The notes under the pieces are model-generated. The model searched no databases. It was not told the origin of the DNA and saw nothing but the letters and a program-made list of their open reading frames with translations. Shown piece after piece: positions 1 to 64,000 of a stretch of 64,000 nucleotides of DNA. The stretch covers positions 620,001 to 684,000 of the forward strand of contig NZ_VTFU01000001.1 of the NCBI RefSeq assembly GCF_009192735.1, written 5' to 3'. The stretch comes from Arthrobacter gandavensis (GTDB taxonomy: Bacteria; Actinomycetota; Actinomycetes; Actinomycetales; Micrococcaceae). Positions within the stretch are counted from its first letter, which is position 1, and each line of letters starts with the position of its first letter. The position numbers were made by a program, and so were the translations under genes.

Positions 1-1
1 C

Positions 2-850
2 GGAATTGCGACGGTCGGAGCTGGAATCCAAAGCCTGCAGTTTGGTGGACGGGACCTGGTCCTGCCGTTTGACGCAGACGTGGTGCCCCATGCCTATGCG
101 GGTAAAACGCTGGCTCCGTGGCCTAACCGCATTGGCTCCGGAACCTACGTTTTCCAGGGCCGGGAGTACTCCGTGCCGGTAAACGAGGCCTCCACCGGGA
201 CGGCGCTCCACGGCCTGGTGGTCTGGGCCGATTGGCAGGTTGCCTCCCGGACGGACAGTTCAGTGGTCCTGGAACACACACTCCATGGCCAGCCCGGCTA
301 CCCGCACCAGCTGATGCTGCGGGCCGGGTTCACACTGAACGCCGATGCCGGCCTGACCGTGGAGATAAGCGCCGTCAATTCCGGGCGCAGTGCGGCTCCC
401 TACGGGGTCTCTTCGCATCCGTACCTCACCGTTGGACAGGTACCCGTGGACCGTTGCGAAGTGGGCTTCACCGCTTCCCGCGTCCTCATGACCGACGAGC
501 GCCTGCTGCCGGTGGAATTGAAGGAGACCGCCGGCACCGAATTTGATTTTGCCCAGCCCCGGCTGCTGGGGTCCATGAGCCTGGACCACGCCTTCACCGG
601 CCTGCCCGACGACGGGTGGCAGGTCACCCTCCGCAACCCCGCAACCGGGGAATCGAGTGTCCTGTCCGCTCCCGCGGGTGAGGGTGCATCGCGCTGGCTG
701 CAGGTTTACTCCGGGGAGGAGCTGGGGCGTCTGGGCATGGCCGTGGAGCCCATGACCTGTCCGCCGGACGCCTTCAACACCGGCACCGACCTCCTGGTGC
801 TGGAGCCGGGCGACGAGCACCGGTTCTCTTACTCCATCACCGCCGGATAG
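2..850 (+). CDS. aldose 1-epimerase family protein (5' end outside window)
   Basis: Galactose-mutarotase-like enzyme that interconverts sugar anomers. The reading frame is open from the first bases of the window, so the true start lies upstream. About 282 residues are visible. Family marks: PWPNRI near visible residue 38, the catalytic-histidine segment SSHPYL near residue 138, and the general-base glutamate in VEPMTCPPDAF near residue 247. It sits directly upstream of a LacI-type regulator and araBDA, so a role in preparing arabinose or a related sugar is likely (inference). The exact sugar cannot be read from the sequence. Confidence 0.88.
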   Translation, partial: GIATVGAGIQSLQFGGRDLVLPFDADVVPHAYAGKTLAPWPNRIGSGTYVFQGREYSVPVNEASTGTALHGLVVWADWQVASRTDSSVVLEHTLHGQPGYPHQLMLRAGFTLNADAGLTVEISAVNSGRSAAPYGVSSHPYLTVGQVPVDRCEVGFTASRVLMTDERLLPVELKETAGTEFDFAQPRLLGSMSLDHAFTGLPDDGWQVTLRNPATGESSVLSAPAGEGASRWLQVYSGEELGRLGMAVEPMTCPPDAFNTGTDLLVLEPGDEHRFSYSITAG

Positions 851-879
851 CCTGCCGCTGCCCTCGCAGCAGCGGCAGG
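851..879 (+). terminator. hairpin after the epimerase gene
   Basis: Perfect 10-bp inverted repeat CCTGCCGCTG / CAGCGGCAGG with a 9-nt loop, beginning one base after the epimerase stop codon. There is no clear U-run, so it is either a weak intrinsic terminator or an RNA 3'-end stabiliser between the epimerase and lacI-type genes. Confidence 0.5.
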
Positions 880-896
880 TATTGCACACATCGACA

Positions 897-907
897 GAAA
901 GCGTTTC
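897..907 (+). promoter_or_regulatory. possible LacI-family site abutting the regulator start
   Basis: GAAAGCGTTTC is a near-palindrome (GAAA/TTTC arms) ending one base before the ATG of the LacI-family gene. It resembles generic LacI-family operators but differs from the perfect operator in front of araB. Autoregulation is only a suggestion. Confidence 0.3.
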
Positions 908-1975
908 ATGCCACCGTTACAGCGCAGGCTATCCGGCGCGCCACCGACCATGGAGGACGTGGCCCGGGTCGCCGGGGTCTCCCACCAGACCGTGTCGCGG
1001 GTCCTCAACGACCACCCCAACGTCAGCCCCCAGACGAAGGAGAAGGTTTCCGCGGCCATCGGTGCGCTCGGATACCGCCGCAATGCTGCGGCCCGGTCTC
1101 TGGTGACCCGCTCGTCCAAGGTCATCGGCGTCATCATCACCGAGCTGGAGCAGTATGGCCCCGCAAGCACGCTGCTGGGCCTGCAGGAGGCTGCCTTTCG
1201 AAACGGCTATTTTGTCAGTGTTGCCGGCCTTCGGGAACTCACCCCCTCCGCCGTCCTGGAATCGGTGAACCATCTGCTCAACCAGGCGCCGGACGGAATC
1301 GTGGTGGTGGCGCCCGTCCAGGCCGGCGTTGACCTTTTCCGTGACCTGGAACTGAAGATTCCCCTGGACATTGTTGCCGGCGGTCTCGCTCCGGAGGGCA
1401 GCCAGGAACAGGCGGCACGGATGGCCGTGGGACATCTCGCGGACCTGGGCCACCGCAGCATTGCCCACTTGGCCGGACCCGAACAATGGATGGATGCCCA
1501 GCGAAGGGCATCGGGCTGGCGGACGGAGCTCCAGGCGCGCGGACTGCCGGCTGCCCCACCGATGACCGGCGACTGGGGTGCCGAGTCCGGCTACCGCAAC
1601 GGGCTGGCGTTCGACGCCGCCGCCCACAGCGCCGTGTTTGTGGCCAACGACCAGATGGCCCTGGGGTTCATGCGAGCGCTGCATGAGCGGGGCATCAGTG
1701 TTCCGGGCGATGTCAGCGTGGTCGGCTTTGACGATCAGCCCGAAGCCGCCTATTTCCTGCCTCCGTTGACCACGGTCCGCCAGGACTTCCGGGGCATGGG
1801 CCGGTACTGCATCGACCAGCTGCTGCTGGAAATCACCGGCGGCGGTTCGGGCCCCATGCCGGAGCCGGATGCCGTGCCGTCTGGCCAGGGAGCCATGCCC
1901 GGGGGCCGGGCCCCGGAGAATGCACCTGAGTCCGGACTTATCGTGCGCAGCAGCACCGCTCCCCCGCGAAACTAA
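908..1975 (+). CDS. LacI-family transcriptional regulator of the arabinose locus
   Basis: 355-residue repressor. Its helix-turn-helix starts at about residue 15 (MEDVARVAGVSHQTVSRVLN) and is followed by the hinge and a periplasmic-binding-protein-like sensor domain (VIGVIIT near residue 75; FVANDQMALGFMRAL; SVVGFDDQPEAAYF). The ATG at 908 was chosen; an internal ATG at 950 starts exactly at the HTH and is possible. The gene lies between the epimerase and araB, and a perfect LacI-type palindrome sits on the araB promoter, so this protein most likely represses araBDA and is relieved by arabinose or a derivative (inference). The C-terminal 40 residues are Gly/Pro-rich and look unstructured. Confidence 0.93.
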   Translation: MPPLQRRLSGAPPTMEDVARVAGVSHQTVSRVLNDHPNVSPQTKEKVSAAIGALGYRRNAAARSLVTRSSKVIGVIITELEQYGPASTLLGLQEAAFRNGYFVSVAGLRELTPSAVLESVNHLLNQAPDGIVVVAPVQAGVDLFRDLELKIPLDIVAGGLAPEGSQEQAARMAVGHLADLGHRSIAHLAGPEQWMDAQRRASGWRTELQARGLPAAPPMTGDWGAESGYRNGLAFDAAAHSAVFVANDQMALGFMRALHERGISVPGDVSVVGFDDQPEAAYFLPPLTTVRQDFRGMGRYCIDQLLLEITGGGSGPMPEPDAVPSGQGAMPGGRAPENAPESGLIVRSSTAPPRN

Positions 1976-2029
1976 CCCGCTCCGCACCTCGTTCCGGAGT
2001 TCCGGCCTAAATCACAAAATGGTCCGGTC

Positions 2030-2058
2030 TTGACATTGAGACGCAGCGCACATCTAAT
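2030..2058 (+). promoter_or_regulatory. araB promoter (-35 and -10)
   Basis: A consensus -35 TTGACA (2030-2035) and a -10-like TCTAAT (2053-2058) are separated by exactly 17 bp, upstream of the araB ribosome-binding site. It is one of the clearest sigma-70-type promoters in the window. Confidence 0.8.
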
Positions 2059-2072
2059 TGTTAGCGCTAACA
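2059..2072 (+). promoter_or_regulatory. LacI-type operator of araBDA
   Basis: TGTTAGCGCTAACA is a perfect 14-bp palindrome with the central CG typical of LacI-family operators. It begins immediately after the -10 hexamer, so bound repressor would cover the transcription start. The obvious partner is the LacI-family protein encoded at 908-1975. Confidence 0.82.
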
Positions 2073-2125
2073 CGATCAATGATGATTTGCCGGGCCGGTG
2101 CGCCGGGCGCCCACAGGAGGACCCC

Positions 2126-3859
2126 ATGAGCAGTACCAATCCGGACGAGCAATACGTAATCGGGGTGGACTACGGCACCCTCTCCGGACGGGCGGTGGTG
2201 GTGCGGGTGTCCGACGGCACGGAACTGGGCTCCGCCGTCCACTCCTATCCGCACGCCGTCGTAACTGACAACGTTCCCGGCAGTGAAGTGCGGCTTCCCC
2301 CGGACTGGGCGCTGCAGGTTCCCCAGGACTACGTGGACGTGCTCACCAACGCCGTCCCGGCAGCGCTGGCAAGCGCAGGGATCGATCCGCAGGCCGTCAT
2401 CGGACTGGCCACCGACTTCACCGCGTGCACCATGGTTCCCGTGACCGGCGACGGAACTCCACTCAACGAGCTGCCGGAGTTTGCCGATCGTCCCCATGCC
2501 TTCGTCAAGCTGTGGCGCCACCACGCCGCCCAGGGACAGGCGGTTCGGATCAGCACTCTGGCCGCGGAGCGGGGAGAGTCATGGCTTGGACGCTACGGCG
2601 GACTCATTTCCTCGGAATGGGAATTCGCAAAGGCGCTGCAGATCCTTGAGGAAGACCCCGAAATCTACGCGGCCATGGATCACTGGGTCGAAGCCGCTGA
2701 CTGGATTGTGTGGCAGCTGACCGGCTCCTACGTCCGCAACGCCTGCACTGCGGGCTATAAGGGCATCTACCAGGACGGGGCCTACCCCTCCGAGGACTAC
2801 CTCGCCGCCCTGAATCCCGGATTTGCCACCTTCGTCTCCGAGAAACTTGAACACACGATCGGCCAGCTGGGCTCGGCTGCCGGCACGCTGTCGGCACGGG
2901 CCGCGGAATGGACCGGCCTTCCCGAAGGCATCGCCGTAGCCGTCGGCAACGTGGACGCCCACGTGACCGCGCCGGCGGCAAACGCCGTCCAACCCGGCCA
3001 GATGGTCGCCATCATGGGAACATCCACGTGCCACGTCATGAACGCCGAGGAAATCCACGAGGTTCCGGGCATGTGCGGCGCGGTGCAGGGCGGCATCGTC
3101 GAGGGGCTGTGGGGGTATGAAGCCGGCCAGAGCGGCGTGGGCGATATTTTCGGCTGGTTCGTGAACAACTGCGTGCCGCCCCGCTACGTCAGCGCAGCGG
3201 CCGACGCCGGCACCGGCGTCCACGAATACCTCACCGGTCTGGCCTCCGAGCAGGCCATCGGCGAGCACGGACTCGTGGCCCTGGACTGGCACAGCGGCAA
3301 CAGGTCGGTGCTTGTGGACCATGAACTGTCCGGCGTGTTTGTTGGACAGACCCTGGCCACCCGCCCGGAGGACATGTACCGCGCGCTGCTGGAGGCCACC
3401 GCCTTCGGCACACGGACGATTATCGAAGCCTTCAATGCCAGCGGCGTGCCGGTCACTGAATTCGTCGTGGCGGGCGGGCTGATCAAGAACCCGTTGCTGA
3501 TGCAGATCTATTCCGATGTCATCAACCTTCCCCTCTCGGTCATCGATTCGGAGCAGGGCCCGGCCCTGGGCTCCGCGATCCATGCCGCGGTTGCCGCGGG
3601 AGCCTATCCGGATGTCCGGACGGCCGCCGCGGCAATGGGCCGGGTCCGGCGGGGGGTCTACCAGCCCATTGCCGAAAACGTGCAGGCCTACAACGCCCTC
3701 TACGAGGAATACCGGACCCTGCATGACTACTTTGGCCGCGGGGCCAACGAAGTAATGCACCGGCTGAAGAAGATCCAGCGCGATGCGGCGGCACGCTTGC
3801 CCGGCGGTGCAGAGAAAACCGCTGACGAAGAGACTGCAATAAAGGAACCTGCACTGTGA
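2126..3859 (+). CDS. araB: L-ribulokinase
   Basis: Phosphorylates L-ribulose to L-ribulose-5-phosphate, the second step of L-arabinose breakdown. FGGY-family kinase of 577 residues: N-terminal nucleotide-binding fold VIGVDYGTLSGRA near residue 12, GTSTCHVM near residue 300, and a C-terminal FGGY domain with GGLIKNPLLMQIYSD. The frame is open further upstream, but the ATG at 2126 is chosen because ACAGGAGG lies 5-6 nt before it and because the upstream part overlaps the promoter and operator. First gene of araB-araD-araA; its TGA overlaps the GTG of araD by 3 nt. Confidence 0.96.
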   Translation: MSSTNPDEQYVIGVDYGTLSGRAVVVRVSDGTELGSAVHSYPHAVVTDNVPGSEVRLPPDWALQVPQDYVDVLTNAVPAALASAGIDPQAVIGLATDFTACTMVPVTGDGTPLNELPEFADRPHAFVKLWRHHAAQGQAVRISTLAAERGESWLGRYGGLISSEWEFAKALQILEEDPEIYAAMDHWVEAADWIVWQLTGSYVRNACTAGYKGIYQDGAYPSEDYLAALNPGFATFVSEKLEHTIGQLGSAAGTLSARAAEWTGLPEGIAVAVGNVDAHVTAPAANAVQPGQMVAIMGTSTCHVMNAEEIHEVPGMCGAVQGGIVEGLWGYEAGQSGVGDIFGWFVNNCVPPRYVSAAADAGTGVHEYLTGLASEQAIGEHGLVALDWHSGNRSVLVDHELSGVFVGQTLATRPEDMYRALLEATAFGTRTIIEAFNASGVPVTEFVVAGGLIKNPLLMQIYSDVINLPLSVIDSEQGPALGSAIHAAVAAGAYPDVRTAAAAMGRVRRGVYQPIAENVQAYNALYEEYRTLHDYFGRGANEVMHRLKKIQRDAAARLPGGAEKTADEETAIKEPAL

Positions 3860-4533
3860 CCATGACCTCCGACATCCTCGGCACCGTCGACAAACTCCGC
3901 CGGCAGGTCAGCGACCTGCATGCCGAGCTCACCCGCAACGAACTGGTCGCCTGGACCGCCGGCAACGTTTCAGCCCGCGTCCCGGGACAGGACCTGATGG
4001 TCATCAAGCCCTCCGGCGTTTCCTACGACGACCTGTCGCCGGAGAACATGGTCCTCACCGACCTGTACGGCACCGCGGTTGACGGCGGCGGATCACCGTC
4101 CTCCGATACCGACGCCCACGCCTACGTCTACCGGCACATGCCCGAGGTGAACGGCGTCGTCCACACCCACTCCACCTACGCCACGGCATGGGCGGCACGC
4201 GGAGAAGCCATCCCCTGCGTGCTGACCATGATGGCGGACGAGTTCGGCGGGGAAATACCGGTGGGCCCGTTTGCCCTCATTGGCGATGACTCGATTGGGC
4301 GCGGCATCGTCGAAGTGCTGTCCGGGCACCGTTCCACCGCCGTTCTGATGAAGAACCACGGTGTGTTCACCATCGGCAAGGATGCGCGCTCCGCGGTGAA
4401 ATCCGCCGTCCTCTGCGAGGAAGTTGCCCGCACCGTCCACATCAGCCGCCAGCTCGGGGACCCGCTGCCCATAGGGCAGGCGCATATCGACAGCCTGTAC
4501 GAGCGCTACCAGAACGTTTACGGCCAAAAGTAA
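3856..4533 (+). CDS. araD: L-ribulose-5-phosphate 4-epimerase
   Basis: Converts L-ribulose-5-phosphate to D-xylulose-5-phosphate, which feeds the pentose phosphate pathway. Class II aldolase/epimerase fold of 225 residues. Zinc-ligand histidines are visible in [12 protein letters not shown] (about residues 95-97) and in KNHGVFTIG (about residue 171). It starts with GTG overlapping the araB stop (GTGA), preceded by AAAGGA, so the two genes are translationally coupled. An ATG two codons downstream is an alternative start. Confidence 0.95.
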
Positions 4534-4582
4534 TCCGGAGCTCCGCCTCCCCCGCACTCTTCTTTCGACAAAGGATCCCCTC

Positions 4583-6094
4583 ATGACCATCAGCACTGCC
4601 CCCGTCCGCGAAATCTGGTTCCTCACCGGCAGCCAGGGACTCTACGGCGAAGACACCCTGGCCCAGGTCCGCGACCAGGCCGCCGACATCGCCCGCCAGC
4701 TCGATGACGCGGAAGCCATCCCCTACCGCATTGTCTTCAAGCCCGTCCTGAAGGATTCCGACGCGATCCTCGAAATGGTCCTGGCCGCGAACTCCTCGGA
4801 GGACTGCATTGGCCTCATCGCCTGGATGCACACCTTCTCTCCGGCAAAGATGTGGATCCGCGGCCTCACCAAGCTCCAGCGGCCGCTGCTGCACCTGCAC
4901 ACCCAGCACAACGTGGAGCTGCCGTGGGCCGACATCGACATGGACTTCATGAACCTGAACCAGGCCGCGCACGGCGACCGGGAGTTCGCCTACATCCAGT
5001 CGCGGCTGGGGATCAGCCGCAAGACCGTCGTCGGGCACGTTTCCAGCCCCCGCGTCCAGGCGAAGATCGATTCCTGGGCCCGGGCAGCGGCCGGCTGGCA
5101 TGAAATCCGCAGCCTGAAGCTGGCGCGTTTCGGCGACAACATGCGCAACGTGGCCGTCACCGAGGGTGACAAGACCGAAGCTGAGGTGAAGTTCGGCGTC
5201 TCGGTGAACACCTGGTCGGTCAATGAACTGGCATCAGCCGTGGACGCGGTCAGCGAAGAGGCGGTGGACGCGCTGGTGGCGGAGTACGAGGAACTGTACG
5301 ACGTGGTTCCGGAACTGCGGCGCGACGGCGGCCGGCACAAGTCCCTGCGCTACGGTGCACGGCAGGAACTGGGCCTGCGGTCCTTCCTCGAGGAAGGCGG
5401 CTTCGGCGCCTTCACCACCAACTTCGAGGACCTGGGCACCCTGCAGCAGCTGCCGGGTCTGGCGGTCCAGCGGCTCATGGCCGACGGCTACGGTTTTGGC
5501 GCGGAGGGGGACTGGAAGACGGCCGTCCTGGTCCGCATCGCCAAGGTCATGGGCGAAGGCCTGCCCGGCGGAGCGTCCCTGATGGAGGACTACACCTACA
5601 ATCTGGTCCCCGGCAGCGAAGTAATCCTGGGGGCGCACATGCTTGAGGTATGCCCCTCGCTGACCACGTCCAAGCCTTCCCTGGAAATCCACCAGCTGGG
5701 CATCGGCGGCAAGGATGATCCGGTACGCCTGGTGTTCACCGCGGATCCAGGCCCCGCCGTCGTCGTATCCCTGGCGGACATGCGCGAGAGGTTCAGGCTG
5801 ACGGCCAATATTGTCGAGAACGTTGTTCCCGAGCAGGACCTCCCCAATCTGCCCGTGGCCCGCGCGGTGTGGAAGCCGGCACCGGATCTGGAAACTTCGG
5901 CCGAATGCTGGCTCTCGGCCGGCGGAGCACACCACACAGTGATGTCCACGGCGCTGGACCGGGAGGTGTGGGAGGACTTTGCGCAGATCGCCGGTGTGGA
6001 GCTGGCGCTGATTGACGACACCACCACCACTAAGTCCTTTGTTAACGAGCTCAAGCTGAACTCAGCGTATTATCGGCTGGCACAGGGCTTCTAG
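4583..6094 (+). CDS. araA: L-arabinose isomerase
   Basis: Isomerises L-arabinose to L-ribulose, the first step of the pathway. 503 residues, matching the usual family length of about 500. Recognisable segments: [13 protein letters not shown] at the N-terminus, [10 protein letters not shown], the active-site region [15 protein letters not shown], the metal-binding segment HMLEVCPSL, and GGAHHTVMS near the C-terminus. An AAAGGA ribosome-binding site precedes the ATG. Third gene of the ara operon, after a 49-nt gap. Confidence 0.97.
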
Positions 6095-6144
6095 CCCTCC
6101 CGAAGGTCACCATTTCCAGCCACGTCACATGAAGGGGCTCTAAC

Positions 6145-7401
6145 GTGCTCGAGGAATACAACTGGGCCGGCAACCTGCGCTACTCCGGAACGGAAATAGC
6201 GCAGCCCTCCAGCGTGGAGGAGCTTGCGGCGCTGGTCGCCGCGGCGCCGTCCGTCCGTGCCGTTGGCACGCGCCACTCCTTCAACGACATTGCTGATTCG
6301 GCCGGCATCATGGTGAACCTGGAGAAGCTGGACGGTGAGCCGGTCCTTGACGAGGAGGCCGGAACGGTGAGCGTTGGTGCCGGAACCCGCTACGGAGATT
6401 TGGCCGCTTTCCTGGTGCGGCACGGATATGCGCTGCATAACCTGGCGTCGCTGCCGCACATCTCCGTGGCGGGCGCTGTGGCCACCGGAACGCACGGTTC
6501 CGGCAACCGCAATGGCAACCTGGCAACCGCCGTTGCGGCGCTGGAACTGGTGACGGCGGACGGAACCGTGGTCCGGGTAGACCGCACCTCCCCCGATTTC
6601 CCCGGGATGGTGGTGTCGCTCGGGGCGCTGGGAATCGTCACCCGGCTCACCCTGGACGTAGAGCCGGCATACGAGGTGCGTCAGGACGTGTTTACTGATG
6701 TTCCCTGGAGCTCCGTGGAGGAGAATTTCGACGCGATCACGTCCGCGGCGTACAGCGTCAGCATCTTCAGTTCACTGACCGGACCGGTGGCCACCCAGGT
6801 GTGGCTCAAGAGCCGCACCGACACTGAGATGCCGTACACCGGAAGCACGGAGTTCTTCGGCGGAACCGCCGCAACGGAGCCCAAGCACCCGCTGCCGGGC
6901 ATGAGTGCCGTGAACTGCTCCGAACAGATGGGTGTTCCCGGGTCCTGGTCGGACCGGCTCGCGCACTTCCGGCTGGCCTTCACCCCGAGTAACGGGGATG
7001 AGCTCCAGAGCGAGTATCTCGTGGACCGCGGGTCTGCCGTGGAGGCCCTGGGCGTCCTGCGGGGCATGTCGGACGAGATTGCTCCCCTGCTCCAGGTCTG
7101 CGAGATCCGGACGATGGCCCGGGACGATCTGTGGCTGAGCAGCAGCTATGGACAGGAGACCGTCGGGTTCCACTTCACCTGGAAACCCCTGCAGGCCGAC
7201 GTCGAGGCCCTGCTCGCGAAAATGGAGGCGGCACTCGCGCCCTTGCAGCCCCGCCCGCACTGGGGAAAGCTGTTTACCCTGGAGCAGGCGGAGCTGCAGG
7301 GGCTGTATCCCCGTTTTGGCGACTTCCAGGATCTGGCCCGGCGGATGGATCCGGAACGTAAATTCGTCAATTCCTTCCTGTCGCGGAAGGTTCTGGGCTA
7401 G
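6145..7401 (+). CDS. FAD-linked alditol/sugar oxidase (AldO-like)
   Basis: 418 residues, the length of actinobacterial alditol oxidases and D-arabinono-1,4-lactone-oxidase-like proteins of the vanillyl-alcohol-oxidase fold. The FAD-binding half contains VGTRHSFND; its His44 is in the position that carries covalent FAD in AldO. SVAGAVATGTHGSG (about residues 112-125) binds the dinucleotide. The C-terminal half ends with the typical FGDFQDLARRMDPERKFVNSFL. GTG start with AAGGGG 8 nt upstream. It lies 50 nt after araA on the same strand, so it is probably co-induced by arabinose. An alditol such as arabinitol is a plausible substrate, but this is inference. Confidence 0.85.
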   Translation: MLEEYNWAGNLRYSGTEIAQPSSVEELAALVAAAPSVRAVGTRHSFNDIADSAGIMVNLEKLDGEPVLDEEAGTVSVGAGTRYGDLAAFLVRHGYALHNLASLPHISVAGAVATGTHGSGNRNGNLATAVAALELVTADGTVVRVDRTSPDFPGMVVSLGALGIVTRLTLDVEPAYEVRQDVFTDVPWSSVEENFDAITSAAYSVSIFSSLTGPVATQVWLKSRTDTEMPYTGSTEFFGGTAATEPKHPLPGMSAVNCSEQMGVPGSWSDRLAHFRLAFTPSNGDELQSEYLVDRGSAVEALGVLRGMSDEIAPLLQVCEIRTMARDDLWLSSSYGQETVGFHFTWKPLQADVEALLAKMEAALAPLQPRPHWGKLFTLEQAELQGLYPRFGDFQDLARRMDPERKFVNSFLSRKVLG

Positions 7402-7411
7402 GGTCACCCCC

Positions 7412-7696
7412 ATGGATATCCCATGGTTCGCACTCGTTGCCCTTGCCGGAATTGCCGTTTACGGGATCACTGAAATAGTCCGGATGGTGGTCAACCGCCA
7501 ACAAGCTCCCGGGGTTGCCGCATCCCGGGAGCTTCAGCAGGCCCTCGATTCGAATCGGGTCCTGCAGCGGCGGCTTGAGTCGGTCGAGCGGAAGGTCTTC
7601 GACCTTGAGCTGGAGAAGTCCGCCCGTGCTGTTCCGCCGGCTGCGTCACCGGTGGCGTCACCGGTGGCGTCACCGGTGGCTGGGGATCAGTCCTAG
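7412..7696 (+). CDS. small membrane protein with coiled-coil tail
   Basis: 94 residues, no family recognised. Residues about 5-27 (FALVALAGIAVYGITEIVRMVV) form one membrane segment. Residues 40-72 are charged and helical with heptad spacing (SRELQQALDSNRVLQRRLES), as in short anchored coiled-coil proteins of the PspB type. The last 20 residues are a PVAS repeat made by a 12-bp tandem DNA repeat. The start at 7412 is chosen because it opens directly with the hydrophobic segment, 11 nt after the oxidase stop. Confidence 0.6.
   Translation: MDIPWFALVALAGIAVYGITEIVRMVVNRQQAPGVAASRELQQALDSNRVLQRRLESVERKVFDLELEKSARAVPPAASPVASPVASPVAGDQS
7643..7678 (+). repeat. 12-bp tandem repeat, three copies
   Basis: GCGTCACCGGTG occurs three times head to tail inside the 3' end of the small membrane protein gene, encoding ASPV repeats. 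Its length is a multiple of three, so copy-number changes keep the frame. Confidence 0.9.
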
Positions 7697-7959
7697 CGGC
7701 GGACCTGGCCCTTGCCGCGGCCGGCCACGCTCTCAGCAACACCAATGAGCAGGACGGCGGCAATGACAGCGACAATGAAGCCGAAGATGTTCAGTTCCCA
7801 AATGTCGCCGGTGCCAACCAGGGAGGCAATGGAGCCTCCGATGACGGACCCAACCAGTCCGAGCAGCAGTGTGGCCAACAGCCCCAGGTTCTGCTTCCCG
7901 GGCTTGATCAGGCGGGCCAGTGCGCCGATAACGAGTCCTGCAACGATAAATCCGATCAT
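7693..7959 (-). CDS. GlsB/YeaQ/YmgE family stress-response membrane protein
   Basis: 88-residue, very hydrophobic, glycine-rich protein of the transglycosylase-associated family: MIGFIVAGLVIGALARLIKPG, then LLLGLVGSVIGG and a third membrane segment IFGFIVAVIAAVLLIGV, ending in basic residues. Start chosen at the ATG with AAGGAG 6 nt upstream; the frame continues upstream but lacks a better signal. Role in envelope stress is known only by family association. Its stop codon overlaps that of the convergent gene through a shared CTAG. Confidence 0.85.
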   Translation of the reverse strand: MIGFIVAGLVIGALARLIKPGKQNLGLLATLLLGLVGSVIGGSIASLVGTGDIWELNIFGFIVAVIAAVLLIGVAESVAGRGKGQVRR

Positions 7960-8079
7960 GGTGGTCTCCTTGTGAAGAGGGCTGGAGGGGGCTGCGGACA
8001 CGCTCCGCAGCCGTAAGCATCCTTACCATTCTAGGCGACGGCCCGGCACGCATGAGCATGGGAGCCCCATAAATGGTGC

Positions 8080-8108
8080 AGGCCCGGCCCAATGTGCGGA
8101 CCGGGCCT
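8080..8108 (-). terminator. hairpin downstream of the aminotransferase gene
   Basis: 8-bp inverted repeat AGGCCCGG / CCGGGCCT with a 13-nt loop, just after the stop of the minus-strand aminotransferase. The U-tract is short, so it is a moderate terminator candidate. Confidence 0.5.
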
Positions 8109-8119
8109 CCGTCAGCAGG

Positions 8120-9505
8120 CTAGGCGGATTGCGGCTCCCGGACCAGGCTGTCGGCGATCCCAAGCACCTCGTCCAGGATGCCGAGCCCGGCTTCGGTGTC
8201 GGCAGCGCTGGTGTTGCACGGCGGCACAACGTGAATGCGGTTGAAGTTTCCAAAGGGCAGCAGGCCGCGCTGCTTGCAGGCCGCCAGCAACTGGTTCATT
8301 TCTCCGCTGGAGCTGCCGTACGGTGCCAGCGGTTCCCGCGTTTCCCGGTCCTTCACCAGTTCGATGGCCCAGAACACGCCGGTCCCCCGGACCTCGCCCA
8401 CCGACACATGGCGCTCGGCGAAAGAAGCCAGTGCCGGGCCGATGACCGAGCGGCCCAGCTCGGCCGCATGCTCCACCATGCCCTCGTCCTCCATGGCGTT
8501 GATGGTGGCGACGGCGGCCGCGGCGGCCAGCGGATGGCCGGAATACGTCAGTCCGCCGGGATACACGCGTTTGCCGAAGGTTGCGGCGATTTCCGGGCTG
8601 ATGGCGACGCCGCCCATGGGAACATACCCGGAGTTGACCCCCTTGGCGAAGGTGAGCAGGTCCGGCACCACATCAAAGTGGTCGACGGCGAACCACTTGC
8701 CGGTGCGGCCGAAACCGGACATGACCTCGTCCGCAATGAAGATGATTCCGTAGCGATTGCACAACTCGCGGACGCCCTGGAGGTAGCCGGGCGGCGGCAG
8801 GTAGATGCCCGCGGTGCCGGGGATGGACTCCAGGATGATGGCGGCAATGGTGTCCGGGCCCTCGTAGGCGATCAGCTGTTCGAGGTGTTCCAGTGCCCGG
8901 CTGCTTTCTTCCTCCTCGGTGGTGGAGTGGAAAGCCGTGCGGTACAGGTACGGCGGGAAAAAGTGCACGGTGCCGGTGCTGGCGGTGTCGCTGGCCCAGC
9001 GGCGGGGGTCCCCGGTGAGGTTCACGGCCAGCTGGGTTCCGCCGTGGTAGGAGCGGTACGCCGACAGGACCTTCTGCCGGCCGGTGTGCAGCCGGGCCAT
9101 GCGGACTGCGTGTTCGTTGGCGTCGGCGCCGCCGTTGGTGAAGAAGATCCTGTCCAGCTCTCCCGGGGTCCGTTCGCTGATGAGCCGGGCGGCTTCGGAG
9201 CGTGCGTCGTTGACGTAGCTGGGAGCTATGGTGCACAGCTTGGCGGCCTGCTCGGCGATGGCCGAGACAACGGCGGGGTGCTGGTGGCCGATGTTGGTGT
9301 TCACCAGCTGGGACGAGAAGTCCAGGTACTTCTTGCCGTCACCGTCCCACACGTAGGAGCCCTGGGCCGCCGAGATGACCATGGGATCCAGCAGGTCCTG
9401 GGCGGACCAGGAGTGGAAGACGTGCCTGCGGTCCAGCTCGTAGGCACGGCGTGCGCCGTCAGCGTCCAGCAGCGGCGGGGCTCCGCCGTCGATCGTCGAA
9501 GTCAT
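8120..9505 (-). CDS. class III PLP-dependent aminotransferase
   Basis: 461 residues. Omega-amino-acid:pyruvate type fold: cofactor phosphate contact FFTNGGADANEHAVRMAR, PLP-contact aspartate in IIFIADEVMSGFGRTGKW, and the Schiff-base lysine in DLLTFAKGVNSGYVPMGG (about residue 285). It is the second gene of an operon with methylmalonate-semialdehyde dehydrogenase (29-nt gap, AAAGG ribosome-binding site). That pairing is typical of beta-alanine or beta-aminoisobutyrate catabolism, in which the amine is converted to a semialdehyde that the dehydrogenase oxidises to acetyl- or propionyl-CoA. Taurine or GABA as donor cannot be excluded. Confidence 0.88.
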   Translation of the reverse strand: MTSTIDGGAPPLLDADGARRAYELDRRHVFHSWSAQDLLDPMVISAAQGSYVWDGDGKKYLDFSSQLVNTNIGHQHPAVVSAIAEQAAKLCTIAPSYVNDARSEAARLISERTPGELDRIFFTNGGADANEHAVRMARLHTGRQKVLSAYRSYHGGTQLAVNLTGDPRRWASDTASTGTVHFFPPYLYRTAFHSTTEEEESSRALEHLEQLIAYEGPDTIAAIILESIPGTAGIYLPPPGYLQGVRELCNRYGIIFIADEVMSGFGRTGKWFAVDHFDVVPDLLTFAKGVNSGYVPMGGVAISPEIAATFGKRVYPGGLTYSGHPLAAAAAVATINAMEDEGMVEHAAELGRSVIGPALASFAERHVSVGEVRGTGVFWAIELVKDRETREPLAPYGSSSGEMNQLLAACKQRGLLPFGNFNRIHVVPPCNTSAADTEAGLGILDEVLGIADSLVREPQSA

Positions 9506-9534
9506 GGTTCATAACCTTTCAGTTGCGGGGCCGG

Positions 9535-11022
9535 TCAGGCGTTCTGCGGGAAGCCGAGGTTGATGCCGCCGTGGCTGGGATCCAGCCAACGGGTGGTGAC
9601 AACCTTGCCCCGGGTGAAGAATCCAACGCCCTCGGTCCCATGGGCATGGGTGTCGCCGAACAGCGAGTTCTTCCATCCACCGAAGGAATAGTAAGCCATG
9701 GGAACCGGGACGGGGACGTTGACGCCCACCATCCCAACTTCCACTTCATTTTCAAAGCGCCGCGCCGCACCGCCGTCGTTGGTGAAGATGGCGGTTCCGT
9801 TGCCGTAGGGGTTGGTGTTGATCAGATGCAGCGCCTGCTCGTAGCTGTCCACGCGGACCACCGAGAGCACCGGGCCGAAGATTTCGTCCCGGTAGATCGA
9901 CATATCCGGTGCCACGTTGTCGAACAGCGTCGGGCCCACGAAGAAGCCGTCGCCCTCCGCGTCAGGGGTGACGGTGCGTCCGTCCACCACGAGAGTGGCA
10001 CCTGCGGCTTCGCCGGCGTCGATGTAGCCGGCCACCTTGTCCCGGTGGGCCGCCGTGACCAGGGGGCCCATGTCGCAGCCGCGGCTTCCATCGCCGGTGC
10101 GCAGCGCATCGGTGCGCTCGGCAATCTTGCCCACAAGCTCGTCGGCAATGTTGCCCACGGCAAGCAGCGCTGAGATGGCCATGCAGCGTTCTCCGGCAGA
10201 TCCAAAACCCGCGTTGACCGCGGCGTCGGCGGCCAGGTCCAAATCGGCGTCGGGCAGGACGATCATGTGGTTCTTGGCGCCGCCCAGGGCCTGGACGCGC
10301 TTGCCGTGCGCGGTTGCCGTTTCGTAGACGTACTTCGCAATCGGCGTCGAGCCGACAAAGGACACGGCCTTGATGTCCGGATGGGTCAGCAGCGTATCCA
10401 CTGCCACCTTGTCCCCGTGCAGGACGTTGAAGACGCCGTCGGGCAGGCCGGCTTCCTTCCAGAGTTCCGCCAGCCAGTTCGCCGCGCTGGGGTCTTTCTC
10501 GCTCGGCTTCAGGACCACGGTGTTACCCGCGGCCAGCGCGATCGGGAAGAACCACATGGGCACCATCGCCGGGAAGTTGAAGGGGCTGATGATCGCAACG
10601 GGTCCCAGCGCCTGGCGGACGGAATGCACATCCACATTGGTGGACGCGTTCTCGGTGAAGCCGCCCTTCAGCAGGTGTGCAATGCCGCAGGCGAATTCCA
10701 CCACTTCCTGGCCGCGGCTTACCTCGCCGAGGGCGTCATCGAGCACCTTGCCGTGCTCTGCGGTGATAATGGCGGCCAACTCACCCTTGCGGGCGTTGAG
10801 CAGCTCGCGGAAGGCGAAGAGGATCTGGGTGCGCCGCGCCAGGGAGGTGTCCCGCCAGCCGGGGAACGCGGCTTTTGCCGCAGCGACTGCCGCCGCGCCG
10901 TCGTCCTCTGTGGCCAGCGACACCTGGCCGGTCACCTTGCCCGTGGCCGGGTTGGTCACCGATGCGGTGCGGGGCCCGGCCGGGACATAACTGCCGTTGA
11001 TCCAGTGCTTGATGCTGTCCAA
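9535..11022 (-). CDS. mmsA: methylmalonate-semialdehyde dehydrogenase (CoA-acylating)
   Basis: 495-residue aldehyde dehydrogenase. NAD-binding and active-site segments: ISPFNFPAMVPMWFFPIALA (typical of the MMSDH branch, about residues 145-164), VLKPSEKDPSA, and the catalytic cysteine in GSAGERCMA (about residue 286). MMSDH oxidises methylmalonate or malonate semialdehyde to propionyl- or acetyl-CoA with CO2 release, at the end of valine, beta-alanine and pyrimidine breakdown. First gene of a two-gene operon, with AAGGAG upstream. Divergent from the pucR-type gene, which probably regulates it. Confidence 0.93.
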   Translation of the reverse strand: MDSIKHWINGSYVPAGPRTASVTNPATGKVTGQVSLATEDDGAAAVAAAKAAFPGWRDTSLARRTQILFAFRELLNARKGELAAIITAEHGKVLDDALGEVSRGQEVVEFACGIAHLLKGGFTENASTNVDVHSVRQALGPVAIISPFNFPAMVPMWFFPIALAAGNTVVLKPSEKDPSAANWLAELWKEAGLPDGVFNVLHGDKVAVDTLLTHPDIKAVSFVGSTPIAKYVYETATAHGKRVQALGGAKNHMIVLPDADLDLAADAAVNAGFGSAGERCMAISALLAVGNIADELVGKIAERTDALRTGDGSRGCDMGPLVTAAHRDKVAGYIDAGEAAGATLVVDGRTVTPDAEGDGFFVGPTLFDNVAPDMSIYRDEIFGPVLSVVRVDSYEQALHLINTNPYGNGTAIFTNDGGAARRFENEVEVGMVGVNVPVPVPMAYYSFGGWKNSLFGDTHAHGTEGVGFFTRGKVVTTRWLDPSHGGINLGFPQNA

Positions 11023-11135
11023 GTTTTCTCCTTGGGAAAAGGGCGCCCGGGGGCGGAGGTGTTGAGTCGAATCCCAGTCTGCCGCGCCCGGCTCCGACGC
11101 ATAAGTAGCAGTGTGTAAGAGTTCCCCGGCGGTGC

Positions 11136-11150
11136 TTTACTCTGTGTAAA
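11136..11150 (+). promoter_or_regulatory. inverted repeat and leaderless-type promoter at the PucR start
   Basis: TTTAC-N5-GTAAA overlaps the start codon of the PucR-type gene. Within it TACTCT (11138-11143) matches the TANNNT -10 pattern and lies 6 nt before the ATG, with no Shine-Dalgarno sequence, so transcription may start at the ATG. The palindrome could be an autoregulatory site. Confidence 0.45.
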
Positions 11151-12805
11151 TGCTGCCCACTGTTCGCTCCGTCCTGGAACTTCCCGTGCTCCGCGAGGCC
11201 GAGCCGCGGCTTCTGGGCTCAGCCGACGGTCTGGACAACGCCGTCCGCTGGGTTCATGTGAGCGAAGTGCTCGACGTCTCAGGGCTGCTGTCGGGCGGAG
11301 AACTGGTGCTCACCACCGGCCTGGAGCTTGAAAAGGATCCCGGCCGCACGGCCATGTTCGTCCGGTCGCTGCAGGACGCCGGAGCCGCCGGGCTCGTCGT
11401 GGAGGTGATCGGGGACCGCCGTAACGCTCTGGATGCGCTGGAACTGGCCGCCGCATCGACAGCCATGCCCGTCGTCGTTGTCCGGCGACGCGTGCGGTTT
11501 GTCCAGATCACTGAAATCGTGCACCGGCTGATTGTGGCCGAACAGCTGGAACGCGTGGAGCGTGCCCGCGCCGTCCACGAGGCGTTCACTGTGCTCAGCC
11601 TGGAAAGCGCGGGAACCGGGCAAGTGGTGGAACAGGCCGCCGAGATGATCGGCGCCCCGGTGGTCCTTGAGGACCTTTCCCACCTGGTGCTTGCCTACGC
11701 GGCCCACCAGGTGGACACCACCGTGCTGCTGGATAACTGGGAACGGCGATCCCGGACCACACCGTCAACAGCGCAGACGTCCCGCAGCGGCAGCGGAGAC
11801 TGGCTGCAGACACCCGTGGGGGTTCAGCGGCAGGTGTGGGGCCGGCTTGTGGTTCCGGTGGTGCTGAACGACGACGCCGGGGCGGCCATGGTGCTGGAGC
11901 GGGCAGCCCAGACGCTTGCCATCAACCGGCTTGCGGAACGGGACAGACGCGACCTGAACCAGCAGGCGCAGGCGGGACTCCTCAACGACCTGCGCCAGCC
12001 CCGCGGGTTGGGCGAAGGCGAAGCGCAGGCACGCGCGGCCGCCCTGGGCCTGCGGCGCTCTCCCTTCTACCTTCCCGTCGTTTTCCGCGGCACATCGCCG
12101 TCGGCGGTGCCGGATGCGTCCGCTGCCGGCGGCGGCGACCCGCTGGCCGGTCAGCAGGAGGAGCGATTACTCCTTGAGCAGCTGGCGCGGGCGCTGAAGC
12201 CCCTCCCCTGCACTGCCATCAGCGCCGTCATCCGTTCGGGTTCCGTCGGCATGCTCCTCGCTCTTCCCTCCGGGCCGGCCGGGGACAAGGTGCTGGGCGC
12301 ACTGGCTGCAGCCGTGGCCCCGGATTCGGAGCGGGAACCGGTACCCGGTGGCGTGGCGGGGAGCTGGACCATCGGCGTCGGACGCCTCCAGGATTCCCTC
12401 CTCGAAGCAGCGGCGGGAATCGATGAGGCGGCCCATGTGGCCGAGACTGCCGCCACCCTCTCCGGCCAGGACCGTCCGTTTTACCGCGCCACCGACATCC
12501 GGCTGCGGGGCCTGCTGGCCCTGCTGCGGAAGGACCCCAGGGTCCAGCAGTTTGTTGAGTCCGAACTGCAGGGAGTCCTGGATGCCGAGGCCCGGGGCGA
12601 GTCCGGTTATTTGGAGCTGCTGGGCCAGTTCCTGGAATCCGGTGGCAACAAGTCTGCCCTGGCCCGCACCAGTTACCTGAGCCGGCCCACGCTGTACGCC
12701 AGACTGAGCCGGCTGGAGGAGCTGCTGGCGGTGGACCTCGACGACGCCGAATCGCGCACGTCACTGCACGTGGCGCTGCTGGTCCACCGGCTGCGTGCCC
12801 TGTGA
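11150..12805 (+). CDS. PucR-family transcriptional regulator
   Basis: 551 residues. The N-terminal purine-catabolism-regulator domain (about residues 8-125) has WVHVSEVLDVSGLLSGGELVLTTG. A variable middle sensor region follows, and a C-terminal PucR-type helix-turn-helix (about residues 495-550) has SGGNKSALARTSYLSRPTLYARLSRLEELL. The family controls use of purines, ureides, beta-alanine and related nitrogen sources. It is divergent from mmsA-aminotransferase, which is its most likely target (inference). Confidence 0.9.
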   Translation: MLPTVRSVLELPVLREAEPRLLGSADGLDNAVRWVHVSEVLDVSGLLSGGELVLTTGLELEKDPGRTAMFVRSLQDAGAAGLVVEVIGDRRNALDALELAAASTAMPVVVVRRRVRFVQITEIVHRLIVAEQLERVERARAVHEAFTVLSLESAGTGQVVEQAAEMIGAPVVLEDLSHLVLAYAAHQVDTTVLLDNWERRSRTTPSTAQTSRSGSGDWLQTPVGVQRQVWGRLVVPVVLNDDAGAAMVLERAAQTLAINRLAERDRRDLNQQAQAGLLNDLRQPRGLGEGEAQARAAALGLRRSPFYLPVVFRGTSPSAVPDASAAGGGDPLAGQQEERLLLEQLARALKPLPCTAISAVIRSGSVGMLLALPSGPAGDKVLGALAAAVAPDSEREPVPGGVAGSWTIGVGRLQDSLLEAAAGIDEAAHVAETAATLSGQDRPFYRATDIRLRGLLALLRKDPRVQQFVESELQGVLDAEARGESGYLELLGQFLESGGNKSALARTSYLSRPTLYARLSRLEELLAVDLDDAESRTSLHVALLVHRLRAL

Positions 12806-12861
12806 TGCCGTGATGCCTATGCAAACACCAGCCTTCCCACCGGAAATGCGAGCACTAAACC

Positions 12862-13803
12862 ATGCCTAAACCCTTCACCCTGACCCAGCTGAGGTACTTC
12901 GCTGCCGTGGCGGAAGCCGAAAACATGACGGCAGCTGCCGTGCGGCTGTGCATCACCCAGTCGGCCCTGTCCACGGCAGTGGCGCAGCTGGAGGCCAGCC
13001 TCGGAACCCAGCTGTTTGTGCGCCTGACCCGCGGGCTGCGCCTCACCCCGGCTGGCCGCCAGCTGGCCGGGGACATCAAGGTGGTGCTGGAACAGGCGGA
13101 CGCCCTCTATGAGTCTGCGCGGGGACTGGCCGCCAGCGTCGTGGGTGACCTGACGGTTGGCGTGTTCTCCCCGCTGGCGCCGTTTCGCCTTCCGGCAATC
13201 CTGCAGTCCTTTGAGCGCCAGCATCCCGGAGTGGAGGTTTCCATCCTCGAGGCGGACCTTGCCGGGCTGCAGACGGCGCTGCGCGAAGGAGCCTGCGACG
13301 TTGCGCTGACCTACGGCCTGGGCCTCGGTGAGGGGTTTACCGTCCGGGTCCTGGAACGCGTACCTCCGCACGTGCTGGTTCACGCAGGTCATCCGGCGGC
13401 GGAGGGGCCCGAACGCAGCGTTGCTCTTCGGGACCTGGCCGGTGAGCCGTCTGTGGTTCTGGACCTGCCGCACAGCAGGGAATATTACGAGCAGCTCTAC
13501 GCGATGGCCGGAGTGGAGCCGAACGTCCGCCACCACTTCTCCGGGTACGAAACAGTCCGCTCCTTTGTGGCGAAGGGGCACGGCTATGCCGTGTTGAACC
13601 AAAGGCTGCACAGTGACCTGACGTATTCCGGCGGTCAGGTGGTGGTTCTGGCGCTGACTGACGATTTCCCGCCCATTGACGTCATGCTGGTTCGTCCCGG
13701 CGCCATAAAGCCCACCCGCCGCGTCCTGGCCTTTGAGGAAACATGCCTCCGCCTCTACGGATCCGCCGGGGACCCATCAACACAATCTATGGCTGTGGGC
13801 TAA
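12862..13803 (+). CDS. LysR-family transcriptional regulator
   Basis: 313 residues. Winged HTH at residues 5-65 (FTLTQLRYFAAVAEAENMTAAA, then the recognition helix around ITQSALSTAVAQLE) and a LysR substrate-binding domain (VGDLTVGVFSPLAPFRLPAIL; DVALTYGLGLGEG). It lies 56 nt after the PucR-type gene and upstream of the transporter-carbamoylase-amidase genes on the same strand, and may activate those. The ribosome-binding site before the ATG is weak. The effector is unknown. Confidence 0.9.
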   Translation: MPKPFTLTQLRYFAAVAEAENMTAAAVRLCITQSALSTAVAQLEASLGTQLFVRLTRGLRLTPAGRQLAGDIKVVLEQADALYESARGLAASVVGDLTVGVFSPLAPFRLPAILQSFERQHPGVEVSILEADLAGLQTALREGACDVALTYGLGLGEGFTVRVLERVPPHVLVHAGHPAAEGPERSVALRDLAGEPSVVLDLPHSREYYEQLYAMAGVEPNVRHHFSGYETVRSFVAKGHGYAVLNQRLHSDLTYSGGQVVVLALTDDFPPIDVMLVRPGAIKPTRRVLAFEETCLRLYGSAGDPSTQSMAVG

Positions 13804-13820
13804 ACAACCCATTGGACACC

Positions 13821-13836
13821 TGTGACCTGAGTCACC
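13821..13836 (+). promoter_or_regulatory. CRP/GlxR-like palindrome
   Basis: TGTGA-N6-TCACC differs by one base from the CRP/GlxR consensus TGTGA-N6-TCACA. It lies just after the LysR gene and 227 bp upstream of the transporter gene, a plausible place for carbon-source control. A single site read by eye; could be chance. Confidence 0.35.
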
Positions 13837-13916
13837 ACAGTTGGTTCCGGTACTGAACCCGGAAGCTGCCACAGACGGTATACCCGGGTTCTCCACGATC
13901 AATCAAGGGAGATTTG

Positions 13917-14066
13917 ATGCGTCCGTTCCCAGGAACGTGTGTCCGGAAGATGACCGGACGCCCCGGTGCCGGCAACACGGCGGCAATCTTGGCCCTTTTG
14001 CCGTTTCCGGCCCGTAACACTGTTCACCGCCGCGGAAACATGAGCCCACTAGCGTGGCTGTCATGA
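13917..14066 (+). CDS. possible 49-aa leader ORF coupled to the transporter gene
   Basis: ATG with an excellent Shine-Dalgarno (AAGGGAG, 5 nt spacing) opens a 49-codon frame whose TGA overlaps the transporter's ATG (ATGA). The transporter itself has no ribosome-binding site, so coupling would explain its translation. The predicted peptide is basic, Pro/Arg-rich and matches no family I recognise. It could be a leader peptide or a fortuitous frame. Confidence 0.4.
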   Translation: MRPFPGTCVRKMTGRPGAGNTAAILALLPFPARNTVHRRGNMSPLAWLS

Positions 14067-15409
14067 CAACCCAGAACAGCAAAGCAGGGCGGCCCGGTTC
14101 AGCTCCGACCCTGTCCGGCCCCTCCTCCGCGGGCGTTCCCACCACAAAGATGCAAAAGCGTGTTCTGCTCGGCGGCAGCGTCGGGCAGTTCATCGAGTTT
14201 TACGACTTCACCCTCTACGGGCTCACCGCCGTCACTCTGTCCCAGTTGTTCTTCCCCGGCAGTAATCCCATCACCGCCCTGCTCGCAACATTCGCCACCT
14301 TCGGCGTGGCCTTTGTGGTCCGCCCCCTCGGAGGCATCTTCTTTGGTGCCATCGGAGACCGCATCGGCCGCCGCCGCGTCCTCAGCATTACGCTGATCGC
14401 CATCGGCGGGGCAACCGCCCTGATGGGCATGCTGCCCACCTACGCTCAGATCGGCGCCTGGGCCCCCGCATTGCTGGTGCTGTGCCGGCTGATCCAGGGG
14501 TTCTCCGCCGGCGGAGAGTCTGTCGGCGCTCCCTCCTTTGTCTTTGAGCACGCTCCGGTCAGCAAGCGCGGTTTCTGGATCAACATCACGATCGCCGCCA
14601 CAGCGCTGCCGTCAGTGGTGGCCGGCACCATGATCCTGATCCTCAGCCAGTCGATGTCCGACGAATCCTTCACCTCCTGGGGCTGGCGCCTGCCGTTCCT
14701 GCTGGCCCTTCCACTGGCACTGTTCGGCGTATGGATCCGCAGCCGCACCGTGGAAAGCGACGCCTTCAAAAACGCCAAAGCGGAGCAGCCGAAGGAGTTC
14801 AGTCCCATCCGGGAAACCCTGCGCGAGAACAAGCTCCGCATGGTCCAGGTCATCTTTGTCATGGGCCTGACAGCCATGGGCTTCTACTTCCTTTCCGCCT
14901 ACTTTGTCTCCTATGTCCAGACCACCGGCGAACTCAGCCGGGAACAGTCACTCATGGTCAACGCCGCCGCCCTGGCCCTGTACGCCCTCCTGCTTCCGAT
15001 GGGCGGCCGGCTCGGAGACCGCTTCGGCCGCAGGCCGCTGCTCATCGCTGGCTCTGCCGCCCTGGCCATCCTGTCAGTGCCCAGCTTCATGCTGGTCACC
15101 AGCGGCAGCCTGCCGCTGGCCCTGGCCGGGCAGTCCCTGTTCGTTGTGGCCCTCTGCCTCTACGGCGGTGGCTGCTACACGTTCTTTGTCGAGATCTTCA
15201 CGACCCGCACCCGCTTCACCTCCGCGGCTATCAGCTACAACGGCGCCTACGCAATCTTTGGCGGCACCGCACCGTTCATCGGCACAGCGCTGGTCGGAAG
15301 CACCGGAGTGCCGCATGCCCCCGGCTTCTACATGGCCGCGGCTGCCGCCGTCGTCTTCCTCCTGGTCGTCCTGACCAAGGTTCCCGAGACCCGCGGCCGG
15401 ATGGGATAG
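14063..15409 (+). CDS. MFS transporter, metabolite:H+ symporter (MHS/ProP-like) family
   Basis: 448 residues with about 12 membrane segments. The family opening GGSVGQFIEFYDFTLYG is present. So are the loop 2-3 motif GDRIGRRRVL and its second-half copy GGRLGDRFGRRPLL, and LIQGFSAGGESVGAPSF in helix 5. MHS carriers import organic acids, betaines and similar solutes with protons. Start taken at the ATG at 14063; a GTG 9 nt upstream (14054) is in frame. Clustered with a carbamoylase and an amidase, so the substrate is likely a carbamoyl- or amide-bearing acid (inference). Confidence 0.9.
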   Translation: MTTQNSKAGRPGSAPTLSGPSSAGVPTTKMQKRVLLGGSVGQFIEFYDFTLYGLTAVTLSQLFFPGSNPITALLATFATFGVAFVVRPLGGIFFGAIGDRIGRRRVLSITLIAIGGATALMGMLPTYAQIGAWAPALLVLCRLIQGFSAGGESVGAPSFVFEHAPVSKRGFWINITIAATALPSVVAGTMILILSQSMSDESFTSWGWRLPFLLALPLALFGVWIRSRTVESDAFKNAKAEQPKEFSPIRETLRENKLRMVQVIFVMGLTAMGFYFLSAYFVSYVQTTGELSREQSLMVNAAALALYALLLPMGGRLGDRFGRRPLLIAGSAALAILSVPSFMLVTSGSLPLALAGQSLFVVALCLYGGGCYTFFVEIFTTRTRFTSAAISYNGAYAIFGGTAPFIGTALVGSTGVPHAPGFYMAAAAAVVFLLVVLTKVPETRGRMG

Positions 15410-15468
15410 GCCCGTCCGATAGCCCGGCACGTTCCCGATCACCGAGCCGCACAACCCAAGGATTCCTC

Positions 15469-16767
15469 ATGAACGCAGCATCATTTCTTACCGATTTCCA
15501 CACGGTGGCCACCATCGGCGCCACCGCCAACAACGGCGTCGACCGCCAGGCAGCCACTGCCGAGGACGCGCAGACCAGGGACTGGTTTGCCGCTTGGGTC
15601 CGGGAGGCCGGCTGGGAACTGCGAACCGACAGCATCGGCAACATGTTTGGGCTTGTTGAGTGGACGCCCGGTGCTCCGTACATCGTCATCGGTTCGCATT
15701 TGGACAGCCAGCCCCTGGGCGGGCGCTTCGACGGAGCATACGGCGTCATCGCAGCCCTTCACGCTGCCCGGCAGATCAACGACGACGTCGAGGCCGGCGC
15801 GGAGCGGCCACGTTTCAATCTTGCGGTGGTGAACTGGTTCAACGAGGAAGGTGGCCGCTTTGCCCCCAGCATCATGGGCAGCTCGGTGTACGCCGGCCTG
15901 CTGTCCCGGGAAAAAATGCTTGCGGTCACTGACCTGCAGGGCACCACCGTGCGGGACGCCCTCGAAGGCATCGGCTATCTGGGAAACCAGGAAGCACCCG
16001 AAGCGGCCGGCTACGCGGAGATCCACATCGAGCAGGGCCGGATCCTGGAACGCGAAGGGACCGCCATCGGTGTCGTGGACAGCAGCTGGTACACCCAGAA
16101 ACTGGACATCGAGGTCCTGGGAGAACAGTCCCACACCGGAGCAACCGCAATGGCGGACCGGCATGACGCTCTGGTGGCCGCGTCCCGCATTATTCTCATG
16201 GTCCATGACGTCACCGAAGAGTTTGCCGAAGGAGCCCTGGTCTCCTCTGTTGGGCAGATGACACTGGAACCCAACTCCCCCATCGTGGTGGCACGCCGGG
16301 TGCATCTTGTTGCCGATCTGCGCTCCGGCGATCCGCAAATTGTGATGGCGGCCCGGGCCAAACTCATGGAGGACATCGACGACCTTGCGCGGAAGCACGA
16401 CATCAACGTCAATGTCACTGACTTCGACATCCGGCCCATCCGCCGCTTTCCGCAGGAAGGGCTCGAGCTCGCTGAGCGTGTGGCTGCCGGTCTGGGACTG
16501 TCCTCGCGGCGCATCCAAACAATGGCCGGCCACGACTCCGTGGCCATGAACACCGTTGCCCCGTCGGTCATGCTGTTCATTCCGAGCGTGGACGGCGTTT
16601 CCCACTGTGAACGGGAATTCTCCACTGATGATGACATGGTCCGCGGCCTGGAGATGCTGACCGGCGTCACCCGCCAGCTGGTCTCCGGAGCCCTTGAGGG
16701 CACTCCCACCGGCACCTCGGATGCACCGGAAGACACTGCCGCCCTGCCGGATGCCGTCCGCTCATGA
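15469..16767 (+). CDS. M20-family amidohydrolase of the hydantoinase/carbamoylase type
   Basis: 432-residue Zn-dependent hydrolase that removes the carbamoyl group from N-carbamoyl amino acids, ureidopropionate or allantoate. Metal-binding segments are intact: GSHLDSQPLGGRFDGAYG, NWFNEEGGRFAPSIMGS, EIHIEQGRILE, and the C-terminal histidine in DGVSHCEREFS. The frame is open far upstream inside the transporter gene, but ATG 15469 is the start consistent with family alignment. Its TGA overlaps the amidase ATG. Substrate among N-carbamoyl-beta-alanine, N-carbamoyl-L-amino acids and allantoate cannot be settled by sight. Confidence 0.9.
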   Translation: MNAASFLTDFHTVATIGATANNGVDRQAATAEDAQTRDWFAAWVREAGWELRTDSIGNMFGLVEWTPGAPYIVIGSHLDSQPLGGRFDGAYGVIAALHAARQINDDVEAGAERPRFNLAVVNWFNEEGGRFAPSIMGSSVYAGLLSREKMLAVTDLQGTTVRDALEGIGYLGNQEAPEAAGYAEIHIEQGRILEREGTAIGVVDSSWYTQKLDIEVLGEQSHTGATAMADRHDALVAASRIILMVHDVTEEFAEGALVSSVGQMTLEPNSPIVVARRVHLVADLRSGDPQIVMAARAKLMEDIDDLARKHDINVNVTDFDIRPIRRFPQEGLELAERVAAGLGLSSRRIQTMAGHDSVAMNTVAPSVMLFIPSVDGVSHCEREFSTDDDMVRGLEMLTGVTRQLVSGALEGTPTGTSDAPEDTAALPDAVRS

Positions 16768-18230
16768 CCGACCTGCACTATCTGGATGCCACCACAGCCC
16801 TTCGGCTCTTCCGTTCCAAGGAACTCTCGCCTGTCGAACTGTTGACCGCGGTCATGGAGCGGGTCGAGGAAGTCAATGGGTCCATGGCTTCCGGCGGATC
16901 CATCAACGCCGTCACGGAGACGCTTTTCGATGAAGCGCTGTCCGCCGCGCGCAGCGCTGCCGACAGCTACCGCTCGGGCCGCAACCTGAGTCCGCTGCTT
17001 GGGCTGCCCGTTGCGGCGAAGGAAAAGCACGGGCTGAAGGGCCGCACGCTGTCCCAGGGGCTGATGGCCCGGCGGTCGGCCGTGTCACCGGCCGATCATC
17101 CCGTCATCGGGAGGATCCGAGGGGCCGGAGGAATCATCCATCTGCGCACGACGACGCCGGAGTTCAGCTGCGCCACGGTCACCCACAGTCCGCTGTGGGG
17201 CATTACCCGCAATCCCTGGAACCTCCGGCTGTCTCCGGGCGGTTCCTCCGGTGGTTCAGGTGCCGCACTGGCTGCGGGATTTGCGCCCCTGGCCACGGCA
17301 TCGGATATCGCCGGATCAACCCGGCTTCCGGCGTCGTTTACCGGGACCGTGGGGTACAAGGCCCCCTATGGCCGGATTCCGGGATTGGCTCCGCTTGCCG
17401 CGGATCATTACCGCGGTGACGGTCCCATGGCCAGGACCGTTGCGGACGCGGCCCTGCTGGCCAATGTCATGGCGGGACGGCACCCGGACGATCATGCGTC
17501 ACTGCCTTCCGCGCCCGCCTCATTGCCCGACGGCGATGCGGCGGCTTCGGTTGCCGGCAAGCGGATCGCGCTGTGCGTTCGTTTGGGCAACTATCCGGTG
17601 GCGGCCGATGTGGAGGCGAACACCCGGGCTGTCGCCGCTGCGCTGCAGGAGGCCGGTGCCGTGGTGGAGGAAATCGAACTGCCGTGGACCACGGAGGTGA
17701 TCAGCCGGACGATGTTCACCCACTTCGGCTATCTGCTGGGTCCGGCCATGGAAGACGAAACAGCCGGCTCCCCGGAGCTGCTGGCGGACTACACCGTGCG
17801 GTTCATGGCCGATGCGCGCCGGGCTGCTGCGGAATTCCGCTTTCTGGACGGCATCACGGCCGAGACACGGATCCAGGGACAGCTCGCGGCCGCCATGGCC
17901 GGCTACGATGTCCTGCTCTGCCCGGCTTCCGCCGTCGCGTCGCTCGACGCCGACGGATCCTACCTGGACGGCATCACCACCGCCGGGGGTCACCGGGAGC
18001 ACTACTGGCAGGGCCATATGACCGGCGTTTTCAATATCGCCAACCGCTGCCCCGTACTGGCCGTCCCGAGTGGCATGGCGGACTGCGGCATTCCCACGGG
18101 AGTGCAGATTGTGGGTCATCCCTTTGACGAGGATGCCGTCTTCGCGGTGGGAGCAGCAGTGGAGGCGCTGCTGCCCTGGCATGACCGCCACCCGGATCCG
18201 GCACCTGTTCCGGTGCCGGACCGCTCCTAG
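16764..18230 (+). CDS. amidase-signature family hydrolase
   Basis: 488 residues. The Ser-cisSer-Lys catalytic triad is recognisable: lysine in GLPVAAKEKHG (about residue 77), the Gly/Ser stretch SPGGSSGGSGAALAAG, and the nucleophile region ATASDIAGSTRLPASFTG. Such enzymes hydrolyse diverse amides. ATGA overlap with the carbamoylase shows tight coupling, so it probably acts on the same compound or on its product. Last gene of the transporter-carbamoylase-amidase operon. Confidence 0.9.
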   Translation: MTDLHYLDATTALRLFRSKELSPVELLTAVMERVEEVNGSMASGGSINAVTETLFDEALSAARSAADSYRSGRNLSPLLGLPVAAKEKHGLKGRTLSQGLMARRSAVSPADHPVIGRIRGAGGIIHLRTTTPEFSCATVTHSPLWGITRNPWNLRLSPGGSSGGSGAALAAGFAPLATASDIAGSTRLPASFTGTVGYKAPYGRIPGLAPLAADHYRGDGPMARTVADAALLANVMAGRHPDDHASLPSAPASLPDGDAAASVAGKRIALCVRLGNYPVAADVEANTRAVAAALQEAGAVVEEIELPWTTEVISRTMFTHFGYLLGPAMEDETAGSPELLADYTVRFMADARRAAAEFRFLDGITAETRIQGQLAAAMAGYDVLLCPASAVASLDADGSYLDGITTAGGHREHYWQGHMTGVFNIANRCPVLAVPSGMADCGIPTGVQIVGHPFDEDAVFAVGAAVEALLPWHDRHPDPAPVPVPDRS

Positions 18231-18252
18231 GGCGCCCCATCAGGCCAACAAA

Positions 18253-18288
18253 AATGCTCCCCGGCCGATATGCGGGCCGGGGAGCATT
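18253..18288 (-). terminator. strong hairpin between convergent genes
   Basis: Perfect 14-bp stem AATGCTCCCCGGCC / GGCCGGGGAGCATT with an 8-nt loop, between the plus-strand amidase and the minus-strand penicillin-binding protein. On the minus strand the stem runs into TTTTTG, a classic intrinsic terminator. On the plus strand there is no U-run, but the hairpin may still serve the amidase transcript. Confidence 0.85.
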
Positions 18289-18340
18289 CAGGTGGTGAAC
18301 ACATTTGGGTGAACCCATCACCTGGTTCAGTGATGGAACC

Positions 18341-20695
18341 CTAGTCCGTGGTTGTCCCCGGTGCGGCGGGCGACGGCGCGGGTGCCTCTGTCGGCTCCGG
18401 AACCGGTGCCGGAGCCGGGGCGGGAACCGTTGGGGCCGGGACCTCCGGTACCTCCGGCTCGACCGGTGCGGGTGCGGGCGCAGGAGCGTTCCCTGCTCCG
18501 TCGTCGGCCCCGTTGTCAGGTGAAGGCTCCGGGGTCGGCGTCGGCTCCTCCTGCGGCTCTTCCTCCGGTTCCGGTTCTTCAGTGGGCTCCGGTTCCGGGG
18601 ACCGCACCGGCACCCGGTTGGGATCCGTCAATTCGCCGGTTTTGTACAGCGGCGCGACGGCGCGCATGTACTCGGTCCACTGCGCGCCGGCAATGGTGGA
18701 GCCATCCACGTAGCTGCGGGTCACACCGTTGATCGGCAGGCCGTTCAGCGAGGAGTAGGACGTCCAGTTACCCACCCAGGATGCGGTGGAGATGCCCTCG
18801 GTGTAGCCAACGGTCCAGGTCTGCTCGGAGACGTCCGTGGTGCCGGTTTTCGCGGCCGCGGGCACGCCCAGCGGCGAGATGCCTCCGGGGCCGCTCTGCA
18901 CGAGTTTCTGCAGCGGTTCCGAGACCTCCTTTGCAACCTCTTCAGACATGGCGCGGGTGCACTGTTCCTCGGGCACCGAATAGGACCGGCCCCTGGCATC
19001 GGACACCTGCGTCAGCGCAATGGGCTCGCAGTATTCGCCGCCGCTGGCAAACGTGGCAAACGCCGCTGCCATCGTCATGGGCGCCACTTCCTGGCCGCCC
19101 AGCACGAAGGAGGGATTATTGACCTCCAGCGGTTCGCCGTCGACTGCGCGGTGCACGCCCATGCGGGTTGCTGCGTCGCGGATGTCGCAAAGGTCCAGCT
19201 GGGAGGCCTGGGCCACGGTGGCCGTGTTGGCGGACCAGGTGAGTCCGTCGCCCACCGTCATGTGGCGCTCGTAACCCTCCTGGGCGTTCTTGAATTTCCA
19301 TTCATCAAAGTACGCGTCTTCGGGCAGGCAGCTTGCCGTCCAGTCATAGCCCGCGGGATAGGTGGTCCGGGATGCATCAATGACGTCGTCGATGCTGCCG
19401 CCTGCCTCCAGCCACGCCACAGTGGTGAACGGCTTCATGGTTGACCCCGGCTGGAAGCCGTAAGCGGTTCCGCCCATGTCCGAATCGACGTTGAAGTTCA
19501 GCTGGGTGTTGCCGGGTCCTTCTTCGGGCGTGTAGTTCGTGTTTTGCGCCATCGCCAGGATCTTCCCGGTCCCCGGTTCCACGGAGACCATGGCGGAACC
19601 TGCGCCGGAAGCATCTCCGGTGGGCACCTGGGCCTCGATCTGCGCCTGGGCCTGCTCCTGCAGGCGGGAGTCAAGAGTGGTGGTGATGGTCAGGCCGCCG
19701 CGGGCCAGCAGCTTGGCGCGGGCGGTTTCATCAGGACCGAACTGCTCCGAGGCCAGCACCACCTGCTCCACGTAGCTGCAGAAGTACTCGGCCATTTCCG
19801 CGCCCACACAACCGGAGCGGGCTGCGGGCTGGGGGTTCAGCTGCAGGTCGGAGGCGACGGCGTCGTCGTACTCCTGCTGCGTGATCTTGTCGTAGCGCAG
19901 CATCGCGGCCAGCACCGTATCCCGGCGGTCCTTCGTGCCCTCGGGGTTGGTGAGCGGGTTGAAGTTGTTCGGCGACTGCACCATCCCCGCCAGCATGGCG
20001 GACTGCGGAATGTTCAGCTGGGCGGCCGGGACGCCGAAGAAGGTTTGCGCCGCCGCTTCCACTCCATACGTGCGGCCGCTGAACAGCACGATGTTCAGGT
20101 AGCCCTCGAGGATTTCCTCCTTGGAGAATTCCTTCTCGACGGCGAACGACAGCTTGGCTTCGCGGATCTTGTCCGTGATGTTCTTGGTTCCGCTGACGGT
20201 GAGCTCGTCGGCGCTCTTGCCTTCCGCCACGCCCTGGTCGATCAGCACGTTGTTGACGTACTGCATCGTCAGCGTGGACGCACCCTGGGTGCTGTCCTTG
20301 GTCAGGTTCGAGGCCACGGCGCGGGCGACGCCTTTGACGTCCACTCCCCCGTGTTCGTAAAAGCGGTTGTCCTCAATGGCGACGATTGCGTCCTGCATGG
20401 CGGGCGAAATGTTGTCCAGCGTTACCGGGATCCGGTTTTCCGCGTAGAACGAGGCAATGAGCTGGCCGTCGGCTGAGTAGATCTTCGAACCCTCATCCAG
20501 GGGTCCGGTCTCCAGTTCGTCCGGCAGGACCTCGAGCGAATCGAGAACCTGATGGGCGCCGGAAGCAGCCACCGCCGTCGTCGGAATAAAGATGCCGGCA
20601 ACGAGTGCGCCGCAGAGGGCACTCACCGCCAAAAACAAAACCAGCCGACCGGAGGTGCCGAGTCTGCCCAGCAAGGAGGAGTTGTTTTTTCGCAT
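18341..20695 (-). CDS. class A penicillin-binding protein (transglycosylase-transpeptidase)
   Basis: 784 residues. Builds and cross-links peptidoglycan outside the membrane. N-terminal membrane anchor VLFLAVSALCGALVAGIFIP (residues 19-38). Glycosyltransferase-51 domain with AIEDNRFYEHGGVDVKGVAR, LTMQYVNN and EEILEGYLN. Transpeptidase domain with the active-site PGSTMKPF (SxxK), SANTATV (SxN) and AAKTGTTD (KTG). The last 110 residues are a low-complexity Pro/Glu/Ala tail (PEPEPTEEPEPEEEPQEEP), probably a wall-spanning extension. ATG 20695 is chosen over an in-frame TTG five codons upstream; the ribosome-binding site is weak. Confidence 0.93.
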   Translation of the reverse strand: MRKNNSSLLGRLGTSGRLVLFLAVSALCGALVAGIFIPTTAVAASGAHQVLDSLEVLPDELETGPLDEGSKIYSADGQLIASFYAENRIPVTLDNISPAMQDAIVAIEDNRFYEHGGVDVKGVARAVASNLTKDSTQGASTLTMQYVNNVLIDQGVAEGKSADELTVSGTKNITDKIREAKLSFAVEKEFSKEEILEGYLNIVLFSGRTYGVEAAAQTFFGVPAAQLNIPQSAMLAGMVQSPNNFNPLTNPEGTKDRRDTVLAAMLRYDKITQQEYDDAVASDLQLNPQPAARSGCVGAEMAEYFCSYVEQVVLASEQFGPDETARAKLLARGGLTITTTLDSRLQEQAQAQIEAQVPTGDASGAGSAMVSVEPGTGKILAMAQNTNYTPEEGPGNTQLNFNVDSDMGGTAYGFQPGSTMKPFTTVAWLEAGGSIDDVIDASRTTYPAGYDWTASCLPEDAYFDEWKFKNAQEGYERHMTVGDGLTWSANTATVAQASQLDLCDIRDAATRMGVHRAVDGEPLEVNNPSFVLGGQEVAPMTMAAAFATFASGGEYCEPIALTQVSDARGRSYSVPEEQCTRAMSEEVAKEVSEPLQKLVQSGPGGISPLGVPAAAKTGTTDVSEQTWTVGYTEGISTASWVGNWTSYSSLNGLPINGVTRSYVDGSTIAGAQWTEYMRAVAPLYKTGELTDPNRVPVRSPEPEPTEEPEPEEEPQEEPTPTPEPSPDNGADDGAGNAPAPAPAPVEPEVPEVPAPTVPAPAPAPVPEPTEAPAPSPAAPGTTTD

Positions 20696-20876
20696 TCGCC
20701 CAAGATACAACCCGTTTCTGTGGATGGCATCTTGACGACGTGTGTCACACCGGGTATTGGGCGCGCGGGTTTCCGCCGCCGGTCGGGGTTTCCCGGAAGC
20801 CGTTCTTCACCGCCGGGCCGATTGCCTGAGAAGAAGATCACATCAATGACGGCCCTTTCGGCACAACTGCAGTCCG

Positions 20877-20893
20877 GTATATACGCTGTACAC
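20877..20893 (+). promoter_or_regulatory. leaderless-type promoter with imperfect palindrome before tetR
   Basis: GTATATACGCTGTACAC is an imperfect palindrome ending at the base before the ATG. It contains TACGCT (20882-20887), a TANNNT -10 placed 6 nt from the ATG, and no Shine-Dalgarno is present. The arrangement suggests a leaderless, autoregulated TetR-family gene. Confidence 0.4.
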
Positions 20894-21598
20894 ATGAACG
20901 ACAGTACCGAGCCCGAGCGGGCTCCCCTCTCCGCTGCGGCCATCGCGGCCTGTGCCTTCGAACTGGCCGACCGGGAGGGTTTGGAAGCCGTGTCCATGCG
21001 CAACGTTGCCGACATTCTCGGCGTTTCCGCCATGGCGTTGTACCGGCATGTGGAAAACCGTGACGCCCTGCTGCTGGCCATGGCGGTCGAAGCGGCTGCC
21101 AAGTTTGTCTTTCTGCCGCCATCCCCGGGGTCCTGGCAGGAGATGCTCCGGCACATGGCGAACGCGCAGTGGGAAGATTTCCAGCAGCATCCCTGGCTGC
21201 TGCAGATAGTCCTCGGCCCGAGCCGGCTCCTGGACCTCGCCCCCACCGCGGATCTCGAGGTTCTCCTCCAGGCCCTCAGGGCTGCGGGACTGCCCGAGGA
21301 CGAGTGCTTTGACTGCGTGCTCGGAATATTCGGAGTCGTTATCGGCGTCTCTGTTCTCGCACTTGCTGCCAATCCGGGTCCGGGACGCTACCGTCCCACC
21401 CGGCCAAACACCGTGGTGCCCCTGAACGCCGATGACAGTGCTCCGGCCGGATCCCTCACTGCACGGTTCCGCGGCCGCGGCATCACGTATGAAGCATCCC
21501 GCCGGTCCCTGGACTTTGCGGTTGGCAGCTTCCTGCTCGGGCTCGAAGCCCGGATTGAATCAAGCGTCCGGATGCGGCAAGAAAAGCACTCCGGCTGA
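20894..21598 (+). CDS. TetR-family transcriptional regulator
   Basis: 234 residues. N-terminal HTH around residues 30-60 (MRNVADILGVSAMALYRHVENRDALL) with a ligand-binding helical domain of the TetR_C type. The open frame extends upstream across the promoter region, but ATG 20894 gives the normal HTH position. It is followed 14 nt later by a short-chain dehydrogenase on the same strand, so the two are probably an operon in which the regulator controls its neighbour. Effector unknown. Confidence 0.85.
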   Translation: MNDSTEPERAPLSAAAIAACAFELADREGLEAVSMRNVADILGVSAMALYRHVENRDALLLAMAVEAAAKFVFLPPSPGSWQEMLRHMANAQWEDFQQHPWLLQIVLGPSRLLDLAPTADLEVLLQALRAAGLPEDECFDCVLGIFGVVIGVSVLALAANPGPGRYRPTRPNTVVPLNADDSAPAGSLTARFRGRGITYEASRRSLDFAVGSFLLGLEARIESSVRMRQEKHSG

Positions 21599-21612
21599 GA
21601 GAAGGAACAAGA

Positions 21613-22362
21613 GTGAAACTGAGCAACAAGACGGCCATTGTCACCGGCGGTGCCGGCGGAATCGGCCAGGGCATTGTCCGGCACTTCCTTTCCGAGGGCG
21701 CCAAGGTGGCTGTCGTGGACATTGACCAGGAGCAGGGCGACAAACTCGTTGCCGACCTTTCGGGCCTTGGTGAACTGATCTTCATCCGCCGGGACATCTC
21801 CCTGCCGGAAAGCGCGGCCGAAATCGTCGCCGAAACCGTGGCACGCTTTGGTGGTCTGGACATCCTCGTCAACAACGCTCATGCCTCCAAGCAGGCGCCG
21901 ATCCTGGAAACCACTCCGGAAATCTGGAACCTGTCCTTCGGCACAGGAACCCTGGCCACTCTGTACCTCATGCAGGCAGCCCACCCCGAGCTGAAAAAGA
22001 CCCGTGGCAGCATCATCAACTTCGGGTCCGGTGCCGGGATCAAGGGCCTGCCCAACCAAGTGGCCTACGCGGCTGCCAAGGAAGCGATCCGTGCCATCAC
22101 GCGCACCGCGGCGAACGAGTGGGCGGCGGACGGCATCCGCGCCAATGTTGTCAGCCCGGTCGCGCTGACTCCCGGCATCGTCCAGTGGAGCAAGGCATAC
22201 CCCGAGCAGTACCAGGAAGTGGTCGACGGCGTGCCGCTGGGCCGTCTGGGCGATCCGGAGAAGGACATTGCCCCCATTGTTGCCTTCCTGGCCAGCGATG
22301 AGTCACGCTACCTCACCGGCCAGACATTGATGGCCGACGGCGGCACCATCAAGCTCTACTAG
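21613..22362 (+). CDS. short-chain dehydrogenase/reductase
   Basis: 249 residues, classical SDR. Cofactor motif TGGAGGIGQG (residues 10-19), Asp near the end of strand 2 (VDIDQEQG) favouring NAD, NNAH in place of NNAG, and the catalytic YAAAK. Start GTG with GAAGGAAC about 6 nt upstream. The substrate cannot be deduced. The C-terminal YLTGQTLMADGG is typical of SDRs that act on sugars or hydroxy-acyl substrates. Confidence 0.9.
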   Translation: MKLSNKTAIVTGGAGGIGQGIVRHFLSEGAKVAVVDIDQEQGDKLVADLSGLGELIFIRRDISLPESAAEIVAETVARFGGLDILVNNAHASKQAPILETTPEIWNLSFGTGTLATLYLMQAAHPELKKTRGSIINFGSGAGIKGLPNQVAYAAAKEAIRAITRTAANEWAADGIRANVVSPVALTPGIVQWSKAYPEQYQEVVDGVPLGRLGDPEKDIAPIVAFLASDESRYLTGQTLMADGGTIKLY

Positions 22363-22369
22363 CACCTGC

Positions 22370-22404
22370 GGGCCGGCCGGGATTTCTCGGTTCCCGGCTG
22401 GCCC
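22370..22404 (+). terminator. hairpin after the SDR gene
   Basis: Inverted repeat GGGCCGGCCGGGA / TCCCGGCTGGCCC (13 bp with one G-U pair) 8 nt after the stop codon. It lacks a U-run, so efficiency is uncertain. Confidence 0.5.
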
Positions 22405-22459
22405 CGGCCTTATCAGAGCGGAGCAGTATGGATCTTCTTTCGCCGGGTAGGGTTACGGC

Positions 22460-23683
22460 ATGATCACCCGGCGGAGCCCCGGCCCGCGTGCCGCCGCCTT
22501 GTCCGAACACGACCTGCGCAGGCTTCGACTGCGGTCCCAGCTCCTGGCGGGCTCCGGGTCCCGCCGGCCTTCCGGCTCAGTGCGGCGGCTCCTGGCCGTC
22601 CAGGCCCAGAACCTTGCCGGCGCCTTGTGGAGTGTCGGCCAGCGTACTCCGGGAAGCACCATCGCTGACGTTGAAGCGGATCTTGCCGCGGGCGCCGTCG
22701 TCCTCACCTGGCCACTGCGCGGCACGCTGCATCTGGTGCATGCGGACGACGCCGAGTGGCTGCTGCCGCTGCTGGCGCCCCGCGCAGCCGCGGGGCGCGG
22801 AAAGCTGTGGCGCGATGTGGGGCTGACCGACGCCGTTTTCGACCGGGCCGCCGCTGTGCTGGCGGAAGCCCTGGCTGACGGTCCGCTGACACGGGCTGAG
22901 GTGGTCGGTGTCCTGGAGAGTGCCGGGATCAGCACTGAAGGTCAGCGCGGGTCGCATCTGCTCCGCCATCTTGCCGAGCGCCGCCTCATCATTTTCGGTC
23001 CGCGCCGGGGCAAGACCCAGACGTTCATGCGGTACGGGGACCTGATTGTTGTTGGCGGCACCGAACCAAGCCGGGATGAATCGCTGCGGCGGCTCGCCCT
23101 GCGGTACATGAGCGGGCACGGTCCGGCCACTGAGCAGGACTTGGCGTGGTGGAGCGGTCTGACGCTGCGTGATGCACGCGCTGCTGTGGCTCTGGCCGCT
23201 CCAGACCTTGCTGCAGTGGCGGTTGGGGACCGGCTTTACTATCTCGATCACGATGTCCTGGCCGGCTGTGAAGGCTCGGTTGAAGGCCCCGAGGACACCA
23301 GTTCAAAGGAAGCCAATGTCGGAAAAAGTTCTCCCGCCGTACATTTCCTTCCCGGATTCGACGAGTTCCACATCGGGTACGCCGACCGCCAGTTGATTCT
23401 CGCGCCCGAGCACCAGGTCCTGGTGGGGCCCGGGAAGAACGGTCTGTTTCGGGCCCCAGTCACCATCGACGGCGTCATTACCGGGATCTGGTCGGCGGTT
23501 GAACGAAAGGGACAGGTTGATGTGGATGTGGTGGTGTTCGCAGGTCCTACCGGCGCGGACCCGTTTTCGCGGCCGGCGGAGGCGGCAAGACTGGAGGCAC
23601 TGAGCAGCGGTGCGCGGGCAGCGGCCGCCGCTTACGGGAATTTCCTGGGCCGTGAGGTCGAAGTGCAGGTGAGGCGGTCATAG
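22460..23683 (+). CDS. AlkZ-like winged-helix DNA glycosylase family protein
   Basis: 407 residues of the tandem winged-helix family (HTH_42, formerly DUF1006) that includes AlkZ and YcaQ/AlkX, glycosylases that remove alkylated bases and unhook interstrand crosslinks. Family landmarks: RRLLAVQAQN with a QxQ at residues 48-50, the catalytic pattern of the AlkZ branch (YcaQ has QxD), WPLRGTLHLVHADDAEWLL, and the C-terminal FLPGFDEFHIGY. TAGGGT lies 6 nt before the ATG, suggesting a leaderless transcript. No antibiotic biosynthesis genes are nearby, so a housekeeping repair role is more likely than self-resistance. Confidence 0.85.
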   Translation: MITRRSPGPRAAALSEHDLRRLRLRSQLLAGSGSRRPSGSVRRLLAVQAQNLAGALWSVGQRTPGSTIADVEADLAAGAVVLTWPLRGTLHLVHADDAEWLLPLLAPRAAAGRGKLWRDVGLTDAVFDRAAAVLAEALADGPLTRAEVVGVLESAGISTEGQRGSHLLRHLAERRLIIFGPRRGKTQTFMRYGDLIVVGGTEPSRDESLRRLALRYMSGHGPATEQDLAWWSGLTLRDARAAVALAAPDLAAVAVGDRLYYLDHDVLAGCEGSVEGPEDTSSKEANVGKSSPAVHFLPGFDEFHIGYADRQLILAPEHQVLVGPGKNGLFRAPVTIDGVITGIWSAVERKGQVDVDVVVFAGPTGADPFSRPAEAARLEALSSGARAAAAAYGNFLGREVEVQVRRS

Positions 23684-23740
23684 CGGCAGGTATCCGTCCT
23701 GAAGCGCGGGTAGTTGCTTGAAAAAGACGGGTATCCAAGG

Positions 23741-23788
23741 GGGCTCAAAAGCGCGTGCAGAGGCCCGTTTTGGGCGCTTTTGGAGCCC
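23741..23788. repeat. long inverted repeat between alkZ-like and DUF222 genes
   Basis: GGGCTCAAAAGCGC (23741-23754) pairs with GCGCTTTTGGAGCCC (23774-23788) except for one bulged base. It may end the alkZ-like transcript or mark the upstream boundary of the DUF222 gene. No U-run follows on the plus strand. Confidence 0.55.
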
Positions 23789-23820
23789 GAAATGTCAGTG
23801 CCGGCTGAAAGCCTGAGGTC

Positions 23821-25638
23821 ATGGATCAGAACGGATCTCTTCCCGGCACCGAAAGCGGACAGGCCGCAGTCCGCAGCCTGTCCGTGTTCCTTGCCGGGCC
23901 CAAAGCGGGGGCTGCCGCGTCCGTCGGTGCTGATCCTGCCGCCACCGGCACCACCTCCGCCGTCACCACCGCCAGCGCCATCACCGGCAGTACTTATCAG
24001 GATGGATTCACGGGATCGCTGGCCCTGCAGAACTTGGAATCCCTGACCGAGGAACAAGCCGGTGGAGTCTTGTCTCAGTTGAACCGCCTAACCCGTTGGG
24101 TGCAGGCACAGCAGGCGAAGGTTCTGTCCCGGATGCAAAACATCTACGAAAGCGAGAGCACGTTCCTGTCCGGCATGCCGGACTCGGACATGGCCTTCAG
24201 CCTCGCAGCCGAGGAAGCCGCTGCCATCCTGGGCATTCCCTCGGGTACCGGAAAAGCGCTGATGAGTGAGGCCGGAAACCTCTGTGCCGCCAACACCGCC
24301 ACATTGGGGCGCTTGGAGTCCGGAGAAATCAGCTACGCACATGCCGAGACGGTGCTGGAACAGTGCGTCGGAATTGCACCCGCCGACATTCCGTCGTTTG
24401 AGGCACAGCTGCTGGAACTGGCTGCGGGCCAGACGAAGGCGCAATTCCGGGTTAGAGCTCAGCGGCTGAGGGAGAACCATTATCCGGAGACGATTGTGGA
24501 GCGTCAGCGGACTGCCTTTGACCAGCGGAGGGTGTGGCTGCGCCCGGAACCGGATGGCATGGCCTGGTTGTCTGCGATGCTGCCGGCGGAAAAGGCGCTG
24601 GGCATCTATCACCAGCTCACCGCAGCGGCCCGCGGAGAACAGGCTGCTGGAGATTCCCGGACAGTGGACCAGCTGCGCACGGATATCCTGACTGACCTTC
24701 TGGGCGGTCACGGCCAAGACAATGACGGAGACGGCGACGGCAACGGCAACGGCGACATCGACGACCGCAGCCGCGGCCGAGGTGGTGCCGGCGGCAGGAG
24801 CCGGGGAAAGGCAAGGAGGCGCCAGAAAGCCGAAGGCCATAACCGTCGACATGGGTCCAGCTCTGACAAGGCCGCCAGCGGTGAGCGCACCAGCTCCGAC
24901 AAGACCGGCGCCAGCGAGGACAAGACCGGCAGAGGTGGGTGTACCAGGTCCGATAAGGCTGGCCCCGGCGAAGATGCCGGCACTGGAAGCGGGATCTGCC
25001 GCATTAGCCACGGCCCGCGGGCACGAACCGAAATTCTGGTGATTATCAACGCTGAGACTCTCTTCGGTGCCGATGATCGGCCTGCAGAACTGCTCGGCTA
25101 CGGACCCCTCAGCCCCGAAACGGCCCGCCGAATGGCCCGCAAAGCCGCCCGCTGGACGCCCGCCGAGCGGGATCCGGACACTGAAGAAATTCTCCGGGTC
25201 GGCCGAAGCAGAAAACCCGCCGCCGGACTTAAACGATTCCTGCGGGCCCGAGACGGAACATGCAGGTTCCCCGGATGCCGCGCGAACGCCGTGATTTCCG
25301 AAATTGACCATACAAAACCCTGGGCCCAGGGCGGCGCCACGGATCACGACAACCTCGAGCATCTGTGCCGACGCCATCACCTGTTCAAAACCCAAGGATT
25401 CTGGAAGGCACATCAGCCGAGTCCCGGGGTAATTGAGTGGACTTCACCCGGGGGTCGACGCTACCGCACTGAACCGCACCTCACCCTTGCTGCGGGCGTG
25501 GAAGGCAGGAGCACCCCAGACAAGGCCGGAAGGAAAAGTGCTGCGGATGAGGAGGGTAAGGCAGGAATCCAGGGTGGGGACAGTCATGGAAAGTGGCGGG
25601 ATCTGGATGACTACGGCGACGATCCTCCACCCTTCTGA
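23821..25638 (+). CDS. DUF222 (13E12 repeat family) protein with HNH endonuclease domain
   Basis: 605 residues. N-terminal Gly/Ala/Thr-rich segment, then a DUF222 domain (about residues 60-300; LNRLTRWVQAQQAKVLSRM). A low-complexity insert of Asp/Gly/Asn and SDK-type repeats follows (about residues 295-395). The C-terminal HNH domain has CRFPGCRANAVISEIDHTKP and LCRRHH (about residues 480-520) with intact Cys and His ligands. This actinobacterial family occurs in many copies per genome and its function is unknown; mycobacterial members serve as phage integration targets. Nothing mobile is seen beside it here. Confidence 0.85.
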   Translation: MDQNGSLPGTESGQAAVRSLSVFLAGPKAGAAASVGADPAATGTTSAVTTASAITGSTYQDGFTGSLALQNLESLTEEQAGGVLSQLNRLTRWVQAQQAKVLSRMQNIYESESTFLSGMPDSDMAFSLAAEEAAAILGIPSGTGKALMSEAGNLCAANTATLGRLESGEISYAHAETVLEQCVGIAPADIPSFEAQLLELAAGQTKAQFRVRAQRLRENHYPETIVERQRTAFDQRRVWLRPEPDGMAWLSAMLPAEKALGIYHQLTAAARGEQAAGDSRTVDQLRTDILTDLLGGHGQDNDGDGDGNGNGDIDDRSRGRGGAGGRSRGKARRRQKAEGHNRRHGSSSDKAASGERTSSDKTGASEDKTGRGGCTRSDKAGPGEDAGTGSGICRISHGPRARTEILVIINAETLFGADDRPAELLGYGPLSPETARRMARKAARWTPAERDPDTEEILRVGRSRKPAAGLKRFLRARDGTCRFPGCRANAVISEIDHTKPWAQGGATDHDNLEHLCRRHHLFKTQGFWKAHQPSPGVIEWTSPGGRRYRTEPHLTLAAGVEGRSTPDKAGRKSAADEEGKAGIQGGDSHGKWRDLDDYGDDPPPF

Positions 25639-25781
25639 CACGGACGGTTGCCATGACACGGCTTGTCGCGCTGACACAGCTGGTTGCCCTTCTGGTACGG
25701 CCGGTCGCGAGTTCGTACAAATGGTGGGCGTAGGAGCTTGTTTCGCGGTGGCCAAGCAGCCATCAACGGTAAGCTCAGGAC

Positions 25782-26402
25782 ATGGCACGATACTTTGACA
25801 TCCACCCGGAGAATCCGCAGCAGCGCACCATTGGTCAGGTTGTTGCCATCCTTCGCTCAGGCGGATTGATCGCTTATCCCACGGACTCCTGCTATGCCCT
25901 CGGAGCCCAGCTGAGCAACAAGGATGCGTTGGATCGGATCCGTTCCATCCGTCACTTGGACGACAAGCACCACTTCACGTTGATGTGCCGGGACTTCGCC
26001 CAGCTGGGACAGTTCGTCAAGATGGACAATGACATCTTCCGAAGCATCAAGGCTGTCACACCCGGCAGCTACACCTTCATCCTGCCGGCGGTGAAGGAAG
26101 TGCCGCGTTGGTTGTCGCAGCCGAAAAAGAAGACCGTGGGCGTCCGCATCCCCGACAACAAGGTGGTGCTGGCGCTCCTGGAAGAGCTGGGCGAGCCGAT
26201 GATTTCCAGTACGTTGCTGCTGCCCGGCGAAGAGGATCCCCTGACCGAAGGCTGGGAAATCAAGGAGCGCCTGGACCACCAGGTGGACGCCGTACTGGAT
26301 GCGGGGTTCTGCCGGCCGGACCTCACCACCGTTGTCGACTTCTCCAGCGGTGAACCGGAAATTGTCCGGTACGGCACGGGCGACCCCTCCCGCTTCGAAT
26401 AA
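25782..26402 (+). CDS. yciO: YrdC/Sua5-domain protein, YciO type
   Basis: 206 residues, the same length as E. coli YciO. YrdC fold: residues GGLIAYPTDSCYALGAQL, KHHFTLMCRDF, PGSYTFILPA and KKTVGVRIPDN. Sua5/TsaC proteins make threonylcarbamoyl-AMP for tRNA t6A; YciO paralogues are related but their exact role is less settled. TAAGCT lies 6 nt before the ATG and no strong Shine-Dalgarno is present. Confidence 0.88.
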   Translation: MARYFDIHPENPQQRTIGQVVAILRSGGLIAYPTDSCYALGAQLSNKDALDRIRSIRHLDDKHHFTLMCRDFAQLGQFVKMDNDIFRSIKAVTPGSYTFILPAVKEVPRWLSQPKKKTVGVRIPDNKVVLALLEELGEPMISSTLLLPGEEDPLTEGWEIKERLDHQVDAVLDAGFCRPDLTTVVDFSSGEPEIVRYGTGDPSRFE

Positions 26403-26437
26403 CGGGCACCCGCAGCCGACCGTGACAGGCTGGAGCC

Positions 26438-27163
26438 ATGGCACTGCACATTGGTACCTCAGGCTGGAGCTACAACGACTGGCGGAAAGTGCTGTATCCG
26501 CCCGGAGTGCCGAACCGGCTGTGGCTGGAGACGTACGCGTCCGAGTTCAACACCGTAGAGTTCAACGGGAGCTTCTACCGCTGGCCACGCGAGCCGGCAT
26601 TTGCCGCCTATCGGGAGCGGCTGCCCGCCACCTACCAGTTCTCAGTCAAAGCTCCGCGCGGCCTGACGCACGCCCGTAAACTCCGGGAACCGGAAGAGTG
26701 GATTGGACGCATCAGCCGGTGCTGGAAAGAACTCGGCGATAAGGCCGGGGTCCTGATTGTGCAGCTCCCGCCTGATCTGGAACGCGACGACGCCCGGCTG
26801 GACTACTTCCTGGGCACACTCCCCCGCGACATCAGGACGGCGGTGGAGTTCCGCCATCCCAGCTGGGAAACCGAGGAGGTCTACGGCATCCTCTCCCGGT
26901 ACGACGCCGCGTACACCGTCATGAGCGGGGCCCACCTGCCCTGCAATCTGCGCGCCACGGCGTCGTTTGTCTACGTCCGGATGCACGGACCGGACCACGA
27001 ACACCTCTACGCAGGCTCCTACAGTGATGAGGACCTGAGCTGGTGGGCGGAGCGGATCACGGAATGGGAATCAGCAGGCAGGGACGTCTACGTGTACTTC
27101 AACAACGACGGCGGCGGCCACGCAGTCCGCAACGCGCGCACCCTGCGCGAACTCCTGTCCTAG
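26438..27163 (+). CDS. DUF72 (YecE family) protein
   Basis: 241 residues, TIM-barrel-like family of unknown function. Typical opening HIGTSGWSYNDWRKVLYP, then FNTVEFNGSFYRWP, FSVKAPRGLTH, VEFRHPSWETEEV and the closing YVYFNNDGGGHAVRNARTL. It starts 35 nt after the yciO-type gene on the same strand. Its ATG has CAGGCT 6 nt upstream and also a GGAG. Confidence 0.9.
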   Translation: MALHIGTSGWSYNDWRKVLYPPGVPNRLWLETYASEFNTVEFNGSFYRWPREPAFAAYRERLPATYQFSVKAPRGLTHARKLREPEEWIGRISRCWKELGDKAGVLIVQLPPDLERDDARLDYFLGTLPRDIRTAVEFRHPSWETEEVYGILSRYDAAYTVMSGAHLPCNLRATASFVYVRMHGPDHEHLYAGSYSDEDLSWWAERITEWESAGRDVYVYFNNDGGGHAVRNARTLRELLS

Positions 27164-27197
27164 GGGAAACGGCTGCCGAGCATGTTGCCCGACGACG

Positions 27198-27770
27198 TCA
27201 CGGGGCCAGCACCGCTGTGACGGCCAGCCAGCTCAGCACCGTGGTGAGGGAAGTCCACAAGAGAATCGCCGCACCCTGCCAGAAGAGGACGCGTCCCCGC
27301 GGAATGCCGGACGCCACGAGCAACACTGAAGTGAAGTGGGTTGGGACCGCCAGCGGCCCCAGGAGACTTGCTCCCGGCACACCGAAACGGACCAGCCAGG
27401 TCCGGAAGCGCCGTCGGCCCTTCGACTCTTTTGGGACGGCCCTGCTGTCGTCAACGTCCGGCCGCACGGCGAGTGCCGTACGCCCGCGCCCATTGCCTCC
27501 GTTGGCCCGCGCTTCTTGCCGGACCACAACGGCCGTGCGGGTCCTGGCACTCAGGAAAACGATCAGGAGCACGCACAGGAAGTTGCCTGCTGCGGCAGCG
27601 GCTCCGGTGACAATGGGGTTAAGGCCGCCGACAACACCTATGACCGCCCCGCCTTCACCTTCAATAAATGGAACGGCACCGGCAACCAGGACGATCAACG
27701 GCTGGACGATCTCCGGTACGGTGGCGATCGCGTCCTGAAAAGTGCGGACAAGGTTCTCAATGGGACTCAC
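27198..27770 (-). CDS. small multidrug-export-like membrane protein
   Basis: 190 residues with four to five hydrophobic segments. It resembles the putative small multi-drug export family (PF06695): IVLVAGAVPFIEGEGGAVIGVVGG at the N-terminus and a second glycine-rich repeat half (LLGPLAVPTHFTSVLLVASGIP). A basic cytoplasmic loop lies between the halves. GTG start with GGAGGA 8 nt upstream. Substrate unknown; the family name is historical and export has rarely been shown. Confidence 0.72.
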   Translation of the reverse strand: MSPIENLVRTFQDAIATVPEIVQPLIVLVAGAVPFIEGEGGAVIGVVGGLNPIVTGAAAAAGNFLCVLLIVFLSARTRTAVVVRQEARANGGNGRGRTALAVRPDVDDSRAVPKESKGRRRFRTWLVRFGVPGASLLGPLAVPTHFTSVLLVASGIPRGRVLFWQGAAILLWTSLTTVLSWLAVTAVLAP

Positions 27771-27929
27771 GGGATATCCTCCAGCAGTATCGGCTCCCGG
27801 GGTTTTCCCCGGCTGCCTCCCACTAGAAACCGTGTTCCAAGAACAGGGTCAAGTCCGGATCAAGAGTGGGTCGCTGGGGACGTTAGGCTCGAAAGCCGTG
27901 AGGGTCGTTGACTGCCACTCGTCCCCCGC

Positions 27930-28685
27930 TCAATCTCCGCCGTCGGCGCCGTCCTCGAGATGACCGCGGACCTCTTCTGCGGCAGCCAGAACCGCACGCA
28001 ACAGCACATCAAGCTGGGCGGGGCTGTAGAGTCCGGGCATTGAGTCGGTGAGAACCTGCAGATCCCTGCGGTCGCCGCTGGACTTGCTGGTAAACGGCTC
28101 CAGCAGCCACGGGTAGTCGCGGAAATCCCGGACCATGCCCGGCACCATTCGCTCGGCCAGGCGCTGCCTCGTCTGCTCATCGGCGTCGTCAGGGAGTTGA
28201 TCAATTTCCGTGCTGGTCGAGCCTGTGTCGGCCTCGACCATCCGGCGGACATCGGTGAGCTTTTCGTCGTCGAAAACCTGTGCCAGCAGATGGATGGCCG
28301 AGCTGTCCGACTGCGTGAGCCTGGCCGCGACATGCTCGAAACCGGCGGGCCCGTCTGCCGGAGCGCCCTCCCGCAGGATTGTGGCGATGTCCGCCCGCGT
28401 TTTCTGCAGCCGCTGAATTTCCGTTTCCAGGTCCGCATCAATCTCGCGCAGCGCAGCCGCGGCGTCCCCGGGTGCTTCAGCTACGGTGCTGATCTGTCCC
28501 AGCGGTATTCCCAAGCCGACCAAGCGGCGGATGCGCAGCAGGCGCACCAGATGTCCCACCTCGTACTGCTTGTACCCGTTGTATCTGCGGACGGGTTCAT
28601 CAAGGAGCCCCAGCCGGTGGTAGTGGCGGACGGTGTTTACCGTTGTCCCCGCCAGGTTTGCCAGTTCGCTGGTGCTCCATCCCAT
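27930..28685 (-). CDS. MerR-family transcriptional regulator
   Basis: 251 residues. MerR winged HTH at residues 1-70 (STSELANLAGTTVNTVRHYHRLGLL; YEVGHLVRLLRIRRLVGLGIPL), a coiled-coil dimer helix (about 85-110), and a helical effector-like domain with no metal-binding cysteines, so it is not a metal sensor. It follows a sugar acetyltransferase on the same strand after 30 nt and may be co-transcribed. The inducer is unknown. Confidence 0.87.
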   Translation of the reverse strand: MGWSTSELANLAGTTVNTVRHYHRLGLLDEPVRRYNGYKQYEVGHLVRLLRIRRLVGLGIPLGQISTVAEAPGDAAAALREIDADLETEIQRLQKTRADIATILREGAPADGPAGFEHVAARLTQSDSSAIHLLAQVFDDEKLTDVRRMVEADTGSTSTEIDQLPDDADEQTRQRLAERMVPGMVRDFRDYPWLLEPFTSKSSGDRRDLQVLTDSMPGLYSPAQLDVLLRAVLAAAEEVRGHLEDGADGGD

Positions 28686-28715
28686 CCCGCCATCCTCCCA
28701 TGGGGTTGTTCAGAC

Positions 28716-29294
28716 CTACAGGTTCTTCACCACACGAGCGGGATTGCCAACAACGACTACGTTGGCGGGCACATCGCGGGTGACCACGGCCCCTGCGCCG
28801 ATCACTGAATTCTCGCCGACACTCACTCCGGGAAGGACAATTGCCCCGCCGCCAATCCACACGTTGTTGCCGATGACGATCGGCCGGGCAGCCTCCAGCT
28901 TGTCCCTGCGGGGTCCCGGTTCCAGCGGATGGGTCGGCGTCAGGAGCTGCACGTTGGGGCCAATCTGGACGTCGTCGCCAATCGTTATCGGTGCGACGTC
29001 CAGCGCCGTGAAGTTGTAGTTGATGAATGTACGTGCCCCGATGGTCAGGTACATCCCGTAATCAACGTGGAGGGGCGGACGGATTTCCGAATCATCGCCC
29101 AGTCCTCCCAACAGCTGCTGGAGGATGCCTGCTGCCGCGCTCCGGTCTCCGGCCCAAGTCCGGTTGTACCGGTCAGCCAGCTCAATGGCCCGGATGCTGT
29201 GACGCGCCAACTCCGGGTCATCGGCAAGGTAGAGGTCTCCGGCTTCCATCCGCTCCCGCATCGAACGGGAATCGCCGGCAAAATAATCAGTCAT
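28716..29294 (-). CDS. sugar O-acetyltransferase (maltose acetyltransferase type)
   Basis: 192 residues. N-terminal Mac domain (MRERMEAGDLYLADDPEL) followed by a left-handed beta-helix of hexapeptide repeats (ITIGDDVQIGPNVQLLTPTH, IVIGNNVWIGGGAIVLPGVSVG, SVIGAGAVVTRDVPANVVVVG). The catalytic histidine is in TPTHPL. Transfers acetyl from acetyl-CoA to a sugar hydroxyl. Upstream of the MerR gene in the same direction. Confidence 0.92.
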   Translation of the reverse strand: MTDYFAGDSRSMRERMEAGDLYLADDPELARHSIRAIELADRYNRTWAGDRSAAAGILQQLLGGLGDDSEIRPPLHVDYGMYLTIGARTFINYNFTALDVAPITIGDDVQIGPNVQLLTPTHPLEPGPRRDKLEAARPIVIGNNVWIGGGAIVLPGVSVGENSVIGAGAVVTRDVPANVVVVGNPARVVKNL

Positions 29295-29305
29295 GGCAGT
29301 GCAGC

Positions 29306-29337
29306 CTTTCGGTCGACACGTTCCACGGTACCGAAAG
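29306..29337. promoter_or_regulatory. inverted repeat upstream of the acetyltransferase
   Basis: CTTTCGGT and ACCGAAAG form a perfect 8-bp inverted repeat with a 16-bp spacer, 12-43 bp upstream of the acetyltransferase start. It could be a regulator site or an RNA hairpin. The rest of the 275-bp divergent region (29295-29569) shows nothing further I can assign. Confidence 0.35.
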
Positions 29338-29569
29338 CCGCCGATCCCCCTCAGCCTTCATTGCCCAAAAAGCAAGCGCAGCTCTGGAAAATGACCTCCA
29401 ATCCATTGTTTTCAGACCGGTCCGCGCGATCTCCCTTGACCCCCTTCATCCGGATGAGAACTGTTGGCGCAGGGGTCACTTCCGCCTCGGAAGGACACCT
29501 CCATCACGGGGGACACAAAGTGGGCCGGAGCACTGCCGGCCTTCCACGCACTCTGGGAGGAACACAGCT

Positions 29570-32014
29570 GTGAAGTATTCAAATGCGGGAAAAAACACCA
29601 TGAGGTTTGTGACGACGGCGGCGGTTGCCGCCGTCGTTTTTTCTGGGACCGCACCCACACAGGGCACGCAGGGAAGCGGAAACGGTGACGGCGGGGGCGG
29701 CGACGGGAGCTCGCCCGGTGCGAAGAACGTGATCCTCATGGTGGGCGACGGGATGGGACCGGGACAGCGTGAAGCGATCCGTCTGGGGCTGGTGGGCCTG
29801 ACGGGCGAGCTCGAGATGGATGCCATGCCGTCGGTGGGACGGGTCCACACGAACTCGGCGGATCCCGGAACCTTCGTCACCGACTCTGCCGCCGCCGCCA
29901 CAGCCATGGCCACCGGAGTCAAGACGTACAACGGCGCCATTGGTGTGGACCTCAACCAGCAGCCGGTCACCACGGCATTGGAGGTCGCTGAGGAACTGGG
30001 CAAGTCCACAGGGCTGGTCACCACCAGCAACGTTACCGACGCCACTCCGGCGGCGTTCGGCTCGCATGTGCTGGACCGGGACGAGCAAAGCGCCATCGCG
30101 CGGCAGTTCCTGGAAAGCAGCAAACCTGAGGTCATCCTCGGCGGCGGCGAGGACTACTGGTATCCGGCCGGGAACCCGGGCCGCCTGCCGGACAACCCGC
30201 CGGAGGATCCGTCCGAGCAAAGCGCTGGAACCGAAGGCAACCTTGTGGAGGAAGCGCAGTCCCTTGGCTACGAATACGTGTGGGACCTGGAGGGCCTGCA
30301 ACAGGCTGACTCATCAATGCTGCTGGGCCTGTTCTCGAACCAGGAAATGTTCCAGTACGGCGACGACGTCGAGGAGCTGTACCAGCCTCCGGTGCCGCTG
30401 ACGGAGATGACAGCAAAGGCTCTGGAAGTGCTCTCCGCCGGAGGCAGAGATGACGGGGATGAGGAAGCCGGAGCCGGCAGCGACGGACGTACGGCCGAGG
30501 CCCAGGGCAAGGGCGGCGGACATGGCAAGGGTGCCGGACACGGAAACGGACACGGAAACGGACATGGAAACGGGCACGGAAACGGAAGCGGTGACAGCGA
30601 CAGCGACGAGGGCTTCTTCCTTCTGGTGGAGGAGGAAGGCATCGATGCCTTCAGCCACGTCAACGACGCCGAGCTCACCATTGCATCAGGAATCGAGTTC
30701 GACCGGTCCGTGGCTCTGGCCAAGGACTTCGCGGAACAGGACGGTGACACCCTGGTGATCGTGGTGGGCGACCACCAAACCGGCGGCATGACCATCGAGG
30801 CTGTGGACGTGCCCGAACCGGGCGAGGAGCCCGATGAGTCAGGCGACGGTCCCTCGGCCGAGGACGGTCCGCTGCCGGTGGCCAATTCGGACCAGCAGTT
30901 CATGGTGGACTGGACCACCGGCGGACACACCGCTCTGGATGTTCCCCTGACCGCGATGGGCCCGGGCTCCGAGCTGCTGACGGGAGTTTATGAGAACACG
31001 AACATCTTCGACGTCATGGTCGAGCTGATGCGTGCCGGAGCGGACGACGGCGGGAACGGGGACGGTGGAAATCAGCCTCCGGGCTGGGGCCAGGCCAAGG
31101 CACGGTTCGATCTTCAGTCCCACCGCGGCGGCCGCGGTGAATACACAGAAGAGTCCCTCACCGCCTTTGCGCACTCGCTGGAGCTGGGCGTCACCACATT
31201 GGAACTGGATACGCACCTGACCGAGGACGGCAAAGTGATTGTGTGGCACGACGACGTCATCATGCCGGAAAAGTGCCGCGACACCGCACCGGTGCAGCCC
31301 GCGGACCCGGAGTATCCCTACGTGGGCGACCGCGTTGCACTCCTGGACCTCGCCCAGATCAAGACGCTGGACTGCGGGTTCCAGCAACTGCCCGGTTATC
31401 CAGAGCAGGACGTCGTGGAAGGCAACCGCATAGCTGAACTTGGCGATGTGTATGCCCTCGCTGATGCCTACGATGCGCGAAAGATCCGCTTCAACGTCGA
31501 AACCAAGGTTGAGGATGGACTGTGGGGCGGCCCGGAAATGGAAGCCCTGACCCGCGCCGTCGTCGCCGAGGTTGAAGCATCCGGCCGGGAACGCCGCACC
31601 ACCATCCAGTCCTTTGACTGGGCGGCCCTGAACCTGGTGGCCGAAATTGCCCCGGACCTGAAGCTTGTGGCCCTCGCGGAGGACGCTGCAGCCCTGCAGG
31701 TGGGCCAGCCCGGTGCAGCGCCCCAGCTCGGCGGAATCGACATAGACGACTACAACGGATCCCCGGCGCTGGCCGCGGCGGCCGCCGGATATGACGTCCT
31801 CTCCCCCCTTGCCACAACGGTCACCGCGCAATTGATCCAAGAGGCACACGACGCCGGTTTGACTGTCATTCCCTGGACGGTCAACACGGCGGAAGCCATG
31901 AATGCCCTGATGGATCTGGGGGTGGACGGACTTATTTCCGACTACCCGACCCTGCTGCGCTCGGTTATGGAGGAACGTGGAATGAAGCTGCCGCGCGCTT
32001 ACAGCATGTCCTAG
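29570..32014 (+). CDS. secreted alkaline phosphatase - glycerophosphodiesterase fusion
   Basis: 814 residues; GTG start with GGGAGG 9 nt upstream. An in-frame ATG at 29600 is an alternative. The N-terminal signal sequence (MRFVTTAAVAAVVFSGTA) implies export. Domain 1 (about residues 53-505) is an alkaline phosphatase: VILMVGDGMG metal aspartate, nucleophile serine in TDSAAAATA (Ser106), metal ligands in EEEGIDAFSHVND, VVGDHQTGG and GGHTALD. It is interrupted by a Gly/His/Asn-repeat (about 320-345). Domain 2 (about 512-805) is a GDPD: SHRGGRGEYTEES, ELDTHLTEDGKVIVWHDD, FNVETKVED, and DGLISDYP at the end. The second domain would release glycerol-3-phosphate and the first inorganic phosphate (inference). 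Confidence 0.88.
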   Translation: MKYSNAGKNTMRFVTTAAVAAVVFSGTAPTQGTQGSGNGDGGGGDGSSPGAKNVILMVGDGMGPGQREAIRLGLVGLTGELEMDAMPSVGRVHTNSADPGTFVTDSAAAATAMATGVKTYNGAIGVDLNQQPVTTALEVAEELGKSTGLVTTSNVTDATPAAFGSHVLDRDEQSAIARQFLESSKPEVILGGGEDYWYPAGNPGRLPDNPPEDPSEQSAGTEGNLVEEAQSLGYEYVWDLEGLQQADSSMLLGLFSNQEMFQYGDDVEELYQPPVPLTEMTAKALEVLSAGGRDDGDEEAGAGSDGRTAEAQGKGGGHGKGAGHGNGHGNGHGNGHGNGSGDSDSDEGFFLLVEEEGIDAFSHVNDAELTIASGIEFDRSVALAKDFAEQDGDTLVIVVGDHQTGGMTIEAVDVPEPGEEPDESGDGPSAEDGPLPVANSDQQFMVDWTTGGHTALDVPLTAMGPGSELLTGVYENTNIFDVMVELMRAGADDGGNGDGGNQPPGWGQAKARFDLQSHRGGRGEYTEESLTAFAHSLELGVTTLELDTHLTEDGKVIVWHDDVIMPEKCRDTAPVQPADPEYPYVGDRVALLDLAQIKTLDCGFQQLPGYPEQDVVEGNRIAELGDVYALADAYDARKIRFNVETKVEDGLWGGPEMEALTRAVVAEVEASGRERRTTIQSFDWAALNLVAEIAPDLKLVALAEDAAALQVGQPGAAPQLGGIDIDDYNGSPALAAAAAGYDVLSPLATTVTAQLIQEAHDAGLTVIPWTVNTAEAMNALMDLGVDGLISDYPTLLRSVMEERGMKLPRAYSMS
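30536..30583 (+). repeat. 12-bp tandem repeat encoding GHGN, four copies
   Basis: Four head-to-tail copies of GGACACGGAAAC (two with one substitution) inside the phosphatase domain, encoding Gly-His-Gly-Asn repeats. The His-rich loop might bind metal ions or be a flexible linker. Confidence 0.9.
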
Positions 32015-32043
32015 CAGGCGCAGGAGCAGGAGCAGGCGCAAGC
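32014..32043 (+). repeat. hexamer repeat in the phosphatase-aspD gap
   Basis: Five consecutive 6-bp units of the type GCAGGM/GCAAGC begin at the last base of the phosphatase stop codon and fill half of the 65-nt gap before the decarboxylase gene. Confidence 0.7.
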
Positions 32044-32079
32044 ACGACGGCGGCAGCCACCTGCCAATAAAGGAGCCGC

Positions 32080-33723
32080 ATGGACAACGAGCCGAAGGAC
32101 CAGGACCTCTCCGCCTTGGCCGGCCTCAGCCCGTTTGAGCTGAAAGACCAACTGATCAGTCTTGCATCCTCGGAGCGGGACCGGCTGATGCTGAACGCCG
32201 GCCGGGGCAACCCGAACTTTCTGGCCACCCTGCCGCGGCGGGCCTTCCTGGCGCTGGGAGATTTTGCGTTATCGGAGTCCGAGCGCTCGTATTCCTATCT
32301 GGACAGCGGCTTTGGCGGCCTGCCGGAGCGGGAGGGGATGCTGGGACGGTTCAATGCTTTTGCGGTCCACGATCCCGGACGTGAAGGTCTGTCCTTCATC
32401 CGGTCCGGCCTGAGCTACGTCAATGACCAGCTTGGGCTGGACCGGGAGGAGTTTTTGGCGGAAATGGTCACAGCGTTCCTGGGCTGCGTGTATCCGAGTC
32501 CGCCGCGGGTGCTTCCCCGCACGGAGGACGTGCTGCGTGCTTATCTTGCCCGGGAGCTGTTCGGGGACCGGGCTCCGGCGGGGGTGTTCGATGTGTTTCC
32601 CACCGAGGGCGGCACAGCGGCGATGACCTACCTGTTTTCGAGCATGGCAGCCAATGGACTGATAGCTCCGGGAGACCGCATCGCCATCGCCGCTCCCATC
32701 TTCTCCCCGTACCTGGAAATCCCGGTACTGCCGGCTTTCGGCCTGGAACCGGTGCTGCTGCGGATGGACGAGGCCGCGGATTGGCGGATTCCGGACAGTG
32801 AGCTGGAGAAGTTGCGGGATCCGGCCGTGAAGGTTTTCTGCCTCGTCAATCCCAGCAATCCGCCGTCGTCCCAGCAACCGCGGGCGGTGCTGGACCGGCT
32901 TGCCCATCTGGTCGAGGCTGAACGCCCGGATCTGATCATCATTACCGACGACGTGTACGGCACGTTCGCAGACAACTTCGTCTCAGTCTTTGCCGCGTGC
33001 CCGCACAACACGGTGTGCGTCTATTCCTTCTCGAAGTATTTCGGAGCCACCGGGTGGCGGCTCGGGACCATCGCCGTGCACCGGGACAACGTGGTTGACG
33101 CGCTGCTGCGAGAGCTTCCCCCCGAGCAAAAGCAGCGATTGGAGTCGCGCTACTTGTCTTTGACGAAAGACCCCGCCCAGCTGACGTTCATTGACCGGCT
33201 CGTCGCTGACAGCCGCTTGGTGGCGCTGAACCATACGGCCGGACTATCAGGTCCCCAGCAGCTGCAGATGGTGCTCTTCGCCCTGCACGGGCTCATGGAC
33301 CGCCTGAACCGGTACCAGGATGCGACCAAGGACCTGATCCGGGAGCGCTATCAAACCCTGTACCGGACCATGGGTGTTCCTGCCGGTTTTCAGCCCGACG
33401 ACGTCGGGTATTACAGCCTGATTGATCTGGAGAAAGTGGGTGAAAGCCTCTACGGACGGGAGTTCCGGAACTGGTTGGCCGCCCGGACGGACCTGGGGCT
33501 GCACTTCCTGCTGCGGCTTGCTGCGGAAACAGGAGTGGTGCTTCTGCCCGGCAGCGGGTTTGATGTCACCGTTCCCTCCGCCCGGGTGTCCCTGGCCAAC
33601 CTCAGTGATCACGAGTACCGTGCCATCGGTGCCGCCACGCGGCGGGTCCTGGAGGAGTATCACGGGATGTTCAGCCGCGGCGAACCTGCCGGCCCGGGGT
33701 CTGCGGCCGGCACAAACCGGTAG
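32080..33723 (+). CDS. aspD: L-aspartate 4-decarboxylase (bifunctional aminotransferase/decarboxylase)
   Basis: 547 residues, the length of the AspD branch of PLP enzymes rather than ordinary aspartate aminotransferases (about 400). Converts aspartate to alanine and CO2, often paired with an aspartate:alanine exchanger to raise pH or generate proton-motive force; no exchanger is seen here. Features: LNAGRGNPNFLATLPRRAF at the N-terminus, the PLP lysine in CVYSFSKYFGATGWRLG (about residue 316), NPSNPPSSQ, and VLLPGSGFDVTVPSARVS near the end. AAAGGAG precedes the ATG. Its last 64 bp overlap kdpE on the other strand. Confidence 0.9.
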   Translation: MDNEPKDQDLSALAGLSPFELKDQLISLASSERDRLMLNAGRGNPNFLATLPRRAFLALGDFALSESERSYSYLDSGFGGLPEREGMLGRFNAFAVHDPGREGLSFIRSGLSYVNDQLGLDREEFLAEMVTAFLGCVYPSPPRVLPRTEDVLRAYLARELFGDRAPAGVFDVFPTEGGTAAMTYLFSSMAANGLIAPGDRIAIAAPIFSPYLEIPVLPAFGLEPVLLRMDEAADWRIPDSELEKLRDPAVKVFCLVNPSNPPSSQQPRAVLDRLAHLVEAERPDLIIITDDVYGTFADNFVSVFAACPHNTVCVYSFSKYFGATGWRLGTIAVHRDNVVDALLRELPPEQKQRLESRYLSLTKDPAQLTFIDRLVADSRLVALNHTAGLSGPQQLQMVLFALHGLMDRLNRYQDATKDLIRERYQTLYRTMGVPAGFQPDDVGYYSLIDLEKVGESLYGREFRNWLAARTDLGLHFLLRLAAETGVVLLPGSGFDVTVPSARVSLANLSDHEYRAIGAATRRVLEEYHGMFSRGEPAGPGSAAGTNR

Positions 33724-34379
33724 CCCATGCCGTGTTCGGTCAGGAAGTGCACCGGTGCCGCCGGATCAGTCTCCAGCTTGCGCCGCAGCTGACCCATATA
33801 AAGGCGAAGATAGCCGGTGTCGGTGGTCCCGGGACCCCACACATCATTGAGCAGGGACGGCTGGCTGATCAGCCGGCCCGGATGCTGGACCAGGGCTTCC
33901 AGCAGCCGCCACTCAGTGGGAGTCAGCCGGATGGCCGTACCATCCGAAATCCGGGCCACCGTCTTTGCAGCCAAATCCACCCGCACATCGCCAAAGACCA
34001 CCTCGGAGTGCTCCGGAGCCGCGGGTGTGCGGCGCGTCAGGGCCCGGATCCGGGCCATCAGTTCTTCGGTGGAAAAGGGCTTGGTGACATAGTCGTCGGC
34101 GCCAAGGTCCAGAGCGCGGACCTTGTCGGCAGAGTCCGTGCGGCCGGAAATCACCAGGATCGGAGCCCTGCTCCAGCCACGCACCGCTTCGATGACTTCC
34201 ATGCCGCTGAGCCGTGGCATTCCCAGGTCCAGGACAATCAGGTCGGGATGCTCCTCCACAGCCTTGCGAACGGCGGCCGCGCCGTCGGGAGCCGTGGCGA
34301 CCTCGTATCCGTAGGCGGACAGGGTGATGCGCAGGGCGCGGAGAATCTGGACGTCGTCGTCGGCAACGAGGATTTTCAC
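33660..34379 (-). CDS. kdpE: KdpE response regulator
   Basis: 239 residues, OmpR/PhoB type. Receiver domain with acidic pocket ADDD (residues 6-9), phospho-acceptor Asp in IVLDLGMP, and the conserved lysine in DDYVTKPF. C-terminal winged helix (RLTPTEWRLLEALVQHPG; YLRLYMGQLRRKLE). It activates kdpFABC in response to low K+ or osmotic stress. GTG start overlaps the kdpD stop (GTGA). Last gene of the kdp operon; its C-terminal codons overlap the convergent aspD. Confidence 0.93.
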   Translation of the reverse strand: MKILVADDDVQILRALRITLSAYGYEVATAPDGAAAVRKAVEEHPDLIVLDLGMPRLSGMEVIEAVRGWSRAPILVISGRTDSADKVRALDLGADDYVTKPFSTEELMARIRALTRRTPAAPEHSEVVFGDVRVDLAAKTVARISDGTAIRLTPTEWRLLEALVQHPGRLISQPSLLNDVWGPGTTDTGYLRLYMGQLRRKLETDPAAPVHFLTEHGMGYRFVPAADPGPAGSPRLNIP

Positions 34380-37009
34380 CGGGCACCGGACCCGCTGGGC
34401 GGAACGGCAGCGCCCTGTGCAGTGGCTGGAACAACCTGTGTAGTGCCTGGAACAACCTGTGCAGTGCCTGGAACAACCGGGGCCGGAGGGTTCGCCGCAG
34501 GCAGCGACAGCACCATGGTCAGCCCGCCCCCGGGAGTGTCCTCGGTTTCCAGTGTTCCCATCATTCCTTCCATGAAGCCTTTCGCCAGGGCCAGACCCAG
34601 GCCAAGACCGGTCAGGTTGTCGGTGTCCCCCAGTCGTTGGAACGGCACAAAAACATCCTCGAGCCGCTCCGGCGGGATTCCCGGCCCACAGTCTATGACG
34701 CGAACTTCCACGCGCCCGGCAAAGGCGCTCGCCGCGAGCACCACTTTGCTTCCGGCTGGGCTGAACCGGACGGCATTCGCCAGAAGGTTAACCAGCACGC
34801 GCTGGAGCAGCACCGGGTCGGCAAGCACCGGCGGCAGATCAGCGGGAATCTCCAGCTCCACTTCCGCCGGACCCAGGTTCAGCTCCTCCAATGCCGGCAG
34901 CACCGCTTCGGCGGTGTCCAGCGGTGCGAGGCTGACGCCGAGTACTCCGGCCTGCAGCCTGCTGACATCCAGCAGGCTGGTGACCAGGTCGGAAAGGGTT
35001 GCCAGGGACTCCTCGGCCGTGGCAAGCAGCTCCTCACGGTCCCGTTCGCTCCACTGCACATCCGGTGCCCGCAGTCCGGTAACTGCTGCGGTTGCCGCGG
35101 TCAGGGGACGCCGGAGGTCATGGCCGACGGCGGCGAGCAGAGCGGTGCGGACCTTGTCCGCCGCGGCCAGGGTCCCCAGTCCCTCGGCCGTCTGGGCCAG
35201 ATCGCCGAAGTCCAGCGCGGCTTCCAGCTGGGCGGTGATGACGGCCAGCAGCCTGCGGTCCGAGGCTTCCAGATCCCGGCCGCACAGTTCCAGCACGGCC
35301 CGTTCCCCCACCGGAAGCAAGGTGGGAGCGCCGGAACCGGCGGCGTCGGTGGGACTGCCGACGTCGTTGGCCGCAGAGGAAGTACGGGGTCCGTTTCCCG
35401 CGGCCGCGAGCTCGACGCCGTCGGCCAGCAACCGGACCGACCGAAGGCTGAAAGCCTCCCGGGTGCGGTTGACCAGTGCGCCCAGGGCGTCTTCACCGCG
35501 CAGCACGCTTCCGGCCACGGAGGCCAGCAGCTCGGATTCTGCGGCGGCACGCCGCGCAGTGCGTGACCGCCGGGCAGCGCGGTCCACCACAAAACTGACG
35601 AGGACCGCATTAACGACGTAGAGGACCAGGGCCAGCACATGTTCCGGGGTTGCCACCGTGACCGTGTACAGGGGCTGGATGAAGAAATAATCCAAGGTGA
35701 TGCCCGACAGCAGTGCCGCAAACAGGGCCGGCCAGATGCCTCCGGCCAAAGCCACCACAATGACCAGCAGCTGGTAACTCAGGACATCGCCGGTGATCGA
35801 AGAGGGAGTGCTCAAGGCCACCAGCAACCATGTGAGCAGCGGACCGCCGGCCAGCGCCAGCGCCATGCCCCACAGCCGCCGTCGCACTGTCAGTGCTCCG
35901 CCGAGCCGGGGCAGCACGGGCCGTCCCCCGGCCGCGGGGTGATTGACGATGTGCACGTCGATGTCTCCGGATTCGCGCACCACGGTGGCGCCGATGCCCG
36001 GGCCGGTCAGCAGCGCCCAGATCCGCGGCCGCCGGCTGACACCGATGACCAGCTGGGTGGCATTCACGCCGCGGGCAAATTCCACCAGGGCGTGCGGCAC
36101 CTCGCCGCCCACCACCTGATGGAATGTTCCGCCAAGCTTTTCCACCAGCGCCCGCTGGGCTGCGAGTTCACCCGGATGGGTTTCCCGCAGCCCGTCGGGA
36201 CTGGTCACATGCACGGCCAACAGCTCGCCGCCGGCGGAACGGGCGGCAATCCGGGCTCCGCGGCGCAGCAGGGTCTGCCCCTCCGGTCCCCCGGTCAACG
36301 CCACGACCACCCGCTCCCGCGCCTCCCACTTGTTTCGGATACCGTTCTCCGCCCGGTAACGCTTCAGGGCGCTGTCCACCTCATCGGCGAGCCACAGCAG
36401 CGCCAGCTCACGCAGCGCAGTGAGGTTGCCGAGGCGGAAGTAATTGGACAGCGCCGCATCCACACGGCCGGAGGGATAGATGATGCCGGAGGACAGCCTG
36501 CCGCGCAGCAGCTGCGGAGCAATGTCCACCAGCTCCACTTGGTCCGCGGAGCGCAGCACGGAGTCCGGCACCGTTTCGCGCTGCACGGTGCCGGTAATTT
36601 GCTCAATCACGTCATTCAGCGACTCGATGTGCTGGATGTTTACGGTGGACAGGACGTTGATCCCGGCATCGAGCAGGGCCTGGACGTCCTGCCAGCGTTT
36701 GGCGTATTCCATGCCCGGAGCGTTGCTATGGGCCAGCTCGTCCACCAGGGCATAGTCCGGGTGCCGGGCCAGCACTGCTGCCAGGTCAAGTTCCTGCAGC
36801 AGCAGGCCGCGGTGGTTCACGGTGGCGGCAGGAAGCGTTTCGAGTCCCTCAGCCATGGCGGCTGTGGCGGCACGCCCGTGGGTTTCCACCACCGCCACCG
36901 CCACGTCCCTGCCCTCGCCGGCCAGCCGCCTGCCCTCTTCGAGCATGGTGTACGTTTTGCCGACTCCGGGCGCGGCGCCCAGGAATACCCGGAGTTGTCC
37001 TCGTGTCAT
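34376..37009 (-). CDS. kdpD: KdpD sensor histidine kinase
   Basis: 877 residues. N-terminal KdpD domain with Walker A GAAPGVGKT (residues 11-19) and STVNIQHIESLNDVI, a USP-like domain (VVVALTGGPEGQTLLRRGARI), four membrane segments around residues 385-485, a GAF-like region, a HisKA box AAVGHDLRRPLTAATA (about residue 630), and an ATPase domain (LLQRVLVNLLANAVRFSPAG; CGPGIPPERL; GLGLGLALAKGFMEGM). The tail carries VVPGTAQ-type heptapeptide repeats not known to me from other KdpD proteins. It lies 3 nt after kdpC. Confidence 0.95.
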   Translation of the reverse strand: MTRGQLRVFLGAAPGVGKTYTMLEEGRRLAGEGRDVAVAVVETHGRAATAAMAEGLETLPAATVNHRGLLLQELDLAAVLARHPDYALVDELAHSNAPGMEYAKRWQDVQALLDAGINVLSTVNIQHIESLNDVIEQITGTVQRETVPDSVLRSADQVELVDIAPQLLRGRLSSGIIYPSGRVDAALSNYFRLGNLTALRELALLWLADEVDSALKRYRAENGIRNKWEARERVVVALTGGPEGQTLLRRGARIAARSAGGELLAVHVTSPDGLRETHPGELAAQRALVEKLGGTFHQVVGGEVPHALVEFARGVNATQLVIGVSRRPRIWALLTGPGIGATVVRESGDIDVHIVNHPAAGGRPVLPRLGGALTVRRRLWGMALALAGGPLLTWLLVALSTPSSITGDVLSYQLLVIVVALAGGIWPALFAALLSGITLDYFFIQPLYTVTVATPEHVLALVLYVVNAVLVSFVVDRAARRSRTARRAAAESELLASVAGSVLRGEDALGALVNRTREAFSLRSVRLLADGVELAAAGNGPRTSSAANDVGSPTDAAGSGAPTLLPVGERAVLELCGRDLEASDRRLLAVITAQLEAALDFGDLAQTAEGLGTLAAADKVRTALLAAVGHDLRRPLTAATAAVTGLRAPDVQWSERDREELLATAEESLATLSDLVTSLLDVSRLQAGVLGVSLAPLDTAEAVLPALEELNLGPAEVELEIPADLPPVLADPVLLQRVLVNLLANAVRFSPAGSKVVLAASAFAGRVEVRVIDCGPGIPPERLEDVFVPFQRLGDTDNLTGLGLGLALAKGFMEGMMGTLETEDTPGGGLTMVLSLPAANPPAPVVPGTAQVVPGTTQVVPATAQGAAVPPSGSGAR
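34426..34482 (-). repeat. 21-bp tandem repeat in the kdpD 3' end
   Basis: Two full copies (34426-34446, 34447-34467) differ at one base, followed by a partial third. On the minus strand they encode the C-terminal VVPGTAQ / VVPGTTQ / VVPATAQ repeats of KdpD. The 21-bp period keeps the frame. Confidence 0.85.
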
Positions 37010-37012
37010 CTC

Positions 37013-37621
37013 CTAAGTGTCCAGCTCCGACAGCGCGATGTTCAGTTTCAACACGTTGACGCGGGACTCGCCGAGCACTCCGGCGGTCCTATCCTCCACA
37101 GCGGCCTCCACGAGTGCCCGCACGTCCCCGGCATCCAGGCCTCGTTCCGCGGCCACCCGGTCCGCCTGCAGCAGTGCGTATTCGGGGCTGATGTGGGGAT
37201 CCAGGCCCGACGACGACGCCGTCAGGGCGTCCGCCGGCACCTCGTCCGGGTCCACGCCCTCCAGTTCGGCAACGGCGGTCCGGCGTTCCTCGATCAAGGC
37301 GGCGAGTTCCGGGTTGGTGGGCCCCAGGTTCGAGCCGCTGGAGGCCCCGCCGTCGTATCCATCCCCCGCTGCAGAGGGCCGGGACTGGAACCACTGCGGC
37401 ATGGCGGCTGCGTTTTCGTCGGTAAAGGACTGGCCGATCAGCTCAGAACCCACTGTCGTCCCGTCCACGGCAACCGGAGAACCGTTGGCCTGGTCACGGA
37501 CTACGGTCTGGCCGATGCCGGTGACCACCAGCGGATAGACCAGGCCCAGGGCCAGCGTGAGGACGGCGACGGCCCGAAGGGCCACTCCCAGCTGCCGGGC
37601 GGACGTGCGTGCGGTGCTCAT
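37013..37621 (-). CDS. kdpC: KdpC subunit of the K+-transporting ATPase
   Basis: 202 residues, the usual KdpC length. One N-terminal membrane helix (LRAVAVLTLALGLVYPLVVTG), then the periplasmic domain with ELIGQSFTDENAAAMPQWFQSRPSA, SSGSNLGPTNP and SSGLDPHISPEYA. The frame remains open upstream for 82 codons across a 15-bp repeat, but ATG 37621 with GGGAGC upstream fits the family start. KdpC stabilises the KdpA-KdpB complex. Confidence 0.95.
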   Translation of the reverse strand: MSTARTSARQLGVALRAVAVLTLALGLVYPLVVTGIGQTVVRDQANGSPVAVDGTTVGSELIGQSFTDENAAAMPQWFQSRPSAAGDGYDGGASSGSNLGPTNPELAALIEERRTAVAELEGVDPDEVPADALTASSSGLDPHISPEYALLQADRVAAERGLDAGDVRALVEAAVEDRTAGVLGESRVNVLKLNIALSELDT

Positions 37622-37690
37622 GATGCTCCCTGAAGGTGATGTGTGGTCAGTTCTCGGTCCGGATGTTCTGCGTGCGCCTGTTCTCCGTCT

Positions 37691-37750
37691 GCCTGTTCGG
37701 CAGGTGCCTGTTCGGCAGGTGCCTGTTCGGCAGGTGCCTGTTCGGCAGGT
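37691..37750 (-). repeat. 15-bp tandem repeat, four perfect copies, between kdpB and kdpC
   Basis: GCCTGTTCGGCAGGT is repeated four times without change (37691-37705, -37720, -37735, -37750) in the unusually long 169-bp gap between kdpB and kdpC. Each unit holds CCTG/CAGG, able to form a small stem-loop in RNA. The minus strand is open through the repeat in the kdpC frame. Confidence 0.95.
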
Positions 37751-37790
37751 GCCGGTGCTGCGGCGGTCTGTGCTGCGTGAACCGGCCACA

Positions 37791-40001
37791 TCAGAACCCC
37801 GGAAGCAGGGACACGGCGAGGTCGATGAGCTTGATCCCGATGAAGGGCGCCACCACCCCGCCCACACCGAAGACCAGCAGGTTGCGGGTCAGGATTCCTG
37901 AGGCGTTGGCGGCGCGGTACTTTACGCCGCGCAGCGCCAGTGGAATCAGGGCGATGATCACCACGGCATTGAAGATCACGGCGGACAGGATCGCCGACGC
38001 CGGCGAGTGCAGGTTCATGACGTTCAGGACAGCCAGTCCCGGGAACACGCCCATGAACATGGCGGGAATGATCGCGAAGTACTTGGCCACATCATTGGCG
38101 ATCGAGAACGTGGTCAGTGCCCCGCGGGTGATCAGCAGCTGCTTGCCGATCCGGACAATGTCGATCAGCTTGGTGGGGTCCGAGTCCAGGTCCACCATGT
38201 TGCCGGCTTCCTTGGCGGCCGACGTTCCGGTGTTCATGGCCACGCCCACGTCGGCCTGGGCCAGTGCCGGGGCGTCGTTGGTGCCGTCGCCCGTCATGGC
38301 CACCAGCTGCCCCTTGGCCTGTTCGCTGCGGATCAGCGCCATCTTGTCCTCCGGGGTGGCTTCGGCCAGGAAATCATCCACTCCGGCTTCCGCTGCAATC
38401 GCCTTGGCGGTGCGCGGATTGTCTCCTGTGATCATGACGGTGCGGATACCCATGGTGCGCAGCTGGGCAAAGCGTTCCCGCAAACCGTCCTTGACCACGT
38501 CCTTCAGGTGCACGACGCCGAGAATCCGGGCGCTGCCGCCTGTTCCGCCGTCGTCGGCGTTCCGCACCGCGACCACCAGCGGCGTGCCGCCGCCGGCCGA
38601 GATCTTGTCCACCTGGTACGACAGGTCGGCAAGTACCTCAACGTCGATGCCGCCGGATTCGGCCACCCAGTCCATCACGGCCGAGCCGGCTCCCTTGCGG
38701 ATCTGGGTCCCGTCAGGACTGTCCAGACCGCTCATCCGGGTCTGGGCGGTGAAGGGGACGCTGACGGCGTCGGCGTCCTTCACATGGGTTGCACCCATGC
38801 CGGCGGCCAGGTCTACGATCGACTTGCCCTCCGGCGTCGGGTCCTCCGCTGAGGACAGGACGGCGGCACGGATCAGTTCGCCGCGGTCCGCACCGGCGAC
38901 CGGGATGAAGGCCGCAGCTTGCCGGTTGCCGTAGGTAATGGTGCCCGTCTTATCCAGAAGCAGCGTGGTTACGTCGCCGGCCGCCTCGACGGCGCGGCCG
39001 GACATGGCCAGCACGTTGTGCTGGACCAGCCGGTCCATGCCGGCAATGCCGATGGCGGAGAGCAGGGCTCCAATGGTGGTCGGGATCAGGCACACCAGCA
39101 GGGCCACCAGCACCGGGATGCTGACCGCGGCACCGGCGTACCCGGCGAGCGGGTTCAGCGTCACCACCACGACCAGGAAGATCAGGGACAGGGTGGCGAG
39201 CAGGATGTCCAGGGCGATCTCGTTCGGCGTTTTCTGCCGGGCTGCCCCTTCCACGAGCCGGATCATCCGGTCCACAAAGGTCTCCCCCGGCTTGCTGGTA
39301 ATCCGAACGACGATCCGGTCCGACAGCACCCGTGTGCCCCCGGTGACTGCCGACCGGTCGCCGCCGGATTCACGAACCACCGGGGCGGATTCGCCGGTGA
39401 TCGCAGACTCGTCCACCGAGGCAATTCCGTCAATGATGTCGCCGTCGCCGGGGATGATTCCGCCCGCGGTGACCACTACGACGTCGTCGAGCACCAGATC
39501 GGCCGAGGCAACCTCCTCCACAGGCGTGCGGGACGCGGATGGATCTCCGGCAGGATCGTAGCCGGACACCCGCTGTGCAGGAGTAGTGGTGCGGGTGGCG
39601 CGCAGCGATGCCGCCTGGGCCTTGCCGCGGCCCTCGGCCACTGATTCGGCAAGGTTGGCGAAGATGACGGTCAACCACAGCCAGATGGCTATGAGCCAGG
39701 TAAAGCTGCCGGGGACGGCGCTGCCGCCGGATGTTCCGGAGCTGCCCGAGATGGATTCCGCCACTGCAATGACGGTAATCAGTGCGGCGCCCACCTCCAC
39801 GATGAACATGACCGGCGTGTGCCACATGGTGCGCGGGTCGAGCTTGCGCAGAGCGCCGGGGAACGCAGCGGCAAGCTGGGCGGCGGAGAAACCACTGCCC
39901 TGGCCGCTTTTGCTTCCGGTGGCGGCAGCCGTGCTGTCCGCCTCGTTGCCGGGATCGGACCCGGGCTGATGGGTACTGCTGTTTTTTGTCAAGGTGGTCA
40001 T
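37791..40001 (-). CDS. kdpB: KdpB, P-type ATPase subunit for K+ uptake
   Basis: 736 residues. The phosphorylation site [12 protein letters not shown] is near residue 348. TGESAPV lies in the actuator domain, [20 protein letters not shown] and [18 protein letters not shown] in the P domain, and [17 protein letters not shown] near the end. The N-terminus has a Ser/Gly/Thr-rich extension of about 50 residues before the family start. ATG 40001 is 2 nt after the kdpA stop; a longer open frame upstream lies within kdpA and is not used. Confidence 0.96.
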
Positions 40002-40003
40002 GG

Positions 40004-41665
40004 TCAAAGCAACCCTTCCGCCAGGGGACCCAGCGCGAGAACGGGAAAGAAGGTCAGGGCAGTCACGATGACCGTGACTCCGCACAGCATCACCACTGCC
40101 TGGGGCCGGTGGGTGGGCAGGGTTCCGGCGGATACCGGAACCCGGTCCTGGGCGGCGAGGGAACCGGCGAGGGCCAGGACAAAGAGCATCGGCAGGAACC
40201 GGCCCAGCAGCATGGCCAGTCCCAGGGCCGTGTTCAGCCACGGGGTGTTGGCGGTGAGCCCGGCAAAGGCCGAACCGTTGTTGTTGGCCGCGGAGGTGAA
40301 GGCGTACAGCACTTCGCTGAAGCCGTGCAGTCCGGGATTGAGGATTGAGGTGTCCTGCACATCCGCGCGGATGCCGGGGACCGCAAAACTCAGCGCCGTG
40401 CCGGCGAGGACAACGGTGGGCATGGTCAGCAGGTACAGGCTGGCGAGCTTGATCTCCCGCGGTCCTATTTTTTTGCCCAGGTATTCCGGTGTCCGGCCGA
40501 CCAGCAGCCCGGCGATGAAGGACGTGACCAGTGCCAGGATCAGCATTCCGTAGAGGCCGGAACCAACCCCGCCCGGCGCCACTTCGCCAAGCATCATGTT
40601 CAGCATGGCCATCATGCCGCCCAGCGGACTGAAGCTGTCATGCATGGAGTTCACGGCACCGGTGGACGTGGCGGTGCTGGTGGTTGCAAACAGAGTCGAC
40701 GCTGCAATGCCGAACCGCTGCTCCTTGCCCTCCATCGAGCCCGCTTCCCCCGTCGCCGCGGAGAATTCCAGAGCCGTCATGGCAGCGGCGGATACGGTGA
40801 AGATTCCGGCCATGGCCGCCAGGATCGCGTACCCCTGCTTCCGGTCGCCCATCATGGTCCCGAAGGTCCGGGGCAGGCTGAACGGGATGGCGAGCATCAG
40901 CACCATTTGGACCAGGTTGGTCCAGGCCGAGGGATTCTCGAACGGATGGGAAGAGTTGGCGTTGAAGAAACCGCCGCCGTTGGTGCCCAGCAGTTTGATG
41001 GCCTCCTGCGACGCCACCGGCCCACCCGGAATGCTCTGCGTTCCGCCGCTGAGGGTGGATACCTCGGTGAACCCGCTGAAGTTTTGGATGACGCCGCCAA
41101 TCAGCAGGACGAGAGCGCCCAGGAAGGCTCCCGGGAGGAGCAGCCGCAGCACCGAGCGGGTCATATCGGTCCAGAAATTGCCGATGGTGTCTTCTTTGCG
41201 GGAGGCAAAGGCCCGGACCAGGGCCACGGCCACGGCGAGGCCGACGGCAGCGGAAAGGAAGTTCTGCACTGCGAGGCCGGTCAGCTGGACCGCGTAGCCC
41301 ATGGTCACTTCCGGCGAATACGACTGCCAGTTGGTGTTGGCCACAAAGGACGCCGCAGTGTTGAACGCCAGTCCCTCGGGCACCGGGGGCAACCCCAGGG
41401 ACCCGGGCAGCAGATGCTGGGTCCGCTGCAGCGCATACAGAAACAGCATTCCGACGGCGGAAAAGGCCAGGACGCTGCGCAGGTAGGACTGCCATGACTG
41501 CCGGGAAGCCGCGTCGACGCCAATGAGGCGGTAGAACCCGCGTTCCACGGCGAGATTCTTGGAGGAGGTATAGAACCGGGCCATGTAATCACCCAGCGGA
41601 CGGTGCAGCGCCGCGAGCAGCAGGGCAACAAGCAGGAAGGAAGCCACAGCGGGCCAGACGCCCAT
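40004..41665 (-). CDS. kdpA: KdpA, K+-translocating subunit
   Basis: 553 residues with about ten membrane helices and four selectivity-filter-like repeats, for example [50 protein letters not shown] and [13 protein letters not shown]. Binds and conducts K+ in the KdpFABC complex. The ATG overlaps the kdpF stop (TGATG). Confidence 0.97.
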
Positions 41666-41754
41666 CAGAACCGCTCCGGCCGGATCAGGGCCGCCAGCAG
41701 ATAAACAGCAGCTGCGCCGGCCAGGACCAAAGACAGGAAGTCGAAGAAAATCAC
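41665..41754 (-). CDS. kdpF: KdpF small subunit
   Basis: 29 residues, below usual gene-calling limits. Starts with GTG and reads as a single membrane helix ([21 protein letters not shown]) ending in IRPERF, the typical KdpF C-terminus. KdpF stabilises the Kdp complex in the membrane. Its stop overlaps the kdpA ATG, and its GTG overlaps the stop of a 37-residue ORF upstream. Confidence 0.9.
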
Positions 41755-41864
41755 AGTTTCTCCACCGCCCTGATGCTCAGGAACAGGACTGCGAAAAACG
41801 CCGCGGTGCCCAGCACTATACAAACGTCAAGCAAAGGAAAGACCCCCAGGAATCGGATCGTCAT
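41751..41864 (-). CDS. 37-aa single-helix membrane protein upstream of kdpF
   Basis: 37-codon frame with ATG at 41864 whose TGA overlaps the kdpF GTG (GTGA). The product is one hydrophobic helix ([19 protein letters not shown]) ending in SIRAVEKL. Its position, first in the operon and translationally coupled to kdpF, argues that it is a real member of the kdp operon. I recall similar unnamed short frames ahead of kdpF in other actinobacteria, but could not check. The Shine-Dalgarno is weak. Confidence 0.7.
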
Positions 41865-41932
41865 GCCGTCACAACAGCCGGCACGGGCGCTTAGGCGCCT
41901 TGACGATTAGATCCCCGGTCACACGGGTATTT

Positions 41933-41954
41933 GGGTTTCCTTACGGTTTCCTCA
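41933..41954 (-). promoter_or_regulatory. candidate KdpE binding site (11-bp direct repeat)
   Basis: On the minus strand TGAGGAAACCG is followed directly by TAAGGAAACCC, matching at 9 of 11 positions. Direct repeats with 11-bp period are the usual site for OmpR-family regulators. It lies about 70-90 bp upstream of the first kdp ORF, in a 118-bp promoter region. Confidence 0.5.
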
Positions 41955-41982
41955 CGGCCGCGGGCCCGACCATAACGGAAAT

Positions 41983-42480
41983 TCAGCGTTGTGAGCGCAG
42001 TTTGATGCAGGGGCACTGCATCTTTCCGCCCCATGTGGGAGCGGGGCATTCCCGGCAAAAAGTCGTTTCCTCAAAGAGGAGGTCCAGGAATTCCGGAACC
42101 GTTCCCATTTCGAGCCGGTCTTCCTGCCGGGCCAGCATGGGCGGGACCGGGTGCACCTGGTCCGCATCCAGTTCCTGCGTCCCCAGCGCGTCCGCCAGCA
42201 GGCTCAGCATTTTCGCCTCGGCGCGCGGGCTCATGGTGCGAAGCTTGGAAATCCGGCAGTGTGGCAGCCGCTCCGGTTTGGTTTCGCTTTCAAGCCGCCG
42301 CATGGTTCGGCTGACGACGATGTCGGCGGCATACAGCGGGGGCCCGTCGGTCCACACCACCTCGATGGTGGAGGTGTCATAGGCGGTCACCGCCGTCACC
42401 CTGAACAGGACACCGCCGAAGCTGCGGTCCAGATCCGTGCGCAGGCGCTTTGCCGCTTCAACAGCTGCAACACTGCTCAT
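41983..42480 (-). CDS. hypothetical protein with C-terminal cysteine cluster
   Basis: 165 residues. The N-terminal half (AAKRLRTDLDRSFGGVLFRV, then EVVWTDGP) is reminiscent of the LPD29-type domain found in large polyvalent mobile-element proteins, but the likeness is by eye only. The C-terminus has CxxC (FCRECPAP) and CxC (MQCPCI), suggesting a metal site. ATG 42480 is used; the frame extends upstream with improbable composition. No operon partner: it lies alone between kdp and the 42.8-kb gene. Confidence 0.6.
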   Translation of the reverse strand: MSSVAAVEAAKRLRTDLDRSFGGVLFRVTAVTAYDTSTIEVVWTDGPPLYAADIVVSRTMRRLESETKPERLPHCRISKLRTMSPRAEAKMLSLLADALGTQELDADQVHPVPPMLARQEDRLEMGTVPEFLDLLFEETTFCRECPAPTWGGKMQCPCIKLRSQR

Positions 42481-42702
42481 GCAGCGCTCACCGGCCTGCT
42501 CACCGGACCATGAAACCTCCGTCTCCGGTGCAGCTTCCAGTGGTGAATGGCCCTGAAATGATTCTGCATTCTTTTCGCCAATCGTCGAACGATGCCAGCC
42601 CCTACGGCCGACCCGGCAGATTAGATGGAATCTTAGATCGGAGATGACGCGGCCTGCGCGAATATGACCGACGCCCGGGGCCCACCAGGAAAGGGAGCGT
42701 AA

Positions 42703-42825
42703 ATGATCCAGCCGGATTTGTGCGGGACAGTCGGTCCCATAATCCCTGAATCCGTGCGGCAGCCAGTGACAATTGCTCACGCGTCCAAGGGATACCTGGA
42801 CACAGGTAGACCGTGCCTAATGTGA
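42703..42825 (+). CDS. possible 40-aa small protein
   Basis: ATG with a strong Shine-Dalgarno (AAGGGAG, 5 nt spacing) followed by 40 codons, ending 7 nt before the convergent gene's stop. The product has no membrane helix and no recognised family. It lies in an otherwise empty 351-bp region (42481-42831), where I see nothing else assignable. Ranked low because it could be chance. Confidence 0.3.
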   Translation: MIQPDLCGTVGPIIPESVRQPVTIAHASKGYLDTGRPCLM

Positions 42826-42831
42826 CAACGC

Positions 42832-43281
42832 TCAGCAGCTCGGGGCCGGCCGCAGACGATTCAGCACACCGGTCTGCTGCAGGAGGGAAAAGCGGTCCGG
42901 CACGCCCCAGTGCTCGGTCACGCGGCCATCAACAACGACGGCGATGTCGATGACCGTCAATTCGACGTGCTTTCCGCTGGGAGGACCAAAAAACGGGCCG
43001 GTGTTTGTTCCGCGGCCCGTGAAACGAACCCAGGCGGTCTCCCCGCGTGTTGCCCAGTCATCCATGTCATAGCTGAGGTCAGGCATGGCCTCGTGGACCT
43101 GGCGGATCGCCTCCTTCACCTGCGCCAGGGCTTTTGGCCCCCGGCCTTCCAAGCCGAACTGGTGCTCCATCAGATCCGGTGCAAAGAGTTCGTCAACGAT
43201 CCCGGTGTTGCCGGTGGCAAAACCTTCGAAGAGGATTCGCTTCAGCACGCTGACGCTGTCCGGCAGGTCTTGTGGGTCCAT
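42832..43281 (-). CDS. SnoaL-like ester cyclase family protein
   Basis: 149 residues of the NTF2-like fold: VDELFAPDLMEHQFG, VHEAMPDLSYDMDDW, TGRGTNTGPFFGPPSGK and VTEHWGVPD are the usual strings of SnoaL-like cyclases found in general metabolism. Function of stand-alone members is unknown. ATG 43281 was chosen because the family begins there; the frame extends 11 codons upstream. Confidence 0.82.
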   Translation of the reverse strand: MDPQDLPDSVSVLKRILFEGFATGNTGIVDELFAPDLMEHQFGLEGRGPKALAQVKEAIRQVHEAMPDLSYDMDDWATRGETAWVRFTGRGTNTGPFFGPPSGKHVELTVIDIAVVVDGRVTEHWGVPDRFSLLQQTGVLNRLRPAPSC

Positions 43282-43393
43282 GGTTTGCCCCTGTTCCTGG
43301 TGGCCGGTCAGCACCGGCTGCGCTGCCTCGGCTACCTAAAGTGTGGCACCGGGCGGCGTCCTTGAACCCGCCGGTTCCTAAGTCCGGATAAAC

Positions 43394-43441
43394 CACAGGG
43401 AGGATCCGGCGTCGTCCTCACGACGTCGGATCCTCCCTGTG
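43394..43441 (-). terminator. long hairpin downstream of RNase J gene
   Basis: 22-bp inverted repeat (43394-43415 with 43420-43441, one G-U pair) with the loop CCTC. On the minus strand it lies about 50 nt after the RNase J stop and is followed by a short T-rich stretch. It should end the rnj transcript. Confidence 0.85.
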
Positions 43442-43490
43442 TGCAGCTAAGGGGCTATCCCCTCAGCAGCGGTTTTATGCTGCGGGTGCT

Positions 43491-45179
43491 TTAGGCATCC
43501 ACCACAATGGCGGTGATCGCCGGAGTGCGGTTGTAGAAGCGGCGCATCCAGTTGGCGGTGGCGCGTTCGATAACGGCCTCCGCATCCTCGTTGCGTCCAC
43601 CGCGGCCGCGGCCGGCTGCATCGTTGATGGCCTTCTCCACGGCCGCTTCGGCCTTCTTGACGTCGCCCGGGGTGCAGGCGAAGCCCTTGATGAAGAACTC
43701 CGGCGGCTCAGCCACCGTGTTGGTGTCCGGGTCGATGAGCGCCAGGACGGTTACCGAGCCCTGCTCGGAGAGCTGCATGCGCTCCTTGAGGTCATCCTCA
43801 GTGGTGTGGCCAACGCTGTCGCCGTCCACAAACACCAGGCCCACGGGAATCTTGCCCGAAACGGAGGCCCGGCCGCGGCGCAGGTCAACAGTCACGCCGT
43901 CTTCGGCAATAACGACGTCGCGCGGATCCATGCCGGTGGCGACGGCGATGGCTGCGTTTGCCTTCAGGTGGCGCCATTCGCCGTGGACCGGCATGACGTT
44001 GCGCGGCTTGACGATGTTGTAGCAGTACGCCAGTTCGCCGGCGCTGGCGTGGCCCGAGACGTGCACCTTGGCGTTGCCCTTGTGGACCACATTGGCGCCG
44101 AGCTTGGTCAGGGAGTTGATGACGCCGTAGATGGCGTTCTCATTGCCCGGGATCAGCGAGCTGGCCAACAGTACGGTGTCACCCTCGTGGATGCGGATCG
44201 GGTGGTCCTTGTTGGCCATGCGGGACAGGGCCGCCAGCGGCTCGCCCTGCGAACCGGTGCAGATCAGGACCACCTTGTGGTCGTCGGACCGCTGGAGCTG
44301 CTTGAAGTCCACCAGGATGCCCTTGGGGATGTTCAGGTAGCCCAGTTCCTCGGCGATGGTCATGTTCCGGATCATCGACCGGCCCACAAACGCAACCTTG
44401 CGCTTGTAGCGGTCAGCAGCGTCGATGACCTGCTGGATGCGGTGGATGTGGCTGGCGAAGCTGGAAACGATGATCCGGCGCGGCGCGGTGCGGAACACCG
44501 TGTCGATGGCGGGAGCGAGTTCCTTCTCGGAGGCCATGAAGCCGGGAACGTCGGCGTTGGTGGAGTCCGTCAGGAACAGGTCAACGCCTTCGGCGCCAAG
44601 ACGGGCGAAACCGGCCAGGTCGGTGATCCGGCGGTCCAGCGGGAACTGGTCCATCTTGAAGTCACCGGTGTGCAGGACCATGCCGGCCTCGGTGCGGATG
44701 GCAACGGCAAGGCTGTCCGGGATGGAGTGGTTGACGGCCACGAATTCGAGGTCGAAGCCGCCCATGGTCCGGCGGTCGCCTTCCTTAACCTGGATCAGCT
44801 TCGGGGTAATGCGGTGTTCCTTGAGCTTGGCTTCGACAAACGCGAGAGTCAGCTTGGAACCGATCAGGGGAATGTCCGCACGTTCGCGCAGCAGGTACGG
44901 AATGCCGCCAATGTGGTCCTCGTGGCCGTGGGTCAGCACAACGCCGACAACGTCCTGCAGACGGTCACGGATGTAGGAGAAGTCGGGCAGGATGAGGTTG
45001 ACGCCGGGGTGGATTTCCTCAGGGAAAAGGACTCCGCAGTCAACAATCAGCAGCTTGCCGTCGAACTCGAAGACAGTCATGTTTCTGCCGATTTCGCCGA
45101 TGCCGCCCAGGGCAACAATTCGCATGGTTCCTTTGGCGAGTTCCCGGGGGGCTTTCAGTGCGGCAGGTGTTCTATTCAC
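43491..45179 (-). CDS. rnj: ribonuclease J
   Basis: 562-residue metallo-beta-lactamase/beta-CASP nuclease that processes and degrades RNA with endo- and 5'-exonuclease activity. LTHGHEDHIGG holds the HxHxDH zinc site, with HTGDFKMDQ and FLTDSTNADVPGF following. The beta-CASP region has SSFASHIHRIQQVIDAA, and VSGHASAGEL lies near the substrate pocket. The C-terminal 110 residues form the dimer domain. The start codon is GTG. In many actinobacteria dapA lies just upstream of rnj; here a marR-type gene does. Confidence 0.95.
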   Translation of the reverse strand: MNRTPAALKAPRELAKGTMRIVALGGIGEIGRNMTVFEFDGKLLIVDCGVLFPEEIHPGVNLILPDFSYIRDRLQDVVGVVLTHGHEDHIGGIPYLLRERADIPLIGSKLTLAFVEAKLKEHRITPKLIQVKEGDRRTMGGFDLEFVAVNHSIPDSLAVAIRTEAGMVLHTGDFKMDQFPLDRRITDLAGFARLGAEGVDLFLTDSTNADVPGFMASEKELAPAIDTVFRTAPRRIIVSSFASHIHRIQQVIDAADRYKRKVAFVGRSMIRNMTIAEELGYLNIPKGILVDFKQLQRSDDHKVVLICTGSQGEPLAALSRMANKDHPIRIHEGDTVLLASSLIPGNENAIYGVINSLTKLGANVVHKGNAKVHVSGHASAGELAYCYNIVKPRNVMPVHGEWRHLKANAAIAVATGMDPRDVVIAEDGVTVDLRRGRASVSGKIPVGLVFVDGDSVGHTTEDDLKERMQLSEQGSVTVLALIDPDTNTVAEPPEFFIKGFACTPGDVKKAEAAVEKAINDAAGRGRGGRNEDAEAVIERATANWMRRFYNRTPAITAIVVDA

Positions 45180-45441
45180 GGATGAAGTATCTTTCGTCGG
45201 GTACGGGTTTACTACGGGGGTGCTGCAGCGCTTCGCCGCGGCACCAGGAGGTCAGTGGTCCGTTTTGGGGCCGACTCCCCCGGGCCCGCGCGCAGATACG
45301 CGCATCGTGGGCCGTAGGGCTGCCGCCGCTTTGATCGCCGTTGGATGCAAAGCGGTGATGAGCCCGCACGGGCGGAGTCGCCCAAAACCTTTGGACTCTC
45401 TTATCTTCTCATTTTCTTCTGCTATTACCGCATCCGTGGTT

Positions 45442-45906
45442 TCAGGGCTGCCGTGCCACCTCGGCGTAGACCGCCTGCAGTCCCCGTTCCAGTGCCTGCA
45501 GGTCTTCCAGCGGCAGGCGCCTCAGCAGCTCCGAACTCAGCTCCGGCCGGCCCGCGACCAGGCGGCGCACCAGCGCCCGGCCCAGGGGTGTGGCCTGGAC
45601 CCTGCGCACCCGTCCGTCCCTCTCGTCCCGGCTGCGCGCCGCTGCCCCCTGTGCGACAAGACGGTCGATGAGCCCGGACATGGAGGCAAGCGTTACCCCG
45701 AAGGAGTCGGCGAGGCCGCGGCCGGTCGCTCCGTTTTCGGTGGTGGCCAGGACGGCAAGCACTTTCAGCTGCTGGATGGTCAGATCCGTGGTCAGGAGTG
45801 AATCCAGGAGCACCGGAAGCGTGGTGGCCTGGTAGGACTCGGCCAGCGACTCAAGATTTTCTAAAATGCGGTCGCGTTCCTGCAGCTCATCGGCTTCGTC
45901 ACTCAT
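45442..45906 (-). CDS. MarR-family transcriptional regulator
   Basis: 154 residues. Winged helix with LTIQQLKVLAVLATTENGATGRGLA and the recognition helix around TLASMSGLIDRLVAQG, followed by the wing SRDERDGRVRRVQATPLG. GAAGGA precedes the ATG. It is divergent from the Baeyer-Villiger monooxygenase gene and a GTTAG/CTAAC palindrome lies between them, so it probably represses that gene. The 262-bp space between it and rnj (45180-45441) carries the rnj promoter and no other gene I can see. Confidence 0.9.
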   Translation of the reverse strand: MSDEADELQERDRILENLESLAESYQATTLPVLLDSLLTTDLTIQQLKVLAVLATTENGATGRGLADSFGVTLASMSGLIDRLVAQGAAARSRDERDGRVRRVQATPLGRALVRRLVAGRPELSSELLRRLPLEDLQALERGLQAVYAEVARQP

Positions 45907-45956
45907 TCCTTCACCGTAGTGTCCGGCGGTCCATCAGGAAACATCCAGCCCAAATA

Positions 45957-45973
45957 GTTAGGCTGAGACTAAC
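45957..45973. promoter_or_regulatory. MarR-type operator between marR and monooxygenase genes
   Basis: GTTAG-N7-CTAAC, a perfect 5-bp inverted repeat, sits about 50 bp upstream of the marR-type ATG and 90 bp upstream of the monooxygenase ATG. Size and location fit a MarR dimer site controlling both genes. Confidence 0.6.
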
Positions 45974-46064
45974 CATTTTCGAATGGCCAGAACCACGGGC
46001 GCCGATGCGAGCTGTGAATGGGGGGACTCATTTCGGCGCTTTCCACACGAATAAAGGACGATTG

Positions 46065-47906
46065 ATGAGCAACCAGAGTGCGGTATCCGGCGGTCTCAGC
46101 CGCAATGCCGGGAACCACGAAGAAGAGCTTGACACAGCGTCGCTGCGGGCAAAGTACCAGGCGGAACGGGACCGGCGGATCCGGCCCGACGGCGCCGGCC
46201 AGTACCAGCCCGCCACAGGCACTTTTGGCTATTACGCCACTGACCCATATACGGAACGAACCGAGCGGGAACCCCTGACGGATTCCGTGGAGGTCCTGGT
46301 GATTGGAGGAGGTTTCGGCGGATTGGTCACCGGCGCCCGGCTGCGGCAGGCGGGTATTGAAGACCTCCGCATGATGGACGAAGCCGGAGACTTTGGCGGA
46401 ACCTGGTACTGGAACCGGTACCCCGGCATCCGGTGCGACATTGAGTCCTACGTGTACATGCCGCTGCTGGAGGAAGTCGGCGGCATGCCCAGTGAGCGCT
46501 ACGCTCCCGGAGAGGAGATCCGGAAGCATGCGGTATCCATCGCCCAGACCTTTGACCTGTACCGTGACGCCGTCTTCCACACCCGCGTGACCAACATGGC
46601 GTGGGACGAAGACGCCTTTGAATGGATTGTCGAAACGGACCGCGGTGACCGCATGCGCGCCAGCCAGGTGGTGACCTCCTCCGGAACCCTGACACAGCCC
46701 AAGCTGCCCGGCATCCCGGGCATCGACTCCTTTCAGGGGCACACTTTCCACACGAGCCGGTGGGACTACGGCTACACCGGCGGCGACCAGTTCGGCAATC
46801 TCACCAAGCTCGCAGACAAAAAGGTTGCGGTGGTTGGCACCGGAGCAACGGGTGTCCAGGTCATTCCCATGGTGGCGCGCGACGCCGAGCAGCTGCTGGT
46901 CTTCCAGCGCACCCCCTCCTCCGTGGATGTCCGGGACAATCGGCCCACCGATCCGGACTGGGCCGCGTCCCTGCAGCCGGGCTGGCAGCAGGAACGGATG
47001 GAGAACTTCCTGGCCCAGGTTTCCGGCGAACCGGTGGAGCAGGACCTGATCCGGGACGGCTGGACCTCAACCGCACAGCTGCAGCGCAAGGTGGTCAGCG
47101 GCGCCGTCGACACTTCCGTATCCCCGGAGGAGCGTGAGCGGATCGACGAGCTGGTGGACTTCCGCAAGATGAACTCCATTCGGGCCCGGGTTGAGGACGT
47201 CGTGGAGGATCCAGCCACGGCCGAGACGCTGAAGCCCTGGTACCGCTACATGTGCAAGCGTCCGACGTTCAGCGACTACTATCTTCAGGCCTTCAACCGC
47301 CCGAACGTCACGCTGGTGGACACGGCTGACTTCGGCGGCATCACCCGCATGACCGAGAACTCCATTGTGGTGGGCGACGTCGAGTATGAGGTTGACTGCG
47401 TCATTTTCGCCACCGGGTTCGAAGTGGGCGTCTCAGGCGTGACATCGGGCGCCATGCCGGTCACCGGGCGCGGCGGCCGCTCCCTGCTCGAAGCATGGGG
47501 CCGGGGTCCGCGGACCCTGCACGGCTTCTACACGCACGGCTTCCCCAATCTCTTCCACTTGGGCTCCCTGCAGAATGCCAACTCGGTGAACTTTGTCCAT
47601 ATCCTGCTGGAGCAGGCCAACCACATTGCAGCTGTGATCGCCAAGGGACGCGAGGTGGGCGCCGACTTTGTCGAGCCGACGGCGGAGGCCGAGGACCGGT
47701 GGTGCCGGACGATCCAGGAACTCTCACCCGACAACCGCAAATTCCAGGCCGAATGCACCCCCGGATACTACAACCGGGAGGGCAACCCGCCGCCCGTGAG
47801 CTTCTCCTACGGTCCCGGTCCGGTGGCCTTCCACCGGCTGCTGGAGAAATGGCGCGACGAGGACATCCTCGACGTCCTGGCCGTCAAGGAGGACGCCCGG
47901 GCCTAA
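46065..47906 (+). CDS. type I Baeyer-Villiger monooxygenase
   Basis: 613-residue FAD/NADPH enzyme that inserts oxygen next to a ketone. FAD-binding GGGFGGL near residue 79, NADPH-binding GTGATG near residue 253, and the BVMO fingerprint FQGHTFHTSRW near residue 223. The long N-terminal extension (ELDTASLRAKYQAERDRRIR) is as in phenylacetone, steroid and large-ring ketone monooxygenases. AAAGGA precedes the ATG, and the longer open frame upstream is discarded because it crosses the promoter. Substrate unknown. Confidence 0.93.
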   Translation: MSNQSAVSGGLSRNAGNHEEELDTASLRAKYQAERDRRIRPDGAGQYQPATGTFGYYATDPYTERTEREPLTDSVEVLVIGGGFGGLVTGARLRQAGIEDLRMMDEAGDFGGTWYWNRYPGIRCDIESYVYMPLLEEVGGMPSERYAPGEEIRKHAVSIAQTFDLYRDAVFHTRVTNMAWDEDAFEWIVETDRGDRMRASQVVTSSGTLTQPKLPGIPGIDSFQGHTFHTSRWDYGYTGGDQFGNLTKLADKKVAVVGTGATGVQVIPMVARDAEQLLVFQRTPSSVDVRDNRPTDPDWAASLQPGWQQERMENFLAQVSGEPVEQDLIRDGWTSTAQLQRKVVSGAVDTSVSPEERERIDELVDFRKMNSIRARVEDVVEDPATAETLKPWYRYMCKRPTFSDYYLQAFNRPNVTLVDTADFGGITRMTENSIVVGDVEYEVDCVIFATGFEVGVSGVTSGAMPVTGRGGRSLLEAWGRGPRTLHGFYTHGFPNLFHLGSLQNANSVNFVHILLEQANHIAAVIAKGREVGADFVEPTAEAEDRWCRTIQELSPDNRKFQAECTPGYYNREGNPPPVSFSYGPGPVAFHRLLEKWRDEDILDVLAVKEDARA

Positions 47907-47932
47907 GGCACGGGACTCCTCCCCACAACCGT

Positions 47933-47975
47933 AAGCACTCCGGCCGGCCATTTGCCGGCCGGCCGGAGTGCTTTT
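47933..47975 (+). terminator. terminator after the monooxygenase gene
   Basis: 17-bp perfect stem AAGCACTCCGGCCGGCC / GGCCGGCCGGAGTGCTT with a 7-nt loop, running into CTTTT. A classic intrinsic terminator for the plus strand. It also separates this gene from the convergent cytochrome b gene. Confidence 0.93.
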
Positions 47976-47996
47976 ACGCGATTGTCCGGCAGGCTC

Positions 47997-49199
47997 CTAG
48001 CGCCCAACCTTGCCGAAGAGCGACGCGACGGGGGCAAGGATCAGCGGACGGGCCGCAAACCATCCTCCGGCCATCACAAGCAGCGATGCGAAGAAGACCC
48101 AGAAACCAAACCAGTTCACTGCGTCCTGGCCGCCGTACATGTGGTTCAGGTTGCGCAGCGCACCTGTGGTGAGCACGAGGGCCACATGAACGATGATGAA
48201 GGCGACAAAATAGAACATCACCGGCAGGTGGATGGCGCGCGCCGCCTCAATGGGAAAAGCCCTGCTGAGCCGCTTGGCCTTCGCGGGCCACAGATCCGAC
48301 ATCCGGAATCCGCTGGCAGCGGCCAAGGGTGCCGCAATGAAGATCGTGACGAAGTACGCAAGCAGCTGCAGGCCGTTGTAGTTGACCCATCCGTTTTCCG
48401 TGGGCCAATCCAGCGAGAGGTACTGCAGGCCCGCCGAGAGGGCATTCGGAAAAACGTCCCAGCTCGTGGGAACCACCCGCATCCACTGTCCGGTGAACGC
48501 AAGCAGCACCACAAACAGCGCACCGTTGACCAGCCACAGCACGTCCAATGACTGGTGCAGCCACAACGTCATGCTGATCTTCTTCGGGTTCCTTCCCCAC
48601 CGCGGGGTCCACGAAGCCGGCGGTTTCCGCTGTGTCCGGATCTGCCAGCCCGAACGGATGATGAGGACCATGAAGAAGGCGTTGAAAAAATGCTGCCAGC
48701 CCAGCCAGCCGGGAAGCCCCACCGGAGCATTCTCCGGCAGATGACTTTCGCCCGGGTACTTGGCGAGGAATTCCTGCACCGGCTCCTGGGCGACGAGCCA
48801 CCGGGATGCCAAAACGACGACGGCCAGCAGGACGAGAAGCACACCGGCCGCCGCCACTCCGCGCAGGAGCATGCTGCTGCCTTTCGTGGAACCCCCGGGC
48901 TTGACCGGCCCCGTGGATGGCTTTGCCGAAGGAGCCGGAGCCGGCCTGCTCGACGGCACGCCTGCCGAACTGCTCGACGGAGCGGCATCATGAGGGGCTG
49001 GCGGAGTCTGTGCCGGCGTCGCTGGAGCAGCAGCCGACGCCGCCGGGCGCGGCAACCCCTGCCGCCTGCGGGTGGGCGCCGGACCCGGCACCTCCTCGGC
49101 TACCGGCGTCGTGTCCGCAGAAGCCTCGCCCGCCCCGGATGTGCCGTCCCCGGAATTGCCGTCGCCGCCGGGAGTCCGGGGCAGGCCCTTCCTGACCAT
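47997..49199 (-). CDS. membrane cytochrome b-type protein downstream of etfA
   Basis: 400 residues. The first 130 are low-complexity Pro/Ala/Ser (PTRRRQGLPRPAASAAAPAT), followed by about six membrane helices. Histidines suited to heme b lie in LGWQHFFNAFF, TLWLHQSLDVLW, AARAIHLPVMFYF and IIVHVALVL, as in cytochrome b561 and thiosulfate-reductase cytochrome B proteins. ATG 49199 is 4 nt after the etfA stop. The context suggests it passes electrons from ETF to the quinone pool in place of, or with, an ETF dehydrogenase (inference). Confidence 0.8.
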   Translation of the reverse strand: MVRKGLPRTPGGDGNSGDGTSGAGEASADTTPVAEEVPGPAPTRRRQGLPRPAASAAAPATPAQTPPAPHDAAPSSSSAGVPSSRPAPAPSAKPSTGPVKPGGSTKGSSMLLRGVAAAGVLLVLLAVVVLASRWLVAQEPVQEFLAKYPGESHLPENAPVGLPGWLGWQHFFNAFFMVLIIRSGWQIRTQRKPPASWTPRWGRNPKKISMTLWLHQSLDVLWLVNGALFVVLLAFTGQWMRVVPTSWDVFPNALSAGLQYLSLDWPTENGWVNYNGLQLLAYFVTIFIAAPLAAASGFRMSDLWPAKAKRLSRAFPIEAARAIHLPVMFYFVAFIIVHVALVLTTGALRNLNHMYGGQDAVNWFGFWVFFASLLVMAGGWFAARPLILAPVASLFGKVGR

Positions 49200-49203
49200 G
49201 CAG

Positions 49204-50190
49204 CTACCCCCGCTTCGCTTCGATCGCGCTGACCAGCTGGGGCACGATCGTGAAAAGGTCGCCCACCACGCCGAAATCCGCGATTTCGAAAATCGGCGCG
49301 TCGGCATCCTTGTTAATCGCGATGATGGTCTTGGCGGTCTGCATGCCGGCCCGGTGCTGAATGGCGCCGGAAATGCCGAGAGCAATGTAGAGGTCCGGAG
49401 CAACAGTCACGCCGGTTTGGCCCACCTGCATGGCATGCGAAACGTAACCGGCGTCAACGGCCGCCCGGGAGGCACCGACGGCGCCGCCCAGCGCGTCAGC
49501 GAGGTTCTCGACCAGGGCAAAACCCTCACCGGACCCCACGCCCCGGCCGCCCGAGACAACCACTTGGGCTCCCCGGAGCTCGGGCCGCGTTGACCCGGTA
49601 TTGCTCTCCTCATAACCGGTAATGACGGCGTCGGGGGTACCGGAGGCACTGACGTTCAGGATTTCCGTCCCGGCTTCGCGGGGATCAGCACGCAGACCCG
49701 AGGATCCCTGCCGCAGCGTAACCACCAGGGTTCCGGCACTGGCAGCTGAGTCAACGTTGTAGGCCCCGCCGTAGACGGAGTGGTGGGCAACAATGCCCTC
49801 CTCGTCGCGGGAAATGCCAACCGCGTCCGCAGCCAGCGGAGAACGGGAGCGTGCTGCGAAGCGGGCCGCGGCATCGCGGCCCTGGATGGAATTGGACACC
49901 ACGACGGCCTCGGGCGACAGTGCCTCAGCGGCTGCGGCGAGGGCGTCCACCACCGGTGACACCAGTGCGGTTCCGAAGTCTGCGGATTCGCTGATCATCA
50001 CGTAGCCGGCACCGAGGGCCGCCAGCTCGGCGGAGATGCGGTCCGCGCTGCCCGGCGGAACGACGGCGAGGGCCACGGGAGTGCCAACGGCTGATGCGGC
50101 ACCGATGACCTCAGCCGCACTGGAACGCAGGACGCCCGACGGTGATGTGTCAACGAGGACGAGAACTGGATTCGGAGGGTAGCCGGTCAT
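49204..50190 (-). CDS. etfA: electron transfer flavoprotein alpha subunit
   Basis: 328 residues. C-terminal FAD-binding domain with VVSGGRGVGSGEGFALVENL, SRAAVDAGY, QVGQTGVTVAPDLYIALGIS and GAIQHRAGMQ. Forms a heterodimer with EtfB to accept electrons from acyl-CoA dehydrogenases and related flavoenzymes. It overlaps the stop of etfB by 4 nt. Confidence 0.95.
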   Translation of the reverse strand: MTGYPPNPVLVLVDTSPSGVLRSSAAEVIGAASAVGTPVALAVVPPGSADRISAELAALGAGYVMISESADFGTALVSPVVDALAAAAEALSPEAVVVSNSIQGRDAAARFAARSRSPLAADAVGISRDEEGIVAHHSVYGGAYNVDSAASAGTLVVTLRQGSSGLRADPREAGTEILNVSASGTPDAVITGYEESNTGSTRPELRGAQVVVSGGRGVGSGEGFALVENLADALGGAVGASRAAVDAGYVSHAMQVGQTGVTVAPDLYIALGISGAIQHRAGMQTAKTIIAINKDADAPIFEIADFGVVGDLFTIVPQLVSAIEAKRG

Positions 50191-50975
50191 GCTGAGCGTC
50201 CTTTGATGAGCTGGTTCTGGAAAAGGAAATCGGCAATCTGCCGGCCGGCGTCGCCGTCGTCCTCAATGCGGATTCCGGCGCTGCGTGCCGGCCGCTGTGC
50301 CACGGCGATCACGATGGAGCGGCTGTCATCTTCGGTGGTCGTAACGCCAAGATCCGCCAGGGACAGCGTCTCGAAGGGCTTCTTTTTAGCTGCCATGATG
50401 CCCTTGAAGTTTGAGAACCGGGCATCGGGCAGGGCCTCGGTGATGGAGATGACCGCCGGAAGATTGGCCGTGACGTCGAACGCGCCCGCTTCGATGCTCA
50501 GCCGCCCGGCAACGGCGGAGTCGGTAATCTCCACCGTGCTCAGCGAGCTGATTCCGGCCACTCCCAGCATTTCGGCAAGCATGGAGGGTATGGCTCCGCC
50601 GCCTCCGTCCGTGGACAGGTTTCCGGCAATGACGAGATCAAACCCGACAGAACGGATGGCGGCGGCAAGAACCTCGGCGGTGAGGGTCATGTCGGCGCCA
50701 AGCAAAGCGTCATCCTGGACATGCACGGCGCGGTCGGCGCCCATGGCCAGGCCCTTGCGCAGGCTGGTGGGAACGGTGGAGGGGCCGACGGCGAGCAGCA
50801 CCACCTCGGTGTCCGGGTGGCTGTCCCGGTGGGTCAGGGCAACTTCGAGCGCTCGTTCCGTGATCTCGTCGAGCACCGGATCTGCGGCAGCCCGTTCCAA
50901 GAGACCGGTTTCCAGATTCAGGGGGCGGTCGCCCCACGTATCCGGAACTTCCTTCATCAGTACGACTATTTTCAT
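50187..50975 (-). CDS. etfB: electron transfer flavoprotein beta subunit
   Basis: 262 residues: MKIVVLMKEVPDTWGDRPLN at the start, AMGADRAVHVQDD, LVIAGNLSTDGGGGAIPSML and the C-terminal arm FKGIMAAKKKPFETLSLADLG typical of EtfB. First gene of etfB-etfA-cytochrome b. A candidate TetR-family site lies about 95 bp upstream. Confidence 0.95.
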   Translation of the reverse strand: MKIVVLMKEVPDTWGDRPLNLETGLLERAAADPVLDEITERALEVALTHRDSHPDTEVVLLAVGPSTVPTSLRKGLAMGADRAVHVQDDALLGADMTLTAEVLAAAIRSVGFDLVIAGNLSTDGGGGAIPSMLAEMLGVAGISSLSTVEITDSAVAGRLSIEAGAFDVTANLPAVISITEALPDARFSNFKGIMAAKKKPFETLSLADLGVTTTEDDSRSIVIAVAQRPARSAGIRIEDDGDAGRQIADFLFQNQLIKGRSA

Positions 50976-51068
50976 AACGTGCCCTCTCTCATCGTCGACA
51001 AAGAGTCCATGGTGATGGTCTTCACGACCGGGCCCAGCTGATCGGACCCCGCGGCGATCGTACCGCAG

Positions 51069-51084
51069 ACCGAGCGTTTACTTG
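51069..51084 (-). promoter_or_regulatory. motif shared with the tetR promoter, upstream of etfB
   Basis: CCGAGCGTTTAC here and CCAAGCGTTTGC at 51803-51814 match at 10 of 12 positions. One lies upstream of etfB, the other upstream of the divergent-set TetR gene, so both may be bound by that regulator. Confidence 0.4.
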
Positions 51085-51160
51085 TGATCCAGATCATGCC
51101 GCCGGCAACGCGGTGGCGGGCGAAAACCGGGGCCGGCTTGGAGAGCGCGGCATCGGCGGG

Positions 51161-51778
51161 TCAGTCCTGCAACAGTCCTGAGTGGATCAGTCCGAGGAAT
51201 TGCCCGGCAACGGCGTCGGCGGAGCGCAGACCGTCCGGGCTGAACCAGTGAACGGCAGACCACACGGAATCCCGGATGAACCGATAGGCCATGGCGGCGT
51301 CGAGATCGGCGCGGAAGACACCTTCCCGCTGGCCTTCCCGGATCACCGTCAGCCAAATCTCTTCGATGCGCATGCTGTCCTGCGCCACGTACTCAAAGCC
51401 GGGAAGCGTGGTCAGGAAGGCGGCCTCATTTTGATAGAGGGCGACGGCGTCCGGCTGCGCCTCGATGGTGGTGAATGCCGTGCGGACGAGTTCATCAAAC
51501 ACGCACCGCGCGCCGCCGCCTGCAGCGGCAATGAGTTCCGAGCGTTGCCGCAGGCCGCCCAGGAACGGCCGCAGGATCTCATCCAGGATTGCTTCCTTGG
51601 AGGAGAAGTGGTGGTACAGGCTGCCGGAGAGAATTCCGGCCTCGTCGGCAATGTCCCGCACCGTGGTTGCCGAATACCCCCGGGAAGCGATCAACCGTGC
51701 GGCAACGGCCAGCAACTGATCCCGGCGTGCGGAACCCTGTTCACGCGCGGCCGGTCCGGACTTCTTAGTCGCTGGCAT
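51161..51778 (-). CDS. TetR-family regulator (KstR2-like)
   Basis: 205 residues. HTH segment ATTVRDIADEAGILSGSLYH and the following SSKEAILDEIL closely recall mycobacterial KstR2, a repressor of steroid-ring breakdown genes. The C-terminal domain has the acyl-CoA-sensing type of layout. ATG 51778 has GAGGAG 6 nt upstream, so a longer in-frame start is discarded. Gene order and the shared motif suggest it controls etfBA-cytochrome b. No steroid genes are in the window, so KstR2 identity is not claimed. Confidence 0.85.
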   Translation of the reverse strand: MPATKKSGPAAREQGSARRDQLLAVAARLIASRGYSATTVRDIADEAGILSGSLYHHFSSKEAILDEILRPFLGGLRQRSELIAAAGGGARCVFDELVRTAFTTIEAQPDAVALYQNEAAFLTTLPGFEYVAQDSMRIEEIWLTVIREGQREGVFRADLDAAMAYRFIRDSVWSAVHWFSPDGLRSADAVAGQFLGLIHSGLLQD

Positions 51779-51800
51779 CAAGCTCTCCTCGTAAGGACGT

Positions 51801-51820
51801 ACCCAAGCGTTTGCCCGGGT
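51801..51820. promoter_or_regulatory. candidate autoregulatory site of the KstR2-like gene
   Basis: CAAGCGTTTG (51804-51813) is an 8-of-10 palindrome inside a stretch flanked by ACC and GGT, 23-42 bp upstream of the tetR ATG. It shares a 12-bp core with the site before etfB. Confidence 0.4.
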
Positions 51821-51906
51821 CCCGTAGCTCGGCACGTTACTGGGTCACGCGCCCCATCGCATCTTTCTATCCTGCGCTGACCCTGTCCCGGCACTATCCT
51901 CATCCC

Positions 51907-52281
51907 ATGAGCGACCTCACCCATCAGCACCTGCTGACCCTTGAACGGCGCGGATGGGACGCGCTGTGCCGCTCCGAAGGCGGCGCCTTCTACGGCGAAC
52001 TGATGACGCCCGAGGCGGTGATGATCCTCGTTAACGGCATGGTGCTCGGCCGGGATGCCGTTGCCGGTTCCCTCAATGACGCACCGCCGTGGGCTTCCTA
52101 CACCCTTGCCGACGCACAGCTGGTGCCCGCGGGTGCGGGCACGGCTGCTCTGGTGTACCGCGCGTCGGCGGTGCGCGACGGGCAGGACGAGCCCTTCACG
52201 GCACTCATGTCCAGCGTTTACTGCTCGGTTCAGGGCCGCACCCGGCTGGCGCTCTACCAGCAGACCACCATCACGCATTAG
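51907..52281 (+). CDS. NTF2-like (DUF4440/SnoaL-type) protein
   Basis: 124 residues with the family pattern: HLLTLERRGWDALCRSEGGAF at the N-terminus, LMTPEAVMILVNGMVLGRDA, and a closing strand LALYQQTTI. Role unknown. TATCCT lies 6 nt before the ATG without a Shine-Dalgarno, so it may be leaderless. The open frame further upstream is discarded. Confidence 0.78.
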   Translation: MSDLTHQHLLTLERRGWDALCRSEGGAFYGELMTPEAVMILVNGMVLGRDAVAGSLNDAPPWASYTLADAQLVPAGAGTAALVYRASAVRDGQDEPFTALMSSVYCSVQGRTRLALYQQTTITH

Positions 52282-52401
52282 GGCTGGATCACTCCCCCGG
52301 GGCTGGCGCCGAAACAGCACATTCTCGGGCCGCGCTGCCGGAAGTTGCCATACCGGCAACAACGCTTGCTCCCGCGCTGCAGCGCCGGAGACGATGGGTG
52401 G

Positions 52402-53112
52402 ATGAATCATGCAGGCGGAAACCACAGGGAGCACAGCTTCGACAAGGCTTACTGGGAGCGGCACTGGGAAGAACTCCGCGAAGCCGGTTCGGCGGCCGAA
52501 CCCAGTCCCGGAAACCCCTACCTTGAACGCGAAACTGCCGGCCTTGCGCCGGGCACGGCGCTGGACGCAGGATGCGGTGAGGGAATCGAAGCACAGTGGC
52601 TGGCGGCACGGGGCTGGGACGTTGTTGGCACTGACATTTCCGCGGCTGCCCTGGCCGAGGCCTCCGCGCGTACCGCGGCCCGTCCCCTCCAAGGCTCAGT
52701 GACCTGGGTCGAGGCAGACCTCACCTCCTGGGCGCCGGGCCGGCAGTTCGACCTGGTGATGACAAATTATGCGCACCCGGCGATGCCTCATCTTGAGTTT
52801 TACCGGCGGCTGGCGGGATGGGTGGCTCCGGGCGGTGCCCTGCTCATCGTCGGGCATCTGCACGGCGGCTCCCCTGCCGGCGTGCAGGACGGCGGGCACG
52901 ACGGCGCACACCAGCAGCACAGTGAACACCGGCAGCACAGCGCGCACCCGCCCGTTGAGGCGACCGTCGACCTTGCCGCAATCGTGGCCGGGTTCGACAC
53001 CCCCGAGTGGGAAATCGTCACCGCGGAAGAGCAGACCCGTACCCTGCACGCGCCGGACGCCGGGCATGACAAGGTGCTGCACGACGTCGTCGTGAAAGCT
53101 GTCCGCCGCTAG
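52402..53112 (+). CDS. class I SAM-dependent methyltransferase
   Basis: 236 residues. SAM-binding LDAGCGEGIEAQWLA (motif I), acidic VVGTDIS after strand 2, and DLVMTNYAHP at motif IV. A His/Gln-rich insert (HQQHSEHRQHSAH) interrupts the C-terminal part. ATG 52402 fits the conserved FDKAYWERHWE start; an in-frame ATG 57 nt upstream is possible. Its stop shares a CTAG with the convergent flavin monooxygenase gene. Substrate unknown; resembles thiopurine/tellurite-type methyltransferases in layout. Confidence 0.8.
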   Translation: MNHAGGNHREHSFDKAYWERHWEELREAGSAAEPSPGNPYLERETAGLAPGTALDAGCGEGIEAQWLAARGWDVVGTDISAAALAEASARTAARPLQGSVTWVEADLTSWAPGRQFDLVMTNYAHPAMPHLEFYRRLAGWVAPGGALLIVGHLHGGSPAGVQDGGHDGAHQQHSEHRQHSAHPPVEATVDLAAIVAGFDTPEWEIVTAEEQTRTLHAPDAGHDKVLHDVVVKAVRR

Positions 53113-54569
53113 GCGGTGGGAACCCTGGCCGCCGCTGACCGAGCCGAGGCAGCCTCGCCGCAGTTCAGGTTCGTGCTGTCCAGGTTCGCGCTCTCCAGGT
53201 TCCGGCCGCCGCGGTACCGCGTGCCGTAGTGGTCCTGCGGCAGCCCCGTGTGGCCGGCGCCGAAGATCCGCTCGCGCAGCGTCTCCCCCGCCTCATATCC
53301 TTCCCGCAGCCGGCCGCGGCGGCGCAGCTCCGGAACCACCAGCTCGCCGAAATCTCGAGCGGTCCCGAAGGAGTGGTACTGGCGCAGGTTGATGCCGTCA
53401 ATGCCGTCTTCATCCAGCCAGCGCTCAATCTCGTCCGCCACCACGCCGGGAGTGCCGGCCACAAAATACCGGCCTTCCCGTCCGCTGCGCACGTTGGCAA
53501 GCAACTCGCCGGCGGTGGTGCCCGGCTCCAGGGTTCGGGCCAGCGGCAGGTCCTGTTTTCCTTCGCGCCGCAGGATGTCAGCAACCGGAGTTTCCGGCGG
53601 ATAGGCCGCCGGGTCAATCGCGTAGCCGCCGTGGGCCAGGATGCCGTCCACACTGGAATGCTCCCGGTACGCCTGCAGCTTGGCCGCCACCTCATCATCG
53701 GTGCGGCCCACCACCACGCCGGCCTGCACAATGTACCGGATCGCGCCGGGAGCACGGCCCCGGGCTGCCGCCGCGGCGTCCATGGCGGCGGCATTGGCGC
53801 GGAAGTCGGCGGCCGTTCGCCCGCCGGTGAACACGACTTCGGCATGCTTGCCGGCAAAGGAAATCCCGGCCGGTGAGCCGGTGGCCTGGAACAGGACGGG
53901 CGTGCGCTGCAGCGAAGGTGCGGTCAGGTGCGGGCCCGCCACGGAAAAGTTCTCCCCGCGGTGGTTGATGTAGCGGACCCGGTCCGGATCCGAGTAGACC
54001 CCGGTGCTGCGGTCGGCCAGGACCGCACCGTCATCCCAGGAGCCTTCCCAGAGCTTGTACAGCACGTCCAGGTACTCGTCGGCGATCTCATAGCGCCGGT
54101 CATGCGGAATCTCCTCCGCCAGTCCGAAGTTGCGGGCGGCGTTGGGCAGGTACGAGGTGACGATGTTCCAGCCCACGCGGCCGCGGGTGAGGTGATCCAG
54201 CGTGCTCATGCGCCGGGCGAAGGCGAACGGCGGCTCGTAGCTGGTGGAAAAGGTGGCCCCGAATCCTATGTGCCGGGTGAGCGCGGCCATCGCGGGAATG
54301 ACCGTGAGCGGATCGAGGTTCGGGATTTGCAGCCCCTCCCGCAGCGCCGTGGCCGGCCCGCCGCGGAAGATGTCGTAGGCGCCGACGACGTCGGCCAGGA
54401 AGATCGCGTCGAAGCCCGCTTCCTCGCTTACCTGGGCCAGTTCGGTCCAGTAGTCGATGTCCGCAGTGCGGTGCCGGTTGTTATCTTCGAGCACCCACAA
54501 TCCGTGGGTGATGTGGCTGACGCAGGCCATCTCGAACAGGTTGACGATCAGTTTTTTCGGTTCAGGCAC
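53109..54569 (-). CDS. LLM-class flavin monooxygenase, NtaA/SnaA/DszA-DmoA type
   Basis: 486 residues. FMNH2-dependent TIM-barrel oxygenase: LIVNLFEMACVSHITHGLW, AGFDAIFLADVVG, LTRGRVGWNIVTSYLPNAAR, PVLFQATGSPAG and DGINLRQYHSFGTARDFGEL. The branch includes dibenzothiophene sulfone, dimethyl sulfide and nitrilotriacetate monooxygenases. GTG 54569 with AAGGGG 6 nt upstream is preferred to an in-frame ATG at 54584 with no ribosome-binding site. It overlaps the preceding gene by 8 nt. Last gene of the riboswitch-controlled operon; likely cleaves a C-S bond (inference). Confidence 0.9.
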   Translation of the reverse strand: MPEPKKLIVNLFEMACVSHITHGLWVLEDNNRHRTADIDYWTELAQVSEEAGFDAIFLADVVGAYDIFRGGPATALREGLQIPNLDPLTVIPAMAALTRHIGFGATFSTSYEPPFAFARRMSTLDHLTRGRVGWNIVTSYLPNAARNFGLAEEIPHDRRYEIADEYLDVLYKLWEGSWDDGAVLADRSTGVYSDPDRVRYINHRGENFSVAGPHLTAPSLQRTPVLFQATGSPAGISFAGKHAEVVFTGGRTAADFRANAAAMDAAAAARGRAPGAIRYIVQAGVVVGRTDDEVAAKLQAYREHSSVDGILAHGGYAIDPAAYPPETPVADILRREGKQDLPLARTLEPGTTAGELLANVRSGREGRYFVAGTPGVVADEIERWLDEDGIDGINLRQYHSFGTARDFGELVVPELRRRGRLREGYEAGETLRERIFGAGHTGLPQDHYGTRYRGGRNLESANLDSTNLNCGEAASARSAAARVPTA

Positions 54570-55800
54570 GGAGGGCCCCTTCATCCGTTGAAGCGGTGGC
54601 GGTTCGGGCAGCTGCCGTGGCCTGCCCTGAAACGCCGGAGGCGGAACGCCAGGCGGGCAGCCGGCCGTTGAGGTGGTAGTCCCCCAGCTGCCGTGCCCGC
54701 TCGGCTGCCGGATTATGCGAGGCGATGGTGCGGACATTGCGCCAATGGCGGTCCAGGCCCAGCCGGGTTCCCACGGCGGAGGCTCCGCCAACCTCGAAGA
54801 GCTCGGTAACTGCCCCCAGCACGAGCGGCAGCAGTGTCTGCTGGGTCTTGAAAACACCGAGCTGGGCGGAAAGGAACAGCTCTCCGGCGTCCTCTCCGCG
54901 CAGCCGGGCTGACAGGGCGGCATCCAGTTCCGCCGCATTGGAGAGCACTGCTGCGCGGGCGGTGTGGGCTGCGGCGGAGAGCCGGCCCACGGTGGCCTGC
55001 ACCAGCTCACTCTCCCGCGGCGGGTTCTGCCCGGCCTGGGCAAACGTCCGCCGGCGCGGCCGGACGAAGTCGACGGTGTCGGCCAGCGCCGCCTCCGCAA
55101 TGCCGGCCACGGTGGCGAGCAGGCACAGCTGGTAAATGCCGGTGATGTACTGGAACCTTTCGCCGTCTGGGCTAAAGGTCTGGATATCGGCCGGTGCCAC
55201 CGGCACGTCGGTGAACGTGGTGCTGCCGCTGCCGGTGAGCTGCTGGCCGAAGCCGTCCCAGTCGTCAGCTGTCATCACCCCCGGATCCCGGGCGTCGACG
55301 GTGGCGCCCACGTAGTCCCCGCCGTCGAGCGCGGAAACATGGATCCAATCCGCGTAGATGCTGCCGGTGGTGTAGTACTTGCATCCGTTGAGCCGGGCGC
55401 CGTCCTCCGTGCGGGTGAGCGTGGTGGCGATGTCGGTGGTGTCCCCCCGCTCGGACTGAGCGTTCCCGACCAGGGCTCCGCTCCGCAGCCGGTCCCTCCA
55501 GCGTGCCTGGGCGTCGGAGTCCCCGTTGAAGAGCAAAGTTTCCACGAAGGCAATGTGGCCGCGGAAGAGATGGGCAATATTGGAGTCGGCCGCGGCGAGG
55601 TCGACGACGTTGCCGAAGAGCTCGGTCAGGGGAATCCGCGGTTCAGCCGTCAGGCGGCGTGAGCCGAAGCCGATGCGCTGCAGCTCCTCGACGGTGTCGA
55701 AGGGCAGCGAATGGTCGCGTTCGCGGTTGACCGCTTCGGCGCGGGCGGCGGCCCGGATACGCGCGAAGGCAGGGGCAAAGGAGGTGGTGGGGAGGGTCAT
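54562..55800 (-). CDS. acyl-CoA-dehydrogenase-fold flavoprotein, SfnB/DszC type
   Basis: 412 residues. The fold of flavin monooxygenases and sulfur-acquisition oxidoreductases: DHSLPFDTVEELQRIGFG, AAADSNIAHLFRGHIAFVE, GNAQSERGDT, LNGCKYYTTGSIYADWIHVS and the closing ASHNPAAERARQLGDYHLNG, which ends as in SfnB/DszC. Such enzymes oxidise sulfides, sulfoxides or sulfones with reduced flavin. ATGA overlap with the ATPase gene upstream and 8-nt overlap with the LLM gene downstream show a coupled operon. Confidence 0.85.
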   Translation of the reverse strand: MTLPTTSFAPAFARIRAAARAEAVNRERDHSLPFDTVEELQRIGFGSRRLTAEPRIPLTELFGNVVDLAAADSNIAHLFRGHIAFVETLLFNGDSDAQARWRDRLRSGALVGNAQSERGDTTDIATTLTRTEDGARLNGCKYYTTGSIYADWIHVSALDGGDYVGATVDARDPGVMTADDWDGFGQQLTGSGSTTFTDVPVAPADIQTFSPDGERFQYITGIYQLCLLATVAGIAEAALADTVDFVRPRRRTFAQAGQNPPRESELVQATVGRLSAAAHTARAAVLSNAAELDAALSARLRGEDAGELFLSAQLGVFKTQQTLLPLVLGAVTELFEVGGASAVGTRLGLDRHWRNVRTIASHNPAAERARQLGDYHLNGRLPAWRSASGVSGQATAAARTATASTDEGALRA

Positions 55801-57476
55801 GCGGAGGTCCTTTCAGCAAGGGCTGTTACGGCCCGGCCAGCCGGGTGCCGCAGCGAAACGGCCCGGCCGTGCTGCCCGGGGATCGAGTCGATGAGCTGGC
55901 GTGTGTAGGGATTCGTGCTTTCGTCGAAGATGTGGTCCACGGAGCCTGCATCGACCAGACGGCCGGTGCGCAGCACCGAGATTTCGTCGGCAATCTGCCG
56001 CACCAGGCTCAAGTCGTGGGAGATGAAGAGGTAGGTGAGCCCGGCTTCTTCCCTGAGGTGGAACAGCAGGTCGATAATGCGGGCCTGGACAGTGACATCC
56101 AGGGCCGACGTGGGTTCGTCCAGGACCAGGATTTCCGGGGTGAGGACCAGTGCGCGCGCTATGGCCACCCGCTGGCGCTGGCCGCCGGAAATCTCCCGCG
56201 GCCGGCGCTCCAGCAGCGCCTGCGGCAGCCCCACCCGGTCCAGCACCTCAGCCACCCGTGCGGCACGTTCCCGGCGGCTGGCGGTGCCGTCCGTACGGTG
56301 CAGGTGCAGCGGCTCCTCGATGCTTTGCCCGATGCTGAACTTGGGGTCCAGTGCCGCGAGCGGGTTCTGATAGACCAGCTGCAGCTGCCGGGCGTGGGGG
56401 TTCACCGTTCCGGGAGCCGGATCCAGTGTCCGGCCGCCCACCGTCACGGATCCGCCGCTGAAGCTTTCCAACCCCGCGAGGACGCGCGCCACCGTGGTTT
56501 TCCCCGAGCCGGACTCCCCCACCAGGGCGTGGGTGGAACCGGCACGGACCGTGAAGCTCACGCCGTCCACGGCGGCCGGCACAACGTCACCGGCACCGTA
56601 CCGCTTGACCAACCCGCGGACGACGACGGCGGAGTCCCGCACCGATGCCGCTGCGGCGGTGAGTTCGGACCGGTATTTGTGCGGACTGAGCGCCGGGGCG
56701 TCGGCGAACAGCGTCTGCGTGTAGGGATCCTTCGGGCGCTCCAAAATCTCGCCGGCGGGACCGGATTCCACCACCTTTCCCTCATTCAGGACTGCCAGTG
56801 TGTCGCTGCGGTCTGCAGCCAGTGCCAGATCGTGCGTGATGAAGAGGACTGCCAGGCCCAGGTCGGCCTGCAGCTCGGCGAGCAGGTCAAGAATTGTCTT
56901 CTGCACCGTGACGTCCAGCGCGGAAGTCGGCTCATCAGCAATCAGCAGCTGCGGCCGGCCGGCAATCGCGATGGCTATGAGCACCCGCTGCAGCTGGCCG
57001 CCGGACAACTCATGCGGATAGGACCGGACCCGTTGTTCCGGATGGTGGATTCCCACCTTGGCGAGCAGGGCGGCGGCCTCCGCTGCGATGCCGGCGGCCG
57101 GCGTGCCCGTGTGGAGCCGCAGCGCCTGCCCCAGCTGGGCACCCACGGTTTGCAGGGGATCCAGGGAGCTGAGCGGATCCTGTGGAATGTAGCCCACGCC
57201 GGTGCCGCGCAGCCGCCGCCATTGCCGGCGGTTGAAGTGCGTAACGTCTTCCCCGCCCATATGCACGGTGCCGGCGGTGATCCGGCCGCTGGCTGGCAGG
57301 AGCCCTCCGGCGGCCAGCGCGAGCGTGCTTTTTCCGGAGCCGGACTGGCCCACGAGGGACAGCGTCTGGCCTCGCTCCAGGCGCAGATCCGCCCCGTGGA
57401 CGACGTTGGCGGCCAAGGAACCCTGCCCGTAGGCAACGCTCAGTCCGCGCAGTTCAAGAGCCGGTGATGTGCTCAT
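55797..57476 (-). CDS. ABC transporter ATP-binding protein, two fused ATPase domains
   Basis: 559 residues with two nucleotide-binding domains of the oligopeptide type (DppD-DppF fusion). Domain 1: GQSGSGKSTLALAAGG, signature LSGGQLQRVLIAIAIA and LLIADEPTSALDVTVQ. Domain 2: GESGSGKTTVARVLAG, ISGGQRQRVAIARALV and LVLDEPTSALDVTVQ. Energises the importer formed with the two permeases and lipoprotein; coupled by ATGA overlaps on both sides. Confidence 0.95.
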   Translation of the reverse strand: MSTSPALELRGLSVAYGQGSLAANVVHGADLRLERGQTLSLVGQSGSGKSTLALAAGGLLPASGRITAGTVHMGGEDVTHFNRRQWRRLRGTGVGYIPQDPLSSLDPLQTVGAQLGQALRLHTGTPAAGIAAEAAALLAKVGIHHPEQRVRSYPHELSGGQLQRVLIAIAIAGRPQLLIADEPTSALDVTVQKTILDLLAELQADLGLAVLFITHDLALAADRSDTLAVLNEGKVVESGPAGEILERPKDPYTQTLFADAPALSPHKYRSELTAAAASVRDSAVVVRGLVKRYGAGDVVPAAVDGVSFTVRAGSTHALVGESGSGKTTVARVLAGLESFSGGSVTVGGRTLDPAPGTVNPHARQLQLVYQNPLAALDPKFSIGQSIEEPLHLHRTDGTASRRERAARVAEVLDRVGLPQALLERRPREISGGQRQRVAIARALVLTPEILVLDEPTSALDVTVQARIIDLLFHLREEAGLTYLFISHDLSLVRQIADEISVLRTGRLVDAGSVDHIFDESTNPYTRQLIDSIPGQHGRAVSLRHPAGRAVTALAERTSA

Positions 57477-58345
57477 TCGGATACCTCACGTGTGTCGTGG
57501 AAGAGGGCGCTGACGCGGCTGATGGACAGTACCGTCAGGACAATGACCAGGCCGGGCAGCAGCGTCAGCCAGGGGGAAGAAACAATGTATTCGCGGCCTT
57601 CCGAGACCAGCAGCCCCCATTCGGGATGCGGCGGCGGGGTCCCGTAGCCCAGGAAGCTGAGCGCGGCGATCCACAGGATGGCCGACCCGAACTGCAGGGC
57701 CGTCATGGAGAGCACGGCAGTGTAGGAGTTTGGCAGCACATGCCGGAACAGCACAGTGGCGGGCCTGGCACCAATGTGATGGGCAGCTTCCACGAAGGTC
57801 AGGTTCCGCACCGTCAGTACCTCTGAGCGCATCAGGCGGGTAAAGGTGGCCACTGAGGCAATGCCGACGGCGATCGCGGCGTTCAGGGTGCCAAACCCCA
57901 GCGCCACCACCACCATCATGGAAAGCAGCAATCCGGGAATGGACAGCAGGACATCGACAATGCGGCTGACCACCGTGTCCACCCATGACCCGAAGTATGC
58001 CGCGACGAGTCCCAGCACCGATCCGGCTCCCAGCCCAATGGCCACGGCAATGAGGGATGCGCCTATGGTTTGGGCGGCTCCGTGAATGACCCGGGCCAGC
58101 AGGTCACGGCCGAGGTAGTCGGTGCCAAAGGGATGCGCCGGTGTGGGGGCCAGCAGGGTGTTCCCCGGGGATGCCTCCAGCGGATCGAACGGCGTCAGCA
58201 GCTGCGGGACCCCTATGGCTGCCAGCAGGAGCAGCAGGAAGCCCAGCGCCAACCAGTCTCCCGGCGTCGTCGTCCGGGCTTTTTCGATGATCCGTTTCTT
58301 GCGGGTTGACGGCGGGGCAGTCTGGTTTATCAGTGGTGAGCTCAT
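57473..58345 (-). CDS. ABC transporter permease (DppC type)
   Basis: 290 residues, six membrane helices. Family marks: HPFGTDYLGRDLLARVIHGA, the EAA loop around TFVEAAHHIGARPATVLFRH and the C-terminal PHPEWGLLVSEGREYI. Partner of the DppB-type permease; ATGA overlap with both neighbours. Confidence 0.94.
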   Translation of the reverse strand: MSSPLINQTAPPSTRKKRIIEKARTTTPGDWLALGFLLLLLAAIGVPQLLTPFDPLEASPGNTLLAPTPAHPFGTDYLGRDLLARVIHGAAQTIGASLIAVAIGLGAGSVLGLVAAYFGSWVDTVVSRIVDVLLSIPGLLLSMMVVVALGFGTLNAAIAVGIASVATFTRLMRSEVLTVRNLTFVEAAHHIGARPATVLFRHVLPNSYTAVLSMTALQFGSAILWIAALSFLGYGTPPPHPEWGLLVSEGREYIVSSPWLTLLPGLVIVLTVLSISRVSALFHDTREVSE

Positions 58346-59376
58346 CGGGCCAGAGCCTCCGATACGGTGGACGGCCGTTCGATGGCCGGCGCAGCGGCCG
58401 GCGGATAACCGGTGGTTGGTTGTCGCTGGTTCCGCCGGCGGGCCATCCGCGGATCAACGGCGGGATACAGCAGGTCGGTGAGGAGATTGATGGTGGTGAA
58501 GATAATGGCCACCAGCATGACCACAGCCTGCACCACCGGTCCGTCCTGCGCCCGTACTGCCTGCTCCGTCACGAAGCCCAGTCCGGACCGGTTGAACACA
58601 GCCTCCGCAATGACTGAACCGGCCAGCAGCTCGCCGACGGTCAGCCCGAACAGGGTAAGCGCGGGAATCGAGGCGTTGCGCAGCACATGGGAACTGAAGA
58701 TCCGGCCCTCGGACACCCCCTTGGCGCGCAGGACAGTGACGAAAGGATCGCCGTACGCTTTGCGCAGCCCGCGGATGAGCACCTGGGTGATTGGTGCGCT
58801 GACACCGAAGGCCAGCGTCACCGCGGGCAGGAGCAGCGACTTGGCACCCTCATCCCGGATGGAGGAAAACCAACCGAGCTGGTAGGCGAAAACCTGCAGC
58901 AGCAGCAGCCCGGCCAGAAAACTCGGGGTGGACAGGGACAGCACCGGGAAGGCGCCGGCCAGCCGGCGGACCGCTCCCCACGGCGCCAGCACGGCGGCGG
59001 CGGCAATCGCCAGGGACAGGGCCAGGGCCAGGACCAGGGCGGCTGCCGCCAGTGCCACCGTCTCGCCCAGTCCCTGGGTGATCAGGTCCGCCACCGGCCG
59101 GCCGGTGGCCAGCGAGAAGCCCAGGTCGCCCTGGAACAGGCGGGTCACCGAAATCCAGAACTGTTCCAGCACATTCCGGTCCAAGTTGTAGTAGGCGGTA
59201 ATGGCGGCCGCCTGCTCTTCCGGGATGGGATTCAGCGGGTTGTTGATGCGGCTGCCGATGGGGTCGCCGGGCAGGGCGAAGAGGATGAAGTACACAAACA
59301 CGTAGGTCAACGCGACCACCAGAAGCGACTGCCCGATGCGGGCGGCGATGAAACCGGGGCCGGACGCGTTCCTCAT
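58342..59376 (-). CDS. ABC transporter permease (DppB type)
   Basis: 344 residues, six membrane helices. N-terminal RIGQSLLVVALTYVFVYFIL and FALPGDPIGSRIN, the cytoplasmic loop VLRAKGVSEGRIFSSHVLRN, and TVGELLAGSVIAEAVFNRSG. Second gene of the operon, coupled to the lipoprotein gene by ATGA. Confidence 0.94.
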   Translation of the reverse strand: MRNASGPGFIAARIGQSLLVVALTYVFVYFILFALPGDPIGSRINNPLNPIPEEQAAAITAYYNLDRNVLEQFWISVTRLFQGDLGFSLATGRPVADLITQGLGETVALAAAALVLALALSLAIAAAAVLAPWGAVRRLAGAFPVLSLSTPSFLAGLLLLQVFAYQLGWFSSIRDEGAKSLLLPAVTLAFGVSAPITQVLIRGLRKAYGDPFVTVLRAKGVSEGRIFSSHVLRNASIPALTLFGLTVGELLAGSVIAEAVFNRSGLGFVTEQAVRAQDGPVVQAVVMLVAIIFTTINLLTDLLYPAVDPRMARRRNQRQPTTGYPPAAAPAIERPSTVSEALAR

Positions 59377-61013
59377 TTGGTTTCCGTCCAGGTTTCGTAA
59401 AAGGACGGGCGGGCCTCCGCACCGAAGGACAGTCCGTGTAGGGTGGGCTGCAAAGCAAACACCTGGGAGTCATCGAGGATGGGGAGCGCGTAGGCGGAGT
59501 CGATGACGTGGTCCTGGATTTTGCCGATGATCCCGCTGCGGACATCGGCGTCGGTGGCTGTCAGCTGCTCGGCCAGCAGGGCGTCCAGTTCTGCATCGGG
59601 CTGCTGCAGGTTGAAGGCATTGAGGTACTCGCTGGAATAGTTGACGGTGAGCCGGATCGGATCCGCCTCCGGCCAGCCATTGCGCCGTGCGCCCACCGAT
59701 GGGTCGGCCAGCACCGTGGAGTAGTTGGCGTAGTCAGTTTCCTTGATTTCCAGGTTGACGCCCAGTTGCTTGAGCTGCCACTGGATCAGCTGGAACAGGG
59801 GCTTGGACGTGCTGTCGTACACGTCAACGTACGTGAGGATGTGCAGCTGCTCTCCGTTCCGGGTGCGGAACCCGTCCGCATCCCGTCCGGTCCAGCCGGC
59901 GTCGTCCAGCAGCTGGTTGGATTTGTCCGGGTCAAACGCCAGCTTCTCCGATTCATCCTTGTACCCCAGGGACCCGGGAGTGAGGATGCTGGTGGCTTTG
60001 TTCCAGTTCTCCGTATACAGGTCGGAAATGATCTGGTCCCGGTCGATTCCGTGCTGGAGCGCCTGGCGCACCCGCACGTCCTCCAGGAACGGCGCGGACT
60101 GCCGCAGATCCCAGACGTTGGAGTTGCCCACACCCTGAACACTGACCACTTCGAGTCCGGCCGCGGTCAGGGTCTTCTCCTCGCTCGGCTGGATGTAACG
60201 GATCAGGTCCGCCTCGCCGGCACGCAGCGAGCCAAGCCGCACGCTGTCTTCGGTCACCGGAATGATGGTGATGCGGTCCAGATATGCCTCGCCCTGGTTC
60301 TCCAGGTCGGGCGGGGCCCATGCATATCCGTCCCGCCGGGCCAGGACGATTTCCTCGCCGTACTTTTCGGATTCCACAGTGAAGGGACCGCTGCCGATGA
60401 TGCCGGTTAACTGGGACTGGGCTTCAATCGGTGCGTTGATCGTTTCATCAGCGACCAGGCTGGTCCGCCAGAATGACAGCACGTTAAGGAAGGGGGCGTG
60501 CGGGGCCGTGAGCTGCACCGTAACGGTCCGGGACGCGTCGTCGGCCGTTACCGCCGACACTTTGGGGAACCAGTTATTGGCCGGGATGCCCTTTTCGCTG
60601 TCCCCCGCGGCCTGCCAGTCCAGATTGCGCTTGACCGCCTGGGCGTCCAGGACCTGGCCGTTGCTGAAAGTAACACCATCCCGGATCACGAACGTGTAAG
60701 TGAGTCCGTCATCGCTGACGGTCCATTCCTCAGCGATCCACGGTTTCAGCTCCAGTGTTTCGGGGTCCCGGTAGATCAACCGGTCCGTGATGTTCTGGAT
60801 GTAGGCGCTGTCCTGCCAGGTGCCGCTGCTTTGGAGCTGTGTATTGGAGGACAGTTCGGCGTCGAGGTAAACCACCTCTCCGCCGCGCTTGTCAGTGGAT
60901 TCGGTGGCGTTGCCGGGCTGGCTGCAGCCGGAGGCGAGGACGGCCGTCAATACTGACAGGACCAGCAGGGGCAAAGCACGGGCGGAAGCCGGATGTTTCC
61001 GGTTGAGTTTCAT
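59373..61013 (-). CDS. ABC transporter substrate-binding lipoprotein (family 5 type)
   Basis: 546 residues. Signal sequence with lipobox LASGC (cysteine near residue 29), then a peptide/nickel-type binding domain: YIQNITDRLIYRDPETLELK, TFVIRDGVTFSNGQVLDAQ, AVKRNLDWQ and VRQALQHGIDRDQI. First gene of the operon behind the SAM riboswitch. ATG 61013 is chosen because the signal peptide begins there; the frame is open upstream through a tandem repeat. Substrate inferred to be a sulfur compound from operon context only. Confidence 0.92.
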   Translation of the reverse strand: MKLNRKHPASARALPLLVLSVLTAVLASGCSQPGNATESTDKRGGEVVYLDAELSSNTQLQSSGTWQDSAYIQNITDRLIYRDPETLELKPWIAEEWTVSDDGLTYTFVIRDGVTFSNGQVLDAQAVKRNLDWQAAGDSEKGIPANNWFPKVSAVTADDASRTVTVQLTAPHAPFLNVLSFWRTSLVADETINAPIEAQSQLTGIIGSGPFTVESEKYGEEIVLARRDGYAWAPPDLENQGEAYLDRITIIPVTEDSVRLGSLRAGEADLIRYIQPSEEKTLTAAGLEVVSVQGVGNSNVWDLRQSAPFLEDVRVRQALQHGIDRDQIISDLYTENWNKATSILTPGSLGYKDESEKLAFDPDKSNQLLDDAGWTGRDADGFRTRNGEQLHILTYVDVYDSTSKPLFQLIQWQLKQLGVNLEIKETDYANYSTVLADPSVGARRNGWPEADPIRLTVNYSSEYLNAFNLQQPDAELDALLAEQLTATDADVRSGIIGKIQDHVIDSAYALPILDDSQVFALQPTLHGLSFGAEARPSFYETWTETK

Positions 61014-61095
61014 GGCGCTGCTTTCTCGATGGAGGGGCCGGCAACAGAGTCCGGCGGGCAGGGAAGGGCGGCCCGTGGGCAGGGAAAAGCACGGG

Positions 61096-61140
61096 CAGGG
61101 AAAAGTGGCGCAGGGAAAAGTGGCGCAGGGAAAAGTGGCG
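61096..61140 (-). repeat. 15-bp tandem repeat, three copies, in the operon leader
   Basis: CAGGGAAAAGTGGCG is present three times without change. In the transcript (minus strand) it reads as a C-rich, G-poor tract with TTTTCCC blocks, with two further related units next to it. Confidence 0.92.
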
Positions 61141-61274
61141 CAGGGCGCGCGCTGCGGAAGGCGGCATGGCCGGGCATGCCGAAGCCGGGCAGGGCAAGCC
61201 AAATCGGGCCGGTTCAGAAACCTAGCTGGTGGAGCGGGGACATCGATTCATCGGGTGTGCCTCTGCGGGATCAT

Positions 61275-61302
61275 GGCGCCCCGGGGGCGCTGCCGGAGCA
61301 GC
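61275..61302 (-). promoter_or_regulatory. hairpins just downstream of the riboswitch
   Basis: Two adjoining GC-rich stems (GCTGC-tccg-GCAGC and GCGCC-CCCGG-GGCGC in the transcript) follow the aptamer by a few bases. No U-run follows. They may belong to the expression platform; the rest of the 625-bp region 61014-61638 holds the repeat, the riboswitch and the operon promoter, and no gene I can support. Confidence 0.45.
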
Positions 61303-61307
61303 GGAGA

Positions 61308-61424
61308 CGCCGTACTTGCCGGGCCGGGCAGGTGCCCGCCGGCCGAATCATCACCTGGAGCACCCCGCTACGGCGAGAGGGTTGCTGTCCAGCCGGCCAG
61401 GGCCGATGGCTGGAACTCTTGATT
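61308..61424 (-). promoter_or_regulatory. S-adenosylmethionine riboswitch, SAM-IV type
   Basis: In the minus-strand RNA: P1 AATCA/TGATT (61420-61424 with 61346-61350); P2 TCCAGCC/GGCTGGA; conserved core CAGCAACC; P3 ACCC/GGGT enclosing CGC/GCG; then TGCTCCAGGTGATGA, the SAM-I/IV core. Downstream come a GGGC/GCCC hairpin and GGCAAG. The loop segment CGCCGTA (61369-61375) can pair over 7 bp with TACGGCG (61308-61314), the pseudoknot that marks the SAM-IV class. It lies about 295 nt before the lipoprotein gene. High SAM should lower expression of the transporter and monooxygenase operon. Confidence 0.9.
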
Positions 61425-61575
61425 GCTGACTCCATGCTAGGGCAGGAGGGAAGATTCCGCGCAGAAGACGTCGTGCGGGGTAAGCCGCCGTCATATGACG
61501 CTTTTTCGGCCATATGACGGCACAGCCAGGTCACACTGCGTAAGGCAGCGGACGGCGTAAAACGGAGCCGGAACG

Positions 61576-61610
61576 CCGCCGGTCCGGGCGCACTGCAAAC
61601 GGACCGGCGG
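61576..61610 (-). terminator. terminator after the ABC-F gene
   Basis: Perfect 11-bp inverted repeat CCGCCGGTCCG / CGGACCGGCGG with a 13-nt loop, about 30 nt downstream of the ABC-F stop on the minus strand, with GTTTTA further on. A partial third copy of the arm (61623-61634) lies beside it. Confidence 0.7.
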
Positions 61611-61638
61611 TTGGATCAGGCAGCCGGACCGGCGGGTG

Positions 61639-63231
61639 TTACGCGACCCGCAGGTCGATCTCGCCCGGGGCGGCGCCGTCGGCACCGAACACCAGGTGCC
61701 GGTTAGCGATCTTGTCGGTGAAGAACCGGTCATGGCTGACCACCACCACGGCTCCGGGGAAATGCAGCAGCGCCCGTTCCATCACCTGCGTGCTGGAGAG
61801 GTCCAAGTGGTTCGTGGGCTCGTCGAGCAGCAGGACTGAAGCGCCGGACAGCAGGCACTGGGCCATGGCGACGCGCGCCTTCTGTCCGCCGGAGAGGTTG
61901 CCGATCTTCTGCTTCAGGTCCGCTTCGGAGAACTGGAACATCGTCAGGAATCGGTTGACCGACTTCTTGGTGGCGGTCAGGGCCAGGCTGTCCGGCATGG
62001 CGTTCACCGCGTGGGTGACGGTGTCGGCGTCGTCGAGCTCCGCGAGGACCTGGTTGTAGGAAACTATCCGGGCCCCGTTCGCCCAGGCGACCTTGCCGGC
62101 GTCGGCCTTTTCCTCTCCGGTCAAAACCCGCAGCAGCGTGGTCTTTCCACTTCCGTTGGACCCGAGCACCACCAGGCGGTCACCCCGCCGGATTTCAAAG
62201 CTCAGTCCGCTGAACAGGGTTTTCTCCCCGTAGGACTTTTCCAGGGATTCCACCCGGCACAGGTTGTCCTTCACATGCAGGCCGCCGTAGATCTCGGTGA
62301 TGATCTGGTCCACGGGGCGCGGGGCACGGGCCTTCTTGATCTTGGCCAGCTTCGTGCCCAGCGCGCCGCTGCCGGCCTTGGCGGCCTCACGGCGGTCCGA
62401 GATGCCCTCGGCCTCAAACGCCAGCAGTTCGGACTCATGCACAAACTGCGATTCCAGCGCCTTGAGCCTGAACTGCTTCTGGATCACATACTCGGCAAAG
62501 TTTCCGGAGTATTCATGCAGGTGGTAGTTCTCCACCTCGATGATGCGGGTGACTACGGCATCCAGGAACTTACGGTCGTGGGATACGACGACGGCGGCGC
62601 CGCGGAAGTCGCGGAACCAGCCTTCCAGCCACTCGACGCCGGCGACGTCGAGATAGTTGGTGGGTTCATCCAGGAGCAGCACGTCCGGCGCCTCAAGCAG
62701 GATTTTCGCCAGGGCCGCGCGGTTGCGCCAGCCGCCGGAGAGGGCGTCGATGGGGCAGGTGCGGTGGGCCTCACTGAAGCCCAGGGTGGTCAGCGCCGCG
62801 TCGATGCGGCGCGGATAGTCCCAGCCGTCCAGCCGGTCCATGGACTCGAACAGTTCGGCCTGGCGGCCGATCAGCTTATCCATGACTTTTGGCGCGGGGT
62901 CGGTTCCGAGGGTCTCGTCGATGGCGGCGAGCTCCGCTTCAACGGCCTTGATCTCCACAAACAGGGCATCCAGCACTTCAGTAATGGTGGACTCGCCGTT
63001 CAGCTCGGAGAACTGCGAGAAGTAACCGATTTTCAGTCCCTGGTCCACGGAGACTGTGCCGGAGTCGGGCTCAATCTGTTCCAGGATCAGCTTGAGCAGC
63101 GTGGACTTGCCTGAACCGTTCTTGCCGATGAGGCCAACCCGGTCCTTCGGCTCAAGGCGGAAGAAAGCCTCGCGCAGGATCTGGGTCTTGTCGAAGCCAA
63201 CGTTGACGTCCTGCAGCCGGATCAGGCTCAT
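61639..63231 (-). CDS. ABC-F family ATPase (ribosome-associated type)
   Basis: 530 residues with two ATPase domains and no membrane segments. Domain 1: GKNGSGKSTLLKLI, LSGGWRNRAALAKILL and LLLDEPTNYLD. Domain 2: GSNGSGKTTLLRVL, LSGGQKARVAMAQCLL and LLLDEPTNHLD. The charged linker between them (about residues 245-320) is the P-site tRNA interaction motif region. ABC-F proteins act on the ribosome as translation factors or antibiotic-resistance proteins. ATG 63231 chosen with AAAGGA upstream. No resistance context is visible. Confidence 0.93.
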   Translation of the reverse strand: MSLIRLQDVNVGFDKTQILREAFFRLEPKDRVGLIGKNGSGKSTLLKLILEQIEPDSGTVSVDQGLKIGYFSQFSELNGESTITEVLDALFVEIKAVEAELAAIDETLGTDPAPKVMDKLIGRQAELFESMDRLDGWDYPRRIDAALTTLGFSEAHRTCPIDALSGGWRNRAALAKILLEAPDVLLLDEPTNYLDVAGVEWLEGWFRDFRGAAVVVSHDRKFLDAVVTRIIEVENYHLHEYSGNFAEYVIQKQFRLKALESQFVHESELLAFEAEGISDRREAAKAGSGALGTKLAKIKKARAPRPVDQIITEIYGGLHVKDNLCRVESLEKSYGEKTLFSGLSFEIRRGDRLVVLGSNGSGKTTLLRVLTGEEKADAGKVAWANGARIVSYNQVLAELDDADTVTHAVNAMPDSLALTATKKSVNRFLTMFQFSEADLKQKIGNLSGGQKARVAMAQCLLSGASVLLLDEPTNHLDLSSTQVMERALLHFPGAVVVVSHDRFFTDKIANRHLVFGADGAAPGEIDLRVA

Positions 63232-63461
63232 TCGGGGAGTGTCCTTTCGGGGATGAAACTGGTGTCCGGCACCGGCGGCCCGGAGGACCGGCCGGAAGTA
63301 CTGCGCCCATTGACCAGCCACTCATCTTATCCGGTTTAGCCGGTGCGGCCGGGCGCTCTTCCCGGTTACTCCGCTGCCCCTGTTCCCGGGGGCGGCCACA
63401 GCTGCATACTGAAAGCCACTCAGAACCTCAACCGCCCTTCGGTCTGAAAGAGGTGTCCACG

Positions 63462-64000
63462 ATGACGGAAGTGACAACGCTCGCGTCCGGGCTCGGAATG
63501 GGGGAATCGGCCCGCTGGCACGGAAATGAATTGTGGTTCGCCGACTGGATGGCCGGCACCATCTCCGCGCTGGACGGCGACGGCAATCTCCGCCGGGTGA
63601 CCGCTGTGCCGTCCTTTCCCATTAGCTTTGACTGGCTCCCGGACGGACGGCTGACTGTCGTTTCCGGGGCGGACGGCACCGTCCTGCTGGAAGTTCCCCA
63701 TGCCGGCCTTGTTCCTGTTGCTGACTTGCGCGGCATTTCCGAGTTTCCGTGGAACGAAATTGCCGTGCATCCCTCCGGGAACATCTACGTCAACGGCATC
63801 GGGTACGACTACGCCGGAGAGGCGCAGGACAACGGCGTGATCGCTTTGATCCGCCAGGACGGGTCAGCGCAAAAGGTTGCCGACGGGCTGGCCTTTCCCA
63901 ACGGGATGCTGGTGTCCGGCGACGGTGCCACGCTGGTGGTGGCGGAATCCAACGCCGGACGCCTCACATCCTTCCGGATCCGGGATGACGGCGGACTGGA
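63462..64000 (+). CDS. SMP-30/gluconolactonase family protein (3' end outside window)
   Basis: The first 179 codons are in the window and remain open at the right edge. GAAAGAGG lies 8-9 nt before the ATG. Family marks: LGMGESARWHGNELWFADW with the metal-ligand glutamate, GRLTVVSGADGTVL, the WNEIAVHPSGNIYVNGIG segment with the metal-ligand asparagine, and GLAFPNGMLVSGDG. These six-bladed beta-propeller enzymes hydrolyse sugar lactones or similar esters. Divergent from the ABC-F gene across 230 bp (63232-63461) in which no other element was recognised. Confidence 0.88.
   Translation, partial: MTEVTTLASGLGMGESARWHGNELWFADWMAGTISALDGDGNLRRVTAVPSFPISFDWLPDGRLTVVSGADGTVLLEVPHAGLVPVADLRGISEFPWNEIAVHPSGNIYVNGIGYDYAGEAQDNGVIALIRQDGSAQKVADGLAFPNGMLVSGDGATLVVAESNAGRLTSFRIRDDGGL

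Follow-up and report, generated by a model that had tools for sequence, protein, structure and literature searches.

SAM-IV riboswitches (RF00634) contain two pseudoknots, PK-1 and PK-2, the latter formed between the P3 loop and the 3' end past P5 (PMC6890682). Riboswitches that control uORFs are known from Mycobacterium tuberculosis, where this has been described for both the Mbox and the B12 riboswitches (PMC12810186, PMC11260477). In the pe20 Mbox leader, the aptamer is followed by a conserved short uORF and a further stretch before the annotated gene, and Rho termination has been shown for the M. tuberculosis Mbox (PMC12810186). The metE and ppe2 leaders of the same species each combine a B12 riboswitch with a uORF (PMC11260477). 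For SAM-IV itself, the leader before the aminotransferase class V gene CRV15_21540 of Streptomyces clavuligerus gives rise to a premature transcription unit, with a drop into the gene that is among the most extreme, and the passages of the account dealing with this leader assign neither Rho nor a uORF to it (PMC8269248). A table of eight leader peptides includes none at the SAM-IV leader of Streptomyces lividans SLIV_26975 (PMC8079986). SAM-I riboswitches (RF00162), which by family have the same ligand, are found before importer operons homologous to the one described here; the transporter genes are related, but the aptamer belongs to another class and the gene start is ~93-104 nt away.

The SAM-IV aptamer analysed here lies on the minus strand of a 64-kb stretch of DNA, referred to as the window (Table 1). 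With a full model match and both pseudoknots it differs in nothing from the described aptamers (PMC6890682), and the locus departs from them in its long expression platform, which includes a conserved uORF. The layout resembles that of the pe20 Mbox leader, though with another aptamer and ligand and with Rho action and uORF translation that are putative here (PMC12810186). Whereas the ppe2 uORF follows a different aptamer and overlaps its gene, that in the window ends 208 nt before the gene (PMC11260477), and its presence is unlike the SAM-IV leaders of S. clavuligerus and S. lividans, for which the corresponding passages describe no uORF (PMC8269248, PMC8079986). It is the leader, not the aptamer, that is out of the ordinary. 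A search of the literature on SAM-IV with uORFs, leader peptides and Rho-dependent termination found no description of a SAM-sensing relay from riboswitch to uORF to Rho.

Table 1. Features of the locus, in the order in which they are met on the minus strand
Feature	Position in window	Strand	Basis
Operator-like perfect 11-nt inverted repeat GCCGTCATATG, 13-nt spacer, 63-97 nt upstream of aptamer	61487..61521	-	Repeat search
Candidate -10 element TAGCAT, ends 9 nt before aptamer	61434..61439	-	Read from sequence
SAM-IV riboswitch aptamer	61307..61424	-	RF00634, 93.7 bits (cut-off 38), model 1-116
PK-1, CCTGG (61401-61397) with CCAGG (61358-61354)	61354..61401	-	Read from sequence
PK-2 loop strand CGCCGTA, P3 loop (61375-61369)	61369..61375	-	Sequence and covariation
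PK-2 3' strand TACGGCG (61314-61308)	61308..61314	-	Sequence and covariation
Shine-Dalgarno-like AGAGG, 8 nt before uORF start	61260..61264	-	Same motif and spacing in 3/3 species with the window leader
Conserved uORF ATGAATCGATGTCCCCGCTCCACCAGCTAG (MNRCPRSTS*), 9 codons, starts at +55	61222..61251	-	Conservation of Shine-Dalgarno motif and uORF
C-rich, G-poor leader, 208 nt, C 45 %, G 24 %, Rho-loading-like	61014..61221	-	Composition
ABC importer substrate-binding protein	59373..61013	-	SBP_bac_5; nearest NCBIfam TIGR04028, below cut-off
ABC importer permease	58342..59376	-	BPD_transp_1
ABC importer permease	57473..58345	-	BPD_transp_1
ABC importer ATPase, two fused ATPase domains	55797..57476	-	ABC_tran, two stretches
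SfnB-like acyl-CoA-dehydrogenase-fold oxidoreductase	54562..55800	-	TIGR04022, 231 bits, below cut-off of 430.9; Acyl-CoA_dh_2 above cut-off
NtaA/DmoA-family FMN monooxygenase, start approximate	53109..54584	-	TIGR03860, 464.2 bits, above cut-off of 279.7

The aptamer and the operon behind it

A minus-strand SAM-IV riboswitch had been predicted at this position, and cmscan with clan competition, by which the best member of the SAM clan alone is retained, agreed in finding a full-length match. SAM-IV was the only Rfam family above its cut-off in the 64 kb, the sole survivor of the competition within its clan, and no other SAM class fits better at 61307-61424. The match has an E value of 1.3e-17 in an 801-base stretch and 1e-15 in the whole window, and the alignment marks zero broken pairs. 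The 7-bp pairing of the P3 loop with the 3' tail, which formed part of the original prediction, is PK-2, an established feature of the family, and its strands are complementary at 7/7 positions. Taken by itself, the window aptamer is a typical representative of the SAM-IV family.

It had also been proposed that this pairing reflects covariation rather than copied sequence. The sample comprised 85 aptamer loci (69 distinct sequences), 84 of which were parsed (all except L116), and pairs were scored in a fixed register over the first five positions, the misparsed L111 being scored as zero. The 29 distinct loop/tail combinations form 119 of 145 register pairs, a total that none of 5000 shuffles reached (mean 101.9, sd 3.3, maximum 114), though the rows are related and this is not a probability. 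Covariation is seen between aptamer groups, with CCGUA/UACGG in that of the window, CCGCG/CGCGG in the homocysteine-synthase group, CACG/CGUG in L119 and CUCGCG/CGCGAG in L118. At that level the proposal holds; close paralogs within the genus mostly have the PK-2 sequence in common, several of them with one central mismatch (tails TACAGCG, TACCGCG and TACTGCG). Pairing in the fixed register is poor in L006, L007, L068 and L069.

The sulfur-type operon expected behind the aptamer is there, and consists of six genes, for an ABC importer, an SfnB-like oxidoreductase and an NtaA/DmoA-type monooxygenase. At five junctions the start overlaps the stop of the gene before it (with an approximate start for the last gene). 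Judged by their profile matches, the six genes look built to take up an organosulfur compound and oxidize it by a flavin-dependent route.

SAM-IV was found in all 29 genomes of the genus, and the window genome (3.7 Mb, 12 contigs) has seven matches. The genes targeted include those for homocysteine synthase (L001), an ABC binding protein (L002), the window operon (L003), an NtaA/DmoA-type monooxygenase (L004) and a flavin reductase (L005), and the SAM-IV copies in this genome form a coherent sulfur-gene set. Two divergent SAM-IV-like RNAs, L006 (C7:508135-508258, 66 bits) and L007 (C5:655845-655981, 45 bits), have counterparts, by score band, in 27/29 and 29/29 genomes of the genus, and the ORFs behind them have no Pfam or NCBIfam match. 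A SAM-I-like match (L134, G000:C4:688015-688111), at 43.1 bits versus a cut-off of 44.4, lies ~6.6 kb away from the aptamer of the window; it ends 9 nt ahead of an ORF (L134 253-1491, minus strand), which we take to resemble a relative of the MetE-type methionine synthase.

In a family search, the binding protein was found at E <=1e-120 in 9 of 395 genomes, and SAM-IV lies upstream of its gene in three of these nine, all in the window's own genus. Outside the three species with the window leader, orthologous loci gave no Rfam SAM match (11 loci: L120-L125, L011 and L038-L041, the last four from Mycetocola and Microbacterium; just 418 nt upstream in the case of L125). Among nine scanned loci of the genus and family with importer homologs at 33-39 % identity, SAM-I is present at five (L013-L016 and L019) and absent at L012, L017, L018 and L020, and L021, with a homolog at 30 % identity, has SAM-IV. 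Two genomes, G004 and G007, contain both SAM-I before a distant importer homolog and SAM-IV before the window-type operon.

The leader between aptamer and operon

The aptamer is separated from the first ATG of the operon by 293 nt. Within the genus, a plausible gene start is found 15-89 nt past SAM-IV in 61 of 66 rows (duplicates included), and the four rows with longer leaders represent the window operon in three species, L006 having no start by the rule used. A view of long leaders as exceptional across the whole SAM-IV family was rejected, because at 7 of 19 loci outside the genus the gene is >100 nt from the aptamer; such leaders stand out inside the genus only.

Three other readings of this stretch found no support. 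An intrinsic terminator as the expression platform was looked for on the minus strand of 60900-61700, and none was found. A direct switch at the Shine-Dalgarno sequence was considered since alternative helices can be drawn, pairing the PK-2 strand GGCGUC with GGCGCC, and GGGGCGCC with the Shine-Dalgarno region. However, the GGCGUC/GGCGCC helix is invariant in three species, the single compensatory change in one hairpin was equalled by 148 of 500 shuffles, and in a folding test the accessibility of the Shine-Dalgarno sequence was nearly unchanged whether the PK-2 strand was free or held (0.43/0.41, 0.55/0.48 and 0.44/0.43). Finally, it was considered that the first protein might reach N-terminally into the leader; in three species the frame contains no stop, but a start at a common position was not seen.

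The uORF and its Shine-Dalgarno motif are found between aptamer and gene in 3/3 species, the only three that carry the window leader. In comparison with G004, the block comprising the two is identical at 52 of 58 columns and that from the aptamer to the uORF stop at 73 of 86, while the C-rich leader beyond (112 of 209) is at the level of the fourfold sites of the first gene (161 of 263). The uORF of G004 reads MNRCPRPTG* and both substitutions change the amino acid, so that the window uORF has no coding signature. Elsewhere in the genus, the pattern that recovers these three leaders gave a match with one mismatch in G003.

The C-minus-G excess of the 208-nt stretch is matched by 0.09 % of window stretches and by 0 of 614 that do not overlap, controls that are apparently mostly coding DNA, and a general leader bias may contribute to the excess. 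It recurs in the three species (0.21, 0.21 and 0.25) despite diverged sequence and uORF-to-gene stretches of 208, 226 and 154 nt. The C/G ratio over 78 nt is used as a rule for Rho sites, and the best ratio in the leader, 3.25, was reached by 4 of 1314 control segments. Tandem 15-nt repeats (4.7 copies) lie inside the C-rich leader at 61075-61145.

SAM-IV leaders with uORFs in other genera

Among the 19 SAM-IV loci from other genera, L101, L105 and L109, all from one genus (g33), have the uORF VSKRMR in common. In S. clavuligerus and S. lividans SAM-IV is followed by a gene for an aminotransferase class V or cysteine desulfurase, which suggests that g33 is Streptomyces; the two g33 genes tested, those behind L105 and L153, encode an aminotransferase class V, the gene type of CRV15_21540.

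SAM-IV is present in 78 of 81 g33 genomes. When the 77 leaders of the main type (~102 bits or more) were searched, 76, representing 74 distinct 70-nt stretches, contained the pattern [GA]TG NNN NNN CGA ATG NNN TAG, a six-codon uORF with GTG or ATG as start codon that encodes VSKRMR in 55; the other SAM-IV leaders of g33 lack it (0/15). The first two bases of codon 6, the last sense codon, are 96 % conserved and the third 59 %, a pattern that appears coding-like, and most flanking positions are conserved at 40-65 %. An RNA constraint on the region is also indicated, since GGC almost always follows directly after the stop. The uORF stop is 61-198 nt from the gene (gene starts by rule), and in this interval C exceeds G in 76/76 leaders with a median excess of 0.18.

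The sole exception (1/77), L214 in genome G588, is without the uORF, and an aminotransferase-like open frame, recognized by eye, begins with GTG at the usual uORF start position. The arrangement looks as if the start controlled by the riboswitch were that of the uORF, and L214 seems to be a natural fusion.

A locus from the window's order, L107, whose family is represented by one genome, has the uORF VNHHRMRR with the same CGA ATG. The window peptide, MNRCPRSTS, differs from that of g33. The window and g33 share a layout of SAM-IV, mini-uORF and C-rich stretch, but the uORFs differ in sequence.

Proposed control of the operon

SAM-IV is an OFF switch. We consider it probable that the riboswitch lowers expression of the operon at high SAM, most likely indirectly via the uORF, with the ligand and the sign of the effect taken from the family. 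Indirect control of the six genes is suggested because the 293-nt gap holds a conserved uORF. In the proposed scheme, the aptamer, near the 5' end of the transcript, would sense S-adenosylmethionine, and the start codon under its control would be that of the nine-codon uORF just past it. With SAM bound, the uORF would be translated less, leaving the C-rich leader open to Rho, which would halt transcription ahead of the first gene, and plentiful SAM would in this way reduce expression of the organosulfur import and oxidation genes; with SAM low, ribosomes on the uORF would favour read-through. A uORF of nine codons cannot cover 208 nt against Rho, and hence a pause or coupling must be assumed. 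Taken on their own, uORF translation, Rho action and their coupling appear to us about evenly balanced between right and wrong. At the remaining SAM-IV loci in the genus, a plausible gene start follows at a distance of 15-89 nt, so the relay would not be general for SAM-IV.

Of the competing explanations, the one that survives best, though we find it rather unlikely, is a conventional translational SAM-IV switch that acts on the first gene via mRNA folding or stability, the uORF being the relic of a gene start copied with the aptamer. Over 121 bases, the aptamer region of the window shares 92 % identity with a paralog at C4:983691, whose gene start is at +56, and copying of the aptamer within the genome is therefore likely; in paralogous leaders the gene start lies about as far away, and some of these leaders share the GCAGAGG motif. 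A relic would not be expected to show conservation with G004 well above that of fourfold sites, as the uORF block does, nor would a similarly placed uORF be expected to be kept in 76/77 leaders of g33.

It is also unlikely that the uORF serves chiefly to sense an amino acid or tRNA behind the riboswitch, with a ribosome pause at CGA-TGT (Cys) here and at CGA-ATG (Met) in g33 supplying a second sulfur signal. Cys-rich leader peptides without terminators, and with possible Rho sites, have been proposed before mycobacterial cys operons (PMC1262725). In the window uORF, the codons AAT, CGA and TGT are used, which make up 15 of 87 Asn, 8 of 228 Arg and 0 of 8 Cys codons in seven window genes, the first six codons are invariant in three species, and CGA ATG is found in 76/76 g33 uORFs (it was required by the search pattern, which only L214 failed). 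Against this, the uORFs offer only single Cys or internal Met codons, no terminator/antiterminator pair was found, and the codon invariance may instead reflect RNA contacts.

Upstream of the aptamer, identity with G004 (138 of 224) is approximately at the fourfold-site level. The TAGCAT candidate fits the TANNNT pattern for -10 elements; a consensus promoter scan found no promoter for the window leader. The operator-like repeat, which keeps 10/11 pairs in G007 and is degraded in G004, suggests that a protein regulator may also act on the operon. CGTCA/TGACG boxes, often ~20 nt apart, precede sulfur-type transcripts with SAM-IV, with SAM-I and with no aptamer (window 61487-61521, L001, L002, L005, L013-L016, L019 and L039-L041). 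There are 25 in 16 hand-chosen 140-nt promoters, some of them related, compared with a shuffle mean of 7.6 (0/500 reach 25), for a motif picked by eye after inspection, and four of the 16 (L004, L006, L007 and L038) have none. The boxes are probably the site of a shared protein regulator. A further perfect 11-nt inverted repeat, at 61576-61610 just after the upstream ABC-F gene, is perhaps the terminator hairpin of that gene. The operator-like repeat and the enriched boxes, which also precede the aptamer-less orthologs L039-L041, would accommodate an intact but uncoupled aptamer, with a promoter inside the long leader and protein control at the boxes, but this is very improbable as both the boxes and the -10-like TAGCAT are upstream of the aptamer, so that a transcript from there includes it, and the aptamer is identical to that of G004 at 113 of 118 positions.

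The Mg and B12 leaders of M. tuberculosis already provide examples of a riboswitch coupled to a uORF. Our wider proposal is that in several actinobacterial lineages SAM-IV acts on a conserved mini-uORF rather than on the sulfur gene itself, that translation of this uORF determines whether Rho terminates in a C-rich leader, and that the relay may also read Cys or Met supply; it seems to us to fall just short of an even prospect. The six-codon uORF is simple enough to be dissected with few leader fusions. If the proposal is true, a SAM-IV version kept across the sampled genus and in a second genus would represent a wider actinobacterial design and would explain how SAM-IV leaders that have no terminator can work.
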